NCBI RefSeq assembly: GCF_035658495.1
Contig: NZ_CP141944.1
Coordinates: 3,188,001 to 3,252,000 of the forward strand
Direction of reading: 5' to 3'
Source: Novosphingobium sp. RL4
GTDB taxonomy: Bacteria; Pseudomonadota; Alphaproteobacteria; Sphingomonadales; Sphingomonadaceae
DNA length: 64,000 nucleotides
A program made the translations under genes and the position numbers. Shown here one piece after another: positions 1 through 64,000 of this stretch (positions are counted from its first letter, which is position 1; each line of letters opens with the position of its first letter). The notes under the pieces were generated by a model, which made no database searches, had not been told where the DNA came from, and saw only the letters and a list, made by a program, of their open reading frames with translations.

Positions 1-565
1 CCTCGAACACCAGCGAGGCGACGATGCCGAACGTGGTCAGCACCGCCATCAGCGAGGCGATCAGCAGCAGTCCCAGCACGCCGCGTTCCACGCGGGTGCG
101 CGCGGGATAGCCGGCCCGGATGCGGGTGAAGGCCCAGCCGCCGCCGGCCAGCGCGACGATCGCCACCAGCAGCCCGCCGATCAGCCCGAAGCGGCCATGC
201 GCCTCGCGGACCGGGACGGACAGGCTGTTGGACAGCGGATTGAACGCCACCGCATCGGGATTGTCGGCGATGGTCTTCGCTTCGGCAAGGATCGCCGCGC
301 GGCTCATCGCATCGGCGGGAAGCTGCTGCGCGGCGGGGTCGGCCATGACCGCCCCGTCCACGAGGCCAGGCATGATCGCCTGCCACGCCCCCCAGGCGAC
401 CAGCGCCGGGATGACGATCCACAGGGCGACGTGCCATGCGTGATAGCCGGGCATCGAATGCATCGAGCCCCGGCCGGTATGGAGCAGCCGGGCCCGGCCC
501 CGTGCGGCAAACCAGCCGACGAGACCGAGGCCGAGGACGGCCAGGAGAACTCCGGTGAGAATCAT
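1..565 (-). CDS. pstC: Phosphate ABC transporter permease PstC, N-terminal part (cut by window edge)
   Basis: Reading leftward from an ATG at 565, the frame stays open to the window edge (188 codons) and gives a very hydrophobic protein beginning MILTGVLLAVLGLGLVGW, with further membrane segments (for example VLGLLLIASLMAVLTTFGIVASLVFE near the edge, read in part). This matches the N-terminal region of PstC, an inner-membrane permease of the high-affinity PstSCAB phosphate importer. A purine-rich AAGGG stretch precedes the ATG. It lies 37 bp downstream of pstS on the same strand, so one transcript is likely, with pstA, pstB, phoU and phoB expected beyond the edge. The call rests on hydrophobicity plus neighbour; the conserved permease domain is outside the window. 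Confidence 0.8.
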   Translation of the reverse strand, partial: MILTGVLLAVLGLGLVGWFAARGRARLLHTGRGSMHSMPGYHAWHVALWIVIPALVAWGAWQAIMPGLVDGAVMADPAAQQLPADAMSRAAILAEAKTIADNPDAVAFNPLSNSLSVPVREAHGRFGLIGGLLVAIVALAGGGWAFTRIRAGYPARTRVERGVLGLLLIASLMAVLTTFGIVASLVFE

Positions 566-602
566 GAATGGCCGCCCTTCGCGTCCCAGTCGTCCAAGGT
601 GA

Positions 603-1646
603 TTACTTCAGTTCGGCCGGGTCGAGCACGGTCATCTTGGCGGCGATCTCGGCGCTCTTGCGGCGCACGTCCTCAGGCGCGATCACCATGCCCTTGGCCT
701 TGAGCGAACCGTCGGGGCCCCACGACTTGGCCCATTCGGCCACGTAGCCCTGGAGGTCCTTGATCGGGCCGAGGTGCTGCTTCTTCACGTAGATGTAGAG
801 CGGGCGGGCGCCGGGATAGGTGAAGTCGGAAATGGTGGCGTAGGTCGGCTCGATCCCGGACATGGTGATGCCCTTGATGGTGCCGGTGTTTTCCTCGAGG
901 AACGAGAAGCCGAAGATGCCGATGGCCTTGGGGTTCTGCGAGATCTTCTGGACGATCAGGTTGTCGTTCTCGCCGGCGTCCACATAAGGGCCGTCCTCGC
1001 GGATGTCGTGGCAGATCGCCTCGTACTTGTCCTTGGCGGTTTCCTTGAGCGCGGCGGTCACGGCATCGGTCTTGCAGCCTGCTTCGAGGATCAGTTCCTT
1101 GAGAGCATCGCGCGTGCCCGAAGTCGAAGGCGGGCCATAGACCAGGATCGGCTCGTTCGGGAGCGACGGGTTCACGTCCTTCCAGGTCCTGGCGGTGTTC
1201 GGCTTGCCATAGGGATTGGCGGCCAGCGCCTTGTAGACGTCGGTCGGGGTCAGCTTCATGCCGGGGCCGTTCTTGCCCTCGGCGAAGGCGATGCCGTCAA
1301 GGCCGACCTGGATCTCGACGATCTCGGTCACGCCGTTCTTGCGGCATTCCTCGAATTCCGACTTCTTGATGCGGCGCGAGGCATCCTCGACGTCGGGGTG
1401 CTGGGCGCCGACGCCCGCGCAGAACAGTTTCATGCCGGCGCCGGTGCCGGTCGATTCGACCACCGGGGACTGCGCGCCGGTCTTCGCATACTGTTCGGCA
1501 ATGACGTTGGCGAAAGGCGCCACGGTGGAGGAGCCCACGGCTCGCACGAAATTGCGCGAACCCGCGGTGGAGCCGCCCGAACCGCCACAGGCGCTCAGGG
1601 CCAGCACGGAAACGGCGGCAACAATGATTGTCTTGGTCGGACGCAT
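603..1646 (-). CDS. pstS: Phosphate-binding lipoprotein PstS
   Basis: Periplasmic substrate-binding component of the Pst phosphate transporter, 347 aa from the chosen start. It begins MRPTKTIIVAAVSVLALSACGG, a lipoprotein signal with lipobox LSAC, so it should be lipid-anchored. The mature N-terminus carries VRAVGSSTVAPF, typical of PstS phosphate contacts, and PSTSGTRDAL occurs mid-protein. The ATG at 1646 is preferred over upstream in-frame starts because AAGGGG sits 8 nt before it and the signal peptide begins there. A three-half-site PHO box lies 50-80 bp upstream, so PhoB-dependent induction in phosphate starvation is expected. The next gene, pstC, follows after 37 bp. Confidence 0.93.
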   Translation of the reverse strand: MRPTKTIIVAAVSVLALSACGGSGGSTAGSRNFVRAVGSSTVAPFANVIAEQYAKTGAQSPVVESTGTGAGMKLFCAGVGAQHPDVEDASRRIKKSEFEECRKNGVTEIVEIQVGLDGIAFAEGKNGPGMKLTPTDVYKALAANPYGKPNTARTWKDVNPSLPNEPILVYGPPSTSGTRDALKELILEAGCKTDAVTAALKETAKDKYEAICHDIREDGPYVDAGENDNLIVQKISQNPKAIGIFGFSFLEENTGTIKGITMSGIEPTYATISDFTYPGARPLYIYVKKQHLGPIKDLQGYVAEWAKSWGPDGSLKAKGMVIAPEDVRRKSAEIAAKMTVLDPAELK

Positions 1647-1693
1647 GGATTTGACCCCTTGGGATTTCTTCTGCGACGCCCCTATTGGGATAG

Positions 1694-1723
1694 CATGACA
1701 CTTCCATGACAATGAAGTGACAT
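1694..1723 (-). promoter_or_regulatory. PHO box (PhoB operator) upstream of pstS
   Basis: Read on the minus strand the site shows three half-sites at exact 11-bp steps: ATGTCAC-TTCA-TTGTCAT-GGAA-GTGTCAT. This fits the PhoB consensus CTGTCAT-N4-CTGTCAT well and lies about 50 bp before the pstS start. Binding is inferred from the consensus and from the gene it precedes. Confidence 0.85.
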
Positions 1724-1824
1724 AACTCGGCAAGTCACGCAAATGCTGGGGTTCCAGCGCTTCGAACCGCCACCCGGCCAGGCGCCGCGAACCTGTTCTG
1801 GGCCTCGGCCGGGTCAGCAGGATG

Positions 1825-1927
1825 ACAATCGTGAGACGTCGCGCAGGGAGGCGCCCGGCCGTTCAGCCGCAGGTTCCGGAGTCGCGCTGCGGCCCGGCGC
1901 CTCTCCTGCGCGACGTGTCGGGATTGT
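1825..1927. repeat. Long imperfect inverted repeat (103-bp hairpin)
   Basis: The left arm contains ACAATC then ACGTCGCGCAGG, AGGCGCC, GGCC and CCGCAG; the right arm contains CTGCGG, GGCC, GGCGCCT, CCTGCGCGACGT and GATTGT. These pair in order with only a few mismatches or bulges, enclosing a short central loop. It lies upstream of both PHO boxes, so it should be outside the leaders of pstS and the porin gene. It could be a REP/MITE-like element, a terminator-like insulator or a structured RNA. No second copy was noticed in the window. Confidence 0.7.
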
Positions 1928-2028
1928 TTCCCGCCCGTGTCGATGAGAAACTCGATCATGTCGCCGGTGCGACTCCGGCCGAATCCCGGATCGGGCGCGG
2001 ATACCCGAACGAAGCCCCCGCGCCGATC

Positions 2029-2074
2029 GTCATATTCGTCATATTCGCAGTCACAATCGTCATCAAACTGTCAC
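2029..2074 (+). promoter_or_regulatory. PHO box and GTCA-repeat cluster upstream of the porin gene
   Basis: The core at 2057-2074 reads TCGTCAT-CAAA-CTGTCAC, two half-sites 11 bp apart and close to the PhoB consensus. Three more GTCAT/GTCAC words begin at 2029, 2038 and 2050 (spacings 9, 12 and 9 bp to the next). The core ends 65 bp before the chosen start. PhoB control is inferred. Confidence 0.75.
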
Positions 2075-2139
2075 TGAACGGCAATAGTCGGCCTCGTCGC
2101 GCCCAGCACATCGGTGCAGCGCTCTGGAGAATGCCTGAT

Positions 2140-3606
2140 ATGCGCCTCGTCATGGCCTGCGCGACCGCCGTCGCCATTGTTCTGTCCGCCCCCGGCGCCC
2201 ATGCGCAGGCGATCTCGGCTGAGGAAGCGGAAGTTCTCCGCGCGCAGATCCGCACGATGAAGGCCCAGATGGAGGCGATGGAAGCGCGGCTCAACGCGGC
2301 CTCTCCCGCCGCAGCGACGGCACAAGCCTCCCCCGCCGCAGCCGCGGCACAGGGCACCGCCGCCCAGAGCGCCGCTCCTGCCGCCGCGCCGGCCGGCACG
2401 CCTGCCATTGCCGCCGGCACCGCCGCTCCCGCCACCCGCGCCGGCGACAAGGACGCCACCAGCATCGACTGGAAGGGCAGCCCGCAGTTCGCGCAGGGCG
2501 ACCGCGCATTCAAGGTCAAGGGCCGCATCCAGGCCGACGCCAACTATGTCAGCGCGCCCAGCAGCCTCGACGACAAGGGCCTTGGCTTCAACAACGAGAT
2601 GCGCCGCATCCGACTCGGCGCCGAAGGCGCGCTGGGCGCCGGTTTCGACTACAAGCTGGAACTGGAACTGTCCGACAACGCGGTCGATCTGGTGGATACC
2701 TATGTGGGCTATCACACCGGCCCGTGGCAGATCCGGCTCGGCAACCAGAACTCCTTCCAGTCGCTGGACGAACTGACCGGCGACACCTCTGGCAGCGTGA
2801 TGGAACGCGCCGCCTTCACCGACGCCTTCAACTTCGAACGCCGCCTCGGTCTCGCCTTCCAGTACGGCAAGGGGCCGTGGCTGGCGCAGGCGGGCGTGTT
2901 CACCGACGACATTTCCGCGCTCGCCAACGACAGCGACGGCGAGAACGGCGGCGACGAGAACAACAGCTACGGCCTCGACGGCCGCCTCGTCTTCGCGCCG
3001 AAGATCGGCGATCTCCAGCTCCACTTCGGCGGCTCGGCCCACTGGCGCCGCCTCGGCCGCCTTGCCGAAAGCGACACCCGCTACCGCCAGCGCCCCTTCG
3101 TCCATTCGACCAACACGCGCCTGATCGGCACCCCGGCGATGAACGTCTCGGAGGAGGATCACTACGGCGTGGAATTCGCCGCCATTCGTGGCCGCTGGCA
3201 CGCCGCCGCCGAATATCACGCGCTCACCGCCAACCGCGTCGACGCCTCCACCGTCACCTTCCAGGGCGCCTATGCCGAGACCGGCCTGTTCCTGACCAAG
3301 GGCGATCATCGCGGCTACAAGGAAGGCATCTTCCGCGTCGAGAAGCCTGCCCACCCGGTGGGCGAAGGCGGCATCGGCTCGGTCCTGTTCACGCTGCGCT
3401 ACGACTGGCTCGACCTCAACGACCGTGACATTCGCGGCGGCACCCAGAACGGCTACATCGCCGCGCTGGTGTGGGAGCCGATCCAGAACCTGCGCTTCAA
3501 CGTGAACTATGCGCTGATGGATTATACCGGCGCCAAGGCCCTGCCCTCCGGCAAGACCGACTACGACGCGCAGGTCATCGGCACCCGGTTCGAACTGGAT
3601 TTCTGA
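2140..3606 (+). CDS. OprO/OprP-family phosphate-selective porin
   Basis: Outer-membrane beta-barrel porin of the Porin_O_P family, 488 aa, probably taking up phosphate or polyphosphate when phosphate is scarce. It begins MRLVMACATAVAIVLSAPGAHAQ, a signal peptide cut after AHA. Next come a short coiled coil (EAEVLRAQIRTMKAQMEAME) and an Ala/Pro-rich linker. The barrel starts near SIDWKGSPQF with strands such as FKVKGRIQADANYV and ends in an aromatic residue (FELDF), as barrel proteins do. The ATG at 2140 is preferred because GGAGA lies about 9 nt upstream; the in-frame ATG at 2131 is too close to it. The PHO box and the pst/phoR neighbours support phosphate as substrate; ion selectivity cannot be read from sequence. 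Confidence 0.88.
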   Translation: MRLVMACATAVAIVLSAPGAHAQAISAEEAEVLRAQIRTMKAQMEAMEARLNAASPAAATAQASPAAAAAQGTAAQSAAPAAAPAGTPAIAAGTAAPATRAGDKDATSIDWKGSPQFAQGDRAFKVKGRIQADANYVSAPSSLDDKGLGFNNEMRRIRLGAEGALGAGFDYKLELELSDNAVDLVDTYVGYHTGPWQIRLGNQNSFQSLDELTGDTSGSVMERAAFTDAFNFERRLGLAFQYGKGPWLAQAGVFTDDISALANDSDGENGGDENNSYGLDGRLVFAPKIGDLQLHFGGSAHWRRLGRLAESDTRYRQRPFVHSTNTRLIGTPAMNVSEEDHYGVEFAAIRGRWHAAAEYHALTANRVDASTVTFQGAYAETGLFLTKGDHRGYKEGIFRVEKPAHPVGEGGIGSVLFTLRYDWLDLNDRDIRGGTQNGYIAALVWEPIQNLRFNVNYALMDYTGAKALPSGKTDYDAQVIGTRFELDF

Positions 3607-3615
3607 GGGCGAACA

Positions 3616-3633
3616 GCCTGCCGGGAGGCAGGC
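3616..3633. terminator. Hairpin between convergent porin and phoR genes
   Basis: Perfect 7-bp stem GCCTGCC/GGCAGGC with loop GGGA, 10 bp after the porin stop. No strong T-run follows, so terminator function is tentative. Confidence 0.5.
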
Positions 3634-3653
3634 CCGCCGCCTAGGTTGTATAC

Positions 3654-4652
3654 CTAACCCGCCGCCGCTTCCTTGCGCAGCGGCAGCATCAGCGAGGCGG
3701 TAGTCCCCTGCCCCGGACGGCTGTCGATATCGAAGCGGCCCCGGTGGCGCTCGACGATGTGCTTGACGATCGACAGGCCCAGCCCGGTGCCGCCCACGGC
3801 ACGGCTGCGGCTGGTGTCGGCGCGGTAGAAGCGCTCGGTCACGCGGGGAAGATGCTCCGGCGCGATACCCTCGCCGTGATCGCGCACGGTCACCAGCACC
3901 CAGCCGGTCGCGGTCGCCTCCAGGCTCACGTCCACCGGCCCGCCCGACTTGCCGTACTTCAGCGAATTGTCGATGAGATTGCGCAGGACCTGCGCAAGCT
4001 GGCCGCGATCGCCGGCGACCACCGCCTGCTCGCAGTTGGACTGCACCGCGATCTGCGCGTCGCCGCGCGCCTCACCGGCGATCTCGTTGGCGAGCGACAC
4101 CATCTCCACCCGCTCGGAGGGCACCTCGTGCTTCACCGCCTCGATCCGCGAAAGCGACATGAGGTCCGAGATCAGCGCCTCCATGCGCTGGGCCTCGTGG
4201 CGAATCGTGTCGAGGAAGCGCTTGCGCACGCCTTCGTCGCCGCCCGCCTTGGGGTTGTGCAGGGTTTCGACATAGCCCAGCACGTTGGCCAGCGGCGTGC
4301 GCAGTTCGTGGCTGGCATTGGCGACGAAATCGGCATGGGACTTGGCCACGCTGACCCGTTCGGAAAGATCGTAGAGGCTGACCAGCCGGTCCGTCGCCGA
4401 GACCACCCGGCAATCGACTTCCCAGACGCTGCCGCCGGTGGACAGCCCGCTGACGCGGGCGGTGCCGCCCTCATCGCTGAGGATCGCCGCCACGGCGCGC
4501 GGCTCGCGGATGGCGATGCGGACGTCCTGCCCCACGATATGCGCGCCCAGCAGGGCACGCGCAGCGCTGTTGGCGAAACGGACCTGGCCCCGCGAAACCA
4601 TCATCGCGGGTGTCTGGAGGTGTTCGAGGAGGTGTACGCCCTCACCGGCCAT
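3654..4652 (-). CDS. phoR: Phosphate regulon sensor histidine kinase PhoR (apparently without membrane segment)
   Basis: Histidine kinase, 332 aa, expected to phosphorylate PhoB. An N-terminal PAS-like segment (residues ~8-105, with RFANSAARALLG) is followed by the H-box FVANASHELRTPLANVLGYV, which is characteristic of PhoR, then the N-box LRNLIDNSLKYG, DHGEGIAPEHLPRVTERFYR and GGTGLGLSIVKHIVERH of the ATPase domain. An in-frame TAG lies just before the ATG at 4652, so no longer N-terminus is possible without a frameshift. Unlike textbook PhoR there is no hydrophobic N-terminal helix, so it looks cytosolic. It sits next to pst genes. Another PhoR-like kinase cannot be excluded, but context and H-box favour PhoR. 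Confidence 0.85.
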   Translation of the reverse strand: MAGEGVHLLEHLQTPAMMVSRGQVRFANSAARALLGAHIVGQDVRIAIREPRAVAAILSDEGGTARVSGLSTGGSVWEVDCRVVSATDRLVSLYDLSERVSVAKSHADFVANASHELRTPLANVLGYVETLHNPKAGGDEGVRKRFLDTIRHEAQRMEALISDLMSLSRIEAVKHEVPSERVEMVSLANEIAGEARGDAQIAVQSNCEQAVVAGDRGQLAQVLRNLIDNSLKYGKSGGPVDVSLEATATGWVLVTVRDHGEGIAPEHLPRVTERFYRADTSRSRAVGGTGLGLSIVKHIVERHRGRFDIDSRPGQGTTASLMLPLRKEAAAG

Positions 4653-5076
4653 GATCTATTCGCCTTCCGTCCTTCTGCGCGCCGTTCCGATCGGCGCCGA
4701 TCCTTCTCCATGCCCGCGCCGGACGACAGGACAAAGACGCCCGGGCAACGAACTTGCGGAAAATCCTGCCGTGAGCCGGTGCTAAATACGTATACGGGCA
4801 CTTGTTGCGTTCAATCCGTGCAAACGTGGTTGAGGTTTGCCGCGCTCTCGCCTAGCACTTCGCACGCAGTCCATGTTATGCTGCAACCGCGAAGACCAGA
4901 CGTCCTGCCTGATACCCCGATCGTGACATCCTGCCACTTCCAGGATCGACTCTATCCCATGGCCGACCCTTTCTCCTCGTGTTGCATATGACTGGATTGT
5001 TGGAGGAGGAGCCCGTCGATCCCCGGCGGAAAATGACCATATAGGTGGATAACCCCCAGAAGGTGGACTGCGCCCA
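4653..5076. other. Divergent intergenic region phoR/zwf
   Basis: 424 bp with no supported gene; open frames here are short or antisense to zwf. I found no convincing PHO box and no clear HexR-like site. It should hold the promoters of phoR (leftward) and zwf (rightward). Confidence 0.6.
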
Positions 5077-6534
5077 GTGACCAATTCCATATCGGCCCCA
5101 TTCACGTCAGATCGTCTGCTCCTGTTCGGCGCCACCGGCGACCTTTCGCGCCGCATGCTCCTTCCCTCGCTCTGCGCCCTCGATGCCGAAGGCCTGCTCG
5201 ACCCCAAGGTCGAGATCATCGGCACGGCCCGTTCCGACCATGACGACGCCGAGTTCCGCAATTTCGCGCGGGCCTCGCTCGAACAGTTCCTGCCCGCCGA
5301 CCGGCGCGGCGGCATGGCGCGGTTCCTCAACCGCCTGTCGTACCAGACGCTCGACGCCAACCAGATGGAAGGCTTCAATGCACTGGCGGCCAAGGTCGGA
5401 CAGCCGCAGGACGGTCTCTCGATCTTCCTGTCCACCGCGCCCAGCCTGTTCGAGCCGACCATTCGCGGCCTGCAGGCCAGCGGCCTTGCCGGGGACAATG
5501 TGCGCATCGGGCTGGAAAAGCCGCTCGGCATCGATCTTGCCTCCAGCAAGGTCATCAACGACGCTGTGGCCCGCGCCTTCCCGGAAGACCGCATCTTCCG
5601 CATCGACCACTATCTGGGCAAGGAAACCGTCCAGAACCTGCTGGCGCTGCGCTTCGCCAACCTGATGTTCGAACCGCTGTGGAACGCGGCGCATATCGAT
5701 CATGTGCAGATCACCGTGGCCGAAACCGTGGGCCTCGAATCGCGCGTGGCTTATTACGACGATTCGGGCGCGCTGCGGGACATGGTGCAGAACCACATGC
5801 TCCAGCTGCTCGCGCTCGTCGCCATGGAGCCGCCGGTCAGCTATGACGCCACCAGCGTGCGGGACGAAAAGGTGAAGATCCTGCGCTCCTTGCGCAAGGT
5901 CGCCGCCAACGAAACCGTCACCGGCCAGTACCGCGCCGGCGCCATCGGCGGCCAGGCCGTGCCCGGTTACGACGACGAACTGGGCAAGGATTCGAACACC
6001 GAGACTTTCGTCGCGATCAAGGCGCATATCGACAACTGGCGCTGGCAGGGCGTGCCCTTCTATCTGCGCACCGGCAAGCGCCTGCCCAAGCGCACGACCG
6101 AGATCGTCGTCCAGTTCCGCGACGTGCCGCACTCGATCTTCCATGGCAGGGGCGCCCGCACGGTGCCCAACCGCCTCGTCATCGGCATCCAGCCGAGCGA
6201 GAACATCACGCTTTCGCTCATGGCCAAGGTGCCGGGCCTCGATCGCAACGGCTTCGGCCTGCGCTCGATCCCGCTCGCCATCACCATGCCCGACGCATTC
6301 GCCGGCCCGCAGCGCCGCATCGCTTACGAGCGCCTGCTGCTGGACCTGATCGAGGGTGAGCAGACGCTGTTCGTCCGCCGGGACGAAGTGGAAGCCCAGT
6401 GGGACTGGATCGACGCCATCCGCGCCGAGTGGGAGGAACAGGCCCAGGAGCCCAAGACCTACACTGCCGGAAGCTGGGGCCCCTCCGCCGCCATCGCCCT
6501 CGCCGAGCGCGACGGCGTCACGTGGCATGAGTGA
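5077..6534 (+). CDS. zwf: Glucose-6-phosphate 1-dehydrogenase
   Basis: Oxidises glucose 6-phosphate to 6-phosphogluconolactone with NAD(P), the first step into the Entner-Doudoroff route; 485 aa, normal length. The Rossmann motif is LFGATGDLSRR near the N-terminus. The substrate/active-site signature RIDHYLGKE and the following VQNLLALRFAN are intact, and EKPLG is present. Translation starts at a GTG, with AAGGTGG about 10 nt upstream. edd follows after 222 bp with its own leader, so zwf may be transcribed separately. No 6-phosphogluconolactonase gene is adjacent. Confidence 0.95.
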   Translation: MTNSISAPFTSDRLLLFGATGDLSRRMLLPSLCALDAEGLLDPKVEIIGTARSDHDDAEFRNFARASLEQFLPADRRGGMARFLNRLSYQTLDANQMEGFNALAAKVGQPQDGLSIFLSTAPSLFEPTIRGLQASGLAGDNVRIGLEKPLGIDLASSKVINDAVARAFPEDRIFRIDHYLGKETVQNLLALRFANLMFEPLWNAAHIDHVQITVAETVGLESRVAYYDDSGALRDMVQNHMLQLLALVAMEPPVSYDATSVRDEKVKILRSLRKVAANETVTGQYRAGAIGGQAVPGYDDELGKDSNTETFVAIKAHIDNWRWQGVPFYLRTGKRLPKRTTEIVVQFRDVPHSIFHGRGARTVPNRLVIGIQPSENITLSLMAKVPGLDRNGFGLRSIPLAITMPDAFAGPQRRIAYERLLLDLIEGEQTLFVRRDEVEAQWDWIDAIRAEWEEQAQEPKTYTAGSWGPSAAIALAERDGVTWHE

Positions 6535-6648
6535 CCGGGCCAGAGTAAAAAGGCCAGGGCGGGCATGACCTCGCAGCGCACCCTATATGCCAGGGTGCGC
6601 GCGTCGTCCCGCGCCCCCGTTCCCCCGCAAACCGGTGGAAGATAGATG

Positions 6649-6663
6649 TTGACACCGGTTACC
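6649..6663. promoter_or_regulatory. Candidate LacI-type operator upstream of edd
   Basis: The sequence TTGACACCGGTTACC contains an imperfect palindrome centred on CCGG (TGACACC/GGTTACC, 10 of 14 symmetric positions), the size and CG-centred form used by LacI/GalR repressors. A second ACCGGT lies about 22 bp upstream. It begins about 108 bp before the edd start. No LacI-family gene is in the window, so the regulator is unknown. Confidence 0.35.
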
Positions 6664-6756
6664 TAAATGCCTTCAAGCCTTCGCTCGGGAGATCCTGTTG
6701 CGGCGGCTTCGGGAGGCTGAGACAAAAAGACAGACGGAAAGTGCAGGAGTAACCCC

Positions 6757-8571
6757 ATGAGCAATCTCAGCCCGGTGGTCGCCCGCGTGACTGATCGCAT
6801 TATCGAGCGGTCGAAGCCCAGCCGCGAACGCTATCTCGCCATGATCGAACGCGAAGCCGGCCGTCATTCGGACCGTTCGTTCCTTTCGTGCTCCAACCTC
6901 GCGCATGGTTTTGCGGCCAGCGGCGAAGACAAGCCCGCCATCGCCACCGGCAAGGCGATCAACGTCGGCATCGTCACCGCTTACAACGACATGCTCTCGG
7001 CCCATCAGCCCTATGGCCGCTATCCCGAGCAGATGAAGCTCTACGCCCGCGAAGTAGGCGCTACGGCACAGGTCGCAGGCGGCGTGCCCGCCATGTGCGA
7101 CGGCGTGACCCAGGGCTTCGACGGCATGGAACTCTCGCTGTTCAGCCGCGACACCATCGCCCTCTCCACCGCCGTCTCGCTGAGCCATGCGATGTATGAC
7201 GGCATGACCCTCCTGGGCATCTGCGACAAGATCGTGCCGGGCCTGGTCATGGGCGCGCTGCGCTTCGGCCATCTTCCGGCGGTGTTCATCCCCTCCGGCC
7301 CGATGCCCAGCGGCATCTCCAACAAGGAGAAGCAGAAGGTCCGCCAGCTCTATGCAGAGGGCAAGGTCGGCCGTGAGGAACTGCTGGCCAGCGAAAGCGC
7401 CTCCTATCACTCGGCGGGCACCTGCACGTTCTACGGCACCGCCAACTCCAACCAGATGATGATGGAGATGATGGGTCTGCACATGCCCGGCGCCGCCTTC
7501 GTGCCGCCCGGCACCTCGCTGCGTCAGGCCGTGACCCGCGCCGCCGTCCACCGCGTGACCGAGATGACCCGCAAGGGCGACGATTTCCGCCCGATGGGCC
7601 ACGTCGTGGACGAGAAGGCGATCGTCAACGCCATCGTCGGACTGCTCGCCACCGGCGGATCGACCAACCACGCGATCCACCTGCCCGCCATGGCCCGCTG
7701 CGCCGGCATCCACATCGACTGGCAGGACTTCGACGAACTGTCAGGCGCGGTGCCGCTCATCACCCGCGTCTATCCCAACGGTTCGGGCGACGTGAACCAC
7801 TTCCACGCCGCCGGCGGCATGGGCTGGGTGGTGCGCGAGCTGCTCGATGCAGGGCTGGCCCATGAGGACATCCTCACCGTCTCCAGCGGCGGCATGCGCG
7901 CCTATGCCACTGAGCCCACGCTCGACGATGGCGAACTCAAGTGGAAGCCCGCGCCTGCCGTCAGCGGCGATGACGCCATGCTGAGCACGGTGGCCAAGCC
8001 CTTCCTGCCCGACGGCGGCATGCGCCTCGTTTCCGGCAACGTGGGCCGCGCCACCTTCAAGACCAGCGCGGTCGATCAGGAGCGCTGGACCATCGAGGCG
8101 CCGTGCCGCGTGTTCGAGACGCAGGAAGCCGTCATCAACGCCTTCAAGGCGGGTGAGTTGGACCGCGACGTGGTGGTGGTCGTGCGCCATCAGGGCCCGC
8201 GCGCCAACGGCATGCCCGAACTGCACAAGCTGACCCCGCCGCTCGGCGTGCTGCAGGATCGCGGCTTCAAGGTGGCGTTGGTCACTGACGGGCGCATGTC
8301 GGGCGCTTCGGGCAAGGTTCCCGCCGCGATCCACGTCACCCCGGAAGCGCTGGCCGACGGCCCGATCGCCTATCTGCAGGACGGCGATATCGTGCGCCTC
8401 TCGGCGGAAGACGGCACGCTTTCCACCACGGCGGACCTTTCCGGTCGCTCGCCCGCCCCGCTGCCCGCGCCTGCCGAAGGCATGGGCCGCGAACTCTTCG
8501 CGATGTTCCGCATGAATGCGGGCGGCGCCGAACAGGGCGGCTCCTCGATGCTGGAGGTCGCGGGACTGTGA
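6757..8571 (+). CDS. edd: 6-Phosphogluconate dehydratase
   Basis: Entner-Doudoroff enzyme converting 6-phosphogluconate to 2-keto-3-deoxy-6-phosphogluconate (KDPG); 604 aa, full length for the IlvD/Edd family. Cysteines expected to hold the Fe-S cluster are in [18 protein letters not shown] and [37 protein letters not shown] is a family signature near the C-terminus. A GCAGGAG ribosome site precedes the ATG. The stop overlaps the glk GTG start by 4 bp, which implies translational coupling. It heads the tightly packed edd-glk-eda-PEPC-like block. Confidence 0.95.
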
Positions 8572-9572
8572 GCGCCCAGGGAAGTACCGAACTCGTAGCC
8601 GTCGATATCGGCGGCACGCACGCACGCTTCGCGCTGGCCGCAGTCGATGGACAGGGCCAGATCACGCTGGACGAGCCGGTCACGCTCCACACCAGCGACC
8701 ACGGCAGCTTCCAGCTCGCCTGGCAGGCCTTCCGTGAGCGGAACGGCGGGACAGTCCCGCCGGCGGTATCGATTGCCATCGCCGGTCCGGTCGGCGGCGA
8801 CGTGATCCGTTTCACCAACAACCCGTGGATCATCCGCCCCGGCCTGATCCCCGAAAAGCTGGGCGTGGAACGCTACACCGTGGTCAACGACTTCGCGGCG
8901 GTGGCCTATGCCGTGGCGCTGGCGCCGGAAGACCAGTTCCTGCATCTGGCCGGACCGGACGTGCCGCTGCCGGTATCGGGCACGCTCAGCGTGCTCGGCC
9001 CGGGCACCGGGCTTGGCGTGGCGCACTTGTGGCGCAACGGCCTGCCCCACGGCCAGGGCGGGTTCTACCACGTGCAGGCGACCGAAGGCGGCCATACCGA
9101 CTATGCGCCGCTGGACCTGATCGAGGACGCGATCCTCGCCCGTCTGCGCAAGCGGCACAACCGCGTCTCCACCGAGCGCGTCGTCTCCGGCCCCGCCATC
9201 GTCGACATCTACCAGACGCTCGCCGCCATGGAGAACCGCGCGGTTCACGATATGACCGACGTCGATATCTGGACTGCGGGCACCAACCTTTCCGACCCGC
9301 TGGCCGCCGCCGCCGTCGACCGTTTCTGCCTGGCACTCGGCAGCGCGGCTGGTGACTGCGCGCTGGCGCACGGCGCCAGCGGCGTCGTGATCGCCGGCGG
9401 GCTCGGCTACCGTATCCGCGAAACCATTCTGTCCTCGGGCTTTGCCGAGCGTTTCTGCGCCAAGGGCCGCTTTGCCGGCATGATGGCGCAGATGCCGGTC
9501 AAGCTCATCACCCATCCGCAGCCCGGCCTGTTCGGCGCGGCTGCCGCCTATGTCAGGGAGCACGTTCAATGA
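8568..9572 (+). CDS. glk: Glucokinase
   Basis: Phosphorylates glucose with ATP to feed zwf/edd/eda; 334 aa. The N-terminal phosphate-binding loop [33 protein letters not shown] and [12 protein letters not shown] mark the E. coli Glk (non-ROK) glucokinase family, and [12 protein letters not shown] lies near the C-terminus. The start is a GTG inside the edd stop (GTGA, 4-bp overlap), and its own stop overlaps the eda ATG in the same way. Confidence 0.93.
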
Positions 9573-10195
9573 GCAGCCCGTCCGAAGCCGTCGAAAAGGT
9601 CATGCGTCTGGCCCCGGTGATCCCGGTGCTGGTGATCGAGGATATCGAACACGCCCTGCCGATCGCCGAAGCGCTCGTCGCGGGCGGGTTGCCCGCGCTC
9701 GAAGTGACGCTGCGCACCGAATGCGCGATCGAGGCGATCAAGGTGATGAAGCAGGTTCCCGGCGCCGTGGTCGGCGCGGGCACCGTGCTTTCGCCCGACG
9801 ACCTGAAGCGCTCCATCGATGCGGGCGCCGAATTCATCGTCTCGCCCGGCCTCACCCCGATGCTGGCCGAAGCCGCCTACAAGTCGCAGATCCCGTTCCT
9901 GCCCGGCACCGCCAATGCCAGCGACGTGATGTTCGCACTGGAATGCGGGTTCGACCGGCTGAAGTTCTTCCCCGCCATGGCGGCGGGCGGTCCTCCGGCC
10001 CTGAAGGCGATCTCTGCCCCGCTGTTCAAGGCCAAGTTCTGCCCGACCGGCGGCGTCACCCCTGAAAACGCCCCCGAATGGCTGGCGCTTGATGCCGTGC
10101 TCTGCGTCGGCGGCAGCTGGATGGTGCCCAAGGGCAAGCCCGATGTGGCGAAGATCGAGGCGGCCGCCCGCCTCGCCGCGGGGCTCCCGCGATGA
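9569..10195 (+). CDS. eda: KDPG aldolase (KHG/KDPG aldolase)
   Basis: Cleaves KDPG to pyruvate and glyceraldehyde 3-phosphate, the last reaction of the pathway; 208 aa, normal size. LEVTLRTE holds the catalytic Glu, RLKFFPA the Schiff-base Lys, and AGTVLSPDDL and KFCPTGGVTPEN the phosphate-binding regions. It overlaps glk (upstream) and the PEPC-like gene (downstream) by 4 bp each, so edd, glk, eda and the next gene look like one translationally coupled unit. Confidence 0.94.
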   Translation: MSSPSEAVEKVMRLAPVIPVLVIEDIEHALPIAEALVAGGLPALEVTLRTECAIEAIKVMKQVPGAVVGAGTVLSPDDLKRSIDAGAEFIVSPGLTPMLAEAAYKSQIPFLPGTANASDVMFALECGFDRLKFFPAMAAGGPPALKAISAPLFKAKFCPTGGVTPENAPEWLALDAVLCVGGSWMVPKGKPDVAKIEAAARLAAGLPR

Positions 10196-12978
10196 CGGGC
10201 GCGGCGCTGACCACGGTCGACGATCTCGACCGCCGCCTTCAGGAACTCCATGTCCTGACCGCCCAGACGCCGCTCTACAATCCGGTTTTCCAGCTGGGGC
10301 TCGAATTGTCGCGCCAGCTGGAAAACGGCGAAATGGGCCTCGACCAGATCGAGGCCCTCGTCGCCGAGATGGAGTGCGAGGGGCTGCGCGCCCGCGCCGC
10401 GCGGCTTGACCGCATGCTCGCCCCCATCGCCCCGGCCGAAAACGAAAAGCGGCTCGACGAGGCCGCCAGCGAAGAAGACTTCACCGCCTTCGCCGTGCGC
10501 TGGCAGCGCCCCGCCGCCCATGTCGTCTTCACCGGGCACCCGACGTTCCTGCTCTCCACCGCCCAGACCGAAGCCGTGACGCACGCCGCCTCCACCGGCG
10601 ATCACAGCGAGGCCACCGTCTGCGCCGCCTCGCCCGACCGTGACACGATCACGCTCGATTACGAGCACGGCAAGGCGATGGAGGCCATCGCGCGCGGCCA
10701 GAAGGCCCGCGACCGTATCAACGAACGCCTGTTCGACATTGCCGCCGCCCGCTGGCCCAAGCGCTGGAAGGGCCTGAACCCCATGCCCGTGCGCTTCGCC
10801 TCGTGGGTTGGCTACGACATGGACGGGCGCACCGATATCGGCTGGTCCACCTCGATCCGCTACCGGCTGGAGGAAAAGGCACAGCGTCTTGCCGGCTATG
10901 CCGCGATGCTGGAACATGCAGCCCCGGACACCGCAGCCAGGCTGGCCCGCGCCGGCACGCTCGCCGGGGACATGGCCGCGCACTTCGCGCAGGACTTCTC
11001 CTCGCCAGAGGCGCTGTCGGAAGCAGCCAACGCGCTCACCGCCGAACATCCCGACAAGCTCGTCAGCCTTGAAGACATCGTGAGCGGCCTCGAATACGAA
11101 GCGCGCCACGCCGATCAGGACCAGGCCCGCACACTGCTGGTCGCCGCCGCCGCCATGCGCGCGGACGGGCTTGGCATGGGCTGGATCCACTTCCGCGTGA
11201 ATGCCTCGCAGCTCCAGAACGCGATCCGCCTGCGCATCGACCCGGAAGGCAAGCTGAACCTCGCCAGCCAGGCCGCGCTGGTCCGCATGCGCGAGCTGCT
11301 GGCCGAAGTCCGCCCGCTCAGGTCGAACTTCGCCGCACTCGCCATCGAGAATTCCACCGCCGTGCGCCAGTTCCTGGCGATGGCGCAGATCCTCGCCCAT
11401 ATCGACGCGGATGCGCCGATCCGCATGCTCGTGGCCGAGTGCGAGGAGCCCACCACGATCCTCGCCGCGCTCTACTTCGCGCGGATGTTCGGGATCGACG
11501 AGAAAGTCGACGTCTCGCCGCTGTTCGAGACCGAAAGCGCGCTGGAGCATGGCGGCCGCTTCCTCGACGCGGTGCTGGCAGAACCCGCCTACCGCGAATA
11601 TGCCCACAAGCGCGGCCGCGTCTCGATCCAGACCGGCTTCTCGGACGCGGGCCGCTTCGTCGGGCAAGTTCCCGCCGCGCTCGCCATCGAGCGACTGCAG
11701 GGCCGCCTTTCCGAAGCCATGGTGGCGAACGGCCTCACCGACGTTTCGGCGCTGATCTTCAACACCCACGGCGAATCGATGGGCCGCGGCGCGCATCCCT
11801 CCAGCCTCAAGGACCGGTTCGACTGGCCGATGAGCCCCTGGGCCCGCCGCCGCTTCCTGCGCGCGGGTATCCGGCTGGAGCCCGAAGTCTCGTTCCAGGG
11901 CGGTGACGGTTATCTCTGGTTCGGGTCGGACGAACTGGCGCTCGCCACGCTCACCCGCATGGCCGAAATGCCGCTGTGGGGCGCCGACGCCGAAGCGCCG
12001 ACCGACCTGTTCTATCGCCGCACCGACCTCAGCCTCGATTTCTACCGCGCCATTCGCGGCGTGCAGCACGAGCATCTGGAAAGCAGCACTTACAGCCGCG
12101 CGATCACTGCCTTCGGTCTGGGGCTGCTCAACGATACCGGCAGCCGCAAGTCGCGCCGCCAGTCGGACCTTGCGGCCGACCGCTCGATGAGCCTGCGCCA
12201 GATCCGCGCGATCCCGCACAACGCGATCCTCCAGCAACTGGGCTATCCGGTGAACGTGATCGCCGGGATCGGCACCGCGTCCGACGGCAACCGCGAGGAA
12301 GTGGCCGCCCTGCTGCGCGAAAGCGAGCGCGGGCAGCAGTTGATGCGGCTTGCCCGGCATGCCAACGCGCTGGCCTCGATCAAGACGGTGGCGGCCTATG
12401 GCGAACTGTTCAACTCGGCCTACTGGGCCAGCCGCCCCTATCGCGGCGACGAGCAGCACATCGCGGGGGCCTGCCTCAAGCTGGCCGAATACCTGACCAA
12501 GGATGACCGCACCGGCGTCTATCGCCGCCTCGCCTCGCGCCTCAGGGTCGATGCGATGAAGCTGCACTTCCTGCTCGACCTGCTGCCGAACGAAGCGCCG
12601 CTGCCGGACCGCGAGCATACCCGCCGCAGCCTGGGCGTGCTGCAATCGCTTCGGATCGCCTTGTTCAAGCACATGTTCCTGCGTGTGGTCATGGTGCCGC
12701 AGTTCAGCCGCGCGAACGATATCAGCCGTGACGACGTGCTGGAGATGTTCTTCACCTTGCGTGTCGAGGACGGCCTCGCCCAGCTTCGCCGCGCCTTCCC
12801 GACGAGCTTCCCCTCGATCGACGATTTCAAGGTGGAACTGCCAAGCGATTATCCGGATTCAAGCGCGACCGGATATACCCCTATCCACCGCGACTACATC
12901 GATCCGATCGCACGCTCCTATGCGCTTTCACTGCGGATCACCACGGCGCTGGCGAACGAGTTCGGCGCCCACGGGTGA
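10192..12978 (+). CDS. Phosphoenolpyruvate-carboxylase-like protein with altered active-site motifs
   Basis: 928 aa, the size and overall pattern of PEP carboxylase, which makes oxaloacetate from PEP and bicarbonate. The signature motifs are changed. TAHPTE is TGHPTF (residues 114-119, His kept). GYSDSxKD is GFSDAGRF (482-489, Asp kept, Lys replaced by Arg). HGRGGxxGRGG is shortened to HGESMGRGAHP (526-536), losing the first Arg. PLFET with its metal-ligand Glu (E446) is kept. The C-terminus ends NEFGAHG rather than the usual xNTG. The start overlaps eda by 4 bp, so it is coupled to the Entner-Doudoroff genes. It may be a divergent anaplerotic carboxylase, or a paralogue that binds PEP-like ligands without normal catalysis. 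Confidence 0.8.
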   Translation: MTGAALTTVDDLDRRLQELHVLTAQTPLYNPVFQLGLELSRQLENGEMGLDQIEALVAEMECEGLRARAARLDRMLAPIAPAENEKRLDEAASEEDFTAFAVRWQRPAAHVVFTGHPTFLLSTAQTEAVTHAASTGDHSEATVCAASPDRDTITLDYEHGKAMEAIARGQKARDRINERLFDIAAARWPKRWKGLNPMPVRFASWVGYDMDGRTDIGWSTSIRYRLEEKAQRLAGYAAMLEHAAPDTAARLARAGTLAGDMAAHFAQDFSSPEALSEAANALTAEHPDKLVSLEDIVSGLEYEARHADQDQARTLLVAAAAMRADGLGMGWIHFRVNASQLQNAIRLRIDPEGKLNLASQAALVRMRELLAEVRPLRSNFAALAIENSTAVRQFLAMAQILAHIDADAPIRMLVAECEEPTTILAALYFARMFGIDEKVDVSPLFETESALEHGGRFLDAVLAEPAYREYAHKRGRVSIQTGFSDAGRFVGQVPAALAIERLQGRLSEAMVANGLTDVSALIFNTHGESMGRGAHPSSLKDRFDWPMSPWARRRFLRAGIRLEPEVSFQGGDGYLWFGSDELALATLTRMAEMPLWGADAEAPTDLFYRRTDLSLDFYRAIRGVQHEHLESSTYSRAITAFGLGLLNDTGSRKSRRQSDLAADRSMSLRQIRAIPHNAILQQLGYPVNVIAGIGTASDGNREEVAALLRESERGQQLMRLARHANALASIKTVAAYGELFNSAYWASRPYRGDEQHIAGACLKLAEYLTKDDRTGVYRRLASRLRVDAMKLHFLLDLLPNEAPLPDREHTRRSLGVLQSLRIALFKHMFLRVVMVPQFSRANDISRDDVLEMFFTLRVEDGLAQLRRAFPTSFPSIDDFKVELPSDYPDSSATGYTPIHRDYIDPIARSYALSLRITTALANEFGAHG

Positions 12979-12979
12979 A

Positions 12980-13022
12980 GAAGCGAAAGTGCCCCCGCTC
13001 ATCCGGCGGGGGCATGTGCTTC
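12980..13022. terminator. Bidirectional hairpin between PEPC-like gene and convergent secreted-protein gene
   Basis: Perfect 9-bp stem TGCCCCCGC/GCGGGGGCA (12990-12998 and 13006-13014, 7-nt loop), nested in an outer GAAGC/GCTTC pair. It fills the gap between two convergent genes. Confidence 0.75.
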
Positions 13023-13024
13023 AG

Positions 13025-13564
13025 CTAGCCCAGGGCCTTTTCCACAGTGGAAACGGCCTGCTCTATCGAAGTGCTGCGCGAACAGCGTCCGTCGCAGCGA
13101 TCGTCCTGCGACTTGAGAGTTTCGAGTATTCGCTCTGCCGCCGGCCTATTGCCCAGTTGAATTTCCGAAAGCGCAAGGCCCGTCATGGCGCCGGCATGCC
13201 GCGTTTTCCGGCTCATCAGCACGGACTTGAAATAGGTACGGGCCGACGCCGACTGGCCTGTGCCGAGCGAGGAAACGCCCTTCAGGAAATAGGTCTCGCT
13301 ATTGTTCGAGCGGTGGACGAGATCAGTCAATATCCGGTCTGCTTCGGCATATTTGCCTTCCGCAAGTAGAGTGCGCACCAGCGTCATTTGCGGACCGGCG
13401 CCTCGTCCCGGCCCGGAGAAGGCAGGCTGCATCGGAATGCCGGAAAAGGCTGGAACGCCCGGAGACCGATCCGCTCCGGCGGACAATGCGCCCGACTGAA
13501 GAACTTGAGAAAAGGCAGGCGTGGAAACGAGAGCCGCTGCCGCAAGCAAAATAGCCAGGCGCAT
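13025..13564 (-). CDS. Secreted TPR-like protein, function unknown
   Basis: 179 aa. The first ~20 residues (MRLAILLAAAALVSTPAFSQ) form a signal peptide. The rest contains two or three helical TPR-like repeats (TLLAEGKYAEADRILTDLV, LKGVSSLGTGQSASARTYF, GLALSEIQLGNRPAAERIL), so it is probably a periplasmic protein-binding scaffold. The ATG at 13564 is chosen because AAAGGA lies 7 nt upstream; an in-frame GTG at 13570 has no suitable site. Two Cys near the C-terminus (DRCDGRC) could form a disulfide. No partner is suggested by the neighbours. Confidence 0.7.
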   Translation of the reverse strand: MRLAILLAAAALVSTPAFSQVLQSGALSAGADRSPGVPAFSGIPMQPAFSGPGRGAGPQMTLVRTLLAEGKYAEADRILTDLVHRSNNSETYFLKGVSSLGTGQSASARTYFKSVLMSRKTRHAGAMTGLALSEIQLGNRPAAERILETLKSQDDRCDGRCSRSTSIEQAVSTVEKALG

Positions 13565-13648
13565 ATGCACATCCTTTCAACAATATGAAAAAACGTAACA
13601 TCGCGCCATCGCAGCGGTCAACGCTCCCCGTACGCAGCATTGATTTGT

Positions 13649-13673
13649 AAAAAACAGTGCATCTCCCGCACTG
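13649..13673 (-). terminator. Rho-independent terminator after GH130 gene
   Basis: On the minus strand, stem CAGTGC/GCACTG with a 7-nt loop is followed by six T. It lies 10 bp past the stop of the GH130 gene. Confidence 0.8.
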
Positions 13674-13682
13674 CGCTTCACA

Positions 13683-14993
13683 TCACGCCATCAGCTTCAA
13701 AAGCCCCTCGATCTCGCAGGTCGCGAAGCCGACTGTACTGTCGGAAATACCATATGGCAGAAGCAGCCGCTCCCCGACCTTGAGCGCACCGCATGTATAG
13801 ACCACGTTGGGCACGTAGCCCGAGCGATCCGCGTTTTCGGCGGTCAGCACCGGCTCCGTCGTGCGCGCCAGCACTTTCGACGGGTCCTTGAGGTCGAGCA
13901 ATGCGCAGCCGAGCGCGTATTTGCGCATCGCGCCGACACCGTGCGTGAACAGCAGCCAGCCATGCTCGGTGGGGATCGGGCTGCCGCAATTGCCGATCTG
14001 GATGAATTCCCAGGGGTACTTCGGCCCCATCAGCAGAACGCCGTCATCATCCCAGATGTCGAGCGAATCTGACCGGAGCAGAAACAGGTTCTTGCCGTCC
14101 TGCCTGCCGACCATGGCGAATTGCCCGTCGATCTTCTGCGGGAACAGCGCCATGCCCTTGTTGCGGCCCGCCCTGCCCCGGATCGGTTCGAGTTCGAACG
14201 CCCGGAAATCGCGGGTCCGCAACAGTTCGGAGCGAATGGAGCTGCCGGAATAGGCGGTGTAAGTGCCCACCCATTCGTAATCCCCGTCGCCGTGGTCGAA
14301 CCGCACGAGGCGCAAGTCTTCCAGTCCGCCGCGCTGCTGCTCGGTGATGGGGAAGATCACGGTGTTGGACAGGCTGGACTCCGGATGGCGATGGACCGCC
14401 ACCGTGCCGTCGGCATCGACCTCGCCTTCCTCGTCGAGTTCGACCGAGGTAGCGAAAGAGGCCTGCGGCCAGAGACAGAACGTCCCGTCGGCCTCGGCTA
14501 TGCCCTCGCGAAAGGCGATGGAACTGATGTGGCCTTCACCCACCGCTCGAAGCGACATGATGAAGCGCACCGCGCCGTCCTGCATGCCCGACTGGTCAGG
14601 CGCAGGCACGATCGAGGGATTCATCAGCGCCGCCGCCGCGAACGTGTATTCGTGGCAGAAATAGGCCCCGATCAGGCGCTGGCGGGTTTCCGAAAACTGC
14701 CCCGGATCGAGTTCGAGGTTCGCCGCGACCTCCAGAAAGCGGTCGGCGAATATATTCTCGGTCTGCCAGTGGCGTTCCTTGAAATCGCGCAGGACGCGTT
14801 CGTATTCGGAAGCAACCTGCTCCTCGCTGAGGCCCGCGATATCTTCCACCAGCTTGTTCGCACGGCCGCCGGGCGCGTTCTTGCCCTGCCAGCCAAGGTG
14901 GAACGGACGCAGCACGACTCGTGCCGGATCGGCATAGAGGCGAGTCTCGAAGACATGGAGCGGTTCAGACCAGACGTTCTCGGGCCGATTCAA
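13683..14993 (-). CDS. GH130-family glycoside phosphorylase
   Basis: Resembles GH130 phosphorylases, which reversibly phosphorolyse beta-mannosides. About 436 aa from a TTG start at 14993, chosen because GGAGGAGG lies 5-7 nt upstream; an in-frame GTG is near 15008. Features of the five-bladed propeller family are GGLEDLRLVRF (the EDxR segment), a central GRAGRNKGMALFPQ, and GWLLFTHGVG toward the C-terminus. The gene overlaps the end of the glycosyltransferase gene by 29 bp, so the two are surely co-expressed. Donor and acceptor sugars cannot be deduced; mannose 1-phosphate chemistry is inferred from the family. Confidence 0.8.
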   Translation of the reverse strand: MNRPENVWSEPLHVFETRLYADPARVVLRPFHLGWQGKNAPGGRANKLVEDIAGLSEEQVASEYERVLRDFKERHWQTENIFADRFLEVAANLELDPGQFSETRQRLIGAYFCHEYTFAAAALMNPSIVPAPDQSGMQDGAVRFIMSLRAVGEGHISSIAFREGIAEADGTFCLWPQASFATSVELDEEGEVDADGTVAVHRHPESSLSNTVIFPITEQQRGGLEDLRLVRFDHGDGDYEWVGTYTAYSGSSIRSELLRTRDFRAFELEPIRGRAGRNKGMALFPQKIDGQFAMVGRQDGKNLFLLRSDSLDIWDDDGVLLMGPKYPWEFIQIGNCGSPIPTEHGWLLFTHGVGAMRKYALGCALLDLKDPSKVLARTTEPVLTAENADRSGYVPNVVYTCGALKVGERLLLPYGISDSTVGFATCEIEGLLKLMA

Positions 14994-17310
14994 GCAATCC
15001 TCCTCCACGTCCGAGCGGTGCCGACACGGCAAGCTCGGCCAGAGCATAGTGCGAAAGTTGGAAGGCGAGAATGGATTCCGCGCCGCAATTGCCGTTCACT
15101 CCCCTCGGCGTGACCCCATCGCGGCATCGGCCCGTCGCAATGTCGGCCAGAACGACGCCGCGGTCGTTGCCGCCGAAGAACCAGCGCCAGGCCGTCATCG
15201 CATGTTCGGTCCAGAACGCACCGTTGGTGGCGCGCCATGCGCTGGCCGCCGCCTCGATCGCGGCCTGCGCTTCCAGCGGCTGCTGGTCGAACGGCAGATA
15301 GCTGTGCGGCTTGTGGAAGCTCTCCGAACCGATCGGCCGGAACTGCCCCCGCGCGGAAAGCTGCTGGCGGCAGATCCACTCCAGCGTTTCGAGCCCGGCG
15401 CCGATCCATGCTTCCTGGCCCAGCGCCAGCCCGGCCTCGATCAAGGCCTGCGGGAGGCGCGGATTATCGTAGCCGAGCACGGCCTCGAACCAGGCCCAGT
15501 CCGGCCGCCGACCGTGGCCGAGCAGCCGCATCAGGAAGTCGCCGCCCTCGCGCACGCAGGCGATGGCCGCCTGATGCTGCGGATGGCGGCGCAGCACGGC
15601 GCAGGCGCCGAGCATGGTGAAAGCCTTGGCGCGCGGCGCGTCCACGTCCGCCAGCGAGGGGAGCACAGTGTCGAAGAGTTGCAGGCCCCACTCCGCCAGC
15701 CCATGATCTCCGGCCCGCTCGGACGTCTGGCCGAGCGCCCAGACGGCACGGCCGTTCGAATCCTCGGAACCCTCGTCCTCGCACCATGACCGGTCGAAGC
15801 GCATGAAGTTGCGGAAGCGCCCGGCATCCGGGTTCCAGGCGAACTGTACGAAGGACGCGTAAGCCAGGCTCCATTTCATCCGCTCGCCCACCGGCAGCCC
15901 CCGCGCCACGTTCATGAGCATGAGCGCGCGGGCATTGTCGTCGAGGCAATAGCCATGGCGGCGATCGGGCACCACGCCGATGGAATGCTGGAGCATGCCG
16001 GTGGCATCGCTCATGGCGAGAACGGCGGAAAGGCCCGGCGTCGCGGTGATCGGCGGCAGCGCGGGATCGGGCGCGCGGGCGCGGGAGACCAGCCGCACGC
16101 TGGCATCGGCGAACCGGGGCCAGATCATCTCCCGTCCCCGCACCCAGGCGCGACGTTGCAGCGCGGCGAGTTCATCGGGATCGTCGAGCAGCGCCGTCAC
16201 GGCCTCGGCGATCGCCTCGCTGGAGCCGGGCTCGATCAGCTTGCCGATATCCTCGCCCAGCAGTTCGCGCGCATGAACGTAAGGCGTGGAAACCACGGCC
16301 TTGCCCAGCGCAACGGCGTAGCTGAGCGTGCCCGAGGTCGACTGCTGCAGCCCCGGATAGGGCGTGAGATAGATGTCGCAGGATTCAAGCTGATCAAGCA
16401 GGTCGTCGGTTTCGAGGAAGCGGTTTTCCCACGCGATATGATCCGCCACGCCCAGTTCGGCGGCGAGCGCCTCCAGTTCCTCGCGGTAAGCCTCACCCTC
16501 TCGTGCGACGAGATTGGGGTGCGTGGCGCCGACGATGCGATAGACCACCTCGGGATGCCGCGCGACGATCGCCGGCAGCGCGCCGATGGCATGTTCCAGC
16601 CCCTTGCCGCGTCCGAGCAGGCCGAAGGTCATCAGCACCTTGCGATCAGACAGGCCCTGACGCGCCTTGAATTCCTCGTGCCGACCGAACGGCCGGTCCG
16701 GCGCGCCATGCTCGATCACCTCGACGATGCGGGACGGCACCTCGTAACGGCTTTCCAGCAGATCGCGGGAACGGCGTGACATGACCATGATCCGCGAAGC
16801 CCGCGAGACCAGATGCCGCATGATAGCGTCCTGCCGCTCCGAAGGCTCGGACAGGACGGTATGCAGCGTGAGGACGAGAGGCGCCGCAAGGCGGTCCACG
16901 AAATCGAGTACCATCTCGCCGTCCGGCCCGCCGAAGATGCCGTATTCGTGCTGGACCCATACCGCATCCACCCCGGATTCGTTGATTTGCCGGGCGGCGC
17001 GGGCATAGTCCTGGGGATCGTTGCAGGTGATGGTGCCGGCGACGTGGCGGTAATCGAGCGGCAGTGCCGGATCGTCGAGGGCATGGACCTCTACCGCCAC
17101 TTCCGGGTGATGTTCGCGCAGCTTTTCGAAGATATCGGTCGTAAACGTCGCGATCCCGCACTTGCGAGGCGCGAAATTGCCGACAAGCGCGATACGCAAC
17201 AGTTCCTCCCCCTTGGGAGGCAAGGCCGGCGGAGTAACTTCGAAAATCGAACGTATCTTGTCTGAGCCCGATTTCTGGCCGGGTTCATCGTCACGAGGCA
17301 TCAGGTTCAT
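14965..17310 (-). CDS. GT4-type glycosyltransferase fused to a C-terminal helical sugar-binding/hydrolase-like domain
   Basis: About 781 aa. Residues ~40-400 form a GT-B glycosyltransferase: ALVGNFAPRKCGIATFTTDIF at the acceptor side, VWVQHEYGIFGG, FGLLGRGKGLEHAI, and the nucleotide-sugar motif YPGLQQSTSGTLSYAVALGKAVVSTPY. Residues ~430-770 look like an (alpha/alpha)n-barrel domain with RHGYCLDDNARALM, FRNFMRFDRSW and ESILAFQLSHYALAEL. There is no signal peptide, so it is cytoplasmic. The ATG at 17310 is used; a GTG lies two codons upstream. Co-transcription with a GH130 phosphorylase suggests one machine that builds and trims an oligosaccharide. Confidence 0.8.
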   Translation of the reverse strand: MNLMPRDDEPGQKSGSDKIRSIFEVTPPALPPKGEELLRIALVGNFAPRKCGIATFTTDIFEKLREHHPEVAVEVHALDDPALPLDYRHVAGTITCNDPQDYARAARQINESGVDAVWVQHEYGIFGGPDGEMVLDFVDRLAAPLVLTLHTVLSEPSERQDAIMRHLVSRASRIMVMSRRSRDLLESRYEVPSRIVEVIEHGAPDRPFGRHEEFKARQGLSDRKVLMTFGLLGRGKGLEHAIGALPAIVARHPEVVYRIVGATHPNLVAREGEAYREELEALAAELGVADHIAWENRFLETDDLLDQLESCDIYLTPYPGLQQSTSGTLSYAVALGKAVVSTPYVHARELLGEDIGKLIEPGSSEAIAEAVTALLDDPDELAALQRRAWVRGREMIWPRFADASVRLVSRARAPDPALPPITATPGLSAVLAMSDATGMLQHSIGVVPDRRHGYCLDDNARALMLMNVARGLPVGERMKWSLAYASFVQFAWNPDAGRFRNFMRFDRSWCEDEGSEDSNGRAVWALGQTSERAGDHGLAEWGLQLFDTVLPSLADVDAPRAKAFTMLGACAVLRRHPQHQAAIACVREGGDFLMRLLGHGRRPDWAWFEAVLGYDNPRLPQALIEAGLALGQEAWIGAGLETLEWICRQQLSARGQFRPIGSESFHKPHSYLPFDQQPLEAQAAIEAAASAWRATNGAFWTEHAMTAWRWFFGGNDRGVVLADIATGRCRDGVTPRGVNGNCGAESILAFQLSHYALAELAVSAPLGRGGGLLESARERLV

Positions 17311-17607
17311 GCGCACCCCGTCTGCATAATGGAGGAGATTGCTTGCTCAATTCGCGAGCATGGCATGAGTTTCCCGCTGCACTGCAAAAAACTTCACATA
17401 ACGCGCCAAAACGGTGCCAAATGGCGACCTGCCGAACGAACCGCGTCCCTGCGTTCACATCTGCACGGTCGCGACTCGGAATCGTGCTGCACTTGCTGCC
17501 TAAAAGTATAGACAAAAAAGCGCCGCTTACCCCTGGGCGGCATGGACTTACCCATGGCCGTTTCCTATGTCGTTCCATAACGCGCAACAGAGAAACGACG
17601 GGAACCG

Positions 17608-18639
17608 ATGCCCTCTGCCTCCAGCCTTTTCGCGAACCGGGACCAGATGCTGTACCGGCTGCTTTCCGCGGTCGTCGGCGAACAGCCGGCAACCCTTGCC
17701 CTGACCACTCTTGCCATCGATCCCGCGCTTGCCGGCACCGGAGAGAGCGCCAGTCGCGCGCAAGTCGCGATGGCGCTCAACGCGGCGCTGTTCGTGGACC
17801 TGCTGGACCGCGTGCCAACCGCGGACCGCTACGTGCAATCGATCCGCGACGCGGGCGAAACCATCGTGTTCGACCATGGCGCGCTTCGCACGATCGACGG
17901 CGAGACCGGCGAACTCCCGCGCGGGCATGAAGCGTTCGCCCGCTTCCTCGCGCCGCTGGGCTATGAAGTGGGCGGCCTCTATCCGCTTCCCGCGCTGAAA
18001 ATGACCGGGCGCGCTTATGTCCAGCGCGATTTGCCCGAAACGATCCCCCAGTTCTTCGTTTCGGAACTCCACGTTTCGGAACTGCCCGAAGCCGCACAGA
18101 CCGCCTGCGCCAATGTGTTCGGCACGTCGGCCGATCCGCTGGGCACGGCCGAATGGCAGGCGCTCGGTGCCCTGTCCGAACATGGCGAAGCCAGCTTCGA
18201 CGAGGCCGTCACCGCCCTCAAGGGCGCGCTGGCCGCTTTCGGGCGCCAGCACGAACCGCCCGCCCTTGCGGATTACGAGGTGCTGCTCCCCGCCACCAAG
18301 GAAGGGGCCTGGATCGCCACGGAGGGCAACGCCTTCAACCATGCCACGACCCGCGTTGCGAACGTGATCGCGCTGGCCGAGGAACTGAGGGAGGACGGCT
18401 ATCCGATGAAGCCTTCGGTCGAGATTTCCCGGAACGGCCGCGTGCGCCAGACCGCGATCCTTGCCGACAAGGTGGTGCGCCCCTTCCGCGAGGCGGACGG
18501 CGCCGAAGTGCCGCTGCCGGTGCCGGGGTCGTTCTACGAATTCATCACCCGCGATATCGATCCGGAAACCGGCAAGCTCGATCTCACTTTCGATTCCGGC
18601 AATGCCACCGGAATCTTCGCCGTCACGAGGAACGCATGA
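17608..18639 (+). CDS. DUF1338 family non-haem iron oxygenase (2-oxoadipate dioxygenase/HglS-like)
   Basis: 343 aa of the DUF1338 (HglS/YdcJ) family, whose characterised member converts 2-oxoadipate to D-2-hydroxyglutarate with Fe(II). Likely metal ligands are His90 (VFDHGALR), His245 (AFNHATTR) and Glu272 (SVEIS), in the same order as the family triad. It is the first gene of the AST cluster and its stop overlaps the astD ATG by 4 bp. Its substrate here is unknown; a 2-oxo acid from arginine, ornithine or lysine breakdown is a reasonable guess. Confidence 0.8.
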   Translation: MPSASSLFANRDQMLYRLLSAVVGEQPATLALTTLAIDPALAGTGESASRAQVAMALNAALFVDLLDRVPTADRYVQSIRDAGETIVFDHGALRTIDGETGELPRGHEAFARFLAPLGYEVGGLYPLPALKMTGRAYVQRDLPETIPQFFVSELHVSELPEAAQTACANVFGTSADPLGTAEWQALGALSEHGEASFDEAVTALKGALAAFGRQHEPPALADYEVLLPATKEGAWIATEGNAFNHATTRVANVIALAEELREDGYPMKPSVEISRNGRVRQTAILADKVVRPFREADGAEVPLPVPGSFYEFITRDIDPETGKLDLTFDSGNATGIFAVTRNA

Positions 18640-20051
18640 GCGAGCTCCGGTCCTACGATCCGGCGAGCGGTGCGCTCGTCTGGGAGGGTGAGATCGCCAC
18701 CCCGGAAGCCGTGAAGGCCGCGCTCGCCCGCGCCCGCGCGGCCTTCCCCGGCTGGGCCTCGCTTCCCGTCGCCGCGCGCGTCGAGGCGGCACAGCGGTTC
18801 AAGGCCGTGCTCGAAGCCCGCAAGGAGGCGATTGCCGAGACGATCTCGCGCGAGACCGGCAAGCCGCTCTGGGAAACCCGCACCGAACTGGCCTCGATGA
18901 TCGGCAAGGTCGGCATCTCGATCGCCGCACAGGCCGAGCGTGCCGGCGAGAAGCGCAGCGACATGCCGTTCGGACAGGCCGTTCTGCGCCACCGCCCGCA
19001 CGGTGTCATGGCGGTGCTCGGGCCGTTCAACTTCCCCGGCCACTTGCCGAACGGCCACATCGTTCCTGCCCTGCTGGCGGGGAACACCGTGGTCTTCAAG
19101 CCCTCGGAAATGACCCCCGCGACCGGGCAGGCCATGGCCGATGCCTGGGCCGAAGCGGGGCTGCCCGAAGGCGTGTTCCAGATCGTCCACGGAGCCCGCG
19201 AAACCGGCGAGGCGCTGGTCGCCGGACATATCGACGGACTGCTGTTCACCGGCTCGGCAGGCGCGGGTGCGCATTTCCGGCGGGTCTTCGCTGATCGGCC
19301 CGACGTGATCCTCGCCCTCGAACTCGGCGGCAACAACCCGCTGGTGGTCTGGGACGGCGACGTCGATGAAGCCGCCTCGGTCATCGTCCAGTCGAGCTTC
19401 ATCACCACCGGCCAGCGCTGCTCCTGCGCCCGCCGCGTCATCGTGCCGGACAGCCCGTTCGGTGCCGCGCTCATCGATGCCGTCGGCGCATTGGCGGACC
19501 GGATCGCGATCGGCGAATGGAACGATACGCCCGAACCCTGGATCGGCCCGCTGATCTCGGAAGCCGCCGCCGAGGCCGCGATCGACCGGTTCGCCGAACT
19601 CGCCGCGCGCGGTGCCAGGATCGTCCGTCCGTTCGGCGGCGTGGCAGGCCGCAGCGGCGCCTTCGTCACCCCCGGCATGATCGACGTGACCGGGATCGCG
19701 GTGCCGGACGAGGAAATCTTCGCCCCGGTGATCCAGATCACCCGCGCGCCAGACTTCAACGCCGCCATGGCCGCCGCCAACGCGACCCGCTTCGGCCTCT
19801 CCGCCGGGCTTGTCAGCGCCGATGACGCCCTGTGGGACCGCTTCGTGCTGGAAAGCCGCGCCGGCGTGGTCAACCGCAACCGCCCCACCACGGGCGCTGC
19901 GGGCTCGATGCCGTTCGGCGGTCTGGGCGACAGCGGCAATCACCGGCCGAGCGCCTATTACGCGGCCGACTACTGCGCCTATCCGGTCGCCAGCTTCGAG
20001 GCGGCAACGGCTGCCGGCAACAGCGGCGCACTCACAGGCAAGCTGCGCTGA
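18636..20051 (+). CDS. astD: N-succinylglutamate 5-semialdehyde dehydrogenase
   Basis: Fourth step of the AST arginine pathway, oxidising succinylglutamate semialdehyde with NAD; 471 aa. ALDH features: GPFNFPGHLPNGHIVPALLAGN, FTGSAGAGAHF for NAD, ELGGNNPLVVWDGD with the base Glu, and TTGQRCSCARR with the catalytic Cys. The frame is open ~480 bp upstream inside the DUF1338 gene, but the ATG at 18636 (ATGA overlap) fits the family N-terminus and operon layout. Confidence 0.93.
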   Translation: MSELRSYDPASGALVWEGEIATPEAVKAALARARAAFPGWASLPVAARVEAAQRFKAVLEARKEAIAETISRETGKPLWETRTELASMIGKVGISIAAQAERAGEKRSDMPFGQAVLRHRPHGVMAVLGPFNFPGHLPNGHIVPALLAGNTVVFKPSEMTPATGQAMADAWAEAGLPEGVFQIVHGARETGEALVAGHIDGLLFTGSAGAGAHFRRVFADRPDVILALELGGNNPLVVWDGDVDEAASVIVQSSFITTGQRCSCARRVIVPDSPFGAALIDAVGALADRIAIGEWNDTPEPWIGPLISEAAAEAAIDRFAELAARGARIVRPFGGVAGRSGAFVTPGMIDVTGIAVPDEEIFAPVIQITRAPDFNAAMAAANATRFGLSAGLVSADDALWDRFVLESRAGVVNRNRPTTGAAGSMPFGGLGDSGNHRPSAYYAADYCAYPVASFEAATAAGNSGALTGKLR

Positions 20052-21259
20052 TGGCGGGCCTGACCGGAGCCGAACAGGAACTGCTCGCCCCGGTCGCGCG
20101 CGCACCGATCCTCGCCCACACGCTGGACTGGGCGGCGATCAACAGCGGCACCGCCCATGTCGAGGGGCTGGCGGCGATGGCCGCGCGCCTTGCCGATGCC
20201 TTCGCGATCCTGCCGGGCGATGTCCGGCTGGTCGATCCCGCCCCGGTCGAAAAAGTCAACGCGCAGGGCCGGCTCCGCGAAGTCGTCCATGGCCGCCATC
20301 TGGTGGTCTCCGTGCGCCCGCAGGCCGAACGGCGCGTGATCCTCACCGGCCACATGGACACCGTCTACCCTCGCGAACATCCGTTCCAGACTTGCGACTG
20401 GCTGGACGACAACACGCTTCACGGCCCTGGCACCGCCGACATGAAGGGCGGCCTCGCGCTGATGCTGGCGGGACTTGCCGCCTACGAACGATCCGGGCCG
20501 ACGCTGGGCTACGACGTCCTCGTCAACAGCGACGAGGAGACCGGTTCGCTCTCCTCCGCTGCCCTGATCGCCGGTCTGGCGAAGGACAAGCTGGCGGCGC
20601 TGACCTATGAACCCGCGCTGCCCGGCGGGCAGATGGCGCGGGCGCGGCCCGGTTCGGGCAACTACGCGGTCGTCGTTCAAGGCCGCTCGGCCCACGCCGG
20701 GCGCAATCCCGAGGACGGGCGCAATGCGGTGGTCGCGGCCGGCGACCTCGCCCTACGCCTTGCCGCGATGCGGCGCCCGGGCCTTTCCGTGAACCCCGCC
20801 AGGATCGAAGGCGGCGCCCCTAACAATACCGTGCCGGACCTTGCGATCCTGCACTTCAACATGCGCCCCGCCACCCCCGAACTCGCCGCCGAGGCGCAGG
20901 CCCTGATCGATGCCATGGTGGCCGAAGTGACCGCCATCCACGACGTGCATGTCCACCTGCACGGTCACGTCTCGCGCCCGCCCAAGGCGATCTCGACGGC
21001 GACCGAGGCGCTTTACGGCCTCGTCAGCAAGGCCGCCGCCGACCTGGGACAGCCGATGAGCTGGAAGGACACTGGCGGCGTGTGCGACGGCAACAATATC
21101 GCCGCCTGCGGCGTGCCGGTGCTCGACACCATGGGCGCGCTGGGCGGCGCCATCCATTCGCCCGACGAATTCCTGCTGGCCGATTCCCTCGACGCCCGCG
21201 CCCGCCTCACCGCCCTGGTCCTGCACCGTCTGGACCGCACCGGAGTACTTGCCGCATGA
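20051..21259 (+). CDS. M20-family metallohydrolase in the AST operon (candidate desuccinylase)
   Basis: 402 aa, similar to carboxypeptidase G2/ArgE/DapE-type di-zinc hydrolases. Metal and catalytic positions are GHMDTVYP, GTADMKGG, NSDEETGS and the C-terminal IHSPDEF; the dimerisation domain starts around QGRSAHAGRNPEDGRNA. The start shares one base with the astD stop, and the end overlaps the astA ATG by 4 bp. The operon has no M14-type astE, so this enzyme is a good candidate for hydrolysing N-succinylglutamate to succinate and glutamate. That role is inferred from position and chemistry. Confidence 0.85.
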   Translation: MAGLTGAEQELLAPVARAPILAHTLDWAAINSGTAHVEGLAAMAARLADAFAILPGDVRLVDPAPVEKVNAQGRLREVVHGRHLVVSVRPQAERRVILTGHMDTVYPREHPFQTCDWLDDNTLHGPGTADMKGGLALMLAGLAAYERSGPTLGYDVLVNSDEETGSLSSAALIAGLAKDKLAALTYEPALPGGQMARARPGSGNYAVVVQGRSAHAGRNPEDGRNAVVAAGDLALRLAAMRRPGLSVNPARIEGGAPNNTVPDLAILHFNMRPATPELAAEAQALIDAMVAEVTAIHDVHVHLHGHVSRPPKAISTATEALYGLVSKAAADLGQPMSWKDTGGVCDGNNIAACGVPVLDTMGALGGAIHSPDEFLLADSLDARARLTALVLHRLDRTGVLAA

Positions 21260-22275
21260 CGTTCCTCCTGCGCACCGCACAGGAAAAGGACCTTGAAGCC
21301 CTTTACCGCATGGCCAAGGGCACCGGGGGCGGCTTCACCAATCTCCCGCCAGACAAGCCGACACTCGAAGCCAAGCTCACCCGCACCGCGAAGAGCTTCG
21401 CGCGCGAGAGCGACGAGATCGCCAACGATCTCTTCGTATTCATTCTCGAGGACACCGAATCCGGCAAAGTGCGCGGCACCTGCCAGGCGTTCTCGCAAGT
21501 CGGCACGGAACTGCCGTTCTATTCCTATCGCATCGGCCGCATCACCCAGCATTCCAAGGAGCTGGACCGCACGTTCCGCGCCGACATGCTGACCCTCTGC
21601 ACCGATCTCGACGGCGCGAGCGAAGTGGGCGGGCTCTACCTCGACGCCACCGAGCGTTCGGCGGGCGTGGGGAAACTGCTCGCCCGGAGCCGCTACCTGT
21701 TCATCCGGATGCACCGTGCGCGGTTCGGCGACACCACGCTGGCCGAACTGCGCGGCGCCATCGACGATGCCGGCAACTCCCCGTTCTGGGACGGGCTCGC
21801 CGGGCGCTTCTTCGACATGAGCTTCCGCGATGCCGACGAATTCAACGCCAAGCACGGCAACCAGTTCATCGCCGACCTCATGCCCAAGCATCCGATCTAC
21901 ACCGCGCTCCTTTCCGAAGCCGCGCGGCAGGTCATGGGCCAGCCGCACTATTCGGGCCGTCCGGCGATGCGGATGCTGGAAAACGAGGGCTTCGCCTTCC
22001 AGAATTACGTCGACATCTTCGACGGCGGGCCGACCATGATCGCCCGCACCGATCACATCCGCACCGTGCAGGAAGCCCGCACGGCGCCGATCACCGCCCT
22101 GGTGGAGGATGACGGGACCGAGGCCAGCCACCTCGTCGCCACCGGCCATCTCGCCACGTTCCGCGCCTGCCTCGGCCATGTCGACACGGCGGATGGCGGC
22201 GTCGTGCTGGACAGTGCGGCGGCAGCCCTGCTCGGCGTCGCGCCGGGCGACACGATCACTTACGCCAGCGCCTGA
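21256..22275 (+). CDS. astA: Arginine N-succinyltransferase
   Basis: Transfers succinate from succinyl-CoA to arginine, the entry step of the AST pathway; 339 aa as usual. Family features are GGGFTNLPPDKPTLEAKL near the N-terminus, GLYLDATERSAGVGKLLARSRYLF (acyl-CoA region) and LMPKHPIYTALL. The frame is open upstream inside the M20 gene, but the ATG at 21256 within the M20 stop (ATGA) gives the expected N-terminus. Confidence 0.94.
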   Translation: MTFLLRTAQEKDLEALYRMAKGTGGGFTNLPPDKPTLEAKLTRTAKSFARESDEIANDLFVFILEDTESGKVRGTCQAFSQVGTELPFYSYRIGRITQHSKELDRTFRADMLTLCTDLDGASEVGGLYLDATERSAGVGKLLARSRYLFIRMHRARFGDTTLAELRGAIDDAGNSPFWDGLAGRFFDMSFRDADEFNAKHGNQFIADLMPKHPIYTALLSEAARQVMGQPHYSGRPAMRMLENEGFAFQNYVDIFDGGPTMIARTDHIRTVQEARTAPITALVEDDGTEASHLVATGHLATFRACLGHVDTADGGVVLDSAAAALLGVAPGDTITYASA

Positions 22276-22283
22276 GGCCCTTC

Positions 22284-23546
22284 ATGCTCACCGAGATCAA
22301 TTTCGACGGCATCGTCGGCCCGACCCACAACTATGCAGGCCTCAGCCTCGGCAATCTCGCCTCGGCCCGGAACCTCGGCAAGGTCTCAGCCCCGCGCGCC
22401 GCAGCCCTGCAGGGCATCGCCAAGATGCGCGCGAACCTGGAACGCGGGCTGGCGCAGGGCTTTTTCCTGCCCCAGCGCCGCCCCGATGCAGGTTGGCTGG
22501 CCCGGCTCGGCACCACGCCCGAAACGGCGAGCGCAACGCTCCGGGCCAATGCCCTCTCGGCCTCGTCGATGTGGGCCGCCAATGCCGCCACTGTCTCTCC
22601 CGCGCCCGACACCGCCGACGGTCGCTGCCATCTCACTGCGGCGAACCTCGTCACGATGCCGCACCGCAGCCACGAATGGCAGGAGACGCTGGCGCAGCTC
22701 CGAATCGCCTTCGCCAATGACGCGCATTTCGCCGTCCACGCCCCGGTGCCGCCCCCCTTCGGCGATGAAGGCGCCGCCAATCACATGCGCCTCTGCGCCC
22801 GCCACGATGCGCCGGGCGTGGAGGTCTTCGTCTACGGCGAGGCGGGCGGCCCGTTCCCCGCCCGCCAGCACCGTGAAGCCAGCGCCGCCGTTGCCCGCCG
22901 CCACGGCCTGGACCCGGAGCGCACGATCCTTGCCCTCCAGTCGGCCGAGGCCATCGCCGCCGGCGCCTTCCACAACGATGTCGTCGCGGTCGCCAACGAG
23001 CGCGTGCTGTTCACGCACGAACAGGCCTTCGCCGACCGCGAGGGCTTTTACGCCGACTTGCGCGCGAAGCTGCCGGAAGTGGAAATCGTCGAGGTCCCCG
23101 CAAGCGAGGTGAGCCTTGCCGATGCGATCCGCTCCTACCTGTTCAATGCCCAGCTGGTAACGCTGCCCTCGGGCGAGGCTGCGCTCGTGCTGCCCGGAGA
23201 AGCGCGGGAAACGCCGGCCGTGTGGGCCTGGCTGGAAGGCCATGTCTCCGGCAACGGGCCGATCCGCCATCTCTTCGTCCATGACTTGCGCGAATCGATG
23301 GCCAATGGCGGCGGCCCCGCCTGCCTGCGCCTTCGCGTCGTCGCCAATCCCGCGGCGGTAGACCCGCGCTTCATGGCGACGCCTGAAAAGCTCGACCGCA
23401 TCGAAGCCCTCGTCGCGCGCCTCTGGCCCGAACACATCGCCGTGGAAGACCTGTCGAACCCCGCCCTCTGGGCCGATTGCCTTTCCGCCCGCGCCGCACT
23501 CTGCAAGGAACTGGGGCTTGAGGAACTGGACCGGGATGCGTTCTGA
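22284..23546 (+). CDS. astB: N-succinylarginine dihydrolase
   Basis: Hydrolyses N-succinylarginine to succinylornithine, CO2 and ammonia; 420 aa. FDGIVGPTHNYAGLSLGN at the N-terminus, ALSASSMWAANAATVSPA and FHNDVVAVANERVLFTHEQAF are typical of AstB and its amidinotransferase-type catalytic centre. It starts 8 bp after astA and closes the operon. The succinylornithine aminotransferase (astC) is not in the window; a general acetylornithine/succinyldiaminopimelate aminotransferase elsewhere may serve. Confidence 0.94.
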   Translation: MLTEINFDGIVGPTHNYAGLSLGNLASARNLGKVSAPRAAALQGIAKMRANLERGLAQGFFLPQRRPDAGWLARLGTTPETASATLRANALSASSMWAANAATVSPAPDTADGRCHLTAANLVTMPHRSHEWQETLAQLRIAFANDAHFAVHAPVPPPFGDEGAANHMRLCARHDAPGVEVFVYGEAGGPFPARQHREASAAVARRHGLDPERTILALQSAEAIAAGAFHNDVVAVANERVLFTHEQAFADREGFYADLRAKLPEVEIVEVPASEVSLADAIRSYLFNAQLVTLPSGEAALVLPGEARETPAVWAWLEGHVSGNGPIRHLFVHDLRESMANGGGPACLRLRVVANPAAVDPRFMATPEKLDRIEALVARLWPEHIAVEDLSNPALWADCLSARAALCKELGLEELDRDAF

Positions 23547-23671
23547 CACCTGACCCGTCACTGCCCCTTTTCCAGCCAGAAGCATCCGGCCGCGCGCAAC
23601 CGGCGCTTTTCGCAACTGCACATTCCTGTTTTGCAATGGTTCCGCCGCACTCAGCCTTCATATTGTAAGGC

Positions 23672-24373
23672 ATGGCCCTGATTTCAGAAACCGTTCGCTC
23701 TTCCCTTCTTCCCGATCCGATCCGCGCCGCGATCTTCGACATGGACGGCACCCTGCTCGATACCGAGGCCGCGCATGGCAGGGCTTTCGCGCAGACCGGC
23801 AAGGCGATGGGCTATCCGCTGGCCGAAGAACTGCAGGCCTCCATGGTCGGCATCCACCGCGATGGATCGCGCCGGCTGGTGGCGGACTTCATGGGGCCTG
23901 ACTTTCCGCTCGACCGGTTCTTTGCGGAGAGCGACGCGGTGTTCGAAGCCATGCTAGAAGCCGGAATTCCGCTTCGTCCCGGCGCGGACGTGATTCTGGC
24001 GCACTTCGCCAAGGCAGGCGTGCCGATGGCGATCGCCACGTCTTCCGAGGCGCCTTATGCGCAGCAGCGGCTGGAGAAGGCCGGGCTGCTCCACTATTTC
24101 GATGTCGTCGTCACCCGCAACGACGTGGCGCAGGCAAAGCCACATCCCGAACCCTATCTCCTGGCCGCCAGCCGTCTGGGCGTCGATCCGGCGCACTGCG
24201 TCGCCATCGAGGACAGCCCGGCGGGCGTTCGCTCGGCCACGGCGGCAGGGATCGCCACGGTCATGGTACCCGATCTCCTGCCTGCGACCGAGGAACAGAC
24301 ACTGGTCTGCGCGCAGGTTCTGCCGAGCCTCCATGCACTGCGCGACCTGCTGCTGGCGCCTGCGGAAAGCTGA
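23672..24373 (+). CDS. HAD-superfamily phosphatase/phosphomutase (beta-phosphoglucomutase-like)
   Basis: 233 aa. HAD motif I is IFDMDGTLLDTEAAH with the nucleophile Asp, motif II is IATSSE, the Lys is in AKPHPEPYL, and motif IV is AIEDSPAGVRSA. The helical cap after motif I is the CbbY/Gph/beta-phosphoglucomutase type. The substrate cannot be told. It stands alone on the plus strand, 125 bp after astB. Confidence 0.87.
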   Translation: MALISETVRSSLLPDPIRAAIFDMDGTLLDTEAAHGRAFAQTGKAMGYPLAEELQASMVGIHRDGSRRLVADFMGPDFPLDRFFAESDAVFEAMLEAGIPLRPGADVILAHFAKAGVPMAIATSSEAPYAQQRLEKAGLLHYFDVVVTRNDVAQAKPHPEPYLLAASRLGVDPAHCVAIEDSPAGVRSATAAGIATVMVPDLLPATEEQTLVCAQVLPSLHALRDLLLAPAES

Positions 24374-24459
24374 TCCGGCCGCCGTCCCGGATCGAAATCC
24401 AGGGCGATGAATTGGGCCGTGCATAGCTGCGGTTCGGCGCTGGACCCGCCCGGCCCGAC

Positions 24460-24678
24460 ATGGCTACGGGCGGGCGGATGAGCATCATCGCCACCATCAT
24501 GAATTCGACCACCGGCCAGCCCATCCAGAAGATGACCTTCGGCCGCATGCCCAAGCCCTGGGCCAGCTTCAACCTCGCGAGCGGCGAACTCGTTACCGCG
24601 GACCGCGTCCATGTGGGCAAGCCCGCACCGGGCAAGTTCGCGGCCCCGGTCGAAGTCTGGGTCACGCCGAAGGCCTGA
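24460..24678 (+). CDS. Small protein of unknown function
   Basis: 72 aa from an ATG at 24460, or 66 aa from the ATG at 24478 (MSIIATIMNSTTGQPIQKMT). It is mildly basic with no signal peptide or membrane segment. The predicted chain is strand-rich (VTADRVHVGKP, PVEVWVTPKA). I do not recognise the family. The reading frame is coherent and fills a space between two genes, but the ribosome sites are weak. Confidence 0.45.
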   Translation: MATGGRMSIIATIMNSTTGQPIQKMTFGRMPKPWASFNLASGELVTADRVHVGKPAPGKFAAPVEVWVTPKA

Positions 24679-24699
24679 CCCTTTTCGCAAACCCCGCCC

Positions 24700-25335
24700 T
24701 CAGGAGGGGCGAGCCGCCTGAACGTCGGGATGCGCCGCGGCGAAAGCCGGGTGCTCCCGGCAAGCCGCCTCGATCTGCGTCAGATGCGGAAAGGCCCCGA
24801 GATCGCAGGAAAATCGCCGCGCATTATAGAGCTGCGGCATAAGAACGCATTCGAACATGCCGGGCGCGCCGAGCAGGAACTCCCCCGCCCCGCGCTGCGC
24901 CAGCCGCGCCTCCACGCCCTCGAAAGTGCGGGCGATCCAGTGCCGATACCAGACATCGATCTCGTCCTGCGAATGGCCGAGGTCATGTTTGAGGTAAGCC
25001 AGCACCGGCAAGTTGAGCGGTGCGTGAAGTTCGGTGGCAATCGCCATGGCCAGTTCGCGCACGGCGAAACGATCCTCGACATCGCGGGGGAGCAGCGGAC
25101 GGTCCGGGAAACGCTCGTCGAGCCATTCCAGGATCGCCATCGACTGCGCGTAGATGCGCCCGTCGACCTCCAGCGCCGGAACACCGCCGAAGGGATTCAG
25201 GCGGCGGTATTCCTCGGAGCGCTGCTCCGCGCCAAGCAGGTTCACTTCGACCTGCTCGTATTCCAACCCCTTGAGGGCCAGCGCAATCCGCAGGCGATAG
25301 CTGGTGGAGCTGCGCCAGTAGCCATGAAGCCGCAC
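24700..25335 (-). CDS. maiA: Maleylacetoacetate isomerase (zeta-class glutathione S-transferase)
   Basis: Isomerises maleylacetoacetate to fumarylacetoacetate with glutathione in tyrosine breakdown; 211 aa. The N-terminus has the zeta GST active-site region RSSTSYRLRIALALKG, then NPFGGVPALEVDG and QSMAILEWLDERFP of the thioredoxin-like half. The helical half contains NLPVLAYLKHDLG. A longer open frame runs upstream into the VOC gene; the GTG at 25335, 4 bp after the VOC stop, is the sensible start. Confidence 0.88.
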   Translation of the reverse strand: MRLHGYWRSSTSYRLRIALALKGLEYEQVEVNLLGAEQRSEEYRRLNPFGGVPALEVDGRIYAQSMAILEWLDERFPDRPLLPRDVEDRFAVRELAMAIATELHAPLNLPVLAYLKHDLGHSQDEIDVWYRHWIARTFEGVEARLAQRGAGEFLLGAPGMFECVLMPQLYNARRFSCDLGAFPHLTQIEAACREHPAFAAAHPDVQAARPS

Positions 25336-25339
25336 GCGA

Positions 25340-25906
25340 TCAGGTCTCCGCCGCGATCTTCTCGTGCAGCCACGCGGCATGGCGCGGTGCCTTGCGGGTA
25401 CGCGACCACTCCTCCAGCATGTCATCCGCAACCGCCCTGAGGCTCGCCATCTGGCTGGAGGTCCCGAATTGCCAGGCCAGTTCGAGGCGGTGGCCGTTCG
25501 GATCGAAGAAATAGATCGACTTGAACACCCCGTGGTGGACCGGGCCCACCACTTCCAGCCCGCGCGCTTCGGCCCGCTGTTTGGCGGCAAGCAGACCTTC
25601 CTCGCTCTCGACCTTGAAGGCGATATGCTGGACCCAGGCCGGGGTCGCCTCGTCCCGGCCCATCTCGGGCGCATTCGGCAGCTCGAAGAAAGCCAGCACG
25701 TTGCCGCCGCCGCAGTCGAGGAAGACATGCATGTAGGGATCGGGCGCGCCGGTGGAGGGCACCTTGTCCTCGGCAATGGCAAGCATGAAATCCATGCCCA
25801 TCACATCGCGGTAGAAGTCCACGGTCTCCTTGGCGTCGCGGCAGCGGTAGGCGACATGGTGGATTCCGCCGAGAATGGGGGCCGGTTGGGGGCTCTGTTC
25901 AGTCAT
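25340..25906 (-). CDS. VOC (glyoxalase/dioxygenase-fold) protein in the tyrosine operon
   Basis: 188 aa of the vicinal oxygen chelate fold. Likely metal ligands are the His of GGIHHVAYRCRD, the His of AWVQHIAFKVES and the Glu of NGHRLELAWQ. Two babababb units are visible. The ATG at 25906 is chosen for the adjacent GGAGAGAGAAG. It lies between hppD and maiA, so a role with homogentisate, maleylacetoacetate or a related metabolite is plausible, but the reaction is unknown. It is too short and unlike homogentisate dioxygenase (HmgA). Confidence 0.8.
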   Translation of the reverse strand: MTEQSPQPAPILGGIHHVAYRCRDAKETVDFYRDVMGMDFMLAIAEDKVPSTGAPDPYMHVFLDCGGGNVLAFFELPNAPEMGRDEATPAWVQHIAFKVESEEGLLAAKQRAEARGLEVVGPVHHGVFKSIYFFDPNGHRLELAWQFGTSSQMASLRAVADDMLEEWSRTRKAPRHAAWLHEKIAAET

Positions 25907-25923
25907 CTTCTCTCTCCGTACAT

Positions 25924-25967
25924 CCGAAGTGGTGCGCCGGTCGTGCCTGGACAAGCTTCCACTTCGG
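25924..25967 (-). repeat. 9-bp inverted repeat in the leader of the VOC gene
   Basis: CCGAAGTGG at 25924-25932 and CCACTTCGG at 25959-25967 are perfect inverted copies 26 bp apart, about 20 bp upstream of the VOC start. They could form an mRNA stem or mark a regulator site. A second hairpin, GGGCGGGA/TCCCGCCC (25998-26005 and 26024-26031), lies closer to the hppD stop and may attenuate transcription between the genes. Confidence 0.45.
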
Positions 25968-26047
25968 CAGGCCTGCCCTTGGGCCAGGGCTCGGAATGGG
26001 CGGGATGAGGTTTTCCTCTTCTCTCCCGCCCTTTCGGTAGTGCTCGC

Positions 26048-27183
<1,136 letters not shown>

Positions 27184-27187
<4 letters not shown>

Positions 27188-28041
27188 GGGGTCAGTTCTC
27201 CGAAGGGGGTTTCGCCGGAAAGCAGGTCTCCGGCGGGAATGGGCGGCGCGGCGCGCCAGGTTTCGTAGACCGGGCCGAAGTCCAGCCCGACGAGGTCCTC
27301 GATCAGCTGCGGCAGGCTTTCGAGGACGAAATAGGTCTTCTGGAAGGAGTCGATCATGTAGCCCGTGCGCATGACGCGGACCGCATCGAACGGCAGGCGC
27401 AGGACCTCGCGATCCTCGATCGAATAGCGCGTCTCGCTGGACGAGGAGATGATCCCGGCGCCGAAGACCTTCAGCCCGCCATCCTCGCGCACCAGCCCGA
27501 ACTCGATGGTGTACCAGTAGATCCGTGCCAGCATGTCGAGCGCGTCCATCGCCATCGCCCGCGTTCCGGCCTTGCCGTAAAGCTCCAGGAAATCGGCGAT
27601 CGTCGGGTCCAGCAGCATCGGCACATGGCCGAAGAAATCATGGAACACGTCCGGCTCGACGAGGTAGTCCAGTTCATGTTCCTCCCGCAGCCAGCGCGTC
27701 ACCGGGAAGCGGCGATGGGCGAGATGGTCGAAGAACACCGCATCGGGAATGAAACCGGGCACGCCGACAAGCTGCCAGCCGGTAGCAGGGCCGAGAATCG
27801 CATTGGCATCCTCGAAGCGCGGAATACCCTCCGCACAGTCCAGCCGCGCGAGCCCTTCGCGGAAGGCCGCACAGGCATGCGTCGCCACCAGCGCCGATTG
27901 CCTCGCGTGGAGGCGGCGCCAGCGTTGGTGCATCTCCGGGGTGTAGGAATGCCAATCCTGGCCGACGGTATAGTCGGCGGCGGCGCCTTCGTACTCTCCC
28001 CGAAGCCCGCTCGTGGATGTCTCTGTCGACGGCTTCTTCAT
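27184..28041 (-). CDS. phhA: Phenylalanine 4-monooxygenase
   Basis: Hydroxylates phenylalanine to tyrosine with a pterin cofactor; 285 aa, the size of bacterial enzymes without a regulatory domain. Iron ligands are in [18 protein letters not shown] (two His) and [14 protein letters not shown] (Glu). The ATG at 28041 is chosen although its ribosome site is weak; an in-frame TTG lies 10 codons upstream. A stop-start overlap couples it to hppD, and an Lrp-type regulator gene diverges 107 bp away. Confidence 0.93.
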
Positions 28042-28075
28042 TCTGGAGAGATTATCACAAGCCACGCGCAAGATT

Positions 28076-28089
28076 CGTGCATTTGCACG
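28076..28089. promoter_or_regulatory. Palindromic candidate operator between phhA and the Lrp gene
   Basis: CGTGCA-TT-TGCACG is a perfect 14-bp palindrome in the 107-bp gap between divergent genes. A CATAAT box follows on the plus side. It is a reasonable binding site for the adjacent Lrp/AsnC protein; binding is inferred. Confidence 0.5.
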
Positions 28090-28148
28090 CGCCGTCTTAT
28101 GTCATAATAGCGGAATCCACCAGGAACCCGGATTTTTGAAGGGGAATC

Positions 28149-28610
28149 ATGCAGCTCGACCTTTTCGACCGCAAGATCATCGCATCGCTACAGGAAGACG
28201 CGCGCATGGCGGTGGCGCAAGTGGCGGAACGCACCGCCCTTTCCGCCACGCCGGTAAGCCGCCGGATCAAGCGTCTGGAAGATGAAGGCGTGATCCTGGG
28301 CTATGCGCCGGTGCTCGACCCGCGCAAGCTGGGCTTCGAGATCGAAGCCTATGTGCTCATCAACCTCAACGCCCATATCGACGAGAACATCACGCGCTTC
28401 GAACAGGCGATCCGCGACAATCCCTATGTCATCGCCTGCCACGCCGTGACGGGGGACATGGACTATCTGGTCCACATCATCGCCCGGGACGTGGAGCATC
28501 TCTCGCAGATCACCCTGAAGACGCTGGTTCGCATCCCCGGCGTGCGCGATGTGAAGTCGAGCATCGTGCTGGAGGCGATCAAGGAGCCCCGCACCCTTCC
28601 TCTCGAATAA
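28149..28610 (+). CDS. Lrp/AsnC-family transcriptional regulator
   Basis: 153 aa. The N-terminal helix-turn-helix covers residues ~2-50 (LDLFDRKIIASLQEDARMAVAQVAE, then TPVSRRIKRLEDEGVI). The C-terminal RAM ligand domain runs ~65-145 (AYVLINLN, VIACHAVTGDMDYLVHII). It is divergent from phhA with a palindrome between, so it probably regulates the phenylalanine/tyrosine genes in response to an aromatic amino acid. Autoregulation is likely but not shown. Confidence 0.87.
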   Translation: MQLDLFDRKIIASLQEDARMAVAQVAERTALSATPVSRRIKRLEDEGVILGYAPVLDPRKLGFEIEAYVLINLNAHIDENITRFEQAIRDNPYVIACHAVTGDMDYLVHIIARDVEHLSQITLKTLVRIPGVRDVKSSIVLEAIKEPRTLPLE

Positions 28611-28614
28611 GCGC

Positions 28615-28641
28615 CGCCGGACGGCACGGGGCCATCCGGCG
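28615..28641. terminator. Hairpin between convergent Lrp and Rieske oxygenase genes
   Basis: Stem CGCCGGA/TCCGGCG with a 13-nt loop in the 40-bp gap between convergent genes. No T-run follows on either strand. Confidence 0.4.
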
Positions 28642-28650
28642 ATATAGGCC

Positions 28651-30063
28651 CTAGTCGTAATCGATGGCCAGCTTGGTGGGCGCGCCGCGCCCTTCAAGGA
28701 AGTTCGCGAGGTTGCGGTGAAGGTTGATGACCTTCTGCTCCTGATGCGGATTGGGCAGCGGCCCGCGGAAGCCCGAAGACTTCATGCCCTTCTGCACGAA
28801 CTCCATGTTCGAGAAGTCCTGAGCCAGCACCGAACCCCAGTTGTCGCCGGTTGGGTCAGCGTAAGTCCACTCCGTTTCCGGCACCTCGCCTTCGGGGAAG
28901 CGTTCCAGCGCATAGCTTTCGAAGATGCACTTGTTCGGATCGTCGCCATAGGGGCGCACGCGGTAGCAGAGTGCGAAAGTCACCCCGTGCAGGATGTTCT
29001 GGTTGGGGAACAGGCCCCAGGCGAGCCCGGCCTCGGCCATGATCTCGGCCGGGACTTCCGGCCAGGCGACGCCCCGCGCGGCATCGTCGCGCTTGGCCGA
29101 TGCCATCCAGTGCGCGATGACATCCTGCGCCGAGGTCCCCTCCGGCAGTTCGTCGACCAGGCGGCTGGCCGCGTTGACGAGTGTTTCCGTCGAGGCGGAG
29201 TAGTTCACCGTCTCGTAGTTTTCCTTGATCAGCTCGTACGTCGAGCGGCGCGGATCGTCGCCCTTGCCGGCGCGGGTGGTGCCGGCGCTTTCACTCATCG
29301 CGAACTTGCTGTCGCGCGTGTCGTAGCTGGACACCGAGTGCAGCCCATACTGCTTCGAGAGCGCGTAGTAATTGCCGTAGGCCAGAAGCTGGGTATGGGT
29401 TCCGGCAACGTGATAGGGTTCCAGGAACGCCTCGATCGCGGTCTTCCAGTTGCAATCGTAGATGGCCCACTGGCGCCACTTGTAGCGCATCTTCGCGAGT
29501 TCGAAGTGATCGAGGATCTCGCCCGCGCGGCCCATCCATTCCTTCAGGGGAACGCAGTCCGGGTCCATGTTGATATAGATGAAGCCGCCCCAGGTATCGA
29601 CCTGCACGTCCGACAGGCAGGTCATTTCCGGCGTGAGCTTGTTGTGCCAGTCCTGCGGGTCGAGAATGTAGGTGTTCTTCCCGTCGAGATCGAAGGTCCA
29701 GCCGTGGAAACCGCAAACGAAGCTGCGGCGATTGCTGCCGCGCACGTCGTGAGCACCTTCGGGAACGGAGACGAGCTGGCGGCCGCGGTGGGGGCAGACA
29801 TTGTGGAAGGCCCGCAGCGAGCCGTCTTCCCGGCGCAGGACGATGACCGATTCGTCCGCGACGTTATAGGTCATCCAGTCTCCCGGATTGGGAAGGTCGG
29901 TCTCCCGCTCGACCATTTGCCAGATCTTCGGCCACAGCAGCTTCTTCTCTGCCGCAAGGTATTCCTTCGAAAGGAAGGCATCGGTGGGGTAAGTGGCGAG
30001 GCGTTCCTCATCCATATCCTTGGCGGTCAGCGTAGCCGACTGCGACTTGCCCGTCTCTTTCAC
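28651..30063 (-). CDS. Rieske-type aromatic ring-hydroxylating oxygenase, alpha subunit
   Basis: About 470 aa from the GTG at 30063, which has GGGAGAGG about 5 nt upstream; an alternative ATG at 30096 has a poorer site. The Rieske [2Fe-2S] ligands are in NVCPHRGRQL and FVCGFHGWTFD. The mononuclear iron site is in NWKTAIEAFLEPYHVAGTH. The catalytic domain ends near NLHRNLANFLEGRG. No beta subunit, ferredoxin or reductase gene is adjacent, so electron donors must come from elsewhere. The substrate cannot be inferred beyond an aromatic or quaternary-amine-like compound. Confidence 0.85.
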   Translation of the reverse strand: MKETGKSQSATLTAKDMDEERLATYPTDAFLSKEYLAAEKKLLWPKIWQMVERETDLPNPGDWMTYNVADESVIVLRREDGSLRAFHNVCPHRGRQLVSVPEGAHDVRGSNRRSFVCGFHGWTFDLDGKNTYILDPQDWHNKLTPEMTCLSDVQVDTWGGFIYINMDPDCVPLKEWMGRAGEILDHFELAKMRYKWRQWAIYDCNWKTAIEAFLEPYHVAGTHTQLLAYGNYYALSKQYGLHSVSSYDTRDSKFAMSESAGTTRAGKGDDPRRSTYELIKENYETVNYSASTETLVNAASRLVDELPEGTSAQDVIAHWMASAKRDDAARGVAWPEVPAEIMAEAGLAWGLFPNQNILHGVTFALCYRVRPYGDDPNKCIFESYALERFPEGEVPETEWTYADPTGDNWGSVLAQDFSNMEFVQKGMKSSGFRGPLPNPHQEQKVINLHRNLANFLEGRGAPTKLAIDYD

Positions 30064-30176
30064 GTGGCCTCTCCCGTTATCAACAGGTGTGTTCATTAAG
30101 CCATCGTACGAGGCAGTGCCAGCCGCCGCGCTGCCAAGGCGCAACGCCCGGGCGATACAACCATGGGAGATGCGCA

Positions 30177-30210
30177 GAAGGGGAGGGAACGCGGCGCGTC
30201 CCTCCCCTTC
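30177..30210. terminator. Strong hairpin downstream of PhoX-type phosphatase gene
   Basis: Perfect 12-bp stem GAAGGGGAGGGA/TCCCTCCCCTTC with a 10-nt loop, flanked on the plus side by CACTTTTTC. It lies 66-99 bp beyond the PhoX stop on the minus strand and before the Rieske gene, so it probably separates the two transcription units. Confidence 0.65.
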
Positions 30211-30275
30211 CACTTTTTCAGAGAGCGATGGCGAGGCGTGAATGTGCGCCCCGCCCGTCACTCACCCGCGCGTCA

Positions 30276-32744
30276 TCACAGGGCGATGACGCCGCCGTCG
30301 TCCTTGGTGATCGCCACGATCGCCGAACGCGGACGCACCGTCGCCGCCGGAGAGCCGGCCTGGCTATCGGGCCAGTGGCTGGACGGCGCGGCGGGCGTGC
30401 CGTTCTCGCCGGGATGCTGGATGCCGACGAAGAGCGTGCGCCCATCCGGCGTCATGTCGATGCCGGTGATCTCGCACTGGACCGGACCGACCAGGAAGCG
30501 GCGCAGGTTGGCGGCGGTCGCTGCCGCGCCAACGATAGTGGCCTGGGTTGCCGTGGCGCCGGCCGAGTCCTTGTTCGTGATGGTCTTCGCCCCGCCATCG
30601 CCGACATGGCCGGGGATCGCGGCGAGCAGCATGCAATTGGTGCGGTCCGTCATCGCGCCGTCGTCGGTCTCGATCCAGAGCACGGGGTTGATCTGGCCCG
30701 CCGGATTGGTGCTGCGCGAGAAATAGCAGCCGTCCGGGCTGGAGAAGTCGTTGTCCACGGTGAGCCCGGAGACGTTGACGTTGGCGTCGCTGCCGTAATC
30801 GGTCGCATCGGCGCCGAACAGGTAGATATCCCACTTGAAGGTGAGCGATGCGGTATTGTCGCCATCTTCGCGCAGGCGGACGATGTGGCCGTTCGGATTG
30901 CCGTAGCTGGTCGAGGCCGAAAGGTTGGGATCGCCATAATGACGCGGATTGGCGGGATCGGTGCCGGCGAGCGGGCGACCGGCGGCATTGTTGTTGGTGA
31001 GCGTGAGATAGATTTCCCCCGTCACCGGGTTGCCTGCCGTCCATTCCGGCCGGTCCATCGGCGTTGCGCCCAGGGCGTCCGCGGCAAGGCGCGGATTGAC
31101 GAGAATGTCGGCCTGGTCGGCAAAGACGTATTCCGGCGTGGAGCCGCTTGCCGGGCGGTTGGGAACCGAACCGAACACCAGCGGCAGCCACTGGCCCGTG
31201 CCGTCGGCACCGAACTTCGCGACGTAGAGGATACCGGCGTCGAGGTACTTGTCGCCCATGGCGAGGCGGCTGGTCGTCGAAGCATCGGCGGCGGCATAAG
31301 TCGCCGTGGAGACGAACTTGTAGAGGTATTCACGGCGCGAATCGTCGCCCATGTAGACGCCGACCTTTTGCCCGGCGACGGCACGCACGAAAGCGCCTTC
31401 ATGGCCGAAACGCCCCAGCGCGGTGCGTTTGCGCGGCGTCGAGGTCGGATCGTAGGGATCGATTTCGACGACCCATCCGTACTGGTTGGGCTCGTTGCGG
31501 AAATCGTCCGAAGCGGCAGCGCCGATGGCGCTGGCGTTCCACTTGGTGAAGATGGTGTCGGTCGAGGCCACGGTCGACCAGGCGTAGCTGCCCACTGTGC
31601 TGGTCACGCCGTAGCGGGCCAGCGCTGTGACTTCCCGAACCGGTCTTGCGGCGTTGTCGGTGCTGACGCGGCGGAAATAGCCTGCCCAGTTTTCCTCGCA
31701 GGTGAGGTTGGTTCCCCAGGGCGCGATGCCGTTGGCGCAGTTGTTGATCGTTCCGCGTCCCGCGGTGCCGGCGGCAGAATAGGCGGTAACCAGCAGGGTC
31801 GAGCCGGCGGCGGGGCCGTGGAAGCTCATCGGCGTGTTCGGGGTAATGCGGCGATTGAACGCGCTGGTCGGCACATAGGACCACTTGCGGCTGCCGGCAT
31901 CGATATATTCCGACACCGAGACACCGTGCGCCTCGATCTCCTTGAGCGCTTCCGCTGCAGGGCGGGGGCCGGTGGAGACGTTGGTGGGGCCGTTGGGATG
32001 CAGGTACTGGACGTTGAGGTTCTCGTGGTTCTGCACCATGAGCCCGCGCGTCGAGCTGGTTTCGTCACGTGCGCCGGCCGCCGAAAGCCCGAAGAAGTGC
32101 AGAGCATCGCCATGGTCGCCGATGCGCTGGGCGAAGTTGTCATCCGTGCCGTCGTTGGCATAGGCGGAGACGCCGGTGGCCAGCGGATCGCCGAGGCGGG
32201 TCATCACCGTGACCGAATAGCCTGACGGCACCTTCACGGTATCCGCAAGGCTGTGAGGTACGGCAGCGAAGCCCAGCACCGCCGGCGACACGCGAATGGT
32301 CGTGGTGGCGGTGCGGGTCTTGCCGACGACGTCCTTGGCCGAGAACGTGAAGACCAGATCGGTCGCGGCGCTCACGGCGGGTGCGATGAAGGAGACCGAC
32401 GAACCCGAACCGGTCAGTTCGACATCGGGACCCGAGGTCTGCGCCCAGGCCGTGTCGAACCCGGCATAACCGTTCGCCGGGCTGCCGGTGAGGGTCACGA
32501 CACGTCCGGCGCTGGTCGCGACATTGGCGCCGGCGGTAACGGCCACGCCTTCGCCGTCGTCATCGCCGCAGGCGGCGAGCACGGCCGTGCCCATGAACGC
32601 CATGGTCGTTGCGCCAGCGCCCCGGAACAGGGCCTGCCGGCGCGAATAGCGCTCTACCGCCATGCTTTCGAGCGAGCGCTCGGTGGTGGAATTGGTATCG
32701 ACATCGCCATCGGTGTAACCGTTGGCGGGAAGCCCTTCAGTCAT
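30276..32744 (-). CDS. PhoX-family (DUF839) phosphatase, Tat-exported, with N-terminal Ig/PKD-like domain
   Basis: 822 aa. RYSRRQALFRGAGATTMAFM, about 30 residues in, is a twin-arginine signal followed by VLAACG, which looks like a lipobox. Residues ~65-165 resemble a PKD/Ig-like domain (VTLTGSPANGYAGF, VSFIAPAVSAATDLVFTFSA). The rest is the PhoX/DUF839 fold: MVQNHENLN, APWGTNLTCEENW, GWVVEIDPYDP, and near the C-terminus the cofactor-type segment RTLFVGIQHPGENG. PhoX enzymes are Ca/Fe-dependent phosphomonoesterases induced by phosphate limitation; a degenerate PHO box lies upstream. Activity on phosphate esters is inferred from the family. Confidence 0.85.
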   Translation of the reverse strand: MTEGLPANGYTDGDVDTNSTTERSLESMAVERYSRRQALFRGAGATTMAFMGTAVLAACGDDDGEGVAVTAGANVATSAGRVVTLTGSPANGYAGFDTAWAQTSGPDVELTGSGSSVSFIAPAVSAATDLVFTFSAKDVVGKTRTATTTIRVSPAVLGFAAVPHSLADTVKVPSGYSVTVMTRLGDPLATGVSAYANDGTDDNFAQRIGDHGDALHFFGLSAAGARDETSSTRGLMVQNHENLNVQYLHPNGPTNVSTGPRPAAEALKEIEAHGVSVSEYIDAGSRKWSYVPTSAFNRRITPNTPMSFHGPAAGSTLLVTAYSAAGTAGRGTINNCANGIAPWGTNLTCEENWAGYFRRVSTDNAARPVREVTALARYGVTSTVGSYAWSTVASTDTIFTKWNASAIGAAASDDFRNEPNQYGWVVEIDPYDPTSTPRKRTALGRFGHEGAFVRAVAGQKVGVYMGDDSRREYLYKFVSTATYAAADASTTSRLAMGDKYLDAGILYVAKFGADGTGQWLPLVFGSVPNRPASGSTPEYVFADQADILVNPRLAADALGATPMDRPEWTAGNPVTGEIYLTLTNNNAAGRPLAGTDPANPRHYGDPNLSASTSYGNPNGHIVRLREDGDNTASLTFKWDIYLFGADATDYGSDANVNVSGLTVDNDFSSPDGCYFSRSTNPAGQINPVLWIETDDGAMTDRTNCMLLAAIPGHVGDGGAKTITNKDSAGATATQATIVGAAATAANLRRFLVGPVQCEITGIDMTPDGRTLFVGIQHPGENGTPAAPSSHWPDSQAGSPAATVRPRSAIVAITKDDGGVIAL

Positions 32745-32796
32745 GGATTTGCCCCTGTTCCTGTAACATTCGCACAGGGGGTGCTAGGGGCGCTTC

Positions 32797-32825
32797 ATGG
32801 CAATTGAGCGCAAGTTCGATGGCAG
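32797..32825 (-). promoter_or_regulatory. Degenerate PHO box upstream of PhoX-type gene
   Basis: On the minus strand three half-sites recur at 11-bp steps: CTGCCAT-CGAA-CTTGCGC-TCAA-TTGCCAT. The outer two match (C/T)TGNCAT; the middle one is poor. It lies 53-81 bp before the ATG. Confidence 0.4.
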
Positions 32826-32894
32826 TTCGGTGTCTCTTTCACGACAACCGGACCGGACCGGATCCAATAGCCGCGCGAAGGCCGGACCTGCGGT

Positions 32895-33623
32895 TCAATC
32901 CGCGGAGGGATAGACTCCGCCGAGCACTTTATTGAAATGCGCAGCGACGTGATCGTTGCACGAACAGGCCTTGCTGCGCAGGCTCTCGCGGTCGGACACG
33001 GCTATGCCGCCACGGCGCGTGCGGACCAGCCCTTCCCGCTTGAAACGCTGGAGCACGCGGCTGGCATAGCTGCGACCGATCCCCATCATGGAGGCAAGCT
33101 GTTCCTGCGTCATCGTCACGTCGTTGCGGCCGATCCGGTCGACCGCGGCGCCGAGCCACTTGGCCGCGCGCTGTTCGATCGTGTGGACGGCATTGCAGGC
33201 GATCGACTGGAACACTTGCGCCATCATGCAGTCCGCATAACGCGAGAAAAGATTGCCGATCACCGGGGACTGGCGCTTCGCCTCGTCAAGCTGCCGCGTC
33301 GGGATGCGCCAGAACAGGCCGCCGTGAAGCACGTTGGCCCGGGCATAGGCGGGAAGGCTGCCCTGGCTGACCACTCCGCCAAGCGCGCCTTCGCGCCCCA
33401 CCAGAATCGTTTCCACCGCGATGCCGCTGTCGAGCTCCACGAAGAACGAGCAGACCGAGGCGCCGCGCGGAAGATAGCAATACTCCACCGCATCGCCCGG
33501 CTGGTAGATCACCTCGCCGGATTTCATGCGCACTTCCGCAAGATGTGGTTGCAGCAGGGCGAAGTCCGCGGGCCTCAGCGCTGCGAGAAGATCGCTTTGC
33601 TCCTGGCTCGTCTGTAACTCCAT
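32895..33623 (-). CDS. Crp/Fnr-family transcriptional regulator
   Basis: 242 aa from the ATG at 33623, which has GGGAG 9 nt upstream; the ATG two codons earlier is too close to that site. Residues ~10-130 form a cyclic-nucleotide-binding-like beta-barrel (SGEVIYQPGDAVEYCYLPRGASVCSF). The C-terminal winged helix contains TMTQEQLASMMGIGRSYASRVLQRFKREG. There is no N-terminal Fnr cysteine cluster, though CSCND occurs near the C-terminus. Ligand and targets are unknown. Confidence 0.85.
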   Translation of the reverse strand: MELQTSQEQSDLLAALRPADFALLQPHLAEVRMKSGEVIYQPGDAVEYCYLPRGASVCSFFVELDSGIAVETILVGREGALGGVVSQGSLPAYARANVLHGGLFWRIPTRQLDEAKRQSPVIGNLFSRYADCMMAQVFQSIACNAVHTIEQRAAKWLGAAVDRIGRNDVTMTQEQLASMMGIGRSYASRVLQRFKREGLVRTRRGGIAVSDRESLRSKACSCNDHVAAHFNKVLGGVYPSAD

Positions 33624-33771
33624 CTTCATCGGCTCCCTGATCTGCCGTGATGCCTTTGCCGCGGGGACCCGGGCGGTAAGGGTCACAATGCGGCAGGTCG
33701 CTTGCGGTTCCCGCCTCAACCGTACAGAAGTGAACAGACGGCGCGCAGAGAGCTCGCTAAAGCGTTCCTGA

Positions 33772-33796
33772 GGAACATATCTCCAACGCAAGCGTT
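33772..33796 (+). promoter_or_regulatory. EcfG-type promoter upstream of the bacteriophytochrome gene
   Basis: GGAAC-N16-CGTT, an exact match to the alphaproteobacterial general stress sigma factor consensus, about 80 bp before the small ORF and 250 bp before bphP. Confidence 0.75.
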
Positions 33797-33879
33797 CTGC
33801 TGCCTTGGACGGGGGCAGTTCCGCAAAGACGGTCGCGCACCCATCCGCTTGCGACGATTAATGTTAGGCGAATTTGAGA

Positions 33880-34044
33880 ATGCGGACCGAGGACCTGACT
33901 TTCCAAGACACCGACCTGCCGACCGCGCTGCGCGCCGCCACGGCAGAGCTCGCAGGCTTCGACGCCTTCGCCCCTGCTTTCGCCCAGGCCTTCGCGCTCA
34001 GCGCGGATATCGTTATTGTTTCCGAAAGCGAAGCGCGTGGCTGA
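33880..34044 (+). CDS. Possible small leader protein upstream of the bacteriophytochrome gene
   Basis: A 54-codon frame starting MRTEDLTFQDTDLPTALRAA and stopping at 34042-34044, just before the bphP ATG at 34049. It is Ala-rich, acidic, and unlike any family I know. Its position, closely abutting the next start, fits a leader peptide or translational coupling. It could also be chance coding in GC-rich DNA, and its ribosome site is weak. Confidence 0.3.
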   Translation: MRTEDLTFQDTDLPTALRAATAELAGFDAFAPAFAQAFALSADIVIVSESEARG

Positions 34045-34048
34045 CGGC

Positions 34049-36598
34049 ATGCATCAGGTAAACCTTTCCACCTGCGACCTCGAACCGATCCACATCATCG
34101 GCCGCATCCAGAGCTTCGGCTGGCTTCTGTCGTTTTCGAGCGACTGGATCATCAATCACGTCTCTCTCAACTGCGAAACCCTGTTCGGCGTTGCGCCAGC
34201 CGACATGGTGGGCGTGCCCGCCACGCAGTTCCTCTCGCCCGAGGCGATGCACGACGTGCGCACGCGCCTCCAGGTTCTCGGCGGCGCCGCCACTGTAGAG
34301 CGCCTCTTCGAAGTGGACCTGCTTGGCGACGGACGGCTGTTCGACATGGCGGTCCATGCCTCCGGCCGATCCTATGTGCTGGAGATCGAACCGCATGAGG
34401 GCGGGCGCCGCCGCGATTTCGTGAGCTACGTGCGCCCGATGATCGACCGCCTGCGCCAGTCCAGCTCGATCGAGCAACTCTGCGCCAGCGCTGCCCGGCA
34501 CTTGCGCGGCCTCACCGGGTTCGACCGCGTGATGGTCTACCGCTTCGAGGGCGACGGGGCCGGCGAAGTCGTGGCCGAAAGCCTCAACGGCATGGTCGAC
34601 AGCTTCAAGGGCCTGCATTTTCCCGCCTCCGACATTCCCGCCCAGGCACGCCGGCTCTACACCCGCAACCTGCTGCGCATCATCAGCGACGTGGACGACC
34701 CCACCGTGCCGATCTACCCGGCGACCGACCCGAACGGCGATCCGCTGGACCTGTCGATGTCGGGCCTGCGGGCGGTCTCTCCGATCCATGTCGAATACTT
34801 GCGGAACATGGGCGTGAAGGCGTCGATGTCGGTCTCGATCATGCGACGCGGCAAGCTCTGGGGCCTGATGGCCTGCCATCACTATTCTCCCCTCACACTG
34901 TCCTATTCGGTCCGCACCGCGAGCGAGCTGTTCGGCGAATTCTTCGCCTATCTGCTGGAGCAGAAGGAAACCGACTTCGCGCTGGAGCAACGCTCCGCCT
35001 CGATGCGCCTTCACGACGAGATGATGGCCCGCGTGGCCTCCGGCGGATCGCTGCTCGAAGCCTTCGAGGATTTCTCCGAATCCATCGGCCGCGTCATCCC
35101 GTTCGACGGGGTGATCGGCTGGGTGGATGGCCGCTTCATGAGCCATGGTACGACGCCGAGCGAGGCGCAGTTCTCGCTGCTCGCCCGCTTCCTCAACACG
35201 GCCGGAGCAAGCACGGTGTGGTCCACCGATTCGATCGGCTCGCTGTTCGAGCCCGCACGTGAATGGACGGACAGGGCCGCCGGCCTGCTCGCGCTGCCGG
35301 TCAGCCGCACCCCGCGCGACTATATCGTGCTGTTCCGCCGCGAGCAGCTTCGCGAAGTGAGCTGGGCAGGAAATCCCGAGAAGGCGATCGAACTCGGTCC
35401 GAACGGTGCCCGGCTCACCCCGCGCAAGAGCTTCGAGATCTGGAAGGAAGAACGGCGCGGGCAATCGCGCCCCTGGACGGAGGAGGAAACCCTCGCCGCC
35501 GATGCCCTGCGCATCACCTTGCTCGAAGTGGTCCTCCGGCTCGCCGACGCCGCCCATATCGAGCGCGAACAGGCGACCCGCCAGCAGGACATGCTGATCG
35601 CGGAACTCAACCACCGCGTCCGCAACATCCTCAACCTGATCCGGGGTCTGGTTACCCAGAGCAAGGAAGGCGCCCGAACGATCGACGATTTCGCCGAGAT
35701 CGTCGGCAGCCGCATCCACGCCCTTGCCCGCGCGCACGATCAGGTGACGCAGAAGGACTGGACACCCTCGTCGCTCTACGACCTGATCCGCACCGAAACC
35801 GCCGCCTATGTCAGCGACGGCGCCGATCGCGTCGTGATCGACGGACCCGACGCCCTCATCGCGCCCAGCGCCTTCACGACACTGGCGCTGGTGTTCCACG
35901 AACTGATGACCAACTCGTGCAAGTACGGGGCGCTCTCGGACTCGCGCGGCACGGTCACCGTTTCGCTCAATCGCGGCGAGGACGGATCACTGGAGATTGA
36001 CTGGCACGAATCCGGTGGCCCCGCAGTAAGGACACCCACCCGGCGCGGCTTCGGCTCCACCATCATCGAACGGACCATCCCGCATGAACTGGGCGGCTCG
36101 GCCTCGGTGGTCTATCCGGTGGAGGGGATGAAGGCCCTGTTCCTGCTCCCCGCCGATCACGTCGCCAGTTTCGAGACGCCCAGTGCGGCCGAGCGCGAAC
36201 CCGCGCCGCATGTGCCCGAAGCCTCGGACCTTGCCGGCACCTTGCAGGACGGCATCGCCCTGATCGTCGAGGATAACGTCATCATCGCGATGGAGGCGGA
36301 AGACGTGCTGCGCGACCTCGGCTTCGGCGACTGCCGCATCACCGGTTCGGTGCAGGACGCCATGGCCCTTGTCGAAGGCAACGGCGTTTCCTTCGCGATG
36401 CTCGACGTCAATCTCGGCAAGGATACCAGCGAGCCGATCGCCCACGCCCTTCACGAGCGCGGCGTGCCGTTCATTTTCGCAAGCGGCTACGGCGAACGCG
36501 CGTTGATGGCCGGAGATTTCAAGCGCGTGCCGGTCGTGACCAAGCCTTATGGCGAACGCGACGTGCGGGCGGCTATTGGGCGATTGCGGCGAGGCTAG
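34049..36598 (+). CDS. bphP: Bacteriophytochrome hybrid kinase (PAS-GAF-PHY, HWE kinase, receiver)
   Basis: 849 aa red/far-red photoreceptor. Cys9 (NLSTCDLEPIHIIGRIQSFG) is the expected biliverdin attachment site. The GAF domain holds FPASDIPAQARRLYTRN and SPIHVEYLRNMGVKASMSVSI. A PHY domain covers ~330-500. The kinase has the HWE-type H-box IAELNHRVRNILNLIRGL and VFHELMTNSCKYGAL. Residues ~740-845 form a receiver with phospho-Asp in FAMLDVNLG and FIFASGYGER, close to the FAT-GUY motif. The start is chosen to fit the family N-terminus; in-frame GTG 34037 and TTG 34016 are alternatives. No haem oxygenase gene is adjacent. An EcfG promoter lies upstream. Confidence 0.9.
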   Translation: MHQVNLSTCDLEPIHIIGRIQSFGWLLSFSSDWIINHVSLNCETLFGVAPADMVGVPATQFLSPEAMHDVRTRLQVLGGAATVERLFEVDLLGDGRLFDMAVHASGRSYVLEIEPHEGGRRRDFVSYVRPMIDRLRQSSSIEQLCASAARHLRGLTGFDRVMVYRFEGDGAGEVVAESLNGMVDSFKGLHFPASDIPAQARRLYTRNLLRIISDVDDPTVPIYPATDPNGDPLDLSMSGLRAVSPIHVEYLRNMGVKASMSVSIMRRGKLWGLMACHHYSPLTLSYSVRTASELFGEFFAYLLEQKETDFALEQRSASMRLHDEMMARVASGGSLLEAFEDFSESIGRVIPFDGVIGWVDGRFMSHGTTPSEAQFSLLARFLNTAGASTVWSTDSIGSLFEPAREWTDRAAGLLALPVSRTPRDYIVLFRREQLREVSWAGNPEKAIELGPNGARLTPRKSFEIWKEERRGQSRPWTEEETLAADALRITLLEVVLRLADAAHIEREQATRQQDMLIAELNHRVRNILNLIRGLVTQSKEGARTIDDFAEIVGSRIHALARAHDQVTQKDWTPSSLYDLIRTETAAYVSDGADRVVIDGPDALIAPSAFTTLALVFHELMTNSCKYGALSDSRGTVTVSLNRGEDGSLEIDWHESGGPAVRTPTRRGFGSTIIERTIPHELGGSASVVYPVEGMKALFLLPADHVASFETPSAAEREPAPHVPEASDLAGTLQDGIALIVEDNVIIAMEAEDVLRDLGFGDCRITGSVQDAMALVEGNGVSFAMLDVNLGKDTSEPIAHALHERGVPFIFASGYGERALMAGDFKRVPVVTKPYGERDVRAAIGRLRRG

Positions 36599-36605
36599 AA
36601 AGGAA

Positions 36606-36628
36606 GGGCAGGAATCGGCGCCCTGCCC
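36606..36628. terminator. Hairpin between convergent bphP and topoisomerase genes
   Basis: Stem GGGCAGG/CCTGCCC with a 9-nt loop, 8 bp after the bphP stop. Confidence 0.4.
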
Positions 36629-36630
36629 CC

Positions 36631-36664
36631 TAGCCCCAGCTCGCCATTAGCCCCAACTCGCCGC
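36631..36664. repeat. 17-bp tandem near-duplication at the topoisomerase IB stop codon
   Basis: TAGCCCCAGCTCGCCAT is followed directly by TAGCCCCAACTCGCCGC. On the minus strand this repeats the codons for Ala-Ser-Trp-Gly-stop, once as the true end of the gene and once just after it, out of frame by 2 nt. Confidence 0.7.
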
Positions 36665-37645
36665 GGCAGGAGCCGCTTCCAGGAAAGCGATCAGCCCCCG
36701 CTCCTCACGTGCGAGCCACTGGGTGCGGCGCGGCAACCGGGCCGGAAGCTCCGGCACCGGCTCCGCATGGCGGACGAATGCGATCAGCGCCGGGTGGACA
36801 TAGGACTTTCGCGCAATCGCGGGCGTATTGCCGAGATGCTCGGCCACGTCCTCCAGCACGGCCTTCAGCGTCACGCCCGGCTCCCGCCAGATCCGCGCGA
36901 AAGCCAGAGTGCTCGCGGCGAACGTGCGGAAATCCTTGGCCGAAAAGTCCTCGCCCATGGTCTCGTGCAGGTAGTCGTTCACGTCCTGCGAGCCGACCGG
37001 GACCGAGCACCCCTCCCCGTCGAGATACTGGAACAGGTGCTGTCCCGGCAGGTCCTGCATCTTCCTGACGCAGGACACGAGCGCCCGGTCGCTGGAGGTG
37101 ACCTCGCGCAGCTTGCCGTGCTTGCCCCGGAACCGCAGCCGTAGCTTGCGCCCCTTGAGCGTGGCATGGCGCCCGCGCAGCGTGGTTGCCCCGAAACTGC
37201 GGTTCTGGGTAGCATAGCGCTCGTTACCCACGCGCATGGCCGCACTGTCCAGCAAGGCGACAACCGATGCCACCGCCCGCTCCCGGCACAAGGTGGAGAG
37301 CGCGAGGTCTGCCGCCACCCGCTGCCGCAACCCGGCGAGCGCATGTCCGAAAGCGGCGCAGCGGTCGAACTTGGAGGCATCCCGGTCCGCGCGGTATTCG
37401 GGATGATAGCGATATTGCTTGCGTCCGCGCGCATCGAACCCCGTCGCCAGCAGGTGGGCGGCGGGATCGGGCGAAAACCAGCAATCGACATAGGCGGGCG
37501 GCAGGGCGATGCGATTCAGCCGGTCGATCTCCTCGCGGTCGGTGATGCGGCCGCCATCGGGATCGTGATAGGCCCATTTGCCTGACCTGATCGGCCTGCG
37601 GGTGATGCCCGGCTCGGTTCCATCGGCAAATGTGAGACGCGCCAT
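36647..37645 (-). CDS. DNA topoisomerase IB (poxvirus-like)
   Basis: 332 aa type IB topoisomerase, relaxing DNA supercoils through a 3'-phosphotyrosine. The catalytic Tyr is in NTPAIARKSYVHPALI. Other active-site residues lie in RVGNERYATQNRSFGATTLRGRH (Arg), FRGKHGKLREV (Lys) and FRTFAASTLAFA. The N-terminal KWAYHDPDGGRI and IALPPAYVDCWFSPDPAAHL are typical of bacterial members. It lies inside the stress-response island, although no EcfG promoter was found before it. Confidence 0.92.
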   Translation of the reverse strand: MARLTFADGTEPGITRRPIRSGKWAYHDPDGGRITDREEIDRLNRIALPPAYVDCWFSPDPAAHLLATGFDARGRKQYRYHPEYRADRDASKFDRCAAFGHALAGLRQRVAADLALSTLCRERAVASVVALLDSAAMRVGNERYATQNRSFGATTLRGRHATLKGRKLRLRFRGKHGKLREVTSSDRALVSCVRKMQDLPGQHLFQYLDGEGCSVPVGSQDVNDYLHETMGEDFSAKDFRTFAASTLAFARIWREPGVTLKAVLEDVAEHLGNTPAIARKSYVHPALIAFVRHAEPVPELPARLPRRTQWLAREERGLIAFLEAAPAAASWG

Positions 37646-37730
37646 CGAAAAGGGCCCTTGGTCGGAGCGCCGCGTTATCGGGCGCCTGCCCTGTCAAAAC
37701 GCACGATACGGCGCGAAGTTGTCCCGCGGC

Positions 37731-37756
37731 GGAACCCCGCGCGCATACCGGCCGTT
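37731..37756 (+). promoter_or_regulatory. EcfG-type promoter upstream of hemerythrin gene
   Basis: GGAAC-N17-CGTT, an exact consensus match, 59 bp before the start codon. Confidence 0.8.
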
Positions 37757-37814
37757 GCTCCTGCAATACCCGGCGCCGCCCGCAGAGGGCCCCCGCACAG
37801 GAAGGAGCATGACC

Positions 37815-38297
37815 ATGGCCGATGCCCGTATCTTCGAGGATCTCAAGTCCGATCACGACCGTCACCGCAAGATGCTCGCCCAGCTTGGCGAGACTCAGGG
37901 CGACAGCCCGGAACGCCGCGAGCTATTCGAGGATCTGCGGCGCGAACTGCAGGCTCACGCCGCGGCGGAAGAAGAAGCGCTCTACGCCACCATGCTCGCC
38001 TGCCCCGACTTGCGGGACGAGGCCCGGCACTCGGTATCCGAGCACAAGGAGATCGACGACTATCTCGGCGAGCTGCTCGACATCGATATGGGTTCGGGCG
38101 CCTGGCTGATGAAGTTCAAGGACATGCGCCACCGCTATCTCCACCATATCGACGAAGAGGAGGAGGAGATGTTCCCTTCGGCGGCCAAGACCCTTTCCGG
38201 CGAAGCGGAGAAGAAGATGGCGCAAACGTTCGAGAAGCGGAAGCCGAAGGAGCTCGCCATCGCGGCCGAACAGAAGCCCGGCGACGACAAGGAGTGA
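37815..38297 (+). CDS. Hemerythrin-like HHE-domain protein
   Basis: 160 aa, four-helix non-haem di-iron protein. Candidate ligands are the His in LKSDHDRHRKML, His and Glu in LQAHAAAEEEALY, His in SVSEHKEIDDYL and His/Glu in YLHHIDEEEEEMFP. The ATG at 37815 has GGAG 7 nt upstream; the ATG at 37809 is too near. Such proteins bind oxygen or NO or scavenge oxidants. The exact EcfG promoter upstream supports a stress role. Confidence 0.87.
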   Translation: MADARIFEDLKSDHDRHRKMLAQLGETQGDSPERRELFEDLRRELQAHAAAEEEALYATMLACPDLRDEARHSVSEHKEIDDYLGELLDIDMGSGAWLMKFKDMRHRYLHHIDEEEEEMFPSAAKTLSGEAEKKMAQTFEKRKPKELAIAAEQKPGDDKE

Positions 38298-38339
38298 ATT
38301 CCTGCGGCGGGCCGGCCCACTCGGCCCGCCGCAGTTTCG

Positions 38340-38365
38340 GGAACGTCAGGCCCACAGGCGGCGTT
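38340..38365 (+). promoter_or_regulatory. EcfG-type promoter upstream of pyridoxamine-oxidase-like gene
   Basis: GGAAC-N17-CGTT, an exact consensus match, 30 bp before the start codon, which would give a short leader. Confidence 0.8.
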
Positions 38366-38394
38366 GGATTTATGCAATCAGGAGGAGACCTGCC

Positions 38395-38859
38395 ATGGAA
38401 ACCCATGTTCGCGACAAGTTCTGGAAAGCCTTCGCGGCCAGTCCGCTGATGATGATAAAGCTCGATGCGGCCCATGGCCATGCCGAGCCGATGACCGCCC
38501 TGTTGGACAGGGACGCGCATCACGCGGTGTGGTTCTTCTGCAAACGCGACAACCGCATCGGACAGGGCGGCCGTGCCATGGGGCAGGTCATCACCAAGGG
38601 ACACGACGTGTTCGCCTGTATCGCCGGCACCCTGGTGGAGGAAACCGACGCTGCCGTTCGGGACCGCCACTGGAGTAATGCGGTAGAGGCTTGGTTCCCG
38701 AACGGGAAATCCGACCCGTCGATCGTGATGCTGCGCTTCGAGATCGACGATGCCGAAGTCTGGACTTCCGATATCGGAATTACCGGCCTGTTCAAGCTCG
38801 CGACGGGCGGGACCATCGATCCCTCCAGGGCCGGCGAGCACGAAGTCGGCGCGGTCTGA
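38395..38859 (+). CDS. Pyridoxamine 5'-phosphate oxidase-fold stress protein (general stress protein 26-like)
   Basis: 154 aa split-barrel flavin-binding protein. VRDKFWKAFAASPLMMIKL, MTALLDRDAHHAVWFFCKRDNRI and HWSNAVEAWFPNGKSDPSIVMLRF match the COG3871 'general stress protein 26' subgroup. AGGAGGAG lies upstream of the ATG. It likely binds FMN or F420-like cofactors; the reaction is unknown. The EcfG promoter and island position support stress induction. Confidence 0.87.
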   Translation: METHVRDKFWKAFAASPLMMIKLDAAHGHAEPMTALLDRDAHHAVWFFCKRDNRIGQGGRAMGQVITKGHDVFACIAGTLVEETDAAVRDRHWSNAVEAWFPNGKSDPSIVMLRFEIDDAEVWTSDIGITGLFKLATGGTIDPSRAGEHEVGAV

Positions 38860-38867
38860 TCTTCAAA

Positions 38868-38915
38868 CAATAAAAAGCGCGGGAAAGGCCGAAACCTTTC
38901 CCGCGCTTTTTATTG
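38868..38915. terminator. Bidirectional terminator between stress gene and response-regulator gene
   Basis: Perfect 21-bp inverted repeat (38868-38888 and 38895-38915) with a 6-nt loop. The GC core GCGCGGGAAAGG is flanked by A5 and T5, so it can stop transcription from both sides. Confidence 0.92.
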
Positions 38916-38921
38916 TCCGGA

Positions 38922-39341
38922 TCAGGCGCGGACCAGCGGTTCCAGTTCCACAGGGCGTTCGCTGTCCGGGCTATCGGCTAGTGCGTAGGCGATCGCAGCG
39001 AGGATCGCCTGGCGCGAGAACGGCTTCTGCACCACGCCAATCGCGGTCGGAGCCGGAGAGTCGATCTGGCCGGGATTGGCGGTGACATAGATGACGCGGG
39101 CCCCGAACCGGACGGCCAGGTCCCGGGCAACCGCAGGACCGGTCAATCCGTCCCGCAAGTTGAGATCGACCAGCGCGACATCGGGCGCCTCCCCCAGCGC
39201 CGCCACGGAAGCGGCGTCGGGGAAAGTGCCGAGGACGGCATGTCCGCCATCGGAGAGGATATCTTCCAACTGCAATGCCACGAGGAATTCGTCCTCGACG
39301 ATAAGAACCTTGGAGAAACTCTTGGCAGAATTCGGGATCAT
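38922..39341 (-). CDS. Single-domain response regulator
   Basis: About 139 aa, receiver domain only. VLIVEDEFLVALQLEDIL gives the acidic pocket, VALVDLNLRDG the phospho-Asp, VIYVTANPGQ the Thr, and GVVQKPFSRQAI the Lys. It starts 23 bp after the sigma-factor stop on the same strand, so the two are co-transcribed. In sphingomonads single-domain regulators such as SdrG feed phosphate to the GSR; this one lacks the exact PFxFATGY motif, so that role is only suggested. Confidence 0.85.
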   Translation of the reverse strand: MIPNSAKSFSKVLIVEDEFLVALQLEDILSDGGHAVLGTFPDAASVAALGEAPDVALVDLNLRDGLTGPAVARDLAVRFGARVIYVTANPGQIDSPAPTAIGVVQKPFSRQAILAAIAYALADSPDSERPVELEPLVRA

Positions 39342-39364
39342 GGAGCCCAAGACGGCTTTCCTTG

Positions 39365-40045
39365 TCAGGCAGCGACCGCTTCGCGGGCTTCTGCAATCTC
39401 GTCGGCGTTGGCGATCTTGACCAGTTCGGCGAAGAACGCATCGACCGCTTCACCGGTAAGGACGAAGTTATGGCGGAAATCGGGGAGCTGGCCGGATTCG
39501 ATGACCTTCGACAGCATCGAGCGGGCACGGCAGATCCGGCTCTTCACGGTGCCAAGCGCGATGCCGCAGATGTGAGCGATCTCTTCATAGGAGAGATTGC
39601 CTGCCGCCACCAGGATCAGCGCTTCGCGGTAGCTGTCGGGAATGGCGGTCAGCGCGCGCAGGACATCCGCCAGTTCGACGGCGCTTTCCTGGCTCGCCTC
39701 GGCGCGCAGGATACGCTCCGCCGCCACTTCGTCATATTCGCCGTGGAAGCGGGCGCGGCGCGCTTCGCTGTAGAAATGATTGCGCAGGATCGTGAAGGTC
39801 CAGGCCTTGAAGTTGGTACCCGCTGCATAGCGATGACGCGCGGCCCATGCGCGGAGCATGGCTTCCTGCGCAAGATCGTCCGCCCGGTCACGGCAACCGC
39901 AAAGACCGCGCGCGAAAGCGCGAAGATGCGGGGCCACTTCGGCAAGGGCGCGCTTGAAATCGCGGTCGCTGAGGGCTGCCACTTCCACAGGCACGGTCGT
40001 CGCTGCGTTATCGGCGCCGGTTCCGGCTTCGGTTGTTGCGGACAT
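39365..40045 (-). CDS. ECF sigma factor, second EcfG-like paralogue
   Basis: 226 aa. Region 2 covers ~30-95 (APHLRAFARGLCGCRDRADDLAQEAMLRAWAAR, AWTFTILRNHFYSEARR). Region 4 covers ~125-175 (IPDSYREALILVAAGNLSYEEIAHICGIALGTVKSRICRARSML). A ~45-residue C-terminal extension follows that the nepR-linked EcfG lacks. The ATG at 40045 has GGAGGG 7 nt upstream. An exact EcfG promoter lies 50 bp upstream, suggesting a feed-forward loop. No anti-sigma gene is adjacent; NepR may serve both factors. Confidence 0.88.
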   Translation of the reverse strand: MSATTEAGTGADNAATTVPVEVAALSDRDFKRALAEVAPHLRAFARGLCGCRDRADDLAQEAMLRAWAARHRYAAGTNFKAWTFTILRNHFYSEARRARFHGEYDEVAAERILRAEASQESAVELADVLRALTAIPDSYREALILVAAGNLSYEEIAHICGIALGTVKSRICRARSMLSKVIESGQLPDFRHNFVLTGEAVDAFFAELVKIANADEIAEAREAVAA

Positions 40046-40094
40046 CGTGTTTCCCTCCATGGCTGATCACGGCTCGTGATCCGTCAGTTGGGCA

Positions 40095-40120
40095 AACGCG
40101 ACTAATGCACACAAAGTTCC
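40095..40120 (-). promoter_or_regulatory. EcfG-type promoter of the sigma-factor gene
   Basis: Minus strand GGAAC-N17-CGTT, exact consensus; the -10 is 50 bp before the ATG at 40045. Confidence 0.82.
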
Positions 40121-40282
40121 CGAAACCGCACTGAACGCCGTTCAGAAGCACCTGCCACACGATGGAACGAGGCCCCGGCGCGACCGATCGCGCAATCACG
40201 CATTCCCAGCGCACCGGAGCAGGCTGAAAATTTCCGTGGCATGCAGATTTTTTGGCGACCGCCGGGAACAACCATGCTCCGG

Positions 40283-40378
40283 AAACTTTGAGGCCTCCGT
40301 TCACTCTGCGGTGAACGGAGGCCTCCGGGATCGGGTCACCACCGGTTTGCGGGGGGTGGGGGAGCCAGTGGTGATACC
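40283..40378 (-). ncRNA. Probable GSR-controlled small RNA with C-rich loop (GsrN-like)
   Basis: Starts about 6 nt after an exact EcfG promoter (40384-40408). Stem 1 pairs TCACCACTGG with CCGGTGGTGA (one U-G; plus positions 40365-40374 and 40336-40345) and exposes the 19-nt loop CTCCCCCACCCCCCGCAAA. Stem 2 is a perfect 15-bp hairpin (40290-40304/40311-40325, loop of 6) followed by a short AAAGTTT tract, fitting a 3' terminator. The total is about 95 nt. The layout (GSR sigma promoter, C-rich loop able to pair with ribosome sites, GSR neighbours) matches what is known of Caulobacter GsrN. Homology to GsrN is inferred from architecture. Confidence 0.72.
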
Positions 40379-40381
40379 GTT

Positions 40382-40408
40382 GGAACGTGCATTGCCAGAC
40401 TTGGTTCC
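40382..40408. promoter_or_regulatory. Overlapping divergent EcfG promoters (small RNA and phyR)
   Basis: GGAAC-N17-GTTCC. Minus strand: GGAAC (40408-40404)-N16-CGTT (40387-40384), exact, pointing at the small RNA. Plus strand: GGAAC (40382-40386)-N16-GGTT (40403-40406), one mismatch, pointing at phyR ~150 bp away. Each -35 overlaps the opposite -10. Confidence 0.75.
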
Positions 40409-40556
40409 CGCGTGATGTTTGTGTGCGAGAAAAATTTTCGGGTTGCCCTGCCCCATCTGCCGCGTCAGACAAGGAACGCTGGTCGGGAGGGGGCGCGAGC
40501 CGCCGATGCGAGATGAAAACACGGGAAGATGACTTCCCACGATCCGAGGAATTTCG

Positions 40557-41351
40557 ATGTCCGTCTCTGACCAGATCGCCATCCAGCTGCCCTATCTGCG
40601 CCGCTATGCCCGCGCGCTGACAGGTTCGCAGCATTCAGGCGATGCTTATGTCCGCGCCACTCTCGAGGCCGCGCTGGCCGACAAGACGCTGCGCGACGAT
40701 ATCGCGCGCAGCCGCGCCGCACTCTACGCCGCGTTCACCCGCATCTGGTCGACCAGCCATGTCGACGATCCGGGTCTGTCCGGCGAAGGCGGCCAGCACG
40801 AGCAGGCTGCGCAGACCCGGCTTGCGATCGTTGCCCCCACGCACCGGCAGGCCCTTCTGCTGACCACGGTGGAAGAATTCTCCCGCGAGGATACCGCACG
40901 CATCCTCGACGTGACGCCCGACGGCGTGGATGCGCTGGTTGCCCAGGCCATTCTCGAGATCGAGAGCGAAAGCACCACCGAAGTTCTCATCATCGAGGAC
41001 GAGCCGCTCATTTCGATGCAGCTTGAAGGGCTCGTCACCGAACTCGGCCACCGCGTAGTCGGTACGGCCGCAACCCATGCCCAGGCGGTGGAGATCTTCG
41101 AGCGCTCGCCCGCCGGTCTCGTCCTGGCCGATATCCAGCTCGCCGATGGCAGTTCGGGCATCGAGGCAGTGGAAGACCTGCTCAAGTTCGGCGACGTGCC
41201 GGTGATCTTCATCACCGCCTATCCCGAACGCCTGCTCACCGGGGAACGTCCGGAACCGACCTATCTGGTCACCAAGCCGTTCCAGGAAGCCACCGTGCGC
41301 GCGGCGATCAGCCAGGCCCTGTTCTTCGGATCGAGCAAGCCGCTCGGCTGA
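40557..41351 (+). CDS. phyR: General stress response regulator PhyR
   Basis: 264 aa anti-anti-sigma regulator. Residues ~1-130 are a sigma-like domain (QIAIQLPYLRRYARALTGSQHSGDAYV, FSREDTARILDVTPDGVDALV). Residues ~140-260 are a receiver (VLIIEDEPLISMQLEGLV, phospho-Asp in VLADIQLADGSSG, VIFITAYPERL, TKPFQ). When phosphorylated it binds NepR and frees EcfG. GAGGAA precedes the ATG. A one-mismatch EcfG promoter lies upstream and a strong terminator follows. Confidence 0.95.
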   Translation: MSVSDQIAIQLPYLRRYARALTGSQHSGDAYVRATLEAALADKTLRDDIARSRAALYAAFTRIWSTSHVDDPGLSGEGGQHEQAAQTRLAIVAPTHRQALLLTTVEEFSREDTARILDVTPDGVDALVAQAILEIESESTTEVLIIEDEPLISMQLEGLVTELGHRVVGTAATHAQAVEIFERSPAGLVLADIQLADGSSGIEAVEDLLKFGDVPVIFITAYPERLLTGERPEPTYLVTKPFQEATVRAAISQALFFGSSKPLG

Positions 41352-41384
41352 TCGGCTCCGGCGCTACCCATTCGGTCATACCCG

Positions 41385-41413
41385 CCCCGCCGGTTCGCCC
41401 CGGCGGGGTTTTT
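41385..41413 (+). terminator. Rho-independent terminator of phyR
   Basis: Perfect 9-bp stem CCCCGCCGG/CCGGCGGGG, loop TTCGCC, followed by TTTTT. Confidence 0.92.
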
Positions 41414-41415
41414 CT

Positions 41416-41787
41416 TCAGCTATTCGCGGGGCGTTCGCCTGCATCGATAGGGGGAAGCGCGCGGCCGAACCGGTCGCGCGGGGCCTGCTCCTCGAACGTC
41501 AGCGGCGGCGGCTGGAAGCCGAGATGCAGGACCAGGGCATCATGGATAGGCGCAAGGAAACGCACCCCGGCACAGCCACCGACCTGCCAGACGACTTCCC
41601 CGGCTACGACCTGGTCCTTGCAAAGTCGAAGTTCGATCCGCTCACCCGGTTTCGCGGCAGCCTCAGGAAATTCCACCATGCAGCCGCCGGCGGACAGGTC
41701 ATAGAGAAAGACCGAATCTCTGCGGTCTTGCCCCAGGCAGTCGATCTTCTTTTCGACGATATGCCGATCCCACTCTCGCGCGTCCAT
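41416..41787 (-). CDS. PilZ-domain-like protein
   Basis: 123 aa. DRRDSVFLYDLSAGGCMVEF with EKKID ahead resembles the RxxxR...D/NxSxxG signature of c-di-GMP-binding PilZ domains; KPGERIELRL and AGEVVWQVGGCAGVRF complete the barrel. The arginine pair is atypical, so c-di-GMP binding is uncertain. The frame is open upstream, but the ATG at 41787 follows GAGGG and starts the domain properly. It lies between phyR and the sensor kinase, convergent with phyR. Confidence 0.7.
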   Translation of the reverse strand: MDAREWDRHIVEKKIDCLGQDRRDSVFLYDLSAGGCMVEFPEAAAKPGERIELRLCKDQVVAGEVVWQVGGCAGVRFLAPIHDALVLHLGFQPPPLTFEEQAPRDRFGRALPPIDAGERPANS

Positions 41788-41924
41788 TCGTCTTGCCCTC
41801 GATGGATGACGCCAGACAACTTGCACAAGTGTGCCTAATAATTCCTGAAGAACACCTCTCGTGCCGCGCCGCGCGCAACCCGTTGGCCATATGGAACTTT
41901 CCGGCTGCAGCCCGATGCCGGCGT

Positions 41925-43583
41925 TTATCGCCGGTCGTTTCGCAGCGTGAATTCGCGGCTGGCCCGTACCGGCACCTTGAGTCGGCATTCCACCCCGCTC
42001 GGCTTGAACCGCAGGTCCACGTCCGACTTGAGTTCGTGCGCCACGATCTTCTCGATCAGATCTCGCCCGAAGCCGCGCTTGGCCGGTTCCACCACCGGCG
42101 GACCGCCTTCTTCGCGCCAGTCGATCTCGGCAAGTTCCGGGCTGACCAGGATCCAGTGAACGTGGATCCGCCCGCCTGTCGTGCTCAGCGCACCGTACTT
42201 GGCCGCATTCGTGGCCAGTTCGTGGATGGCGAGCCCCAGCGACATGGCGTCGTTAGGCGCCAGCCGAACTTCCGGTCCCGACATTTCCACGTGGCTTTCG
42301 TTACCCTCCATGTAGGGCGCCAGTTCCGATCGCACGACATCGCCCAGCACGGCATGTGTCCAGTCGGACTGGGAAAGAAGGTCATGCGTGGCCGAAAGCG
42401 CGCGAATGCGGGCGGTCAGGCTTTCGGTGAAATCGTCGATATCGGTGGCGCGCCTGCGGGTGAGCGCGGCGATGGACAGGACGTTGGCCAGAGTGTTCTT
42501 CACGCGGTGGTTCAGTTCGCGTGTCAGCGAATTGCGGATCGCCGCCTGGCTCTGGAGCCACTCCAGCACCATGCGGTCTTCCGCCGAACGGCGCGTGATG
42601 AGCCGCCCGATCGCCATGACCATAAGCGAGGCCAGCGCACCGAAGAACAGGGTGATCCGCGAAGCGGTGGAAAGCACGCCGACCTTGCGATCACTGATGA
42701 CAACGACCCATGAGTGGCTGCCCACGTCGATCCGCCGCTCCATCGTCGGCCCGGCGGAACCGTCCGCCCGGCGCTCCGCCAGCAGTTTGTCGGGCGCCAC
42801 CTCGCCGTCGTAGATCGCCACGTCGATATTGTTGTTGCGATAGAGCTCGCTGGCCGATGTCAGGAAAGTCTCCGCCCGGAATGGGCTGAACACGAAACCC
42901 TTCACCTGCCGGCCCGATCGCCCTGACAGGACCGGCATGTAGATCAGGAAACCGGCAGCCTCGGCATTGCTCTCGTCTTGCACCAGATGAACCTTGCCGG
43001 ACGCCACCGGCTTGCCCAGCTTCATCGCTCGTTCCATCGCCGCGCGGCGCACTTCCTCGGAGAACATGTCGTAGCCGAGCGCCTGCCCGTTACCGTTGAT
43101 GTCCGGTTCGAGATAGACGATCGGCGCCGCCGTGGTCCGGTCGAAGGTCGGCCTGGGGTAGACAAGGAAATCGGCCCGGCCCGCCGCCTGTATGGACATC
43201 TCCATTTCCGACAGGCGATCCACCGCCACGATCGGCGCCCAGCCCATGCCGAGCGAGCCGTAAAGGTCGCCCTTGCCCTGGAGATCCTGCGCGAAGGCGC
43301 GGAACTGGTCCTCGCTCACCTCGCGCTGGGTGGCGAAGAGAGCGGCGCCCGCGCGCAGCAGCGCGATATTCTCGGTCGTGCGGCGTTGCAGCGCGGAAGC
43401 GATCTCGGTGAGATTGCGATCCAGCTCCACCTGCCGGGTCTGCCGGTCAGCCCGCTCGATCGCCATGACCGACACGGCCGTGGTGATCGAAGCGATAATG
43501 AATAGCAGGAACGGCCAGCCGCGCGGATACTTGTGGAACCAAGCCTGCTTCTGGACCCTATCGAGCAGAGCCTGATCAATCAC
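41925..43583 (-). CDS. CHASE-domain HWE sensor histidine kinase, probable GSR kinase (PhyK/Pak type)
   Basis: 552 aa. TM1 is at ~22-42 (WPFLLFIIASITTAVSVMAI), a periplasmic CHASE domain at ~75-270 (FRAFAQDLQGKGDLYGSLGMGWAP, YGDMFSEEVRRAAM-like region), and TM2 at ~305-325 (ITLFFGALASLMVMAI). The cytoplasmic HWE kinase has ELNHRVKNTLANVLSIAAL, AIHELATNAAKYGAL and the Trp in EIDWREEGGPPV. GTG start at 43583. Position between phyR and nepR-ecfG strongly suggests it controls PhyR phosphorylation; the CHASE ligand is unknown. Confidence 0.88.
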   Translation of the reverse strand: MIDQALLDRVQKQAWFHKYPRGWPFLLFIIASITTAVSVMAIERADRQTRQVELDRNLTEIASALQRRTTENIALLRAGAALFATQREVSEDQFRAFAQDLQGKGDLYGSLGMGWAPIVAVDRLSEMEMSIQAAGRADFLVYPRPTFDRTTAAPIVYLEPDINGNGQALGYDMFSEEVRRAAMERAMKLGKPVASGKVHLVQDESNAEAAGFLIYMPVLSGRSGRQVKGFVFSPFRAETFLTSASELYRNNNIDVAIYDGEVAPDKLLAERRADGSAGPTMERRIDVGSHSWVVVISDRKVGVLSTASRITLFFGALASLMVMAIGRLITRRSAEDRMVLEWLQSQAAIRNSLTRELNHRVKNTLANVLSIAALTRRRATDIDDFTESLTARIRALSATHDLLSQSDWTHAVLGDVVRSELAPYMEGNESHVEMSGPEVRLAPNDAMSLGLAIHELATNAAKYGALSTTGGRIHVHWILVSPELAEIDWREEGGPPVVEPAKRGFGRDLIEKIVAHELKSDVDLRFKPSGVECRLKVPVRASREFTLRNDRR

Positions 43584-43684
43584 CGGAAATCCCTGCCATC
43601 AAATGGGCCTGCATCATTCCTAAAGAGCATCGCCATGCTCCGGACCATTTGCGTGGCAGCCCAGGACAAGACTTCGTAACAAAG

Positions 43685-43711
43685 GGAACCAAGACCTGCC
43701 TCGATTGTTCC
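43685..43711. promoter_or_regulatory. Overlapping divergent EcfG promoters (nepR-ecfG and sensor kinase)
   Basis: GGAAC-N17-GTTCC. Plus strand: GGAAC (43685-43689)-N16-TGTT (43706-43709) toward nepR. Minus strand: GGAAC (43711-43707)-N16-GGTT (43690-43687) toward the kinase. Each differs from the consensus at one -10 base. The architecture repeats that of 40382-40408. Confidence 0.7.
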
Positions 43712-43837
43712 AGCGAAAACGACGTTCGGTTGCCTTGCCGGCAATATCACAAGCGGATCGGTCTGTCGCAGCGTGCAACGCGCTTGCAGCATGGCTCTTG
43801 ACCCGCTTGCGGCCAGCAAGCAAGTGTTCAGGTTACG

Positions 43838-44032
43838 ATGGAGTCAAAGTTGAATCAGCCCGAAGGACATGGCGAGCCGGCACAGCCCGGTCTGCCGCCT
43901 GAAGTCCGCAAGGACGGAGAACCCGGCTGGGCCGGGGGGCTGAGGAAGCTGTACAACTCCGTGGTGGACGAACCGCTTCCGGACAGCTTCAGGGATCTTC
44001 TCAAGAAGCTGGACGGGGCGGACGATGCCTGA
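43838..44032 (+). CDS. nepR: Anti-sigma factor NepR
   Basis: 64 aa. It binds EcfG in unstressed cells and is removed by phosphorylated PhyR. The conserved core GLRKLYNSVVDEPLPDSFRDLLKKL matches NepR helices 1 and 2, with a disordered Pro/Glu-rich N-terminus as usual. It overlaps the ecfG start by 8 bp. Confidence 0.93.
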   Translation: MESKLNQPEGHGEPAQPGLPPEVRKDGEPGWAGGLRKLYNSVVDEPLPDSFRDLLKKLDGADDA

Positions 44033-44615
44033 CCGCCAGTCTTCGCACCCCGATCAGCCCACCGCACGCAAGTCCGACCCCAGCGCAAGCCGCCCAGAGG
44101 ACGAGGCTTTCCGCCGGGAACTGCTTGGCGTCCTGCCGCATTTGCGCGCTTTCGCACGCGGCCTTTCCGGTCGCCCGGATTTCGCTGACGATCTGGTGCA
44201 GGAGGCCGCGATAAAGGCCTGGACCGCGCGTGAACGCTACACGCCCGGCACCAACATGCGAGCCTGGACATTCGCGATCCTGCGCAACCACTACCTGTCG
44301 GAACTGCGCAAGAGCAAGCGCCAGACCGACCTTGACGAAGGCGCGGTTGAGCGGATGCTGGTGATGGACGCGGACCAGGAAGGCCCGCTTCACCTCGGCG
44401 ACATGGAAACGGCATTGCAGAAACTCGCCCCCGAACGGCGCGAGGCGGTGCTGCTCGTGGGTGCGTCCGGCTTCAGTTACGAGGAAGCGGCCGACATCTC
44501 CGGTTGTCCGATCGGCACGATGAAGAGCCGCGTCGCCCGCGCCCGCGCGGACTTGGCGCGCATGCTCGACGGCGAAGTGGAACTGGTGGACGTGGGCGGG
44601 CGCCGGAACCTGTAA
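44025..44615 (+). CDS. ecfG: General stress response sigma factor EcfG
   Basis: 196 aa ECF sigma factor. Region 2 is at ~30-100 (LPHLRAFARGLSGRPDFADDLVQEAAIKAWTAR, RAWTFAILRNHYLSELRK). Region 4 is at ~125-185 (LAPERREAVLLVGASGFSYEEAADISGCPIGTMKSRVARARADL). Tight linkage to nepR identifies it as the principal GSR sigma factor reading GGAAC-N16/17-CGTT promoters. Autoregulation is suggested by the promoter at 43685. Confidence 0.94.
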   Translation: MPDRQSSHPDQPTARKSDPSASRPEDEAFRRELLGVLPHLRAFARGLSGRPDFADDLVQEAAIKAWTARERYTPGTNMRAWTFAILRNHYLSELRKSKRQTDLDEGAVERMLVMDADQEGPLHLGDMETALQKLAPERREAVLLVGASGFSYEEAADISGCPIGTMKSRVARARADLARMLDGEVELVDVGGRRNL

Positions 44616-44656
44616 TCGGCCCGGCCGCCTGCCCTGTTCCCGGCGGTGCGGCCGAT
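44615..44656. terminator. Hairpin between convergent ecfG and oxidoreductase genes
   Basis: Outer stem ATCGGCC/GGCCGAT with inner CCGCC/GGCGG. It fills the gap between convergent genes; no T-run. Confidence 0.5.
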
Positions 44657-45522
44657 CAGCCTTTAGCGGTGCCGATGGTATATTCCGCCATGATACCCCA
44701 GTCCCGATCGGCATGGCCCGCTTCTATCGCCGCTCCCATCCGGGCGTGCACCGCATCAAGCATGGGCAGGCTCCCCTGCGTGCCGATCGCGGTTTCGGCA
44801 GCCAACTCGCGGGCGAGGCGCAGGTCCTTCAGGCCAAGAACCGCCTTGAAGCCCGGCTCGTACTTGCGCTCGGCGATGATGCCCGAATAGTTCTGGTAGA
44901 CCCGGCTGCCGAACAGGGTGCCGAGCATCAGTTCGAAGAACTTCTCCCGCGGGAGCCCCTTGCCCTCGGTCAGCACGACGGCCTCGGCCATGCCTTCGAT
45001 GGCCATGGTGATCATCATGTTGCAGGCGATCTTGGCGGCATTGGCAACGGTGGCGTCCTCGCCCATGTCCCAGACCTTACCGGCAATCGCCTCGAAGACC
45101 GGCTCCAGCCTTGCGGCATGTCCGGCCGGGCCGCCGAGGATCACGTTGAGCTGGCCCGCCGCCGCCACATCGGGACGGCCAAGCACCGGCGCCGAAAGAT
45201 AGCCCACGCCGGCAGCGTCATGGCGCTCCACCAGTTCGCGCGCGAAGGCGACCGAAATGGTCGAACAAACGAGATGGACCACGCCCGCCGGCGCCCCGTC
45301 CAGCACGCCGCTGTCAAGCAGGACCTCGCGAATGGCGGCGTCTTCGGAAAGCATGGTCAGCACGGCATCGCCCGCGAAGGCTTCTGCCGGGGTGGCGACC
45401 ATCTCCACGCCTTCAACCGAGCCCCCGGAGCGATTCCATGCCCGCACCCTGTGCCCTGCCGCCGCGAGATTGCGTGCCATGGCGGTGCCCATCGCACCGA
45501 GACCGATGAAGCCGATGTCCAT
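44656..45522 (-). CDS. NAD(P)-dependent beta-hydroxyacid dehydrogenase family protein
   Basis: 288 aa, 3-hydroxyisobutyrate/tartronate-semialdehyde reductase family. The N-terminal Rossmann motif is MDIGFIGLGAMGTAMARNLAAAGH; YLSAPVLGRPDVAAAGQL carries the substrate-loop signature and NAAKIACNMMI holds the catalytic Lys region. Substrate unknown; succinic/glyoxylic semialdehyde reductase activity is possible. Confidence 0.85.
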   Translation of the reverse strand: MDIGFIGLGAMGTAMARNLAAAGHRVRAWNRSGGSVEGVEMVATPAEAFAGDAVLTMLSEDAAIREVLLDSGVLDGAPAGVVHLVCSTISVAFARELVERHDAAGVGYLSAPVLGRPDVAAAGQLNVILGGPAGHAARLEPVFEAIAGKVWDMGEDATVANAAKIACNMMITMAIEGMAEAVVLTEGKGLPREKFFELMLGTLFGSRVYQNYSGIIAERKYEPGFKAVLGLKDLRLARELAAETAIGTQGSLPMLDAVHARMGAAIEAGHADRDWGIMAEYTIGTAKG

Positions 45523-45646
45523 TGTGATAATCCTGAAAACCGAAAAAGAGAGGCGGTAAAATGCTTTGGGCCGGATCGCGCTGTGTAGCGGCGACCCGGC
45601 CCGGTTCAGCGCGTCATGGTGCCCGGCGCCGGCCGGGCTGCCGGGC

Positions 45647-46249
45647 TCAGGCCGGGTAAACCCAAGCCGTGCCGCGGTCGAAGTTGTCCGAGGCGAACTT
45701 CCAGTTGATGAGGTTCTCGAGAACCGTCTTCACATAGACCGGGCGCTTGTTCATCTGGTCGATGTAGTAGGCGTGCTCCCACACGTCGATCGTGATGAGC
45801 GGGTTCACGTCGGTGGTGATCGGGGTGCCGGCGTCATGGGTCGAGATGACCTTGAGCTTGCCTGCTTCGACGACGAGCCATGCCCAGCCCGAAGCGAAGT
45901 GATTGACGGCTTCGTTCGAAAGCGCTTCGAGCAGCGCGTCGAGCGAACCGAAATCGGCGTTGATCGCGGCGAGCAGGCTTTCGCTCGGCGCGGTCTTTTC
46001 CGGGCTCAGCGAGTGCCAGTAGAAGCCGTGGTTCCAGGTCTGCGCGGCGTTGTTGAACAGCGGGCCCGACGCCGACTTGGTGATTTCCTCAACCGACTTG
46101 TCGGCGTTCTCGGTGCCCTCGATGGCGGCGTTCAGCTTGTCGACGTAAGTCTTGTGGTGAGCACCGTGGTGGATTTCCAGGGTCTTGGCCGAGATGTGCG
46201 GTTCCAGCGCGTCCTGCGCATAGGGCAGCGGGATCAGGGAAATGGTCAT
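45647..46249 (-). CDS. sodB: Superoxide dismutase (Fe type)
   Basis: 200 aa. It converts superoxide to hydrogen peroxide and oxygen. Metal ligands are His in LEIHHGAHHKTYVDKLN, His in WNHGFYWHSLSP, and Asp and His in TIDVWEHAYYIDQMNKRP. FASGWAWLVVEAGKLKV and the Ala/Gln pattern favour iron over manganese. No signal peptide, so cytosolic. No EcfG promoter was seen before it. Confidence 0.93.
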   Translation of the reverse strand: MTISLIPLPYAQDALEPHISAKTLEIHHGAHHKTYVDKLNAAIEGTENADKSVEEITKSASGPLFNNAAQTWNHGFYWHSLSPEKTAPSESLLAAINADFGSLDALLEALSNEAVNHFASGWAWLVVEAGKLKVISTHDAGTPITTDVNPLITIDVWEHAYYIDQMNKRPVYVKTVLENLINWKFASDNFDRGTAWVYPA

Positions 46250-46557
46250 GGCTATCTTCCTGTTTCAGGTTATCGAAGGTTTGGACAGGCACGCATCCGC
46301 AAGGACCGGGCGCAAACACCGGACGGCGCGTGAACTGGCACTCGGACTTTCGGGGGGCTATGTCTGCCCTCTTGCCCGACAATTCAAGCATCTATTGGCG
46401 GCATTTTCATTCCACCGCCTGATAGCAAGGCTTGGCGGCGAATCCGATTATCCGCGCGGGCGCTTCGGATGCAAGAACGCCAAACGCAAGAAGGACGGCG
46501 GGTTGCCCCGCCATCCTTCTGCTCTCGTTCCTGACGAGAAGCCGGATCGCTGTCGGA
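46250..46557. other. Intergenic region sodB/lipoprotein gene
   Basis: 308 bp without a supported gene. It should contain the sodB promoter. A hairpin at 46497-46512 (GGCGGG/CCCGCC, 4-nt loop) is the likely terminator of the lipoprotein gene on the minus strand. Confidence 0.6.
46497..46512 (-). terminator. Probable terminator of the small lipoprotein gene
   Basis: Stem GGCGGG/CCCGCC with a 4-nt loop, followed on the minus strand by GTCCTTCTT. Confidence 0.55.
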
Positions 46558-46845
46558 TCAGTTCTGCTTCCTGATCTCGTCCGCCTTGTTTTCCAGCGCG
46601 TCGGACTTTGCCTCGCCCGCCGCCTCGACCGCATCGGCCTTCTTGTCGACAGCCTCGGACGCGGCGCCGGTCATCTGGTCGGCCTGGTCGCGCATGGCGT
46701 CGGCCGTTGCATCGGACGACTGTTCAACGGCATCCGCCTGCTGCTCCGTCGCATCGTCCGCCTTGTTGTTGCAGGCGGCGAGGCCGAGCGAACCGGCGGA
46801 AACGATCGCGATCATGGCGAGGCGCGAAGTGGTCATGGCTTTCAT
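46558..46845 (-). CDS. Small Ala/Asp-rich lipoprotein
   Basis: 95 aa. MKAMTTSRLAMIAIVSAGSLGLAAC is a lipoprotein signal with lipobox LAAC. The mature part is a charged helix rich in Ala, Asp, Glu, Gln (DATEQQADAVEQSSDATADAM), resembling Lpp/entericidin-like or stress-linked coiled-coil lipoproteins. The ATG at 46845 has GGAAAGG 9 nt upstream. Function unknown. Confidence 0.75.
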   Translation of the reverse strand: MKAMTTSRLAMIAIVSAGSLGLAACNNKADDATEQQADAVEQSSDATADAMRDQADQMTGAASEAVDKKADAVEAAGEAKSDALENKADEIRKQN

Positions 46846-46930
46846 GGCAGGCATCCTTTCCCTGTTATTGAAAAAGGGCGCGTTTTCCATCGGAGGACGC
46901 GCCGGCCTCGTTCAGACCCTAACGGGATCC

Positions 46931-47200
46931 TTAGCGGATGGAACCGCGACGGAAGAGGTTGACGATCGCCAGCAGGACGACCGCGCCGAGGAACGAAGCG
47001 AAGAGCGACATGATGTCGAACGCACCGCTGGTGATGGGCGCGCCGCCGATGAGCGGCGTGATGATGAGACCCGCGATCAGGGCACCGACGACACCGACGA
47101 CCACGTTCAGGAATACACCCTGCTGCGCATCGGTGCGCATGAGGATGGAAGCGAGCCAGCCGATAACGCCGCCGACCAGGAGAATAAGAAGTAGAGTCAT
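46931..47200 (-). CDS. GlsB/YeaQ/YmgE-family membrane stress protein
   Basis: 89 aa with three membrane helices (TLLLILLVGGVIGWLASILM, GVFLNVVVGVVGALIAGLII, FASFLGAVVLLAIVNLF) and the family pattern GxxxGWLAS...NVVVGxxGA. Members are general-stress induced; their exact role is unclear. An EcfG-like promoter lies just upstream. Confidence 0.9.
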   Translation of the reverse strand: MTLLLILLVGGVIGWLASILMRTDAQQGVFLNVVVGVVGALIAGLIITPLIGGAPITSGAFDIMSLFASFLGAVVLLAIVNLFRRGSIR

Positions 47201-47235
47201 TGTGCTTCTCCAAAAATTTGTGTCGTTGCGGGATT

Positions 47236-47260
47236 AACTGCGCTGTTCGCACAAGGTTCC
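47236..47260 (-). promoter_or_regulatory. EcfG-like promoter upstream of YmgE-type gene
   Basis: Minus strand GGAAC-N16-AGTT, one mismatch in the -10, ending 36 bp before the ATG. Confidence 0.6.
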
Positions 47261-47388
47261 GGAGCGCGGCCAACCGTTCGCCGCAGGGAGGTCGATTGTC
47301 CCGCAATGAGAAAAGCGCGGGAGCTTTCGATGCGGCAACTTGTTCCGGCAATGTCGGCAGCGAAGGCCGTCCATGAAAGGAGCACCCG

Positions 47389-48156
47389 GTGCATTCCCTT
47401 CCACGCGCCCCTCACCACGCCCTCCGACGTGAGCGCGCGATTTCCGCGACGGCATCGGCCGCAATCGTGATCGGCGGGCTTGCCGCGCTTGCATGGGGGC
47501 TGGGCGTGAACCTGCCGGCGTTTCCCGAGCGCTCCGCCCTTACCGCGACGGTGTTGCTGCCCGAGACCCGCAAAACTCCCGAAAAGCGCCCGCAGGAAAC
47601 AACGTCATCCGCCCATCGGGGCGCGCCCGCACCGGAGGGTCGCAAAACGCGGGCTGCACCGGTGGTCCTGCCTGCTCCCCGCATCGTTCTGCCACCCCCC
47701 GTGACGATCGTGGCGGCCCGGCATCCGGGAGATGGCGACAGGCCGGCACAAGGCTCCGGAACCTCCGGCTCCGGCAGTGGATCGGGCGGCAGGGGAAACG
47801 GAAACGGCGGAGGAGGCGGCGGAGGAGGCGGCGGAGGAGGCGGCGGAGTCAACGAAGGGGTCGCCACCCTGCCCCGGCAGATCGCCGGCCGCCTCCACTA
47901 TGCCGATCTGCCTGCGGACTTGCGCAAGGCGCGCAGCGGCGCCGACCTGACCCTGCGCTACCGCATCGACATTGACGGGCGAGTAAGCGAATGCACCGTG
48001 ATTTCCTCCAGCGGCCGACCCGACCTTGATGCGGGAACGTGCCAGCGCATCACCGAACGCTTCCGCTTCCGCCCGGCACGCGATGCACAGGGGCAGCCGG
48101 TGCCTTTCGTGATGACCGAGACGCATGGTTGGGACGATGGCAAAGAGGGCCCGTGA
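47389..48156 (+). CDS. TonB-like energy transducer protein
   Basis: 255 aa. A membrane anchor lies at ~20-40 (ASAAIVIGGLAALAWGLGV), then a long Pro- and Gly-rich periplasmic linker, then a TonB C-terminal domain (DLTLRYRIDIDGRVSECTVISSSGRPDLD, RFRFRPARDAQGQPV). GTG start with AAGGAG upstream. The linker contains ~14 consecutive Gly encoded by a short tandem repeat. No ExbB/ExbD genes are near. Confidence 0.8.
   Translation: MHSLPRAPHHALRRERAISATASAAIVIGGLAALAWGLGVNLPAFPERSALTATVLLPETRKTPEKRPQETTSSAHRGAPAPEGRKTRAAPVVLPAPRIVLPPPVTIVAARHPGDGDRPAQGSGTSGSGSGSGGRGNGNGGGGGGGGGGGGGGVNEGVATLPRQIAGRLHYADLPADLRKARSGADLTLRYRIDIDGRVSECTVISSSGRPDLDAGTCQRITERFRFRPARDAQGQPVPFVMTETHGWDDGKEGP
47806..47847 (+). 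repeat. 12-bp tandem repeat encoding a polyglycine linker
   Basis: About three and a half copies of GGCGGCGGAGGA within the TonB-like gene. Because the unit is a multiple of three, copy-number changes would lengthen or shorten the glycine run without a frameshift. Confidence 0.85.
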
Positions 48157-48216
48157 CCTGACGCGGCCGAGCGGCTAGGGAAGCGCTCCAAACATCAGAC
48201 GGAAGAGGAGATTCCC

Positions 48217-49533
48217 ATGGCGACGATCGACGAAACCCACGACAGCGCGCTGCGCTCCTGGGTGGAAAGTGCGAACGGCCATGGCGACTTCCCGATCCAG
48301 AACCTGCCGCTGGGCGTGTTCTCCAACGGCGGGAATTCCGCAGGTGGCGGCGTGGCGATCGGTGACCTGATCCTCGATCTTGCCGCACTGGCCGGGTCGG
48401 GACTGCTCGAAGGCCAGGCGCTGGAAGCCGCGCGGGCCGCCTCGGGCGAAAGCCTCAACCCGTTGCTCGCCCTTGGCGCCGGTCCGCGCCGGGCGCTGCG
48501 CCGGCGCATCTCCGCCCTGCTGGCAGAAGGCGCCGCAGAGCGCGCGCAAGTCGAACCGCTACTGGTTCCGATGGCACAGGCCACGCTGCATCTGCCTGCG
48601 AAGATCGCGGACTACACCGATTTCTATGTGGGCATCCATCACGCCACCAACATCGGCAAGCTGTTCCGCCCGGACAATCCGCTGCTGCCCAACTACAAGC
48701 ACGTCCCCATCGGCTACCACGGCCGCGCATCGACCGTGAGGCCGAGCGGTGCGCCGGTGATCCGCCCCAACGGCCAGACCAAAGCGCCCGATGCCGAAAG
48801 CCCTTCGTTCGGCCCGATCGGCCGGCTCGACTACGAGCTGGAGCTGGGCGTGTGGATGGCGCAAGGCAACGAACTCGGTCAGCCCATTCCCATCGGCGAG
48901 GCGCTCGATCACGTTGCCGGCGTCACCCTGCTCAACGACTGGTCCGCCCGCGATGTGCAGGCCTGGGAATACCAGCCGCTCGGGCCGTTCCTCGCCAAGA
49001 ACTTCATCACCACCGTCTCGCCGTGGATCGTCACGATGGAGGCGCTGGCCCCGTTCCGCATCGCCCAGCCGCCGCGGCCCGAGGGCGATCCCAGCCCCCT
49101 GCCCTATCTCTGGAACCGGGAAGACCAGGACGAGGGCGCCCTGTCCCTCGATCTCGAAGTCAGCCTCAGCACCGCCAAAATGCGTGCGGACGGCGTTCCG
49201 GCCCATCGCCTCAGCCGCGGGCCGGCCAGCAACATGTACTGGACCATCGCCCAGATGGTCACGCACCACGCCTCGAACGGCTGCGAGATGAATCCGGGAG
49301 ACCTGCTCGGCACCGGCACCATTTCCGGTCCCGAGGACGGTTCGCAGGGCAGCCTGATGGAAATCACCCGCTCCGGCCGGGAGAAGGTGACGCTTGCCAC
49401 GGGCGAGACGCGGACCTTCCTTGAGGACGGAGACGAACTGGCGCTTTCCGGACGCTTCGTGGCAGATGGCGCGGTATCGATCGGGTTCGGTCCGTGCAGC
49501 GGGATCGTGCAGCCGGCGGTGCCGCTGAACTAG
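48217..49533 (+). CDS. fahA: Fumarylacetoacetase
   Basis: Final step of tyrosine breakdown, splitting fumarylacetoacetate into fumarate and acetoacetate; 438 aa. DFYVGIHHATNIGKLFRP holds the catalytic His; LELGVWMAQGNELGQPI, LNDWSARDVQAWEYQPLGPFLAKNF and GDLLGTGTISGP are family signatures for the metal and substrate site. It is separate from the phhA-hppD-maiA operon, 20 kb away. Confidence 0.95.
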   Translation: MATIDETHDSALRSWVESANGHGDFPIQNLPLGVFSNGGNSAGGGVAIGDLILDLAALAGSGLLEGQALEAARAASGESLNPLLALGAGPRRALRRRISALLAEGAAERAQVEPLLVPMAQATLHLPAKIADYTDFYVGIHHATNIGKLFRPDNPLLPNYKHVPIGYHGRASTVRPSGAPVIRPNGQTKAPDAESPSFGPIGRLDYELELGVWMAQGNELGQPIPIGEALDHVAGVTLLNDWSARDVQAWEYQPLGPFLAKNFITTVSPWIVTMEALAPFRIAQPPRPEGDPSPLPYLWNREDQDEGALSLDLEVSLSTAKMRADGVPAHRLSRGPASNMYWTIAQMVTHHASNGCEMNPGDLLGTGTISGPEDGSQGSLMEITRSGREKVTLATGETRTFLEDGDELALSGRFVADGAVSIGFGPCSGIVQPAVPLN

Positions 49534-49598
49534 GACGGAATTTACGGGAGCCTGGGGATCGTCCCTCAGGCTTCCCCCGTCGGCCTGGAACCTGCGGC

Positions 49599-50543
49599 CT
49601 AAAGCCAGTCGTTCGCGCGGTACCACTCTGCCGTGGCCCGCAGACCGTCCCGCGTATCGATGCGCGGCTCCCAGATCGTCGGCGGCACGGCCGCGCCTGC
49701 TCCGACCACCCAGTCGGGATGGCTGAAATAGGCGGCGCGATCGGCGGTCATCTTCGCGCCGTCGCCGCGCAGGAACTGGTCGGCCCGGGCCGCCAGCCGC
49801 AACGCCCCGGCCGAAAGCGAGATCACCCTGGCACGGCGGCCAACCGCAGCGCCGATGGCACGGGCCATCTCGGCATTGTCCCAGCCTTCGGGCTTTCCGT
49901 CGTCGGGCTCGAACAGCTTGCCTGTCACGTCCTCGCCGCCCGGTATCAGCGCCACCAGCAGGCGGGCGAGATCCTCGACATGGATCATCGAGGCGCGGCC
50001 GTCCTTCGGCACCGGAACCAGCCCCCAGCGCGCGGCGCGGAACAGTTCGAACATCTCCTTGTCGCGCGGGCCGTAGATCGCGGGCGGGCGTACGATCGTC
50101 CAGTCCAGCGGACTGGCGCGCAGCAGCTTCTCGGCCTTGGCCTTCGAAGCGCCGTAAGCCGAAAGATCGGGCTCGCGCGCGGAAAGCGAGGAAACGAAGA
50201 CGAAACGCCGGATGCCCTTGGCCACGCCGGTCTCGATGAGGTTCAGGGTGCCCGCGACATTGCCGGCCTCATACCCGGCGGCATCGGGCGCGCTCACCAC
50301 GCCCGCAACGTGGACGATCGCCTCCGCCCCGCGCGTCAGCTCGGACAGCGAGGCGGTATCGCGCAGTTCGCCGCGTACCCAGGTGACGTTCTCGCGCCGC
50401 TCTTGTTCGCGGCGGGTCAGTGCGCGCACGTCGTACCCTGCGGCCGCCGCTTCCTCCAGCACGCACTGGCCGACGAAGCCGGTTGCGCCGGTCAGGGCGA
50501 TGGTGGGGCGGTCTATCTCGTTCATCTGGGGAAAAGCGGTCAT
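49599..50543 (-). CDS. NAD(P)-binding SDR-type epimerase/dehydratase (NDUFA9-like)
   Basis: 314 aa extended/atypical SDR. TIALTGATGFVGQCVLEEA is the nucleotide motif, FVFVSSLSA and SAYGASKAKAE the active-site Ser/Tyr/Lys region. Its ATG lies in the proB stop (ATGA), so translation is coupled to proB. Role unknown; relatives include complex I-associated NDUFA9 proteins and sugar epimerases. Confidence 0.82.
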   Translation of the reverse strand: MTAFPQMNEIDRPTIALTGATGFVGQCVLEEAAAAGYDVRALTRREQERRENVTWVRGELRDTASLSELTRGAEAIVHVAGVVSAPDAAGYEAGNVAGTLNLIETGVAKGIRRFVFVSSLSAREPDLSAYGASKAKAEKLLRASPLDWTIVRPPAIYGPRDKEMFELFRAARWGLVPVPKDGRASMIHVEDLARLLVALIPGGEDVTGKLFEPDDGKPEGWDNAEMARAIGAAVGRRARVISLSAGALRLAARADQFLRGDGAKMTADRAAYFSHPDWVVGAGAAVPPTIWEPRIDTRDGLRATAEWYRANDWL

Positions 50544-51670
50544 TTCAGCACGAGCTGGTCACGATGGACCACGGAGGAACGCGGCGAATATCCCAGCACT
50601 TCGGCCTGCTCGCTCGAATGGAGCCCCTTGATCGCGGCGCATTCGCCAGCATGGTACTCCGAAAGGCCATGGGCGACCACGCGGCCGCCGGCATCGACGA
50701 TGGCCACGGGATCCCCGCGTTCGAAATGCCCCTCCACGGCGGTCACGCCCTTGGCAAGGAGGCTCGACCCGCGCAGCAATGCGGCGGCCGCGCCGGCATC
50801 GACGACAATGCTGCCCTTGAGCCGCAACCGCCCGCCGAGCCAGGCCTTGCGAGCGCCCGCACGGCGGCGGGGGAGGAACAGCGTGCCGATCCCCTGATCG
50901 ATGATCCGCGCCACCGGGCGGGCGTGCTGGCCATTGCCGATGACGAGGCAGATACCTGCCAGTTCGGCGATCTCGGCTGCCTGGAGCTTGGAAACCATGC
51001 CGCCGGAGCCCATGCCCGAATTCGATTCCGCGCTCGCCATGGCGTGGACTTCGGGCGTCACACCTTCGACCACCGGAATCATTTTCGCGCCGGGCTCCCG
51101 AGGGTGGCGGTCATAAAGGCCGTCGATGTCGGAGAGCAGCAACACCGCGCTGGCCTGCGCCGCCTGCGCGACGCGGGCGGCCAGGCGGTCATTGTCACCG
51201 AAGCGGATTTCCTGAGTCGCGACCGAATCGTTCTCGTTGATCACCGGCACCGCGCCCGCATCGAGCAGGCGCGTGAGCGTTGCGGTGACGTTGAGATAAC
51301 GGCGCCGGTCCTCGAGATCCTCCAGCGTCAGCAGCATCTGCGCGGCGGTGATGCCGTGGCTGCCCAGCAGTTCGGCCCAGAGCCCCGAAAGCGCGATCTG
51401 GCCCACGGCCGCGGCGGCCTGTGCGTCCGCCAGCGAGCCGCGTCCGCCCTTGTCGAGCCCCAGAGTCGCCGCGCCCAGCGCAATCGCGCCCGAAGAGACC
51501 ACGATCACGTCCTGCCCGCGTGCGCGCGCCTCGGCGATCTCGGCGACCAGCGCGGTCAGCCATTCGCGCCGCACACCTTCCTTACCGACAAGCAGCGCCG
51601 ACCCCACCTTGACGACGAGGCGGGGGCTCAGGACTTTGTCGGAGAGATCGGAAAGGCGGGATACAGGCAT
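50540..51670 (-). CDS. proB: Glutamate 5-kinase (with PUA domain)
   Basis: First enzyme of proline synthesis; 376 aa. The amino-acid kinase domain has LVVKVGSALLVG, VIVVSSGAIALG, NENDSVATQEIRFGDND and SDIDGLYDRHP. A C-terminal PUA domain (~280-370) holds IVVDAGAAAALLRGSSLLAKGV. proC is 7 kb away; proA is not in the window. Confidence 0.94.
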   Translation of the reverse strand: MPVSRLSDLSDKVLSPRLVVKVGSALLVGKEGVRREWLTALVAEIAEARARGQDVIVVSSGAIALGAATLGLDKGGRGSLADAQAAAAVGQIALSGLWAELLGSHGITAAQMLLTLEDLEDRRRYLNVTATLTRLLDAGAVPVINENDSVATQEIRFGDNDRLAARVAQAAQASAVLLLSDIDGLYDRHPREPGAKMIPVVEGVTPEVHAMASAESNSGMGSGGMVSKLQAAEIAELAGICLVIGNGQHARPVARIIDQGIGTLFLPRRRAGARKAWLGGRLRLKGSIVVDAGAAAALLRGSSLLAKGVTAVEGHFERGDPVAIVDAGGRVVAHGLSEYHAGECAAIKGLHSSEQAEVLGYSPRSSVVHRDQLVLK

Positions 51671-51755
51671 GGAGGCCGAGCCTCTAGGACACTTGCCGCC
51701 CGGAGGAAAGCGCTCGCTTGCAAAGGACCGCGCACCCCGTCCCGTCGCGGGAACG

Positions 51756-52703
51756 TCAGGACGTGGCGGCCAGACGGCGCGCCTGCCGGGCCTTGAACAT
51801 CTCGTGCCCGCTGACCAGCAGGATTCCCGCCATGACCATCAGCGCGCCGGCGATGAAGGCCGGCTCCAGCCGCTCGCCGAGCAGAACGACGCCGAAGGCC
51901 ACGCCGAACAACGGAGTCATGAACGAAAGCACGCCCAGCCGCGAAGCCAGATAGACCCGCAGCATCCCGAACCATACCAGCAGGCTGACCAGCGAAACGA
52001 AGACGATCTGGAACGCCATGCTCACCCCCAGCAGCGGGGTCGGCCTGACCAATGTCTGCCCCGAGCCGAGCGCCAGCGCCCCCAGCAGCACGAATGCACC
52101 GAGAAGCTGATAGAGCGTCGTGACGCTGCTCGGCGCCTGCGACAGGCGGGAAAAGCGCAAGGTGAGCGTCGTCGCGCCCCAGGCGGCACCGGCGCCGATC
52201 CCCATGAGATCGCCGATCCACGCCGAATCGTGCTGCGAGGCCGCGCTTGCCCCGCCGAGGAAGGACACCGCCACTCCGCCGAAGGCCGTGACGATGCCCA
52301 GCCATTGCAAAGGACTCAGGCGCTCTTCCGGCAATCCGAAGTGGAGGCCGAGTGCCGTGAAGATCGGCGCGGTATAAAGGAAGATCCCCATGTGCGAGGC
52401 ATTGGTGAAGCGCAGCCCCTCCCCCATGAACAGGTATTCCAGCGCGAAGAGCGCTCCGATCGCCAGCCCCGGCTTCCAGGTGCCCCCGCGAAGAGCATGG
52501 CCGTCGCCGCGCAGACGGACCAGCGCCGCGATGAACAGCGCGGCGATCCCGGAACGCAGCGAAATCTGGAGGACCGGCGCCATGTCCGGCGCGGCCGCCT
52601 TGAGCGCGGTCTGCTGCATTCCCCAGATCGCGCAGAGCCCGACCATCAGCAATGCTGCACCACCGTCGACCGGCCTTCGCGAATGCGCTTCCATCTTTTC
52701 CAT
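51756..52703 (-). CDS. EamA/DMT-family transporter
   Basis: 315 aa inner-membrane protein with about ten hydrophobic helices arranged as two EamA repeats (GAALLMVGLCAIWGMQQTALK..., DLMGIGAGAAWGATTLTLRF...). Probable metabolite exporter; substrate unknown. The ATG at 52703 is taken; an in-frame TTG lies seven codons upstream. Confidence 0.83.
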   Translation of the reverse strand: MEKMEAHSRRPVDGGAALLMVGLCAIWGMQQTALKAAAPDMAPVLQISLRSGIAALFIAALVRLRGDGHALRGGTWKPGLAIGALFALEYLFMGEGLRFTNASHMGIFLYTAPIFTALGLHFGLPEERLSPLQWLGIVTAFGGVAVSFLGGASAASQHDSAWIGDLMGIGAGAAWGATTLTLRFSRLSQAPSSVTTLYQLLGAFVLLGALALGSGQTLVRPTPLLGVSMAFQIVFVSLVSLLVWFGMLRVYLASRLGVLSFMTPLFGVAFGVVLLGERLEPAFIAGALMVMAGILLVSGHEMFKARQARRLAATS

Positions 52704-52849
52704 TACCGCAACTTCAGTTCGCAAGCTCGGCGGACCCGATGCGCCAGCCTCGCGCCCAACCCGAAATCGCCGATGCCGTCAACCTCCCTGCCCCCGCCGG
52801 TGCCGCGCTGCGCTGCGGCCATGGAGGTTCCGACTTCGCGCTTTCATTT

Positions 52850-52865
52850 TAGAATAATGATTCTA
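52850..52865. promoter_or_regulatory. Palindrome in the gap upstream of the GH1 gene
   Basis: TAGAAT-AATG-ATTCTA, a perfect 6-bp inverted repeat with a 4-bp spacer, 57 bp before the GH1 start in an otherwise GC-rich stretch. Candidate operator. Confidence 0.35.
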
Positions 52866-52921
52866 GATATGAAGCGCGAGGCCGATTCGAACGAGATCGG
52901 CGCGACGAGGGAGAAAAACGC

Positions 52922-54253
52922 GTGATCGATCGCCGCACCATGCTGGCCGCCGCCGCCGCGGCAACCGCAGCCAGTATCACCGCACCCGCCTTTTCACGCG
53001 GGGCACGACCGGTCGATCCGAAGTTCCCGCAGGGCTTCCTCTGGGGCACGGCCACGGCGGCGTATCAGGTGGAGGGAAACAACCTCAACAGCGACGTCTG
53101 GGCGATGGAACATGCCCGTCCCACGGTCTACACCGAACCTTCGGGAGACGCGGCCAACAGCTTCGCGCTCTGGCCGGTGGACCTCGATCTTGTGAAAGGC
53201 ATGGGTCTCAATACCTACCGCTTTAGCCTTGAATGGGCCCGCATCGAACCGGCGAAGGGCGAATTCTCCATCGCCATGCTCGATCACTACAAGGCCATAA
53301 TCGAAGGCTGTCATGCGCGCGGCCTCACGCCCATGGTCACCTTCAACCACTTTACCACGCCCATCTGGTTCGCGGCGCAGGGCGGTTGGTCCAACGCGGA
53401 AGCGCCCTTGCTGTTTGCCCGCTACTGCGAGCGCGCCGCGCGCCATCTTGCCGCGATCATCGGCTATGCCACGACCCTCAACGAACCGAACCTGTCGGGC
53501 CTCCTCGACGTGGTGCTGCCCGGAGACATCGGCCCGCGCCTGCTGGGGGCGGACAAGGCCATGCAGGAAGCCGCGGCACGGGAACATGCCGTCGCCCGGT
53601 TCCTGCCCGGAAACCCTCTCTACGTCGCCGATCCGCAAGTGGTGCAGGCCAACCTGATTGCCGGACACAAGGCCGGACGAGAAGCGATCAAGGGGGTGCG
53701 CCCCGACCTGCCCGTAGGCGTCAGCCTCGCCGTCATCGACGATCAGGCAGCAGGCAGGAACAGCCTTCGCGACGCCATGCGCGCGAAGCTCTACCGACCC
53801 TGGCTGGAAGCTGCCCGGGGCAACGACTTCGTCGGCGTGCAGAATTACGAGCGCACCGTCTGGACCGACAAGGGCAGGCTTCCCGCGCCGGAAGGCGCCG
53901 AAACCAACGATGCCGGATCGGAAGTATACCCTGCCTCGCTCGCCGGCGCGGTACGCTATGCCCATGCGGTGAGCGGGGTTCCCGTGGTCGTCACCGAGCA
54001 CGGCATCAACTCCGCGGACGACACCAAGCGAGCCCGCCTGATCCCGGCGGCGCTGGCCGAACTCAAGCGGGCAATGGAAGACGGCGTGCCCGTTCTGGGC
54101 TACATGCACTGGTCGCTCGTCGACAATTTCGAGTGGGTCTTCGGCTACAAGCCCCAGTTCGGATTGCACACGCTGGACCGCACCACGTTCAAGCGCACCG
54201 CCAAGCCCAGTGCCGCCGTGCTGGGCGCGATCGCCCGCCGCAACGCGCTCTGA
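52922..54253 (+). CDS. Exported GH1-family beta-glycosidase
   Basis: 443 aa. MIDRRTMLAAAAAATAASITAPAFS is a Tat-like/Sec signal, so the enzyme is probably periplasmic. GH1 TIM-barrel features: FLWGTATAAYQVEG, YRFSLEWARIEP, acid/base Glu188 in TLNEPN, nucleophile Glu359 in VVTEHGIN (usual ITENG), and LGYMHWSLVDNFEWVFGY. It likely splits beta-glucosides. GTG start after GAGGGAG. Confidence 0.9.
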   Translation: MIDRRTMLAAAAAATAASITAPAFSRGARPVDPKFPQGFLWGTATAAYQVEGNNLNSDVWAMEHARPTVYTEPSGDAANSFALWPVDLDLVKGMGLNTYRFSLEWARIEPAKGEFSIAMLDHYKAIIEGCHARGLTPMVTFNHFTTPIWFAAQGGWSNAEAPLLFARYCERAARHLAAIIGYATTLNEPNLSGLLDVVLPGDIGPRLLGADKAMQEAAAREHAVARFLPGNPLYVADPQVVQANLIAGHKAGREAIKGVRPDLPVGVSLAVIDDQAAGRNSLRDAMRAKLYRPWLEAARGNDFVGVQNYERTVWTDKGRLPAPEGAETNDAGSEVYPASLAGAVRYAHAVSGVPVVVTEHGINSADDTKRARLIPAALAELKRAMEDGVPVLGYMHWSLVDNFEWVFGYKPQFGLHTLDRTTFKRTAKPSAAVLGAIARRNAL

Positions 54254-54277
54254 TCGGCAGAACGCCGAATGCGGCGG

Positions 54278-55204
54278 TCAATGCGCCGGCGCTGCAGGTG
54301 GAGACGCCCCTTCGATCATGAACCACGGCGTCTGCCCCTGCTCATAGGGCGGCGCCGGATAGAGCCAGCGAAGCGCTTCCTCGGCAGCATGGTGATAGAC
54401 CGTGGCGTGAGACGCGCTCTTGCTGAAATCGGCATAGCGCACCGTGATTCGCGCGGGCGGCTGCTTGCCGAGATAGGCGCGCATGCGGTCGATACCATCC
54501 TGCATCGTTCCGCCCTCGTCCCCCACCGCAAGGTAAAGGCGCTCGCCGGACATACCCTGCCCTGCCGCGGTCCGATCGAGATCGCGCAGCGGACGGCGAT
54601 CGTCCCACCACAGGCTGGGGCTGACCGCCACATAGTCGCCGAAAAGCGTGGGATCGTTCAGGAGCGTGTCCACCACGAACAGGCCCGCAAGGGACTCTCC
54701 CATCAGGGCGCGCCGATCTCCACTGCGAAAGCGCGCCTCCACGAAGGGGATGACCTCATCCCGCAGGAACCGGCGGAAGCGGTCGGCTCCGCCGCTTTCG
54801 GGAAAGGCCGAGAGATATCGGGGATCGGTGGGACGCGAAGTCAGTTCGGCACGCCGGTCCTTCGTCTGCACGCCGACGACGATCATCGGCCCATAAGTCC
54901 AGCTCAGCGAGGCCAGACTGCCAAGCCCTGCGATATGCACGAAATCCTGATCCAGCCCGCCATCCAGCAGATAGACCACCGGATAACGGTCAGCCGACTT
55001 GTCATAGCCCGTCGGCAACCAGACGTTCACTTCGCGCGTGTCGCCAAGAACGGCGGATCGCAGCTCATAGCGCGTGCCGAGTTCGATAGGTTGACCCGAA
55101 ATCTCCCGCGGCGCCGCATCCTTCGCGCTTGCGATTTGCGGGGCCAGAACGAGCCCTGCGGCGAAAAGCCCCGGGATGACAAGCGAAGTGGCGATGATCT
55201 TCAT
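54278..55204 (-). CDS. Exported alpha/beta-hydrolase (putative esterase, Fes/IroE-like)
   Basis: 308 aa with a signal peptide (MKIIATSLVIPGLFAAGLVLAPQIASA). Esterase family D features: YPVVYLLDGG, nucleophile Ser in LMGESLAGLF, WWDDRRPL and a late His in SHATVYHHAAEEAL. It may hydrolyse siderophore or carbohydrate esters in the periplasm. Start at ATG 55204; a GTG lies two codons upstream. Convergent with the GH1 gene, 24 bp apart. Confidence 0.8.
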   Translation of the reverse strand: MKIIATSLVIPGLFAAGLVLAPQIASAKDAAPREISGQPIELGTRYELRSAVLGDTREVNVWLPTGYDKSADRYPVVYLLDGGLDQDFVHIAGLGSLASLSWTYGPMIVVGVQTKDRRAELTSRPTDPRYLSAFPESGGADRFRRFLRDEVIPFVEARFRSGDRRALMGESLAGLFVVDTLLNDPTLFGDYVAVSPSLWWDDRRPLRDLDRTAAGQGMSGERLYLAVGDEGGTMQDGIDRMRAYLGKQPPARITVRYADFSKSASHATVYHHAAEEALRWLYPAPPYEQGQTPWFMIEGASPPAAPAH

Positions 55205-55260
55205 CGCCACGGTCTAGCGAGAGCCGCCTGCCCTGCCAATATGCGCCTGAAGAGTAACGA

Positions 55261-55292
55261 ATAAAAGCGAGCGACGCCGCTGCGTCGCTCGC
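55261..55292 (-). terminator. Rho-independent terminator of obgE
   Basis: Perfect 10-bp stem GCGAGCGACG/CGTCGCTCGC, loop of 6; on the minus strand TTTTAT follows. 10 bp past the obgE stop. Confidence 0.88.
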
Positions 55293-55302
55293 CCGGATTG
55301 GG

Positions 55303-56358
55303 TCAGATCGGGGACCAGGGCTTGTCGTCGGCTTCCTCGCGCTCGCCTTCCGGACGCTCGGTCACGGTGGCGGCGGGGAGATAGTCGATCACCGCATCGA
55401 GCAGCTTCGACATGCCCTTGCCCGTCGCGCCCGAAATCGGGAAGACCTCGTCGGCTCCGGCCTTGAGCAGCTCGCGGGCATAGTCCGCCGCCAGCGCGTC
55501 ATCGACGAGATCAATCTTGTTGAGCGCCACGAGACGCGGCTTGTCTTCAAGGCCTTCGCCGTAAGCCTCGAGCTCTTCCTCGACGATCCGCATCGCTTCG
55601 ACCGGGTCGGTGCTGGAGATGTCGATAAGGTGGACCAGCACGCGGCAACGCTCGATATGGCCCAGGAAACGGTCGCCAATGCCGGCACCGTCCGCCGCGC
55701 CGGCGATCAGGCCGGGGATGTCGGCCAGCACGAACTCACGGTTCTTGTGCGTGACGACGCCGAGCTGCGGCCGCAGCGTGGTGAAGGCATAATCGCCCAC
55801 CTTGGCCTTGGTGTTCGAAAGCTTGTTGATGAAAGTCGATTTGCCAGCGTTGGGCATGCCCACCAGACCGACGTCCGCCAGCAGCTTGAGACGCAGCCAG
55901 ACCCACAGCTCCTGCGGCGGGATGCCCGGCTGGTGCTGGCGCGGCGCGCGGTTGGTGCTGGTCTTGTAGCTGGCGTTGCCACGACCGCCCATGCCGCCTT
56001 CGAGCAGGACCACGCGCTGGCCCGCCTCGGTAAGGTCGGCCAGAACCGTCTCGCGGTCGTCGTCATCGATGAGCTGGGTGCCGACCGGGACCTTGACGAC
56101 AAGGTCCTTGCCAGCCGCGCCGTTGCGGTTCTTGCCCATGCCGTGGCCGCCGCGCGGGGCCTTGAAATGCTGGGTATAGCGGAAGTCGATCAGGGTGTTG
56201 AGACCAGCGACGGCCTCGAAGATCACGTCTCCGCCCTTGCCGCCGTTACCGCCGTCAGGGCCGCCATATTCCACGTACTTCTCACGCCGGAAGGAAACGG
56301 CACCCGGTCCGCCGCCGCCCGAACGGATGTAGATCTTGGCCTGGTCGAGAAAATGCAT
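55303..56358 (-). CDS. obgE: GTPase Obg/CgtA
   Basis: 351 aa ribosome-associated GTPase. The glycine-rich Obg fold is at ~1-158 (MHFLDQAKIYIRSGGGGPGAVSFRREKY, GGNGGKGGDVIF). The G domain follows with G1 GMPNAGKSTF, G3 DIPGLIAGAADGAG, G4 NKIDLVDD and G5 SGATGKG. The frame is open upstream, but MHFLDQAKIY is the family N-terminus and GGAAAAAAG precedes it. Confidence 0.94.
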   Translation of the reverse strand: MHFLDQAKIYIRSGGGGPGAVSFRREKYVEYGGPDGGNGGKGGDVIFEAVAGLNTLIDFRYTQHFKAPRGGHGMGKNRNGAAGKDLVVKVPVGTQLIDDDDRETVLADLTEAGQRVVLLEGGMGGRGNASYKTSTNRAPRQHQPGIPPQELWVWLRLKLLADVGLVGMPNAGKSTFINKLSNTKAKVGDYAFTTLRPQLGVVTHKNREFVLADIPGLIAGAADGAGIGDRFLGHIERCRVLVHLIDISSTDPVEAMRIVEEELEAYGEGLEDKPRLVALNKIDLVDDALAADYARELLKAGADEVFPISGATGKGMSKLLDAVIDYLPAATVTERPEGEREEADDKPWSPI

Positions 56359-56475
56359 GGGTCTTTTTTCCGGCAATCCTGAGAGCTGAAGTGGGCTGGC
56401 GGAGGCTCCGCCGGGGCGGCACCGGCTCTCTTCCAGTGCCTGGCGATGCTGGCTGAACCCGCAACGCAGATAAAC

Positions 56476-56504
56476 AAAAAACCCGGCCATGTCTCGGGCC
56501 GGGT
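56476..56504 (-). terminator. Rho-independent terminator downstream of tRNA-Ala
   Basis: On the minus strand ACCCGGCC/GGCCGGGT with an 8-nt loop, followed by a T-run. It lies about 40 bp after the tRNA end. Confidence 0.88.
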
Positions 56505-56545
56505 GATGCCCGGCACCGAGCCGGACACGCATCAATCTAGAATAC

Positions 56546-56621
<76 letters not shown>

Positions 56622-56764
56622 GTTCCAGTATCTTCGCAAAACGTCCAGCGTTCAGCGAGGCGCTCCCATAGCGAAGTGCTCTTTCGCTTGAAAGAGCAAA
56701 AATGCCGCAGAACCAATTTTGCAGGACAGGAGCGCCTGCCCCTGCCCTGCCTGTGCCTTGAGCT

Positions 56765-57508
56765 TTACTGGGCGAAGGCCTGCGCCGCGACCTTGGGCTG
56801 CGTGCCCGCCGCCGCCACGGGAGCGGCAGCCCCCGAAGTGGCCGATGCGGCGCCGTAGCGCGACTCCCAGGCCGCGAGATCGGCGCGATACTGGTCGTAG
56901 CTGTTGAAGAACTCCTTGAACGGAGCCTCCGCCTTGGCAAGGCCGCTGACGGCGAAACCGTCAAGCTGGCCCGCCGGAACTGCCTGCAGGTCAACCGCAA
57001 GCCCCATCGCCGCGTTGCACAGGGCGGGAACGACCGGCGGCAATGCGAAATAGTTATAGACCTGCGTCTGATAGGCTTCACGCTCCCGCACGGATTTCGC
57101 GCCGAACCGGGTGCGGAACTCCTTGTCGAGTGCCTTGTTCGTGGCCGTCAGCGACTTGGCATGCTTCTTCAGGAAGTCCTTGTAGCCTGCAAGAATCGGC
57201 TCGTACTGCGGGCCAAGGCAGTTCAATGCCGCAACATTGTAGGCCGAACGGAGATTCCACAACGCCTGCGCCTGCGACACGCCGCTGTTCACGGTATGGC
57301 GCGAACCATCCACGGCAAGGGCGGGAACCGTCATGTTGGGCGCCGCACCAAGCGGCGGCATCGGGCGCGGCGGGATCACGATAACGGGCGGCGGCGGCGG
57401 CGGGGCCACGGCAACCTCTTTCGGGCCGCAGCTGGAAAGCACCGCAACGAGCGAAACCGCCATCAGCGGGAGGCCGCGCAGAAGGCCTCGTTTCTTCAGG
57501 TTAACCAC
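56765..57508 (-). CDS. Lipoprotein of unknown function
   Basis: 247 aa from the GTG at 57508, which has GGAG 8 nt upstream; longer in-frame starts exist. The N-terminus [24 protein letters not shown] is a lipoprotein signal, then a proline run ([15 protein letters not shown]). The body ([32 protein letters not shown]) is helical and the C-terminal ~30 residues are Ala/Gly-rich. I do not recognise the domain. Confidence 0.75.
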
Positions 57509-57560
57509 CCCGGACACTCCATTTCTCAGAGCGCCATTACTAACTCTTCTTGACTCCAAA

Positions 57561-57598
57561 GAAAATGCCCGGCGCGACGAATCGCACCGGGCATTTTC
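57561..57598. terminator. Terminator of the Bax-inhibitor-1 homologue gene
   Basis: Perfect 12-bp stem GAAAATGCCCGG/CCGGGCATTTTC with a 14-nt loop; A and T runs on the two arms. 26 bp beyond the stop codon. Confidence 0.8.
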
Positions 57599-57623
57599 GA
57601 TTTACCTGTCAAAAAGCCGTGGA

Positions 57624-58364
57624 TTAACGGCGATCGCCCAGGAAGGTCAGCAGGAACTGGAACATGTTGATGAAGTCCAGATAGAGGCTGAGCGCGCCCA
57701 GAATCACGGCCTTTCCGACGAAGTCGGTGCCGCGAAGCTGGTAGTACTGGTTCTTGAGCATCTGCGTATCATAGGCGGTGAGGCCTGCGAAAATCAGCAC
57801 GCCGAGCACCGAAATCGCCAGTGCCAGGACGCTTGAACCCACGAAGATGTTCACCAGCATGGCCACCAGAATGCCGACGAGGCCCATGATAAGGAACGTG
57901 CCGAAGCCCGACAGGTCCTTCTTGGTGGTGTAACCATACAGGCTGAGGCCAGCGAATGCCGCCGCCGTCGCGAAGAAAGTCGTCGCGATCGAGGTGGACG
58001 TGAAGACCAGGAAAATCGTCGACAGCGAGAGACCCATGACGACGCAGAAGCCCCAGTAGAGCATCTGGAGAGTCGAGGTCTTCATGCGGTTAACGCCGAA
58101 GTTCATCGCCATCACGAAACCGAGCGGGGCCAACATGATCACCCAGCGCAGCGGCGTCGTCAGCACCTGCATCGCCATTCCGGAGGAGGCGAATAGCAGC
58201 GCCACGATGCCCGAGAGCAGCACGCCCGAGGCCATGTAGTTGTAGATGGACAGCATGTGCCGACGCAGGCCAGCGTCGTAAGCGGCCTGACCGGCAGTAC
58301 GTCCATCGAGGCTCGGAGACGCACCGAAGCCCGTGCGGGGCTGGGGGTCGTTCCAATTCGCCAT
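57624..58364 (-). CDS. Bax inhibitor-1/YccA-family membrane protein
   Basis: 246 aa with seven hydrophobic helices. The conserved end IFAGLTAYDTQMLKNQYYQLRG and ALSLYLDFINMFQFLLTFLGDRR identify the BI-1 (UPF0005) family, likely a pH-sensitive cation leak or modulator of membrane proteolysis. The ATG at 58364 follows AAGGGAG; the longer upstream frame is not needed. Confidence 0.92.
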   Translation of the reverse strand: MANWNDPQPRTGFGASPSLDGRTAGQAAYDAGLRRHMLSIYNYMASGVLLSGIVALLFASSGMAMQVLTTPLRWVIMLAPLGFVMAMNFGVNRMKTSTLQMLYWGFCVVMGLSLSTIFLVFTSTSIATTFFATAAAFAGLSLYGYTTKKDLSGFGTFLIMGLVGILVAMLVNIFVGSSVLALAISVLGVLIFAGLTAYDTQMLKNQYYQLRGTDFVGKAVILGALSLYLDFINMFQFLLTFLGDRR

Positions 58365-58527
58365 TTCAAACTCCCTTTCACGGGCTCCTGCGAAATGCGG
58401 AACCCGTACGCTCCTGAATATCGGCTCCGGCGCAGGGGATTTCAAGAAAAACCGGCCAAAGGGATTTGTGTCAAAATGTAAAGATCGCCTCCGGATCGGA
58501 GTAATGCTGCCGATCCGGTGCGAAATA

Positions 58528-59334
58528 TCAGGACTTGCGGGCTTCCGCCGCCATCTCGGCATTGCGATCCCGCGAAGCTTCCATCGCCGCGGCGACGACC
58601 TTCGCCAATGCCCCGCCCTCGTCCAGCACGTTCATGCCCGCACGGGTCGAACCGCCCGGGCTCGCGACCTTGTCAGCCAGTTCGCCGGGCGAGAACGGCG
58701 AGGCCGCGGCAAGCTGCGCCGCGCCTTCCACCATGGCCACGGCGAGCCGGCGCGACTGTCCCTCCTCAAGCCCGAGCGCAACCGCGCCGGCCGCCAGGGA
58801 ATCGATGAAACGATAGACGAAAGCCGGGCCGCAGCCTGCCAGCGCGGTCACGGAATCGAACAGTTCCTCGCCGGCAAGCCATTCCGGCGTGCCCAGCTTC
58901 TCCATCATCGCCGTCACCGCTGCCCGCCCCATCTCGTCAAGACCACGCGAATCCAGCGCAATGGGTGACTTGCCGATCGCCGCCGCCAGGTTCGGCATGA
59001 TCCGCACGATGGCGCCCGCATCGGGGAAGCGTGCCGCAAGACTGTCGAATTCCACACCGGCCAGGATCGAGAACAGCACTGTCCCCTTGCCCACCAGCGG
59101 CGCTATGGCCGGAGCGGCACCGTCCAGCCCTTGCGGCTTGATCCCGAGCATGACCGCATCGAAACGGGCATCGGGCAGTTCCTTGAGCAAGGTCACGCCT
59201 GCGGGAACTTCCGCACGGTGCGGGTCCACGACGGTGAAGCGGGAGGCCGGAATTCCGCCCGCCAGCCAGCCTTCCAGCATGGCACCGGCCATATTGCCGC
59301 AGCCGACGAGAAGGATGTTCTGAAAGCGGTCCAT
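58528..59334 (-). CDS. proC: Pyrroline-5-carboxylate reductase
   Basis: Last step of proline synthesis; 268 aa. The N-terminal NAD(P) motif is ILLVGCGNMAGAMLEGWLAGG; the C-terminal signature is EKVASPGGSTRAGMNVLDEGG-like (here DKVASPGGSTRAGMNVL). FDSVTALAGCGPAFVYRFIDSL is the substrate region. It follows the YbjN-like gene on the same strand after 142 bp. Confidence 0.94.
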   Translation of the reverse strand: MDRFQNILLVGCGNMAGAMLEGWLAGGIPASRFTVVDPHRAEVPAGVTLLKELPDARFDAVMLGIKPQGLDGAAPAIAPLVGKGTVLFSILAGVEFDSLAARFPDAGAIVRIMPNLAAAIGKSPIALDSRGLDEMGRAAVTAMMEKLGTPEWLAGEELFDSVTALAGCGPAFVYRFIDSLAAGAVALGLEEGQSRRLAVAMVEGAAQLAAASPFSPGELADKVASPGGSTRAGMNVLDEGGALAKVVAAAMEASRDRNAEMAAEARKS

Positions 59335-59476
59335 GTCATTCCCCTAGCACGAGAAGACGCCTTGCGAGGCGCCTTGATTGCCCGCGCTTAAGGCAGCGCA
59401 TAACCGGTGCCAAGGGCCAATGGCCATCATCGGGGCCGGGCCACGCCCTCAGGCACAGTTCCAGCCTTGGCCGGGT

Positions 59477-59995
59477 TCAGGCTTCGCCGGCCGCGTCGAT
59501 CATTGCAGCGGTCAGCGCCTCGGCAGGGGTCTTGTCACCCCAGAGGATGAACTGGAACACCGGATAGAAACGATCACATTCCTCGATCGCGGCTTCCACC
59601 ACCGTTTGCGCCTGACCCGGGCCGAGAAGCCCGTCTTCACCCAGCATCAGGCCGTGGCGATAAAGCACGACGCCGCTGCTCGACCAGGTATCGAAGTGGC
59701 CGACCCAGATCTGCTCGTTGATGAGCGCCAGAGCCTCGAACATCGCCTGCCGCTTTGCATCGGCGATGCGCACGTCAGGCAGGCACAGGAGCTGCAGGAC
59801 GCGATCTTCGGCGCGCCAGATCGCCTGGACCTGATAGGTCGCCCAGGCGCCCTTCACTTCTGCGGAAATCTCGTCTTCGCCCGAATATTCAAAGGGCCAG
59901 TCACGCGCTTCGAAGAGCGACGCGAGCATCTCGATCGGTGCGGACTCGTCCTCCCGGCCGATGTCGTCCTGTACCGTTCTCATGATTTCCGACAT
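59477..59995 (-). CDS. YbjN-domain protein
   Basis: 172 aa, no signal peptide. DWPFEYSGEDEISAEVKGAWATYQVQAIWRAEDRVLQLLCLPDV and NEQIWVGHFDTWSSSGVVLYRHGLML match the YbjN (type III secretion chaperone-like) domain. The ATG at 59995 follows GGAGGG. Function unknown; YbjN proteins act as chaperone-like stress regulators in other bacteria. Confidence 0.82.
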   Translation of the reverse strand: MSEIMRTVQDDIGREDESAPIEMLASLFEARDWPFEYSGEDEISAEVKGAWATYQVQAIWRAEDRVLQLLCLPDVRIADAKRQAMFEALALINEQIWVGHFDTWSSSGVVLYRHGLMLGEDGLLGPGQAQTVVEAAIEECDRFYPVFQFILWGDKTPAEALTAAMIDAAGEA

Positions 59996-60190
59996 TTGCC
60001 CTCCGGGAAGCGTGAAGGCATGGATGCTTTGCATGGGGGGGCAAGCACAATCCGCGACCCGCGATCGCCTGAGCAAAACTGCACTAGCCTGTTCACAGGG
60101 TGTGGATAAGACTAACCGCTCCTTAATTCGGACAGGTTGCCGACCACGGAATTGACCGAGAGATTCTCCGAAGAGCGCTTTACGTAAACG

Positions 60191-62158
60191 TTACTTGACC
60201 GAAAGAGCGTCCACCACCTGCCCCGCAGGGCTGGTCCAGGGCAGCGCATCGCTGAAGCCCTGCTTCTTGGCTTCGGCGATGAAAGTGCCGGCGGCCTTCT
60301 GAGTCTCGAACGGGCCGACGAGAATGCGGTTCGTTCGCCCCATATCGCTGATGTAGGGCTGCCGCCCCTTGAGCAGTGCTGGCGCCTGCTTGAGCGATCG
60401 CCGCCAGTCGAACGCGATCGCATCCTTGTCCCGGCCTACGCCGACCTGCACCCAGATGCGGCTCGGATGCGCGGGCGGAAGCGGCTTCTTGGGCTTGGAG
60501 GGCTCTGCCTTCGCAGCCTTGGCGCTCGATTTCGCGTCTGCTTTGGCCGTTTTCGGATCAAGCTTGGGATCGACCTTGGCGGCCGCCTTCGGATCCGTCT
60601 TGGTGGCAGGCTTGTCCGCGGCTTTCGAATCCGGTTCCGGCTTGGGAAGTTCGATGCGCGGAGGCGCCGGACGGGCCGGTTCGATCTGCCGAATATCGAC
60701 CGCACCGGAAGTGGGGACGATCTGCATCGTCGGCTTTCCGAGATCGGCGAAGATCTGTTCGAGCGAAAGCTGCTGGGCACTGGGCACCGGCGGCGCTTCG
60801 GGTGTGGCCGGCCTGACAGCCGGAGACGACGCGGCAGGCGGCACCGCGGTCTGCTGGCCGGGCACGCGGGCAAGGTCGAAACCGGGCGAGGCCGCTGCCA
60901 CTTGAGCCGCGGCGGGCCTCGTCGTTTCCGGCACAGACGGGGACGCCGCGGCAAGCGGTGCAGCAGGCGCAGGTTGCGACGAAACGGATCCGGGAGCCTT
61001 GGACGCGGATGTTGCCGCGAGCGCTGCGGGCACCTCCGTCTTCGGTCTGACGGGCGGCAATTCGCCTGCCGCAGTTTCGTTACGCTCGATGGTCGGCTTG
61101 GGTTCGGGCGGCGCAACGCGGACCTGCTCCCGGGAAGAATTGGCAGGCACCGGGACATGAGCGGAGCCCGCGCGGGACACGGCCGCGCGGTTACTGTCGG
61201 CAACGGCAACGGAAGTCGTCCGTGCCGTACCGCTTGCCGTCCGCGTGGTACGCGGCGATTTGGATGAAGCCTTCCCGCCGCCCAGCGCCTCTCCGCGCGG
61301 GACAAGGTTGGCGTCGGCTGTCGCCACGCGTGTGGTCGGCGCATAGGCAGCGATGCGGGCATCGTCCCGGCCGATTTCCGAAGCGCGGGGGAACTTGCCC
61401 AGATTGGCAGCAGCCGCCTGCTGCGCCGGGGTCAAGCGCGGCATGTACCGCAAGTACGGCGCAATGTTCTGGGCGAGTTGCGGCGGCAGGATCGTATCCG
61501 AAACTTCCACTGCCTGCTTGGTGTCACCGGCAATCGCCAGAGCAAAGGCACGGGTGCGCCAGCCCGGCTTGTCCTGCTTGCGCAGGAGCGGCATGATCGT
61601 CGCTTCGGAGGTTTTGGCGTCACCCGCGATGGCCTGGCTTATCGCCAGCCGCATGCGAACCTCGTCATCGGCGGCCGTGCCCAGCACCATCGCATAATAG
61701 CGCTGCGCCGTCGCATTGTCGCCGACGAGATCATAAGCGAGGCCGCGATCGGCAGCGATAAGCGCTGGCGTGGCCCCTGCCCGCTCGGCTTCGGCGAACA
61801 GCGGCAGCGCGGCAACCGGATCGCCGCTCTGCGCAAGAGAAGCGGCAAGCCCGGCCTTCACCCGCCCATTGCCCGGAGAGATTTCATCCGCACGACGATA
61901 GAAGCCGATGGCCGCATCGAAATCGCCCAACTTCCTCGCGGAATCGCCGGCTTCGAGCAAGGCTGCGGTATCGCGGGGGTTACGCCCCAGCCTGGCCAGC
62001 GCGCCGTTGAGCGCTTTCTGATCTGCGCTGGGAAGCGCCTGCACCACGGGTCGCGAGACGACAGGAGCCTGCGCCTGTAGCGTCATCGGGAAAGCCAGCG
62101 CAACACAGGCTGCCGTGCCGGCCAACCACTTGCTCGATACCCTCTGGCGCAGACGCAA
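60191..62158 (-). CDS. TPR- and SPOR-domain cell-envelope protein
   Basis: 655 aa from a TTG start at 62158. It begins with a signal peptide (KWLAGTAACVALAFPMTLQAQA). TPR-like repeats span ~45-230 (ALLEAGDSARKLGDFDAAIGFYRRADEISPGN). A long low-complexity Pro/Ala/Lys linker follows (repeated KADPKxxAK units), and a SPOR domain ends the protein (RIWVQVGVGRDKDAIAFDW, NRILVGPFETQKAAGTFIAEAKKQGF). SPOR domains bind denuded septal peptidoglycan, so a role at the division site next to ftsZ is sensible. Confidence 0.85.
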   Translation of the reverse strand: MRLRQRVSSKWLAGTAACVALAFPMTLQAQAPVVSRPVVQALPSADQKALNGALARLGRNPRDTAALLEAGDSARKLGDFDAAIGFYRRADEISPGNGRVKAGLAASLAQSGDPVAALPLFAEAERAGATPALIAADRGLAYDLVGDNATAQRYYAMVLGTAADDEVRMRLAISQAIAGDAKTSEATIMPLLRKQDKPGWRTRAFALAIAGDTKQAVEVSDTILPPQLAQNIAPYLRYMPRLTPAQQAAAANLGKFPRASEIGRDDARIAAYAPTTRVATADANLVPRGEALGGGKASSKSPRTTRTASGTARTTSVAVADSNRAAVSRAGSAHVPVPANSSREQVRVAPPEPKPTIERNETAAGELPPVRPKTEVPAALAATSASKAPGSVSSQPAPAAPLAAASPSVPETTRPAAAQVAAASPGFDLARVPGQQTAVPPAASSPAVRPATPEAPPVPSAQQLSLEQIFADLGKPTMQIVPTSGAVDIRQIEPARPAPPRIELPKPEPDSKAADKPATKTDPKAAAKVDPKLDPKTAKADAKSSAKAAKAEPSKPKKPLPPAHPSRIWVQVGVGRDKDAIAFDWRRSLKQAPALLKGRQPYISDMGRTNRILVGPFETQKAAGTFIAEAKKQGFSDALPWTSPAGQVVDALSVK

Positions 62159-62186
62159 GACCCGGGAAACCTCTCAAAAACGCGCA

Positions 62187-62244
62187 AGGCCCGGCTGGTG
62201 GCGGGCCTGAACCTGTAACTGAACGGGGCAGCCTATGCCGCCCC
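62187..62244. terminator. Two hairpins between ftsZ and the SPOR gene
   Basis: AGGCCCG/CGGGCCT (62187-62193 and 62202-62208) and a GGGGC...GCCCC stem (about 62225-62244) follow the ftsZ stop on the minus strand. Neither has a long T-run, so termination may be partial. Confidence 0.45.
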
Positions 62245-62320
62245 TTTCCTGAACCCGAAGAGAATAAGCGGAAAACGGCGGTTCGGACCGGCATGACACC
62301 AGGCCGAACCGCTATATCGC

Positions 62321-63886
62321 TTACTGGTTGTTCTGACGTCCGAGGAAACGCGGAATGCTGATCGAACCGCCCTCGTCATCCTCTCCGGTCGGCTCGCTGG
62401 AAGCGGCCTTGGGACGTGAAAGACTGGTCATGCGTTCGAACAGCGTGCTGCCGCCGGCGGGGCGGGCAGGCGCGGGCTCCACCGGACGCTGGCGAACCGG
62501 CGGGACCGGAGCCTGGGCATCGGGAACGAGACCGCCGTTGAGCAACAGTTCGTCCTGCTGACGCTGCGGCGCCGGCTGAGCCTGTGCCGAGCCGAGATCA
62601 AGCGGCTCCGAACGCTGGCCGTGCAAGCCGGAAAGGCTTGCGTAATTGTTCGATGTTTCCGGCTCGGCTTCTGCGCCGAATTCGTCACCGGCACCGAGTT
62701 CCAGTTCGCCGAACGCCTGCGGAGCGGCTTCAGGAGCGGGGGTGGACAGTTCGAAAGGCTCGGACGCGGCCGGAGCCGAGGGCGTGAAAGCCACCGGAGC
62801 CGGTGCTTCCACCGCCGCAGGCGCGGGCGCCGGGGCGGGAGCAGGACGCGAGACCATCGGCCGGACGCCGCGCGATGCACCTAGGTTGAGCGGGCGCGAG
62901 GCGATTTCCGCCATCTCGGTCGTCTGCTCGATACCGGTGGCAACCACCGAGACGCGGATCTTGCCCTGGAGGTCCGGGTTGAAAGCCGAGCCCCAGATGA
63001 TGTTGGCATCGGGATCGACCAGCTCACGGATATGGTTCGCGGCCTCGTCGACTTCGAGCAGCTTCATGTCGTCGCCGCCGATGATCGAGATGATCACGCC
63101 CTTGGCACCCTGCATCGACACGCCGTCAAGCAACGGGTTCGCTATGGCGCGTTCAGCCGCTTCCAACGCGCGGTTCTGGCCTTCGCCCTCACCGGTGCCC
63201 ATCATCGCCTTGCCCATTTCGCCCATGACCGAGCGGACGTCCGCGAAGTCGAGGTTGATGAGGCCGGGCATGATCATGAGATCGGTGATCGAGCGCACGC
63301 CCTGCTGGAGCACTTCGTCGGCAAGCTGGAAAGCTTCCTTGAAAGTGGTCTCCGCCTTGGCGACCAGGAACAGGTTCTGGTTCGGAATGACGATCAGGGT
63401 ATCGACGTGCTTCTGAAGCTCCTCGATGCCCGAGTCCGCCGAACGCATGCGGCGCGTGCCTTCGAACATGAAGGGCTTGGACACCACGCCCACCGTCAGC
63501 ACGCCCTTGGCGCGCGCGGCCTGCGCGATGATCGGCGCGGCACCCGTGCCGGTGCCGCCGCCCATGCCGGCGGCGATGAAGACCATGTGAACGCCGTCAA
63601 GCAGACGTTCGATCTCTTCGATGGTTTCTTCCGCTGCCGCACGGCCCACTTCCGGACGCGCGCCGGCGCCGAGCCCCTGCGTGATCTCGGGCCCGAGCTG
63701 GATGCGGGTTTCGGCGATCGAATTGTTGAGCGCCTGGGCGTCGGTATTGGCGACGACGAAGTCCACACCCTCTATTTGGGCCTGGATCATGTTGGCGATG
63801 GCGTTGCCGCCCGCACCGCCTACGCCGATGACGACAATGCGCGGGCGAAGCTCTTCGATCGCCGGCGGTCCGATGTTGATGCTCAT
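62321..63886 (-). CDS. ftsZ: Cell division GTPase FtsZ
   Basis: 521 aa tubulin-like ring protein. The GTPase domain holds [17 protein letters not shown], the tubulin signature [14 protein letters not shown] and [11 protein letters not shown] disordered Pro/Ala-rich linker of ~180 residues follows. The C-terminal peptide [12 protein letters not shown] binds FtsA and other partners. AGGAGAACGAA precedes the ATG. The long linker is normal for alphaproteobacteria; ftsA probably lies just beyond the window. Confidence 0.97.
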
Positions 63887-64000
63887 TTCGTTCTCCTGGC
63901 AGGCACGTGCGCGAAGAAATTTACCTTGACTAGCCTGATTGCACGCCTGCCTTCATCTAGGCAAAGCATGCGGCCCTGTTGTCCACAGCCGAAACCGCGA

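Follow-up and report, generated by a model that had tools for sequence, protein, structure and literature searches.

The DNA analysed here, a 64-kb stretch of the Novosphingobium sp. RL4 genome (the window), contains a general stress response locus in which a predicted small RNA gene lies between phyR and a second gene for an EcfG-like sigma factor. phyR (40557..41351, plus strand; Pfam PhyR_sigma2, PhyR_sigma-like and Response_reg) is divergent from the RNA, and its product is up to 90% identical to proteins of Novosphingobium relatives. The sigma factor gene, here called ecfG2 (39365..40060, minus strand; Pfam Sigma70_r2 and Sigma70_r4_2), follows the RNA on the same strand. A preceding reading of the DNA letters alone (henceforth the sequence-only reading) had named these two neighbours, and the Pfam annotation agrees. 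Absent from it were three further genes situated 1 to 4 kb from the RNA, namely those for a CHASE-HWE histidine kinase (41925..43583, minus strand; assigned by Pfam and synteny), for the anti-sigma factor NepR (nepR, 43838..44032, plus strand; Pfam NepR, 2.4e-13) and, directly after nepR, the primary ecfG (44025..44615, plus strand; Pfam).

The RNA gene itself, about 90-100 nt in length, is placed at 40280..40378 on the minus strand by its fold and by a covariance model (R1, see below), with both ends predicted: the start about 6 nt past the CGTT element of the promoter, the 3' end after the second hairpin. Just upstream, at 40384..40408 on the minus strand, is an exact EcfG-type promoter, GGAAC-N16-CGTT, one of only two such sites in the window, for which shuffled sequences give an expectation of 0.31. 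Hairpin 1 (40336..40374, minus strand) is a 10-bp stem with one G-U pair and carries a C-rich loop of 19 nt, CUCCCCCACCCCCCGCAAA (40346..40364, minus strand), the presumed pairing site. It is joined by a linker (40326..40335, minus strand), whose GATCC is invariant in a 14-sequence alignment, to hairpin 2 (40290..40325, minus strand), a perfect 15-bp stem and probable terminator with a weak T-run in this copy. The sequence-only reading had described the promoter, both stems and the loop, and all of them were found as it had described them. The 103-nt stretch folds with -50.3 kcal/mol (z -6.9), a value that none of 200 shuffles equalled, and hairpin 1 folded alone has a z of -2.86. Six open reading frames of at least 20 amino acids overlap the region, but the loop lengths among relatives cover all three residues modulo 3, making protein coding unlikely; the possibility of a small protein was rejected on these grounds, in keeping with the earlier statement that no protein gene fits. 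A known Rfam family was rejected as well: Rfam release 15 at gathering score gave a single tRNA in the window and nothing at the small RNA, the loci of nine relatives gave no match, and a relaxed scan of the segment 39900-40600 gave chance-level matches only.

According to a blastn-type search, 14 of 61 related genomes contain the stretch; these 14 are all from the same genus as the window, and in each the copy adjoins phyR and retains the promoter box. R1, built from these copies, begins downstream of the -10 box; the promoter is thereby kept out of the model and can serve as an independent check. Of 296 sampled genomes of the order, 94 have an R1 match; they represent 24 of 79 genera, all within the family to which the window belongs. 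Matches outside the window's closest kin (type B) have the stem and the linker in common with it and differ in the loop (GAGACCCCCCCUCCCGUCC); their -10 box is CATT, and a T-run is usually present. A further form (type C) occurs near phyR in Sphingomonas loci, where an EcfG promoter accompanies two hairpins, one with a C7 loop and a long one whose loop is C-rich as well. It was seen about 2.1 kb upstream of phyR in the loci L093-L125 (23 named loci), and R2, the model made from it, has matches in 81 of the 296 genomes. A single genome (G317) has matches to both models, the R2 match being weak and located elsewhere in the genome. Run with R1 and R2, both of which exclude the promoter, the covariance-model search over Sphingomonadales that the sequence-only reading had proposed as a check retrieves the RNA in 174 of the 296 genomes sampled. 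This and the other census counts are lower bounds, since filters were stricter in any search of more than 40 genomes. Among 190 genomes of the class, a sample that may or may not include Caulobacteraceae, R1 has two matches, both in the same family as the window, and R2 likewise has two, the first in that family and the second, a borderline one (E 1e-3), in another. The borderline sequence (locus L146 of genome G452, positions 1501-1590, from another family) is a type-C-like double hairpin with C loops and has no GGAAC upstream.

We also searched 80 phyR loci of named genomes. R1 gave a match in 38 of them (E <1e-7) and R2, applied to 42, in a further 23, for a joint total of 61 of 80. None of the 11 loci titled as other orders has a match to either RNA model, and eight sphingomonad-titled loci also have none. 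Two of these eight, which both models miss (L082 near 3579 and L085 near 4866), show by eye a diverged EcfG promoter with a C-loop hairpin by phyR. With filters off, the best R1 match in type C loci falls on the RNA in 14 of 14 cases, covering the whole RNA in 10 (E 0.005-0.17). The reverse search gave mixed results, since in L021 and L001 the best match lay outside the RNA, and these comparisons are only suggestive of a relationship of the two types by descent. A search of freely readable papers found none on such an RNA in sphingomonads.

Both stems covary in relatives. In an alignment of 87 type A/B sequences (A6; duplicates L015, L047 and L166 left out) and one of 53 type C sequences (A7; near-duplicates L127, L135 and L139 and the truncated L159 left out), each fitted to covariance models, two-sided changes occur at 20 of 26 pairs, and 90.7% and 97.0% of the cells pair, respectively. 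None of 500 shuffles reached the value of A6 or A7, and sliding the pairing partner lowered pairing to 31-49% in A6 and 32-43% in A7. Structure-free MAFFT alignments show two-sided changes at 12 of 26 (type A/B) and 15 of 26 (type C) pairs. Type B frequently leaves the innermost base pairs of hairpin 1 unformed, in 30 to 40 of 86 rows. The C-rich loop is kept too: a run of at least five C is present in the 5' loop of all 87 type A/B and 51 of 52 type C sequences (L146 was dropped from this count), i.e. 138 of 139 overall. The loop of hairpin 2 has such a run in all 52 type C sequences and in none of the 87 of type A/B. The length of the C-run in the loop varies from 4 to 13; it is the composition that is conserved, not the exact sequence.

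The promoter, left out of both models, is conserved at a fixed distance: a GGAA[C/T] box lies no more than 2 nt from the expected position in all 87 type A/B (R1) and 51 of 53 type C (R2) aligned copies, together 138 of 140, the exceptions being L146 and L150. Spacers are mostly 16 nt long, with -10 boxes CATT, CGTT, GGTT and TGTT; GGAAC combined with each of CGTT, CATT, TGTT and GGTT is described as transcribed in vitro by EcfG1 and EcfG2 of Sphingopyxis granuli (PMC7083833). With an E of at most 1e-30 as the criterion, PhyR is present in 198 of the 296 genomes; RNA and phyR are found together in 174 genomes, the RNA alone in none, phyR alone in 24 and neither in 98 (Fisher p 8e-56, uncorrected for relatedness). 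Within the window's own genus, ten of 16 sampled genomes have both, five have neither and one has phyR with no detected RNA. In all 94 genomes with type A/B, no more than 5 kb separates the RNA from phyR, and the two are divergent in 93. Of the 53 type C copies for which a place of phyR is listed, 44 are equally close to it, every one of them divergent; for the other nine, phyR is listed on a different contig or at a great distance. No RNA candidate was found within the 1.5-kb flanks of five RNA-negative phyR loci (L184-L188). Judged from these genomic comparisons, a small RNA of the stress locus driven by EcfG is very likely indeed to exist as the predicted transcript.

The obvious object of comparison is GsrN, described by Tien et al. 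(2018, PMC5869019) as a small RNA of the general stress response in Caulobacter crescentus that works through a C-rich 5' loop pairing with a G-rich sequence of katG. According to the same account, GsrN is about 100 nt long, has an EcfG-class promoter (GGAAC/CGTT) and a terminator hairpin, and its gene is usually situated near ecfG-nepR-phyR in Caulobacteraceae. Most of these traits have their parallels here, where the EcfG-type promoter lies just upstream, the predicted fold exposes a C-rich loop in the 5' part and general stress response genes are close by; hairpin 2, conserved and covarying, may take the place of the terminator. Since this comparison is with the published description of GsrN and not with its true sequence, 'sphingomonad counterpart of GsrN' is to be understood as an analogy. 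We also scanned the 190 class genomes for an EcfG promoter combined with GCCCCCC; the reversed control looked similar by eye to the 14 matches obtained, so the pattern is uninformative on Caulobacter GsrN. There are differences as well: R1 and R2 find nothing in sampled other families except the one borderline match, no katG signal is seen here, and the Sphingomonas-type copies carry C-rich loops in both hairpins. PMC5869019 gives the BLASTn hits of GsrN as confined to Caulobacteraceae and reports that Erythrobacter litoralis, which belongs to Sphingomonadales, has no apparent gsrN-like gene. In our list, which does not include E. litoralis itself, the RNA is present in four of four Erythrobacter-titled loci.

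GsrN-like RNAs of Rhizobiaceae and Brucella have been predicted, as set out in PMC5869019, from an EcfG promoter, a position at the stress locus and a C-rich 5' loop. A structure answering to this description lies near 7100 in an Agrobacterium locus (L112), where a C-rich hairpin accompanies an EcfG-type promoter some 2 kb away from phyR; it is perhaps the RNA that these authors predicted there. Neither R1 nor R2, however, matches L112 or the loci L108 and L113. Among other RNAs of Alphaproteobacteria, the CcsR or cuckoo RNAs are stress-linked and have pyrimidine-rich, anti-Shine-Dalgarno-like loops; they belong to other sigma factors and other loci. Rfam scans of the window and nine relatives give no such match.

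The reading that we favour, with a probability of roughly three in four, is that of a stress RNA of about 95 nt made under EcfG and pairing through its C loop with G-rich mRNAs. It is built on the promoter, the fold, the covariation, the conserved loop and the linkage and co-occurrence with phyR, all of them observed, and from these we infer transcription, EcfG dependence, mRNA pairing and the direction of the effect. PhyR would free EcfG from NepR, and RNA polymerase with EcfG would make the RNA, whose 5' hairpin would present the C-rich loop and whose 3' hairpin would end and shield it. The loop would then pair with G-rich stretches of mRNAs and alter their translation or stability. In this way the RNA would give the general stress response a post-transcriptional arm, comparable to that formed by GsrN in Caulobacter. 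Several points weigh against this explanation, namely the 24 of 198 phyR genomes with no detected copy, the lack of a run of four T in the window copy, the negative results for katG leaders and loop-complementary sites given below, and the fitting of alignments A6 and A7 to the models.

As for the mode of action, a C-rich loop of the GsrN kind suggests action of the same kind, and by this analogy pairing with G-rich mRNA is the probable function of the loop, provided that the RNA exists. katG was tried as the target and rejected, as its leaders show no consistent G tract: a G4 run lies near the guessed start in 11 of 30 loci (10 of 26 RNA-positive and one of four RNA-negative ones), and one of the two katG genes of the window's own genome, the one examined, has no G4 run in its leader. 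Genome-wide, sites complementary to the loop number 184 against 175 in the reversed control, i.e. they are not enriched, and the sole perfect one is the RNA gene itself. The proposal of the sequence-only reading, a GsrN counterpart acting on purine-rich ribosome sites, stands in part: the data support a stand-alone RNA with an EcfG-type promoter, covarying stems, a C-rich loop and phyR linkage, and the stem changes and the loop are evidence which that reading had itself asked for, whereas action at ribosome sites has no target signal to go with it and the likeness to GsrN is one of analogy. Separately, the best cluster of sites apart from the RNA gene (L220, C1:1151650-1151699 of the same genome) comprises three G-rich repeats in tandem whose sequence is complementary to the loop. 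It lies near the beginning of a coding region, by eye resembling a di-haem cytochrome c peroxidase, and is a single lead noticed after the fact. The loop might alternatively act on a protein or RNA chaperone as a sponge rather than through mRNA pairing. A loop conserved in composition and not in exact sequence, with its variable C-run, and the lack of enrichment of complementary sites would suit such a role, but GsrN, the closest studied RNA, is described as pairing its C-rich loop with katG (PMC5869019) and a candidate protein for the loop is wanting, and we regard the sponge as unlikely.

A different question is whether the RNA is simply the 5' leader or an attenuator of ecfG2. In the window copy, hairpin 2 is followed by CAAAGTTT, with no long T-run and three T after CAAAG, and a simple terminator scan did not report it; among the aligned copies, 62 of 87 of type A/B and 22 of 53 of type C have at least four consecutive T behind this hairpin. 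With such a run missing here and in many other copies, termination at hairpin 2 is not certain. ecfG2 lies within 1.2 kb downstream on the same strand in the window lineage and altogether in 18 of 87 type A/B copies (some loci being counted with a 1.5-kb flank only), and 12 of these 18 lack a run of four T, against 13 of the 69 others (Fisher p 2e-4, among related sequences). This contrast allows read-through into ecfG2, which is thus possible in the window lineage. ecfG2 nevertheless has an EcfG promoter of its own (40095..40120, minus strand), which the sequence-only reading had called exact and which is real but has a 17-nt spacer. The sigma gene is moreover about 700 nt away in two type A copies, and no ecfG2 lies within 1.2 kb downstream in 69 of 87 type A/B and in all 53 type C copies. 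Since relatives outside the window lineage do not have ecfG2 downstream, the RNA need not be a sigma-gene leader, in agreement with the sequence-only reading; for the family a leader role was rejected, and we hold it to be very improbable overall. None of five relatives checked has a gene of a Pfam family close downstream on the RNA strand. Upstream of the RNA, type C relatives have an HWE kinase and nepR as neighbours and some type B loci a Crp-like regulator, and the genes facing the RNA from downstream are, by eye only, a receiver protein (type B) and TatC (type C). Least credible of all is a purely DNA-level or structural element, such as a bidirectional terminator or a repeat, that sits by a chance promoter: hairpin 2 is indeed a strong symmetrical inverted repeat, but the hit lists show one model match per genome, and the fixed promoter distance, the conserved loop and the covarying hairpin 1 all argue against it.

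Returning to the EcfG-made RNA that pairs with mRNA, one can put forward a broader and decidedly speculative picture, in which a sphingomonad-wide RNA family with an origin separate from that of GsrN forms part of the core of the stress response and captures G-rich mRNAs in two forms. The one-C-loop form may be that of Novosphingobium and the Erythrobacteraceae type, the two-C-loop form that of the Sphingomonas type. In the Novosphingobium branch, a weakened terminator would let the stress promoter read into a newly placed second sigma gene, creating a feed-forward loop through ecfG2. The sphingomonad stress response has been studied as a transcriptional one only, with, for instance, the Sphingopyxis EcfG regulon counted over coding genes (PMC7083833), and a conserved RNA of the EcfG type at its control locus would bring post-transcriptional control into the stress response of a large environmental order. 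If the favoured reading is true, control of the GsrN type extends to an order whose one checked species was reported, in PMC5869019, as being without an apparent gsrN-like gene. The exact gene, promoter and loop are now defined for deletion or mutation, and species of the same genus that naturally have neither phyR nor the RNA are available for comparison. Near the stress locus, at 34016-36598 of the window, there is also a gene for a phytochrome-HWE kinase (PHY, GAF and HWE_HK domains), a possible light input.
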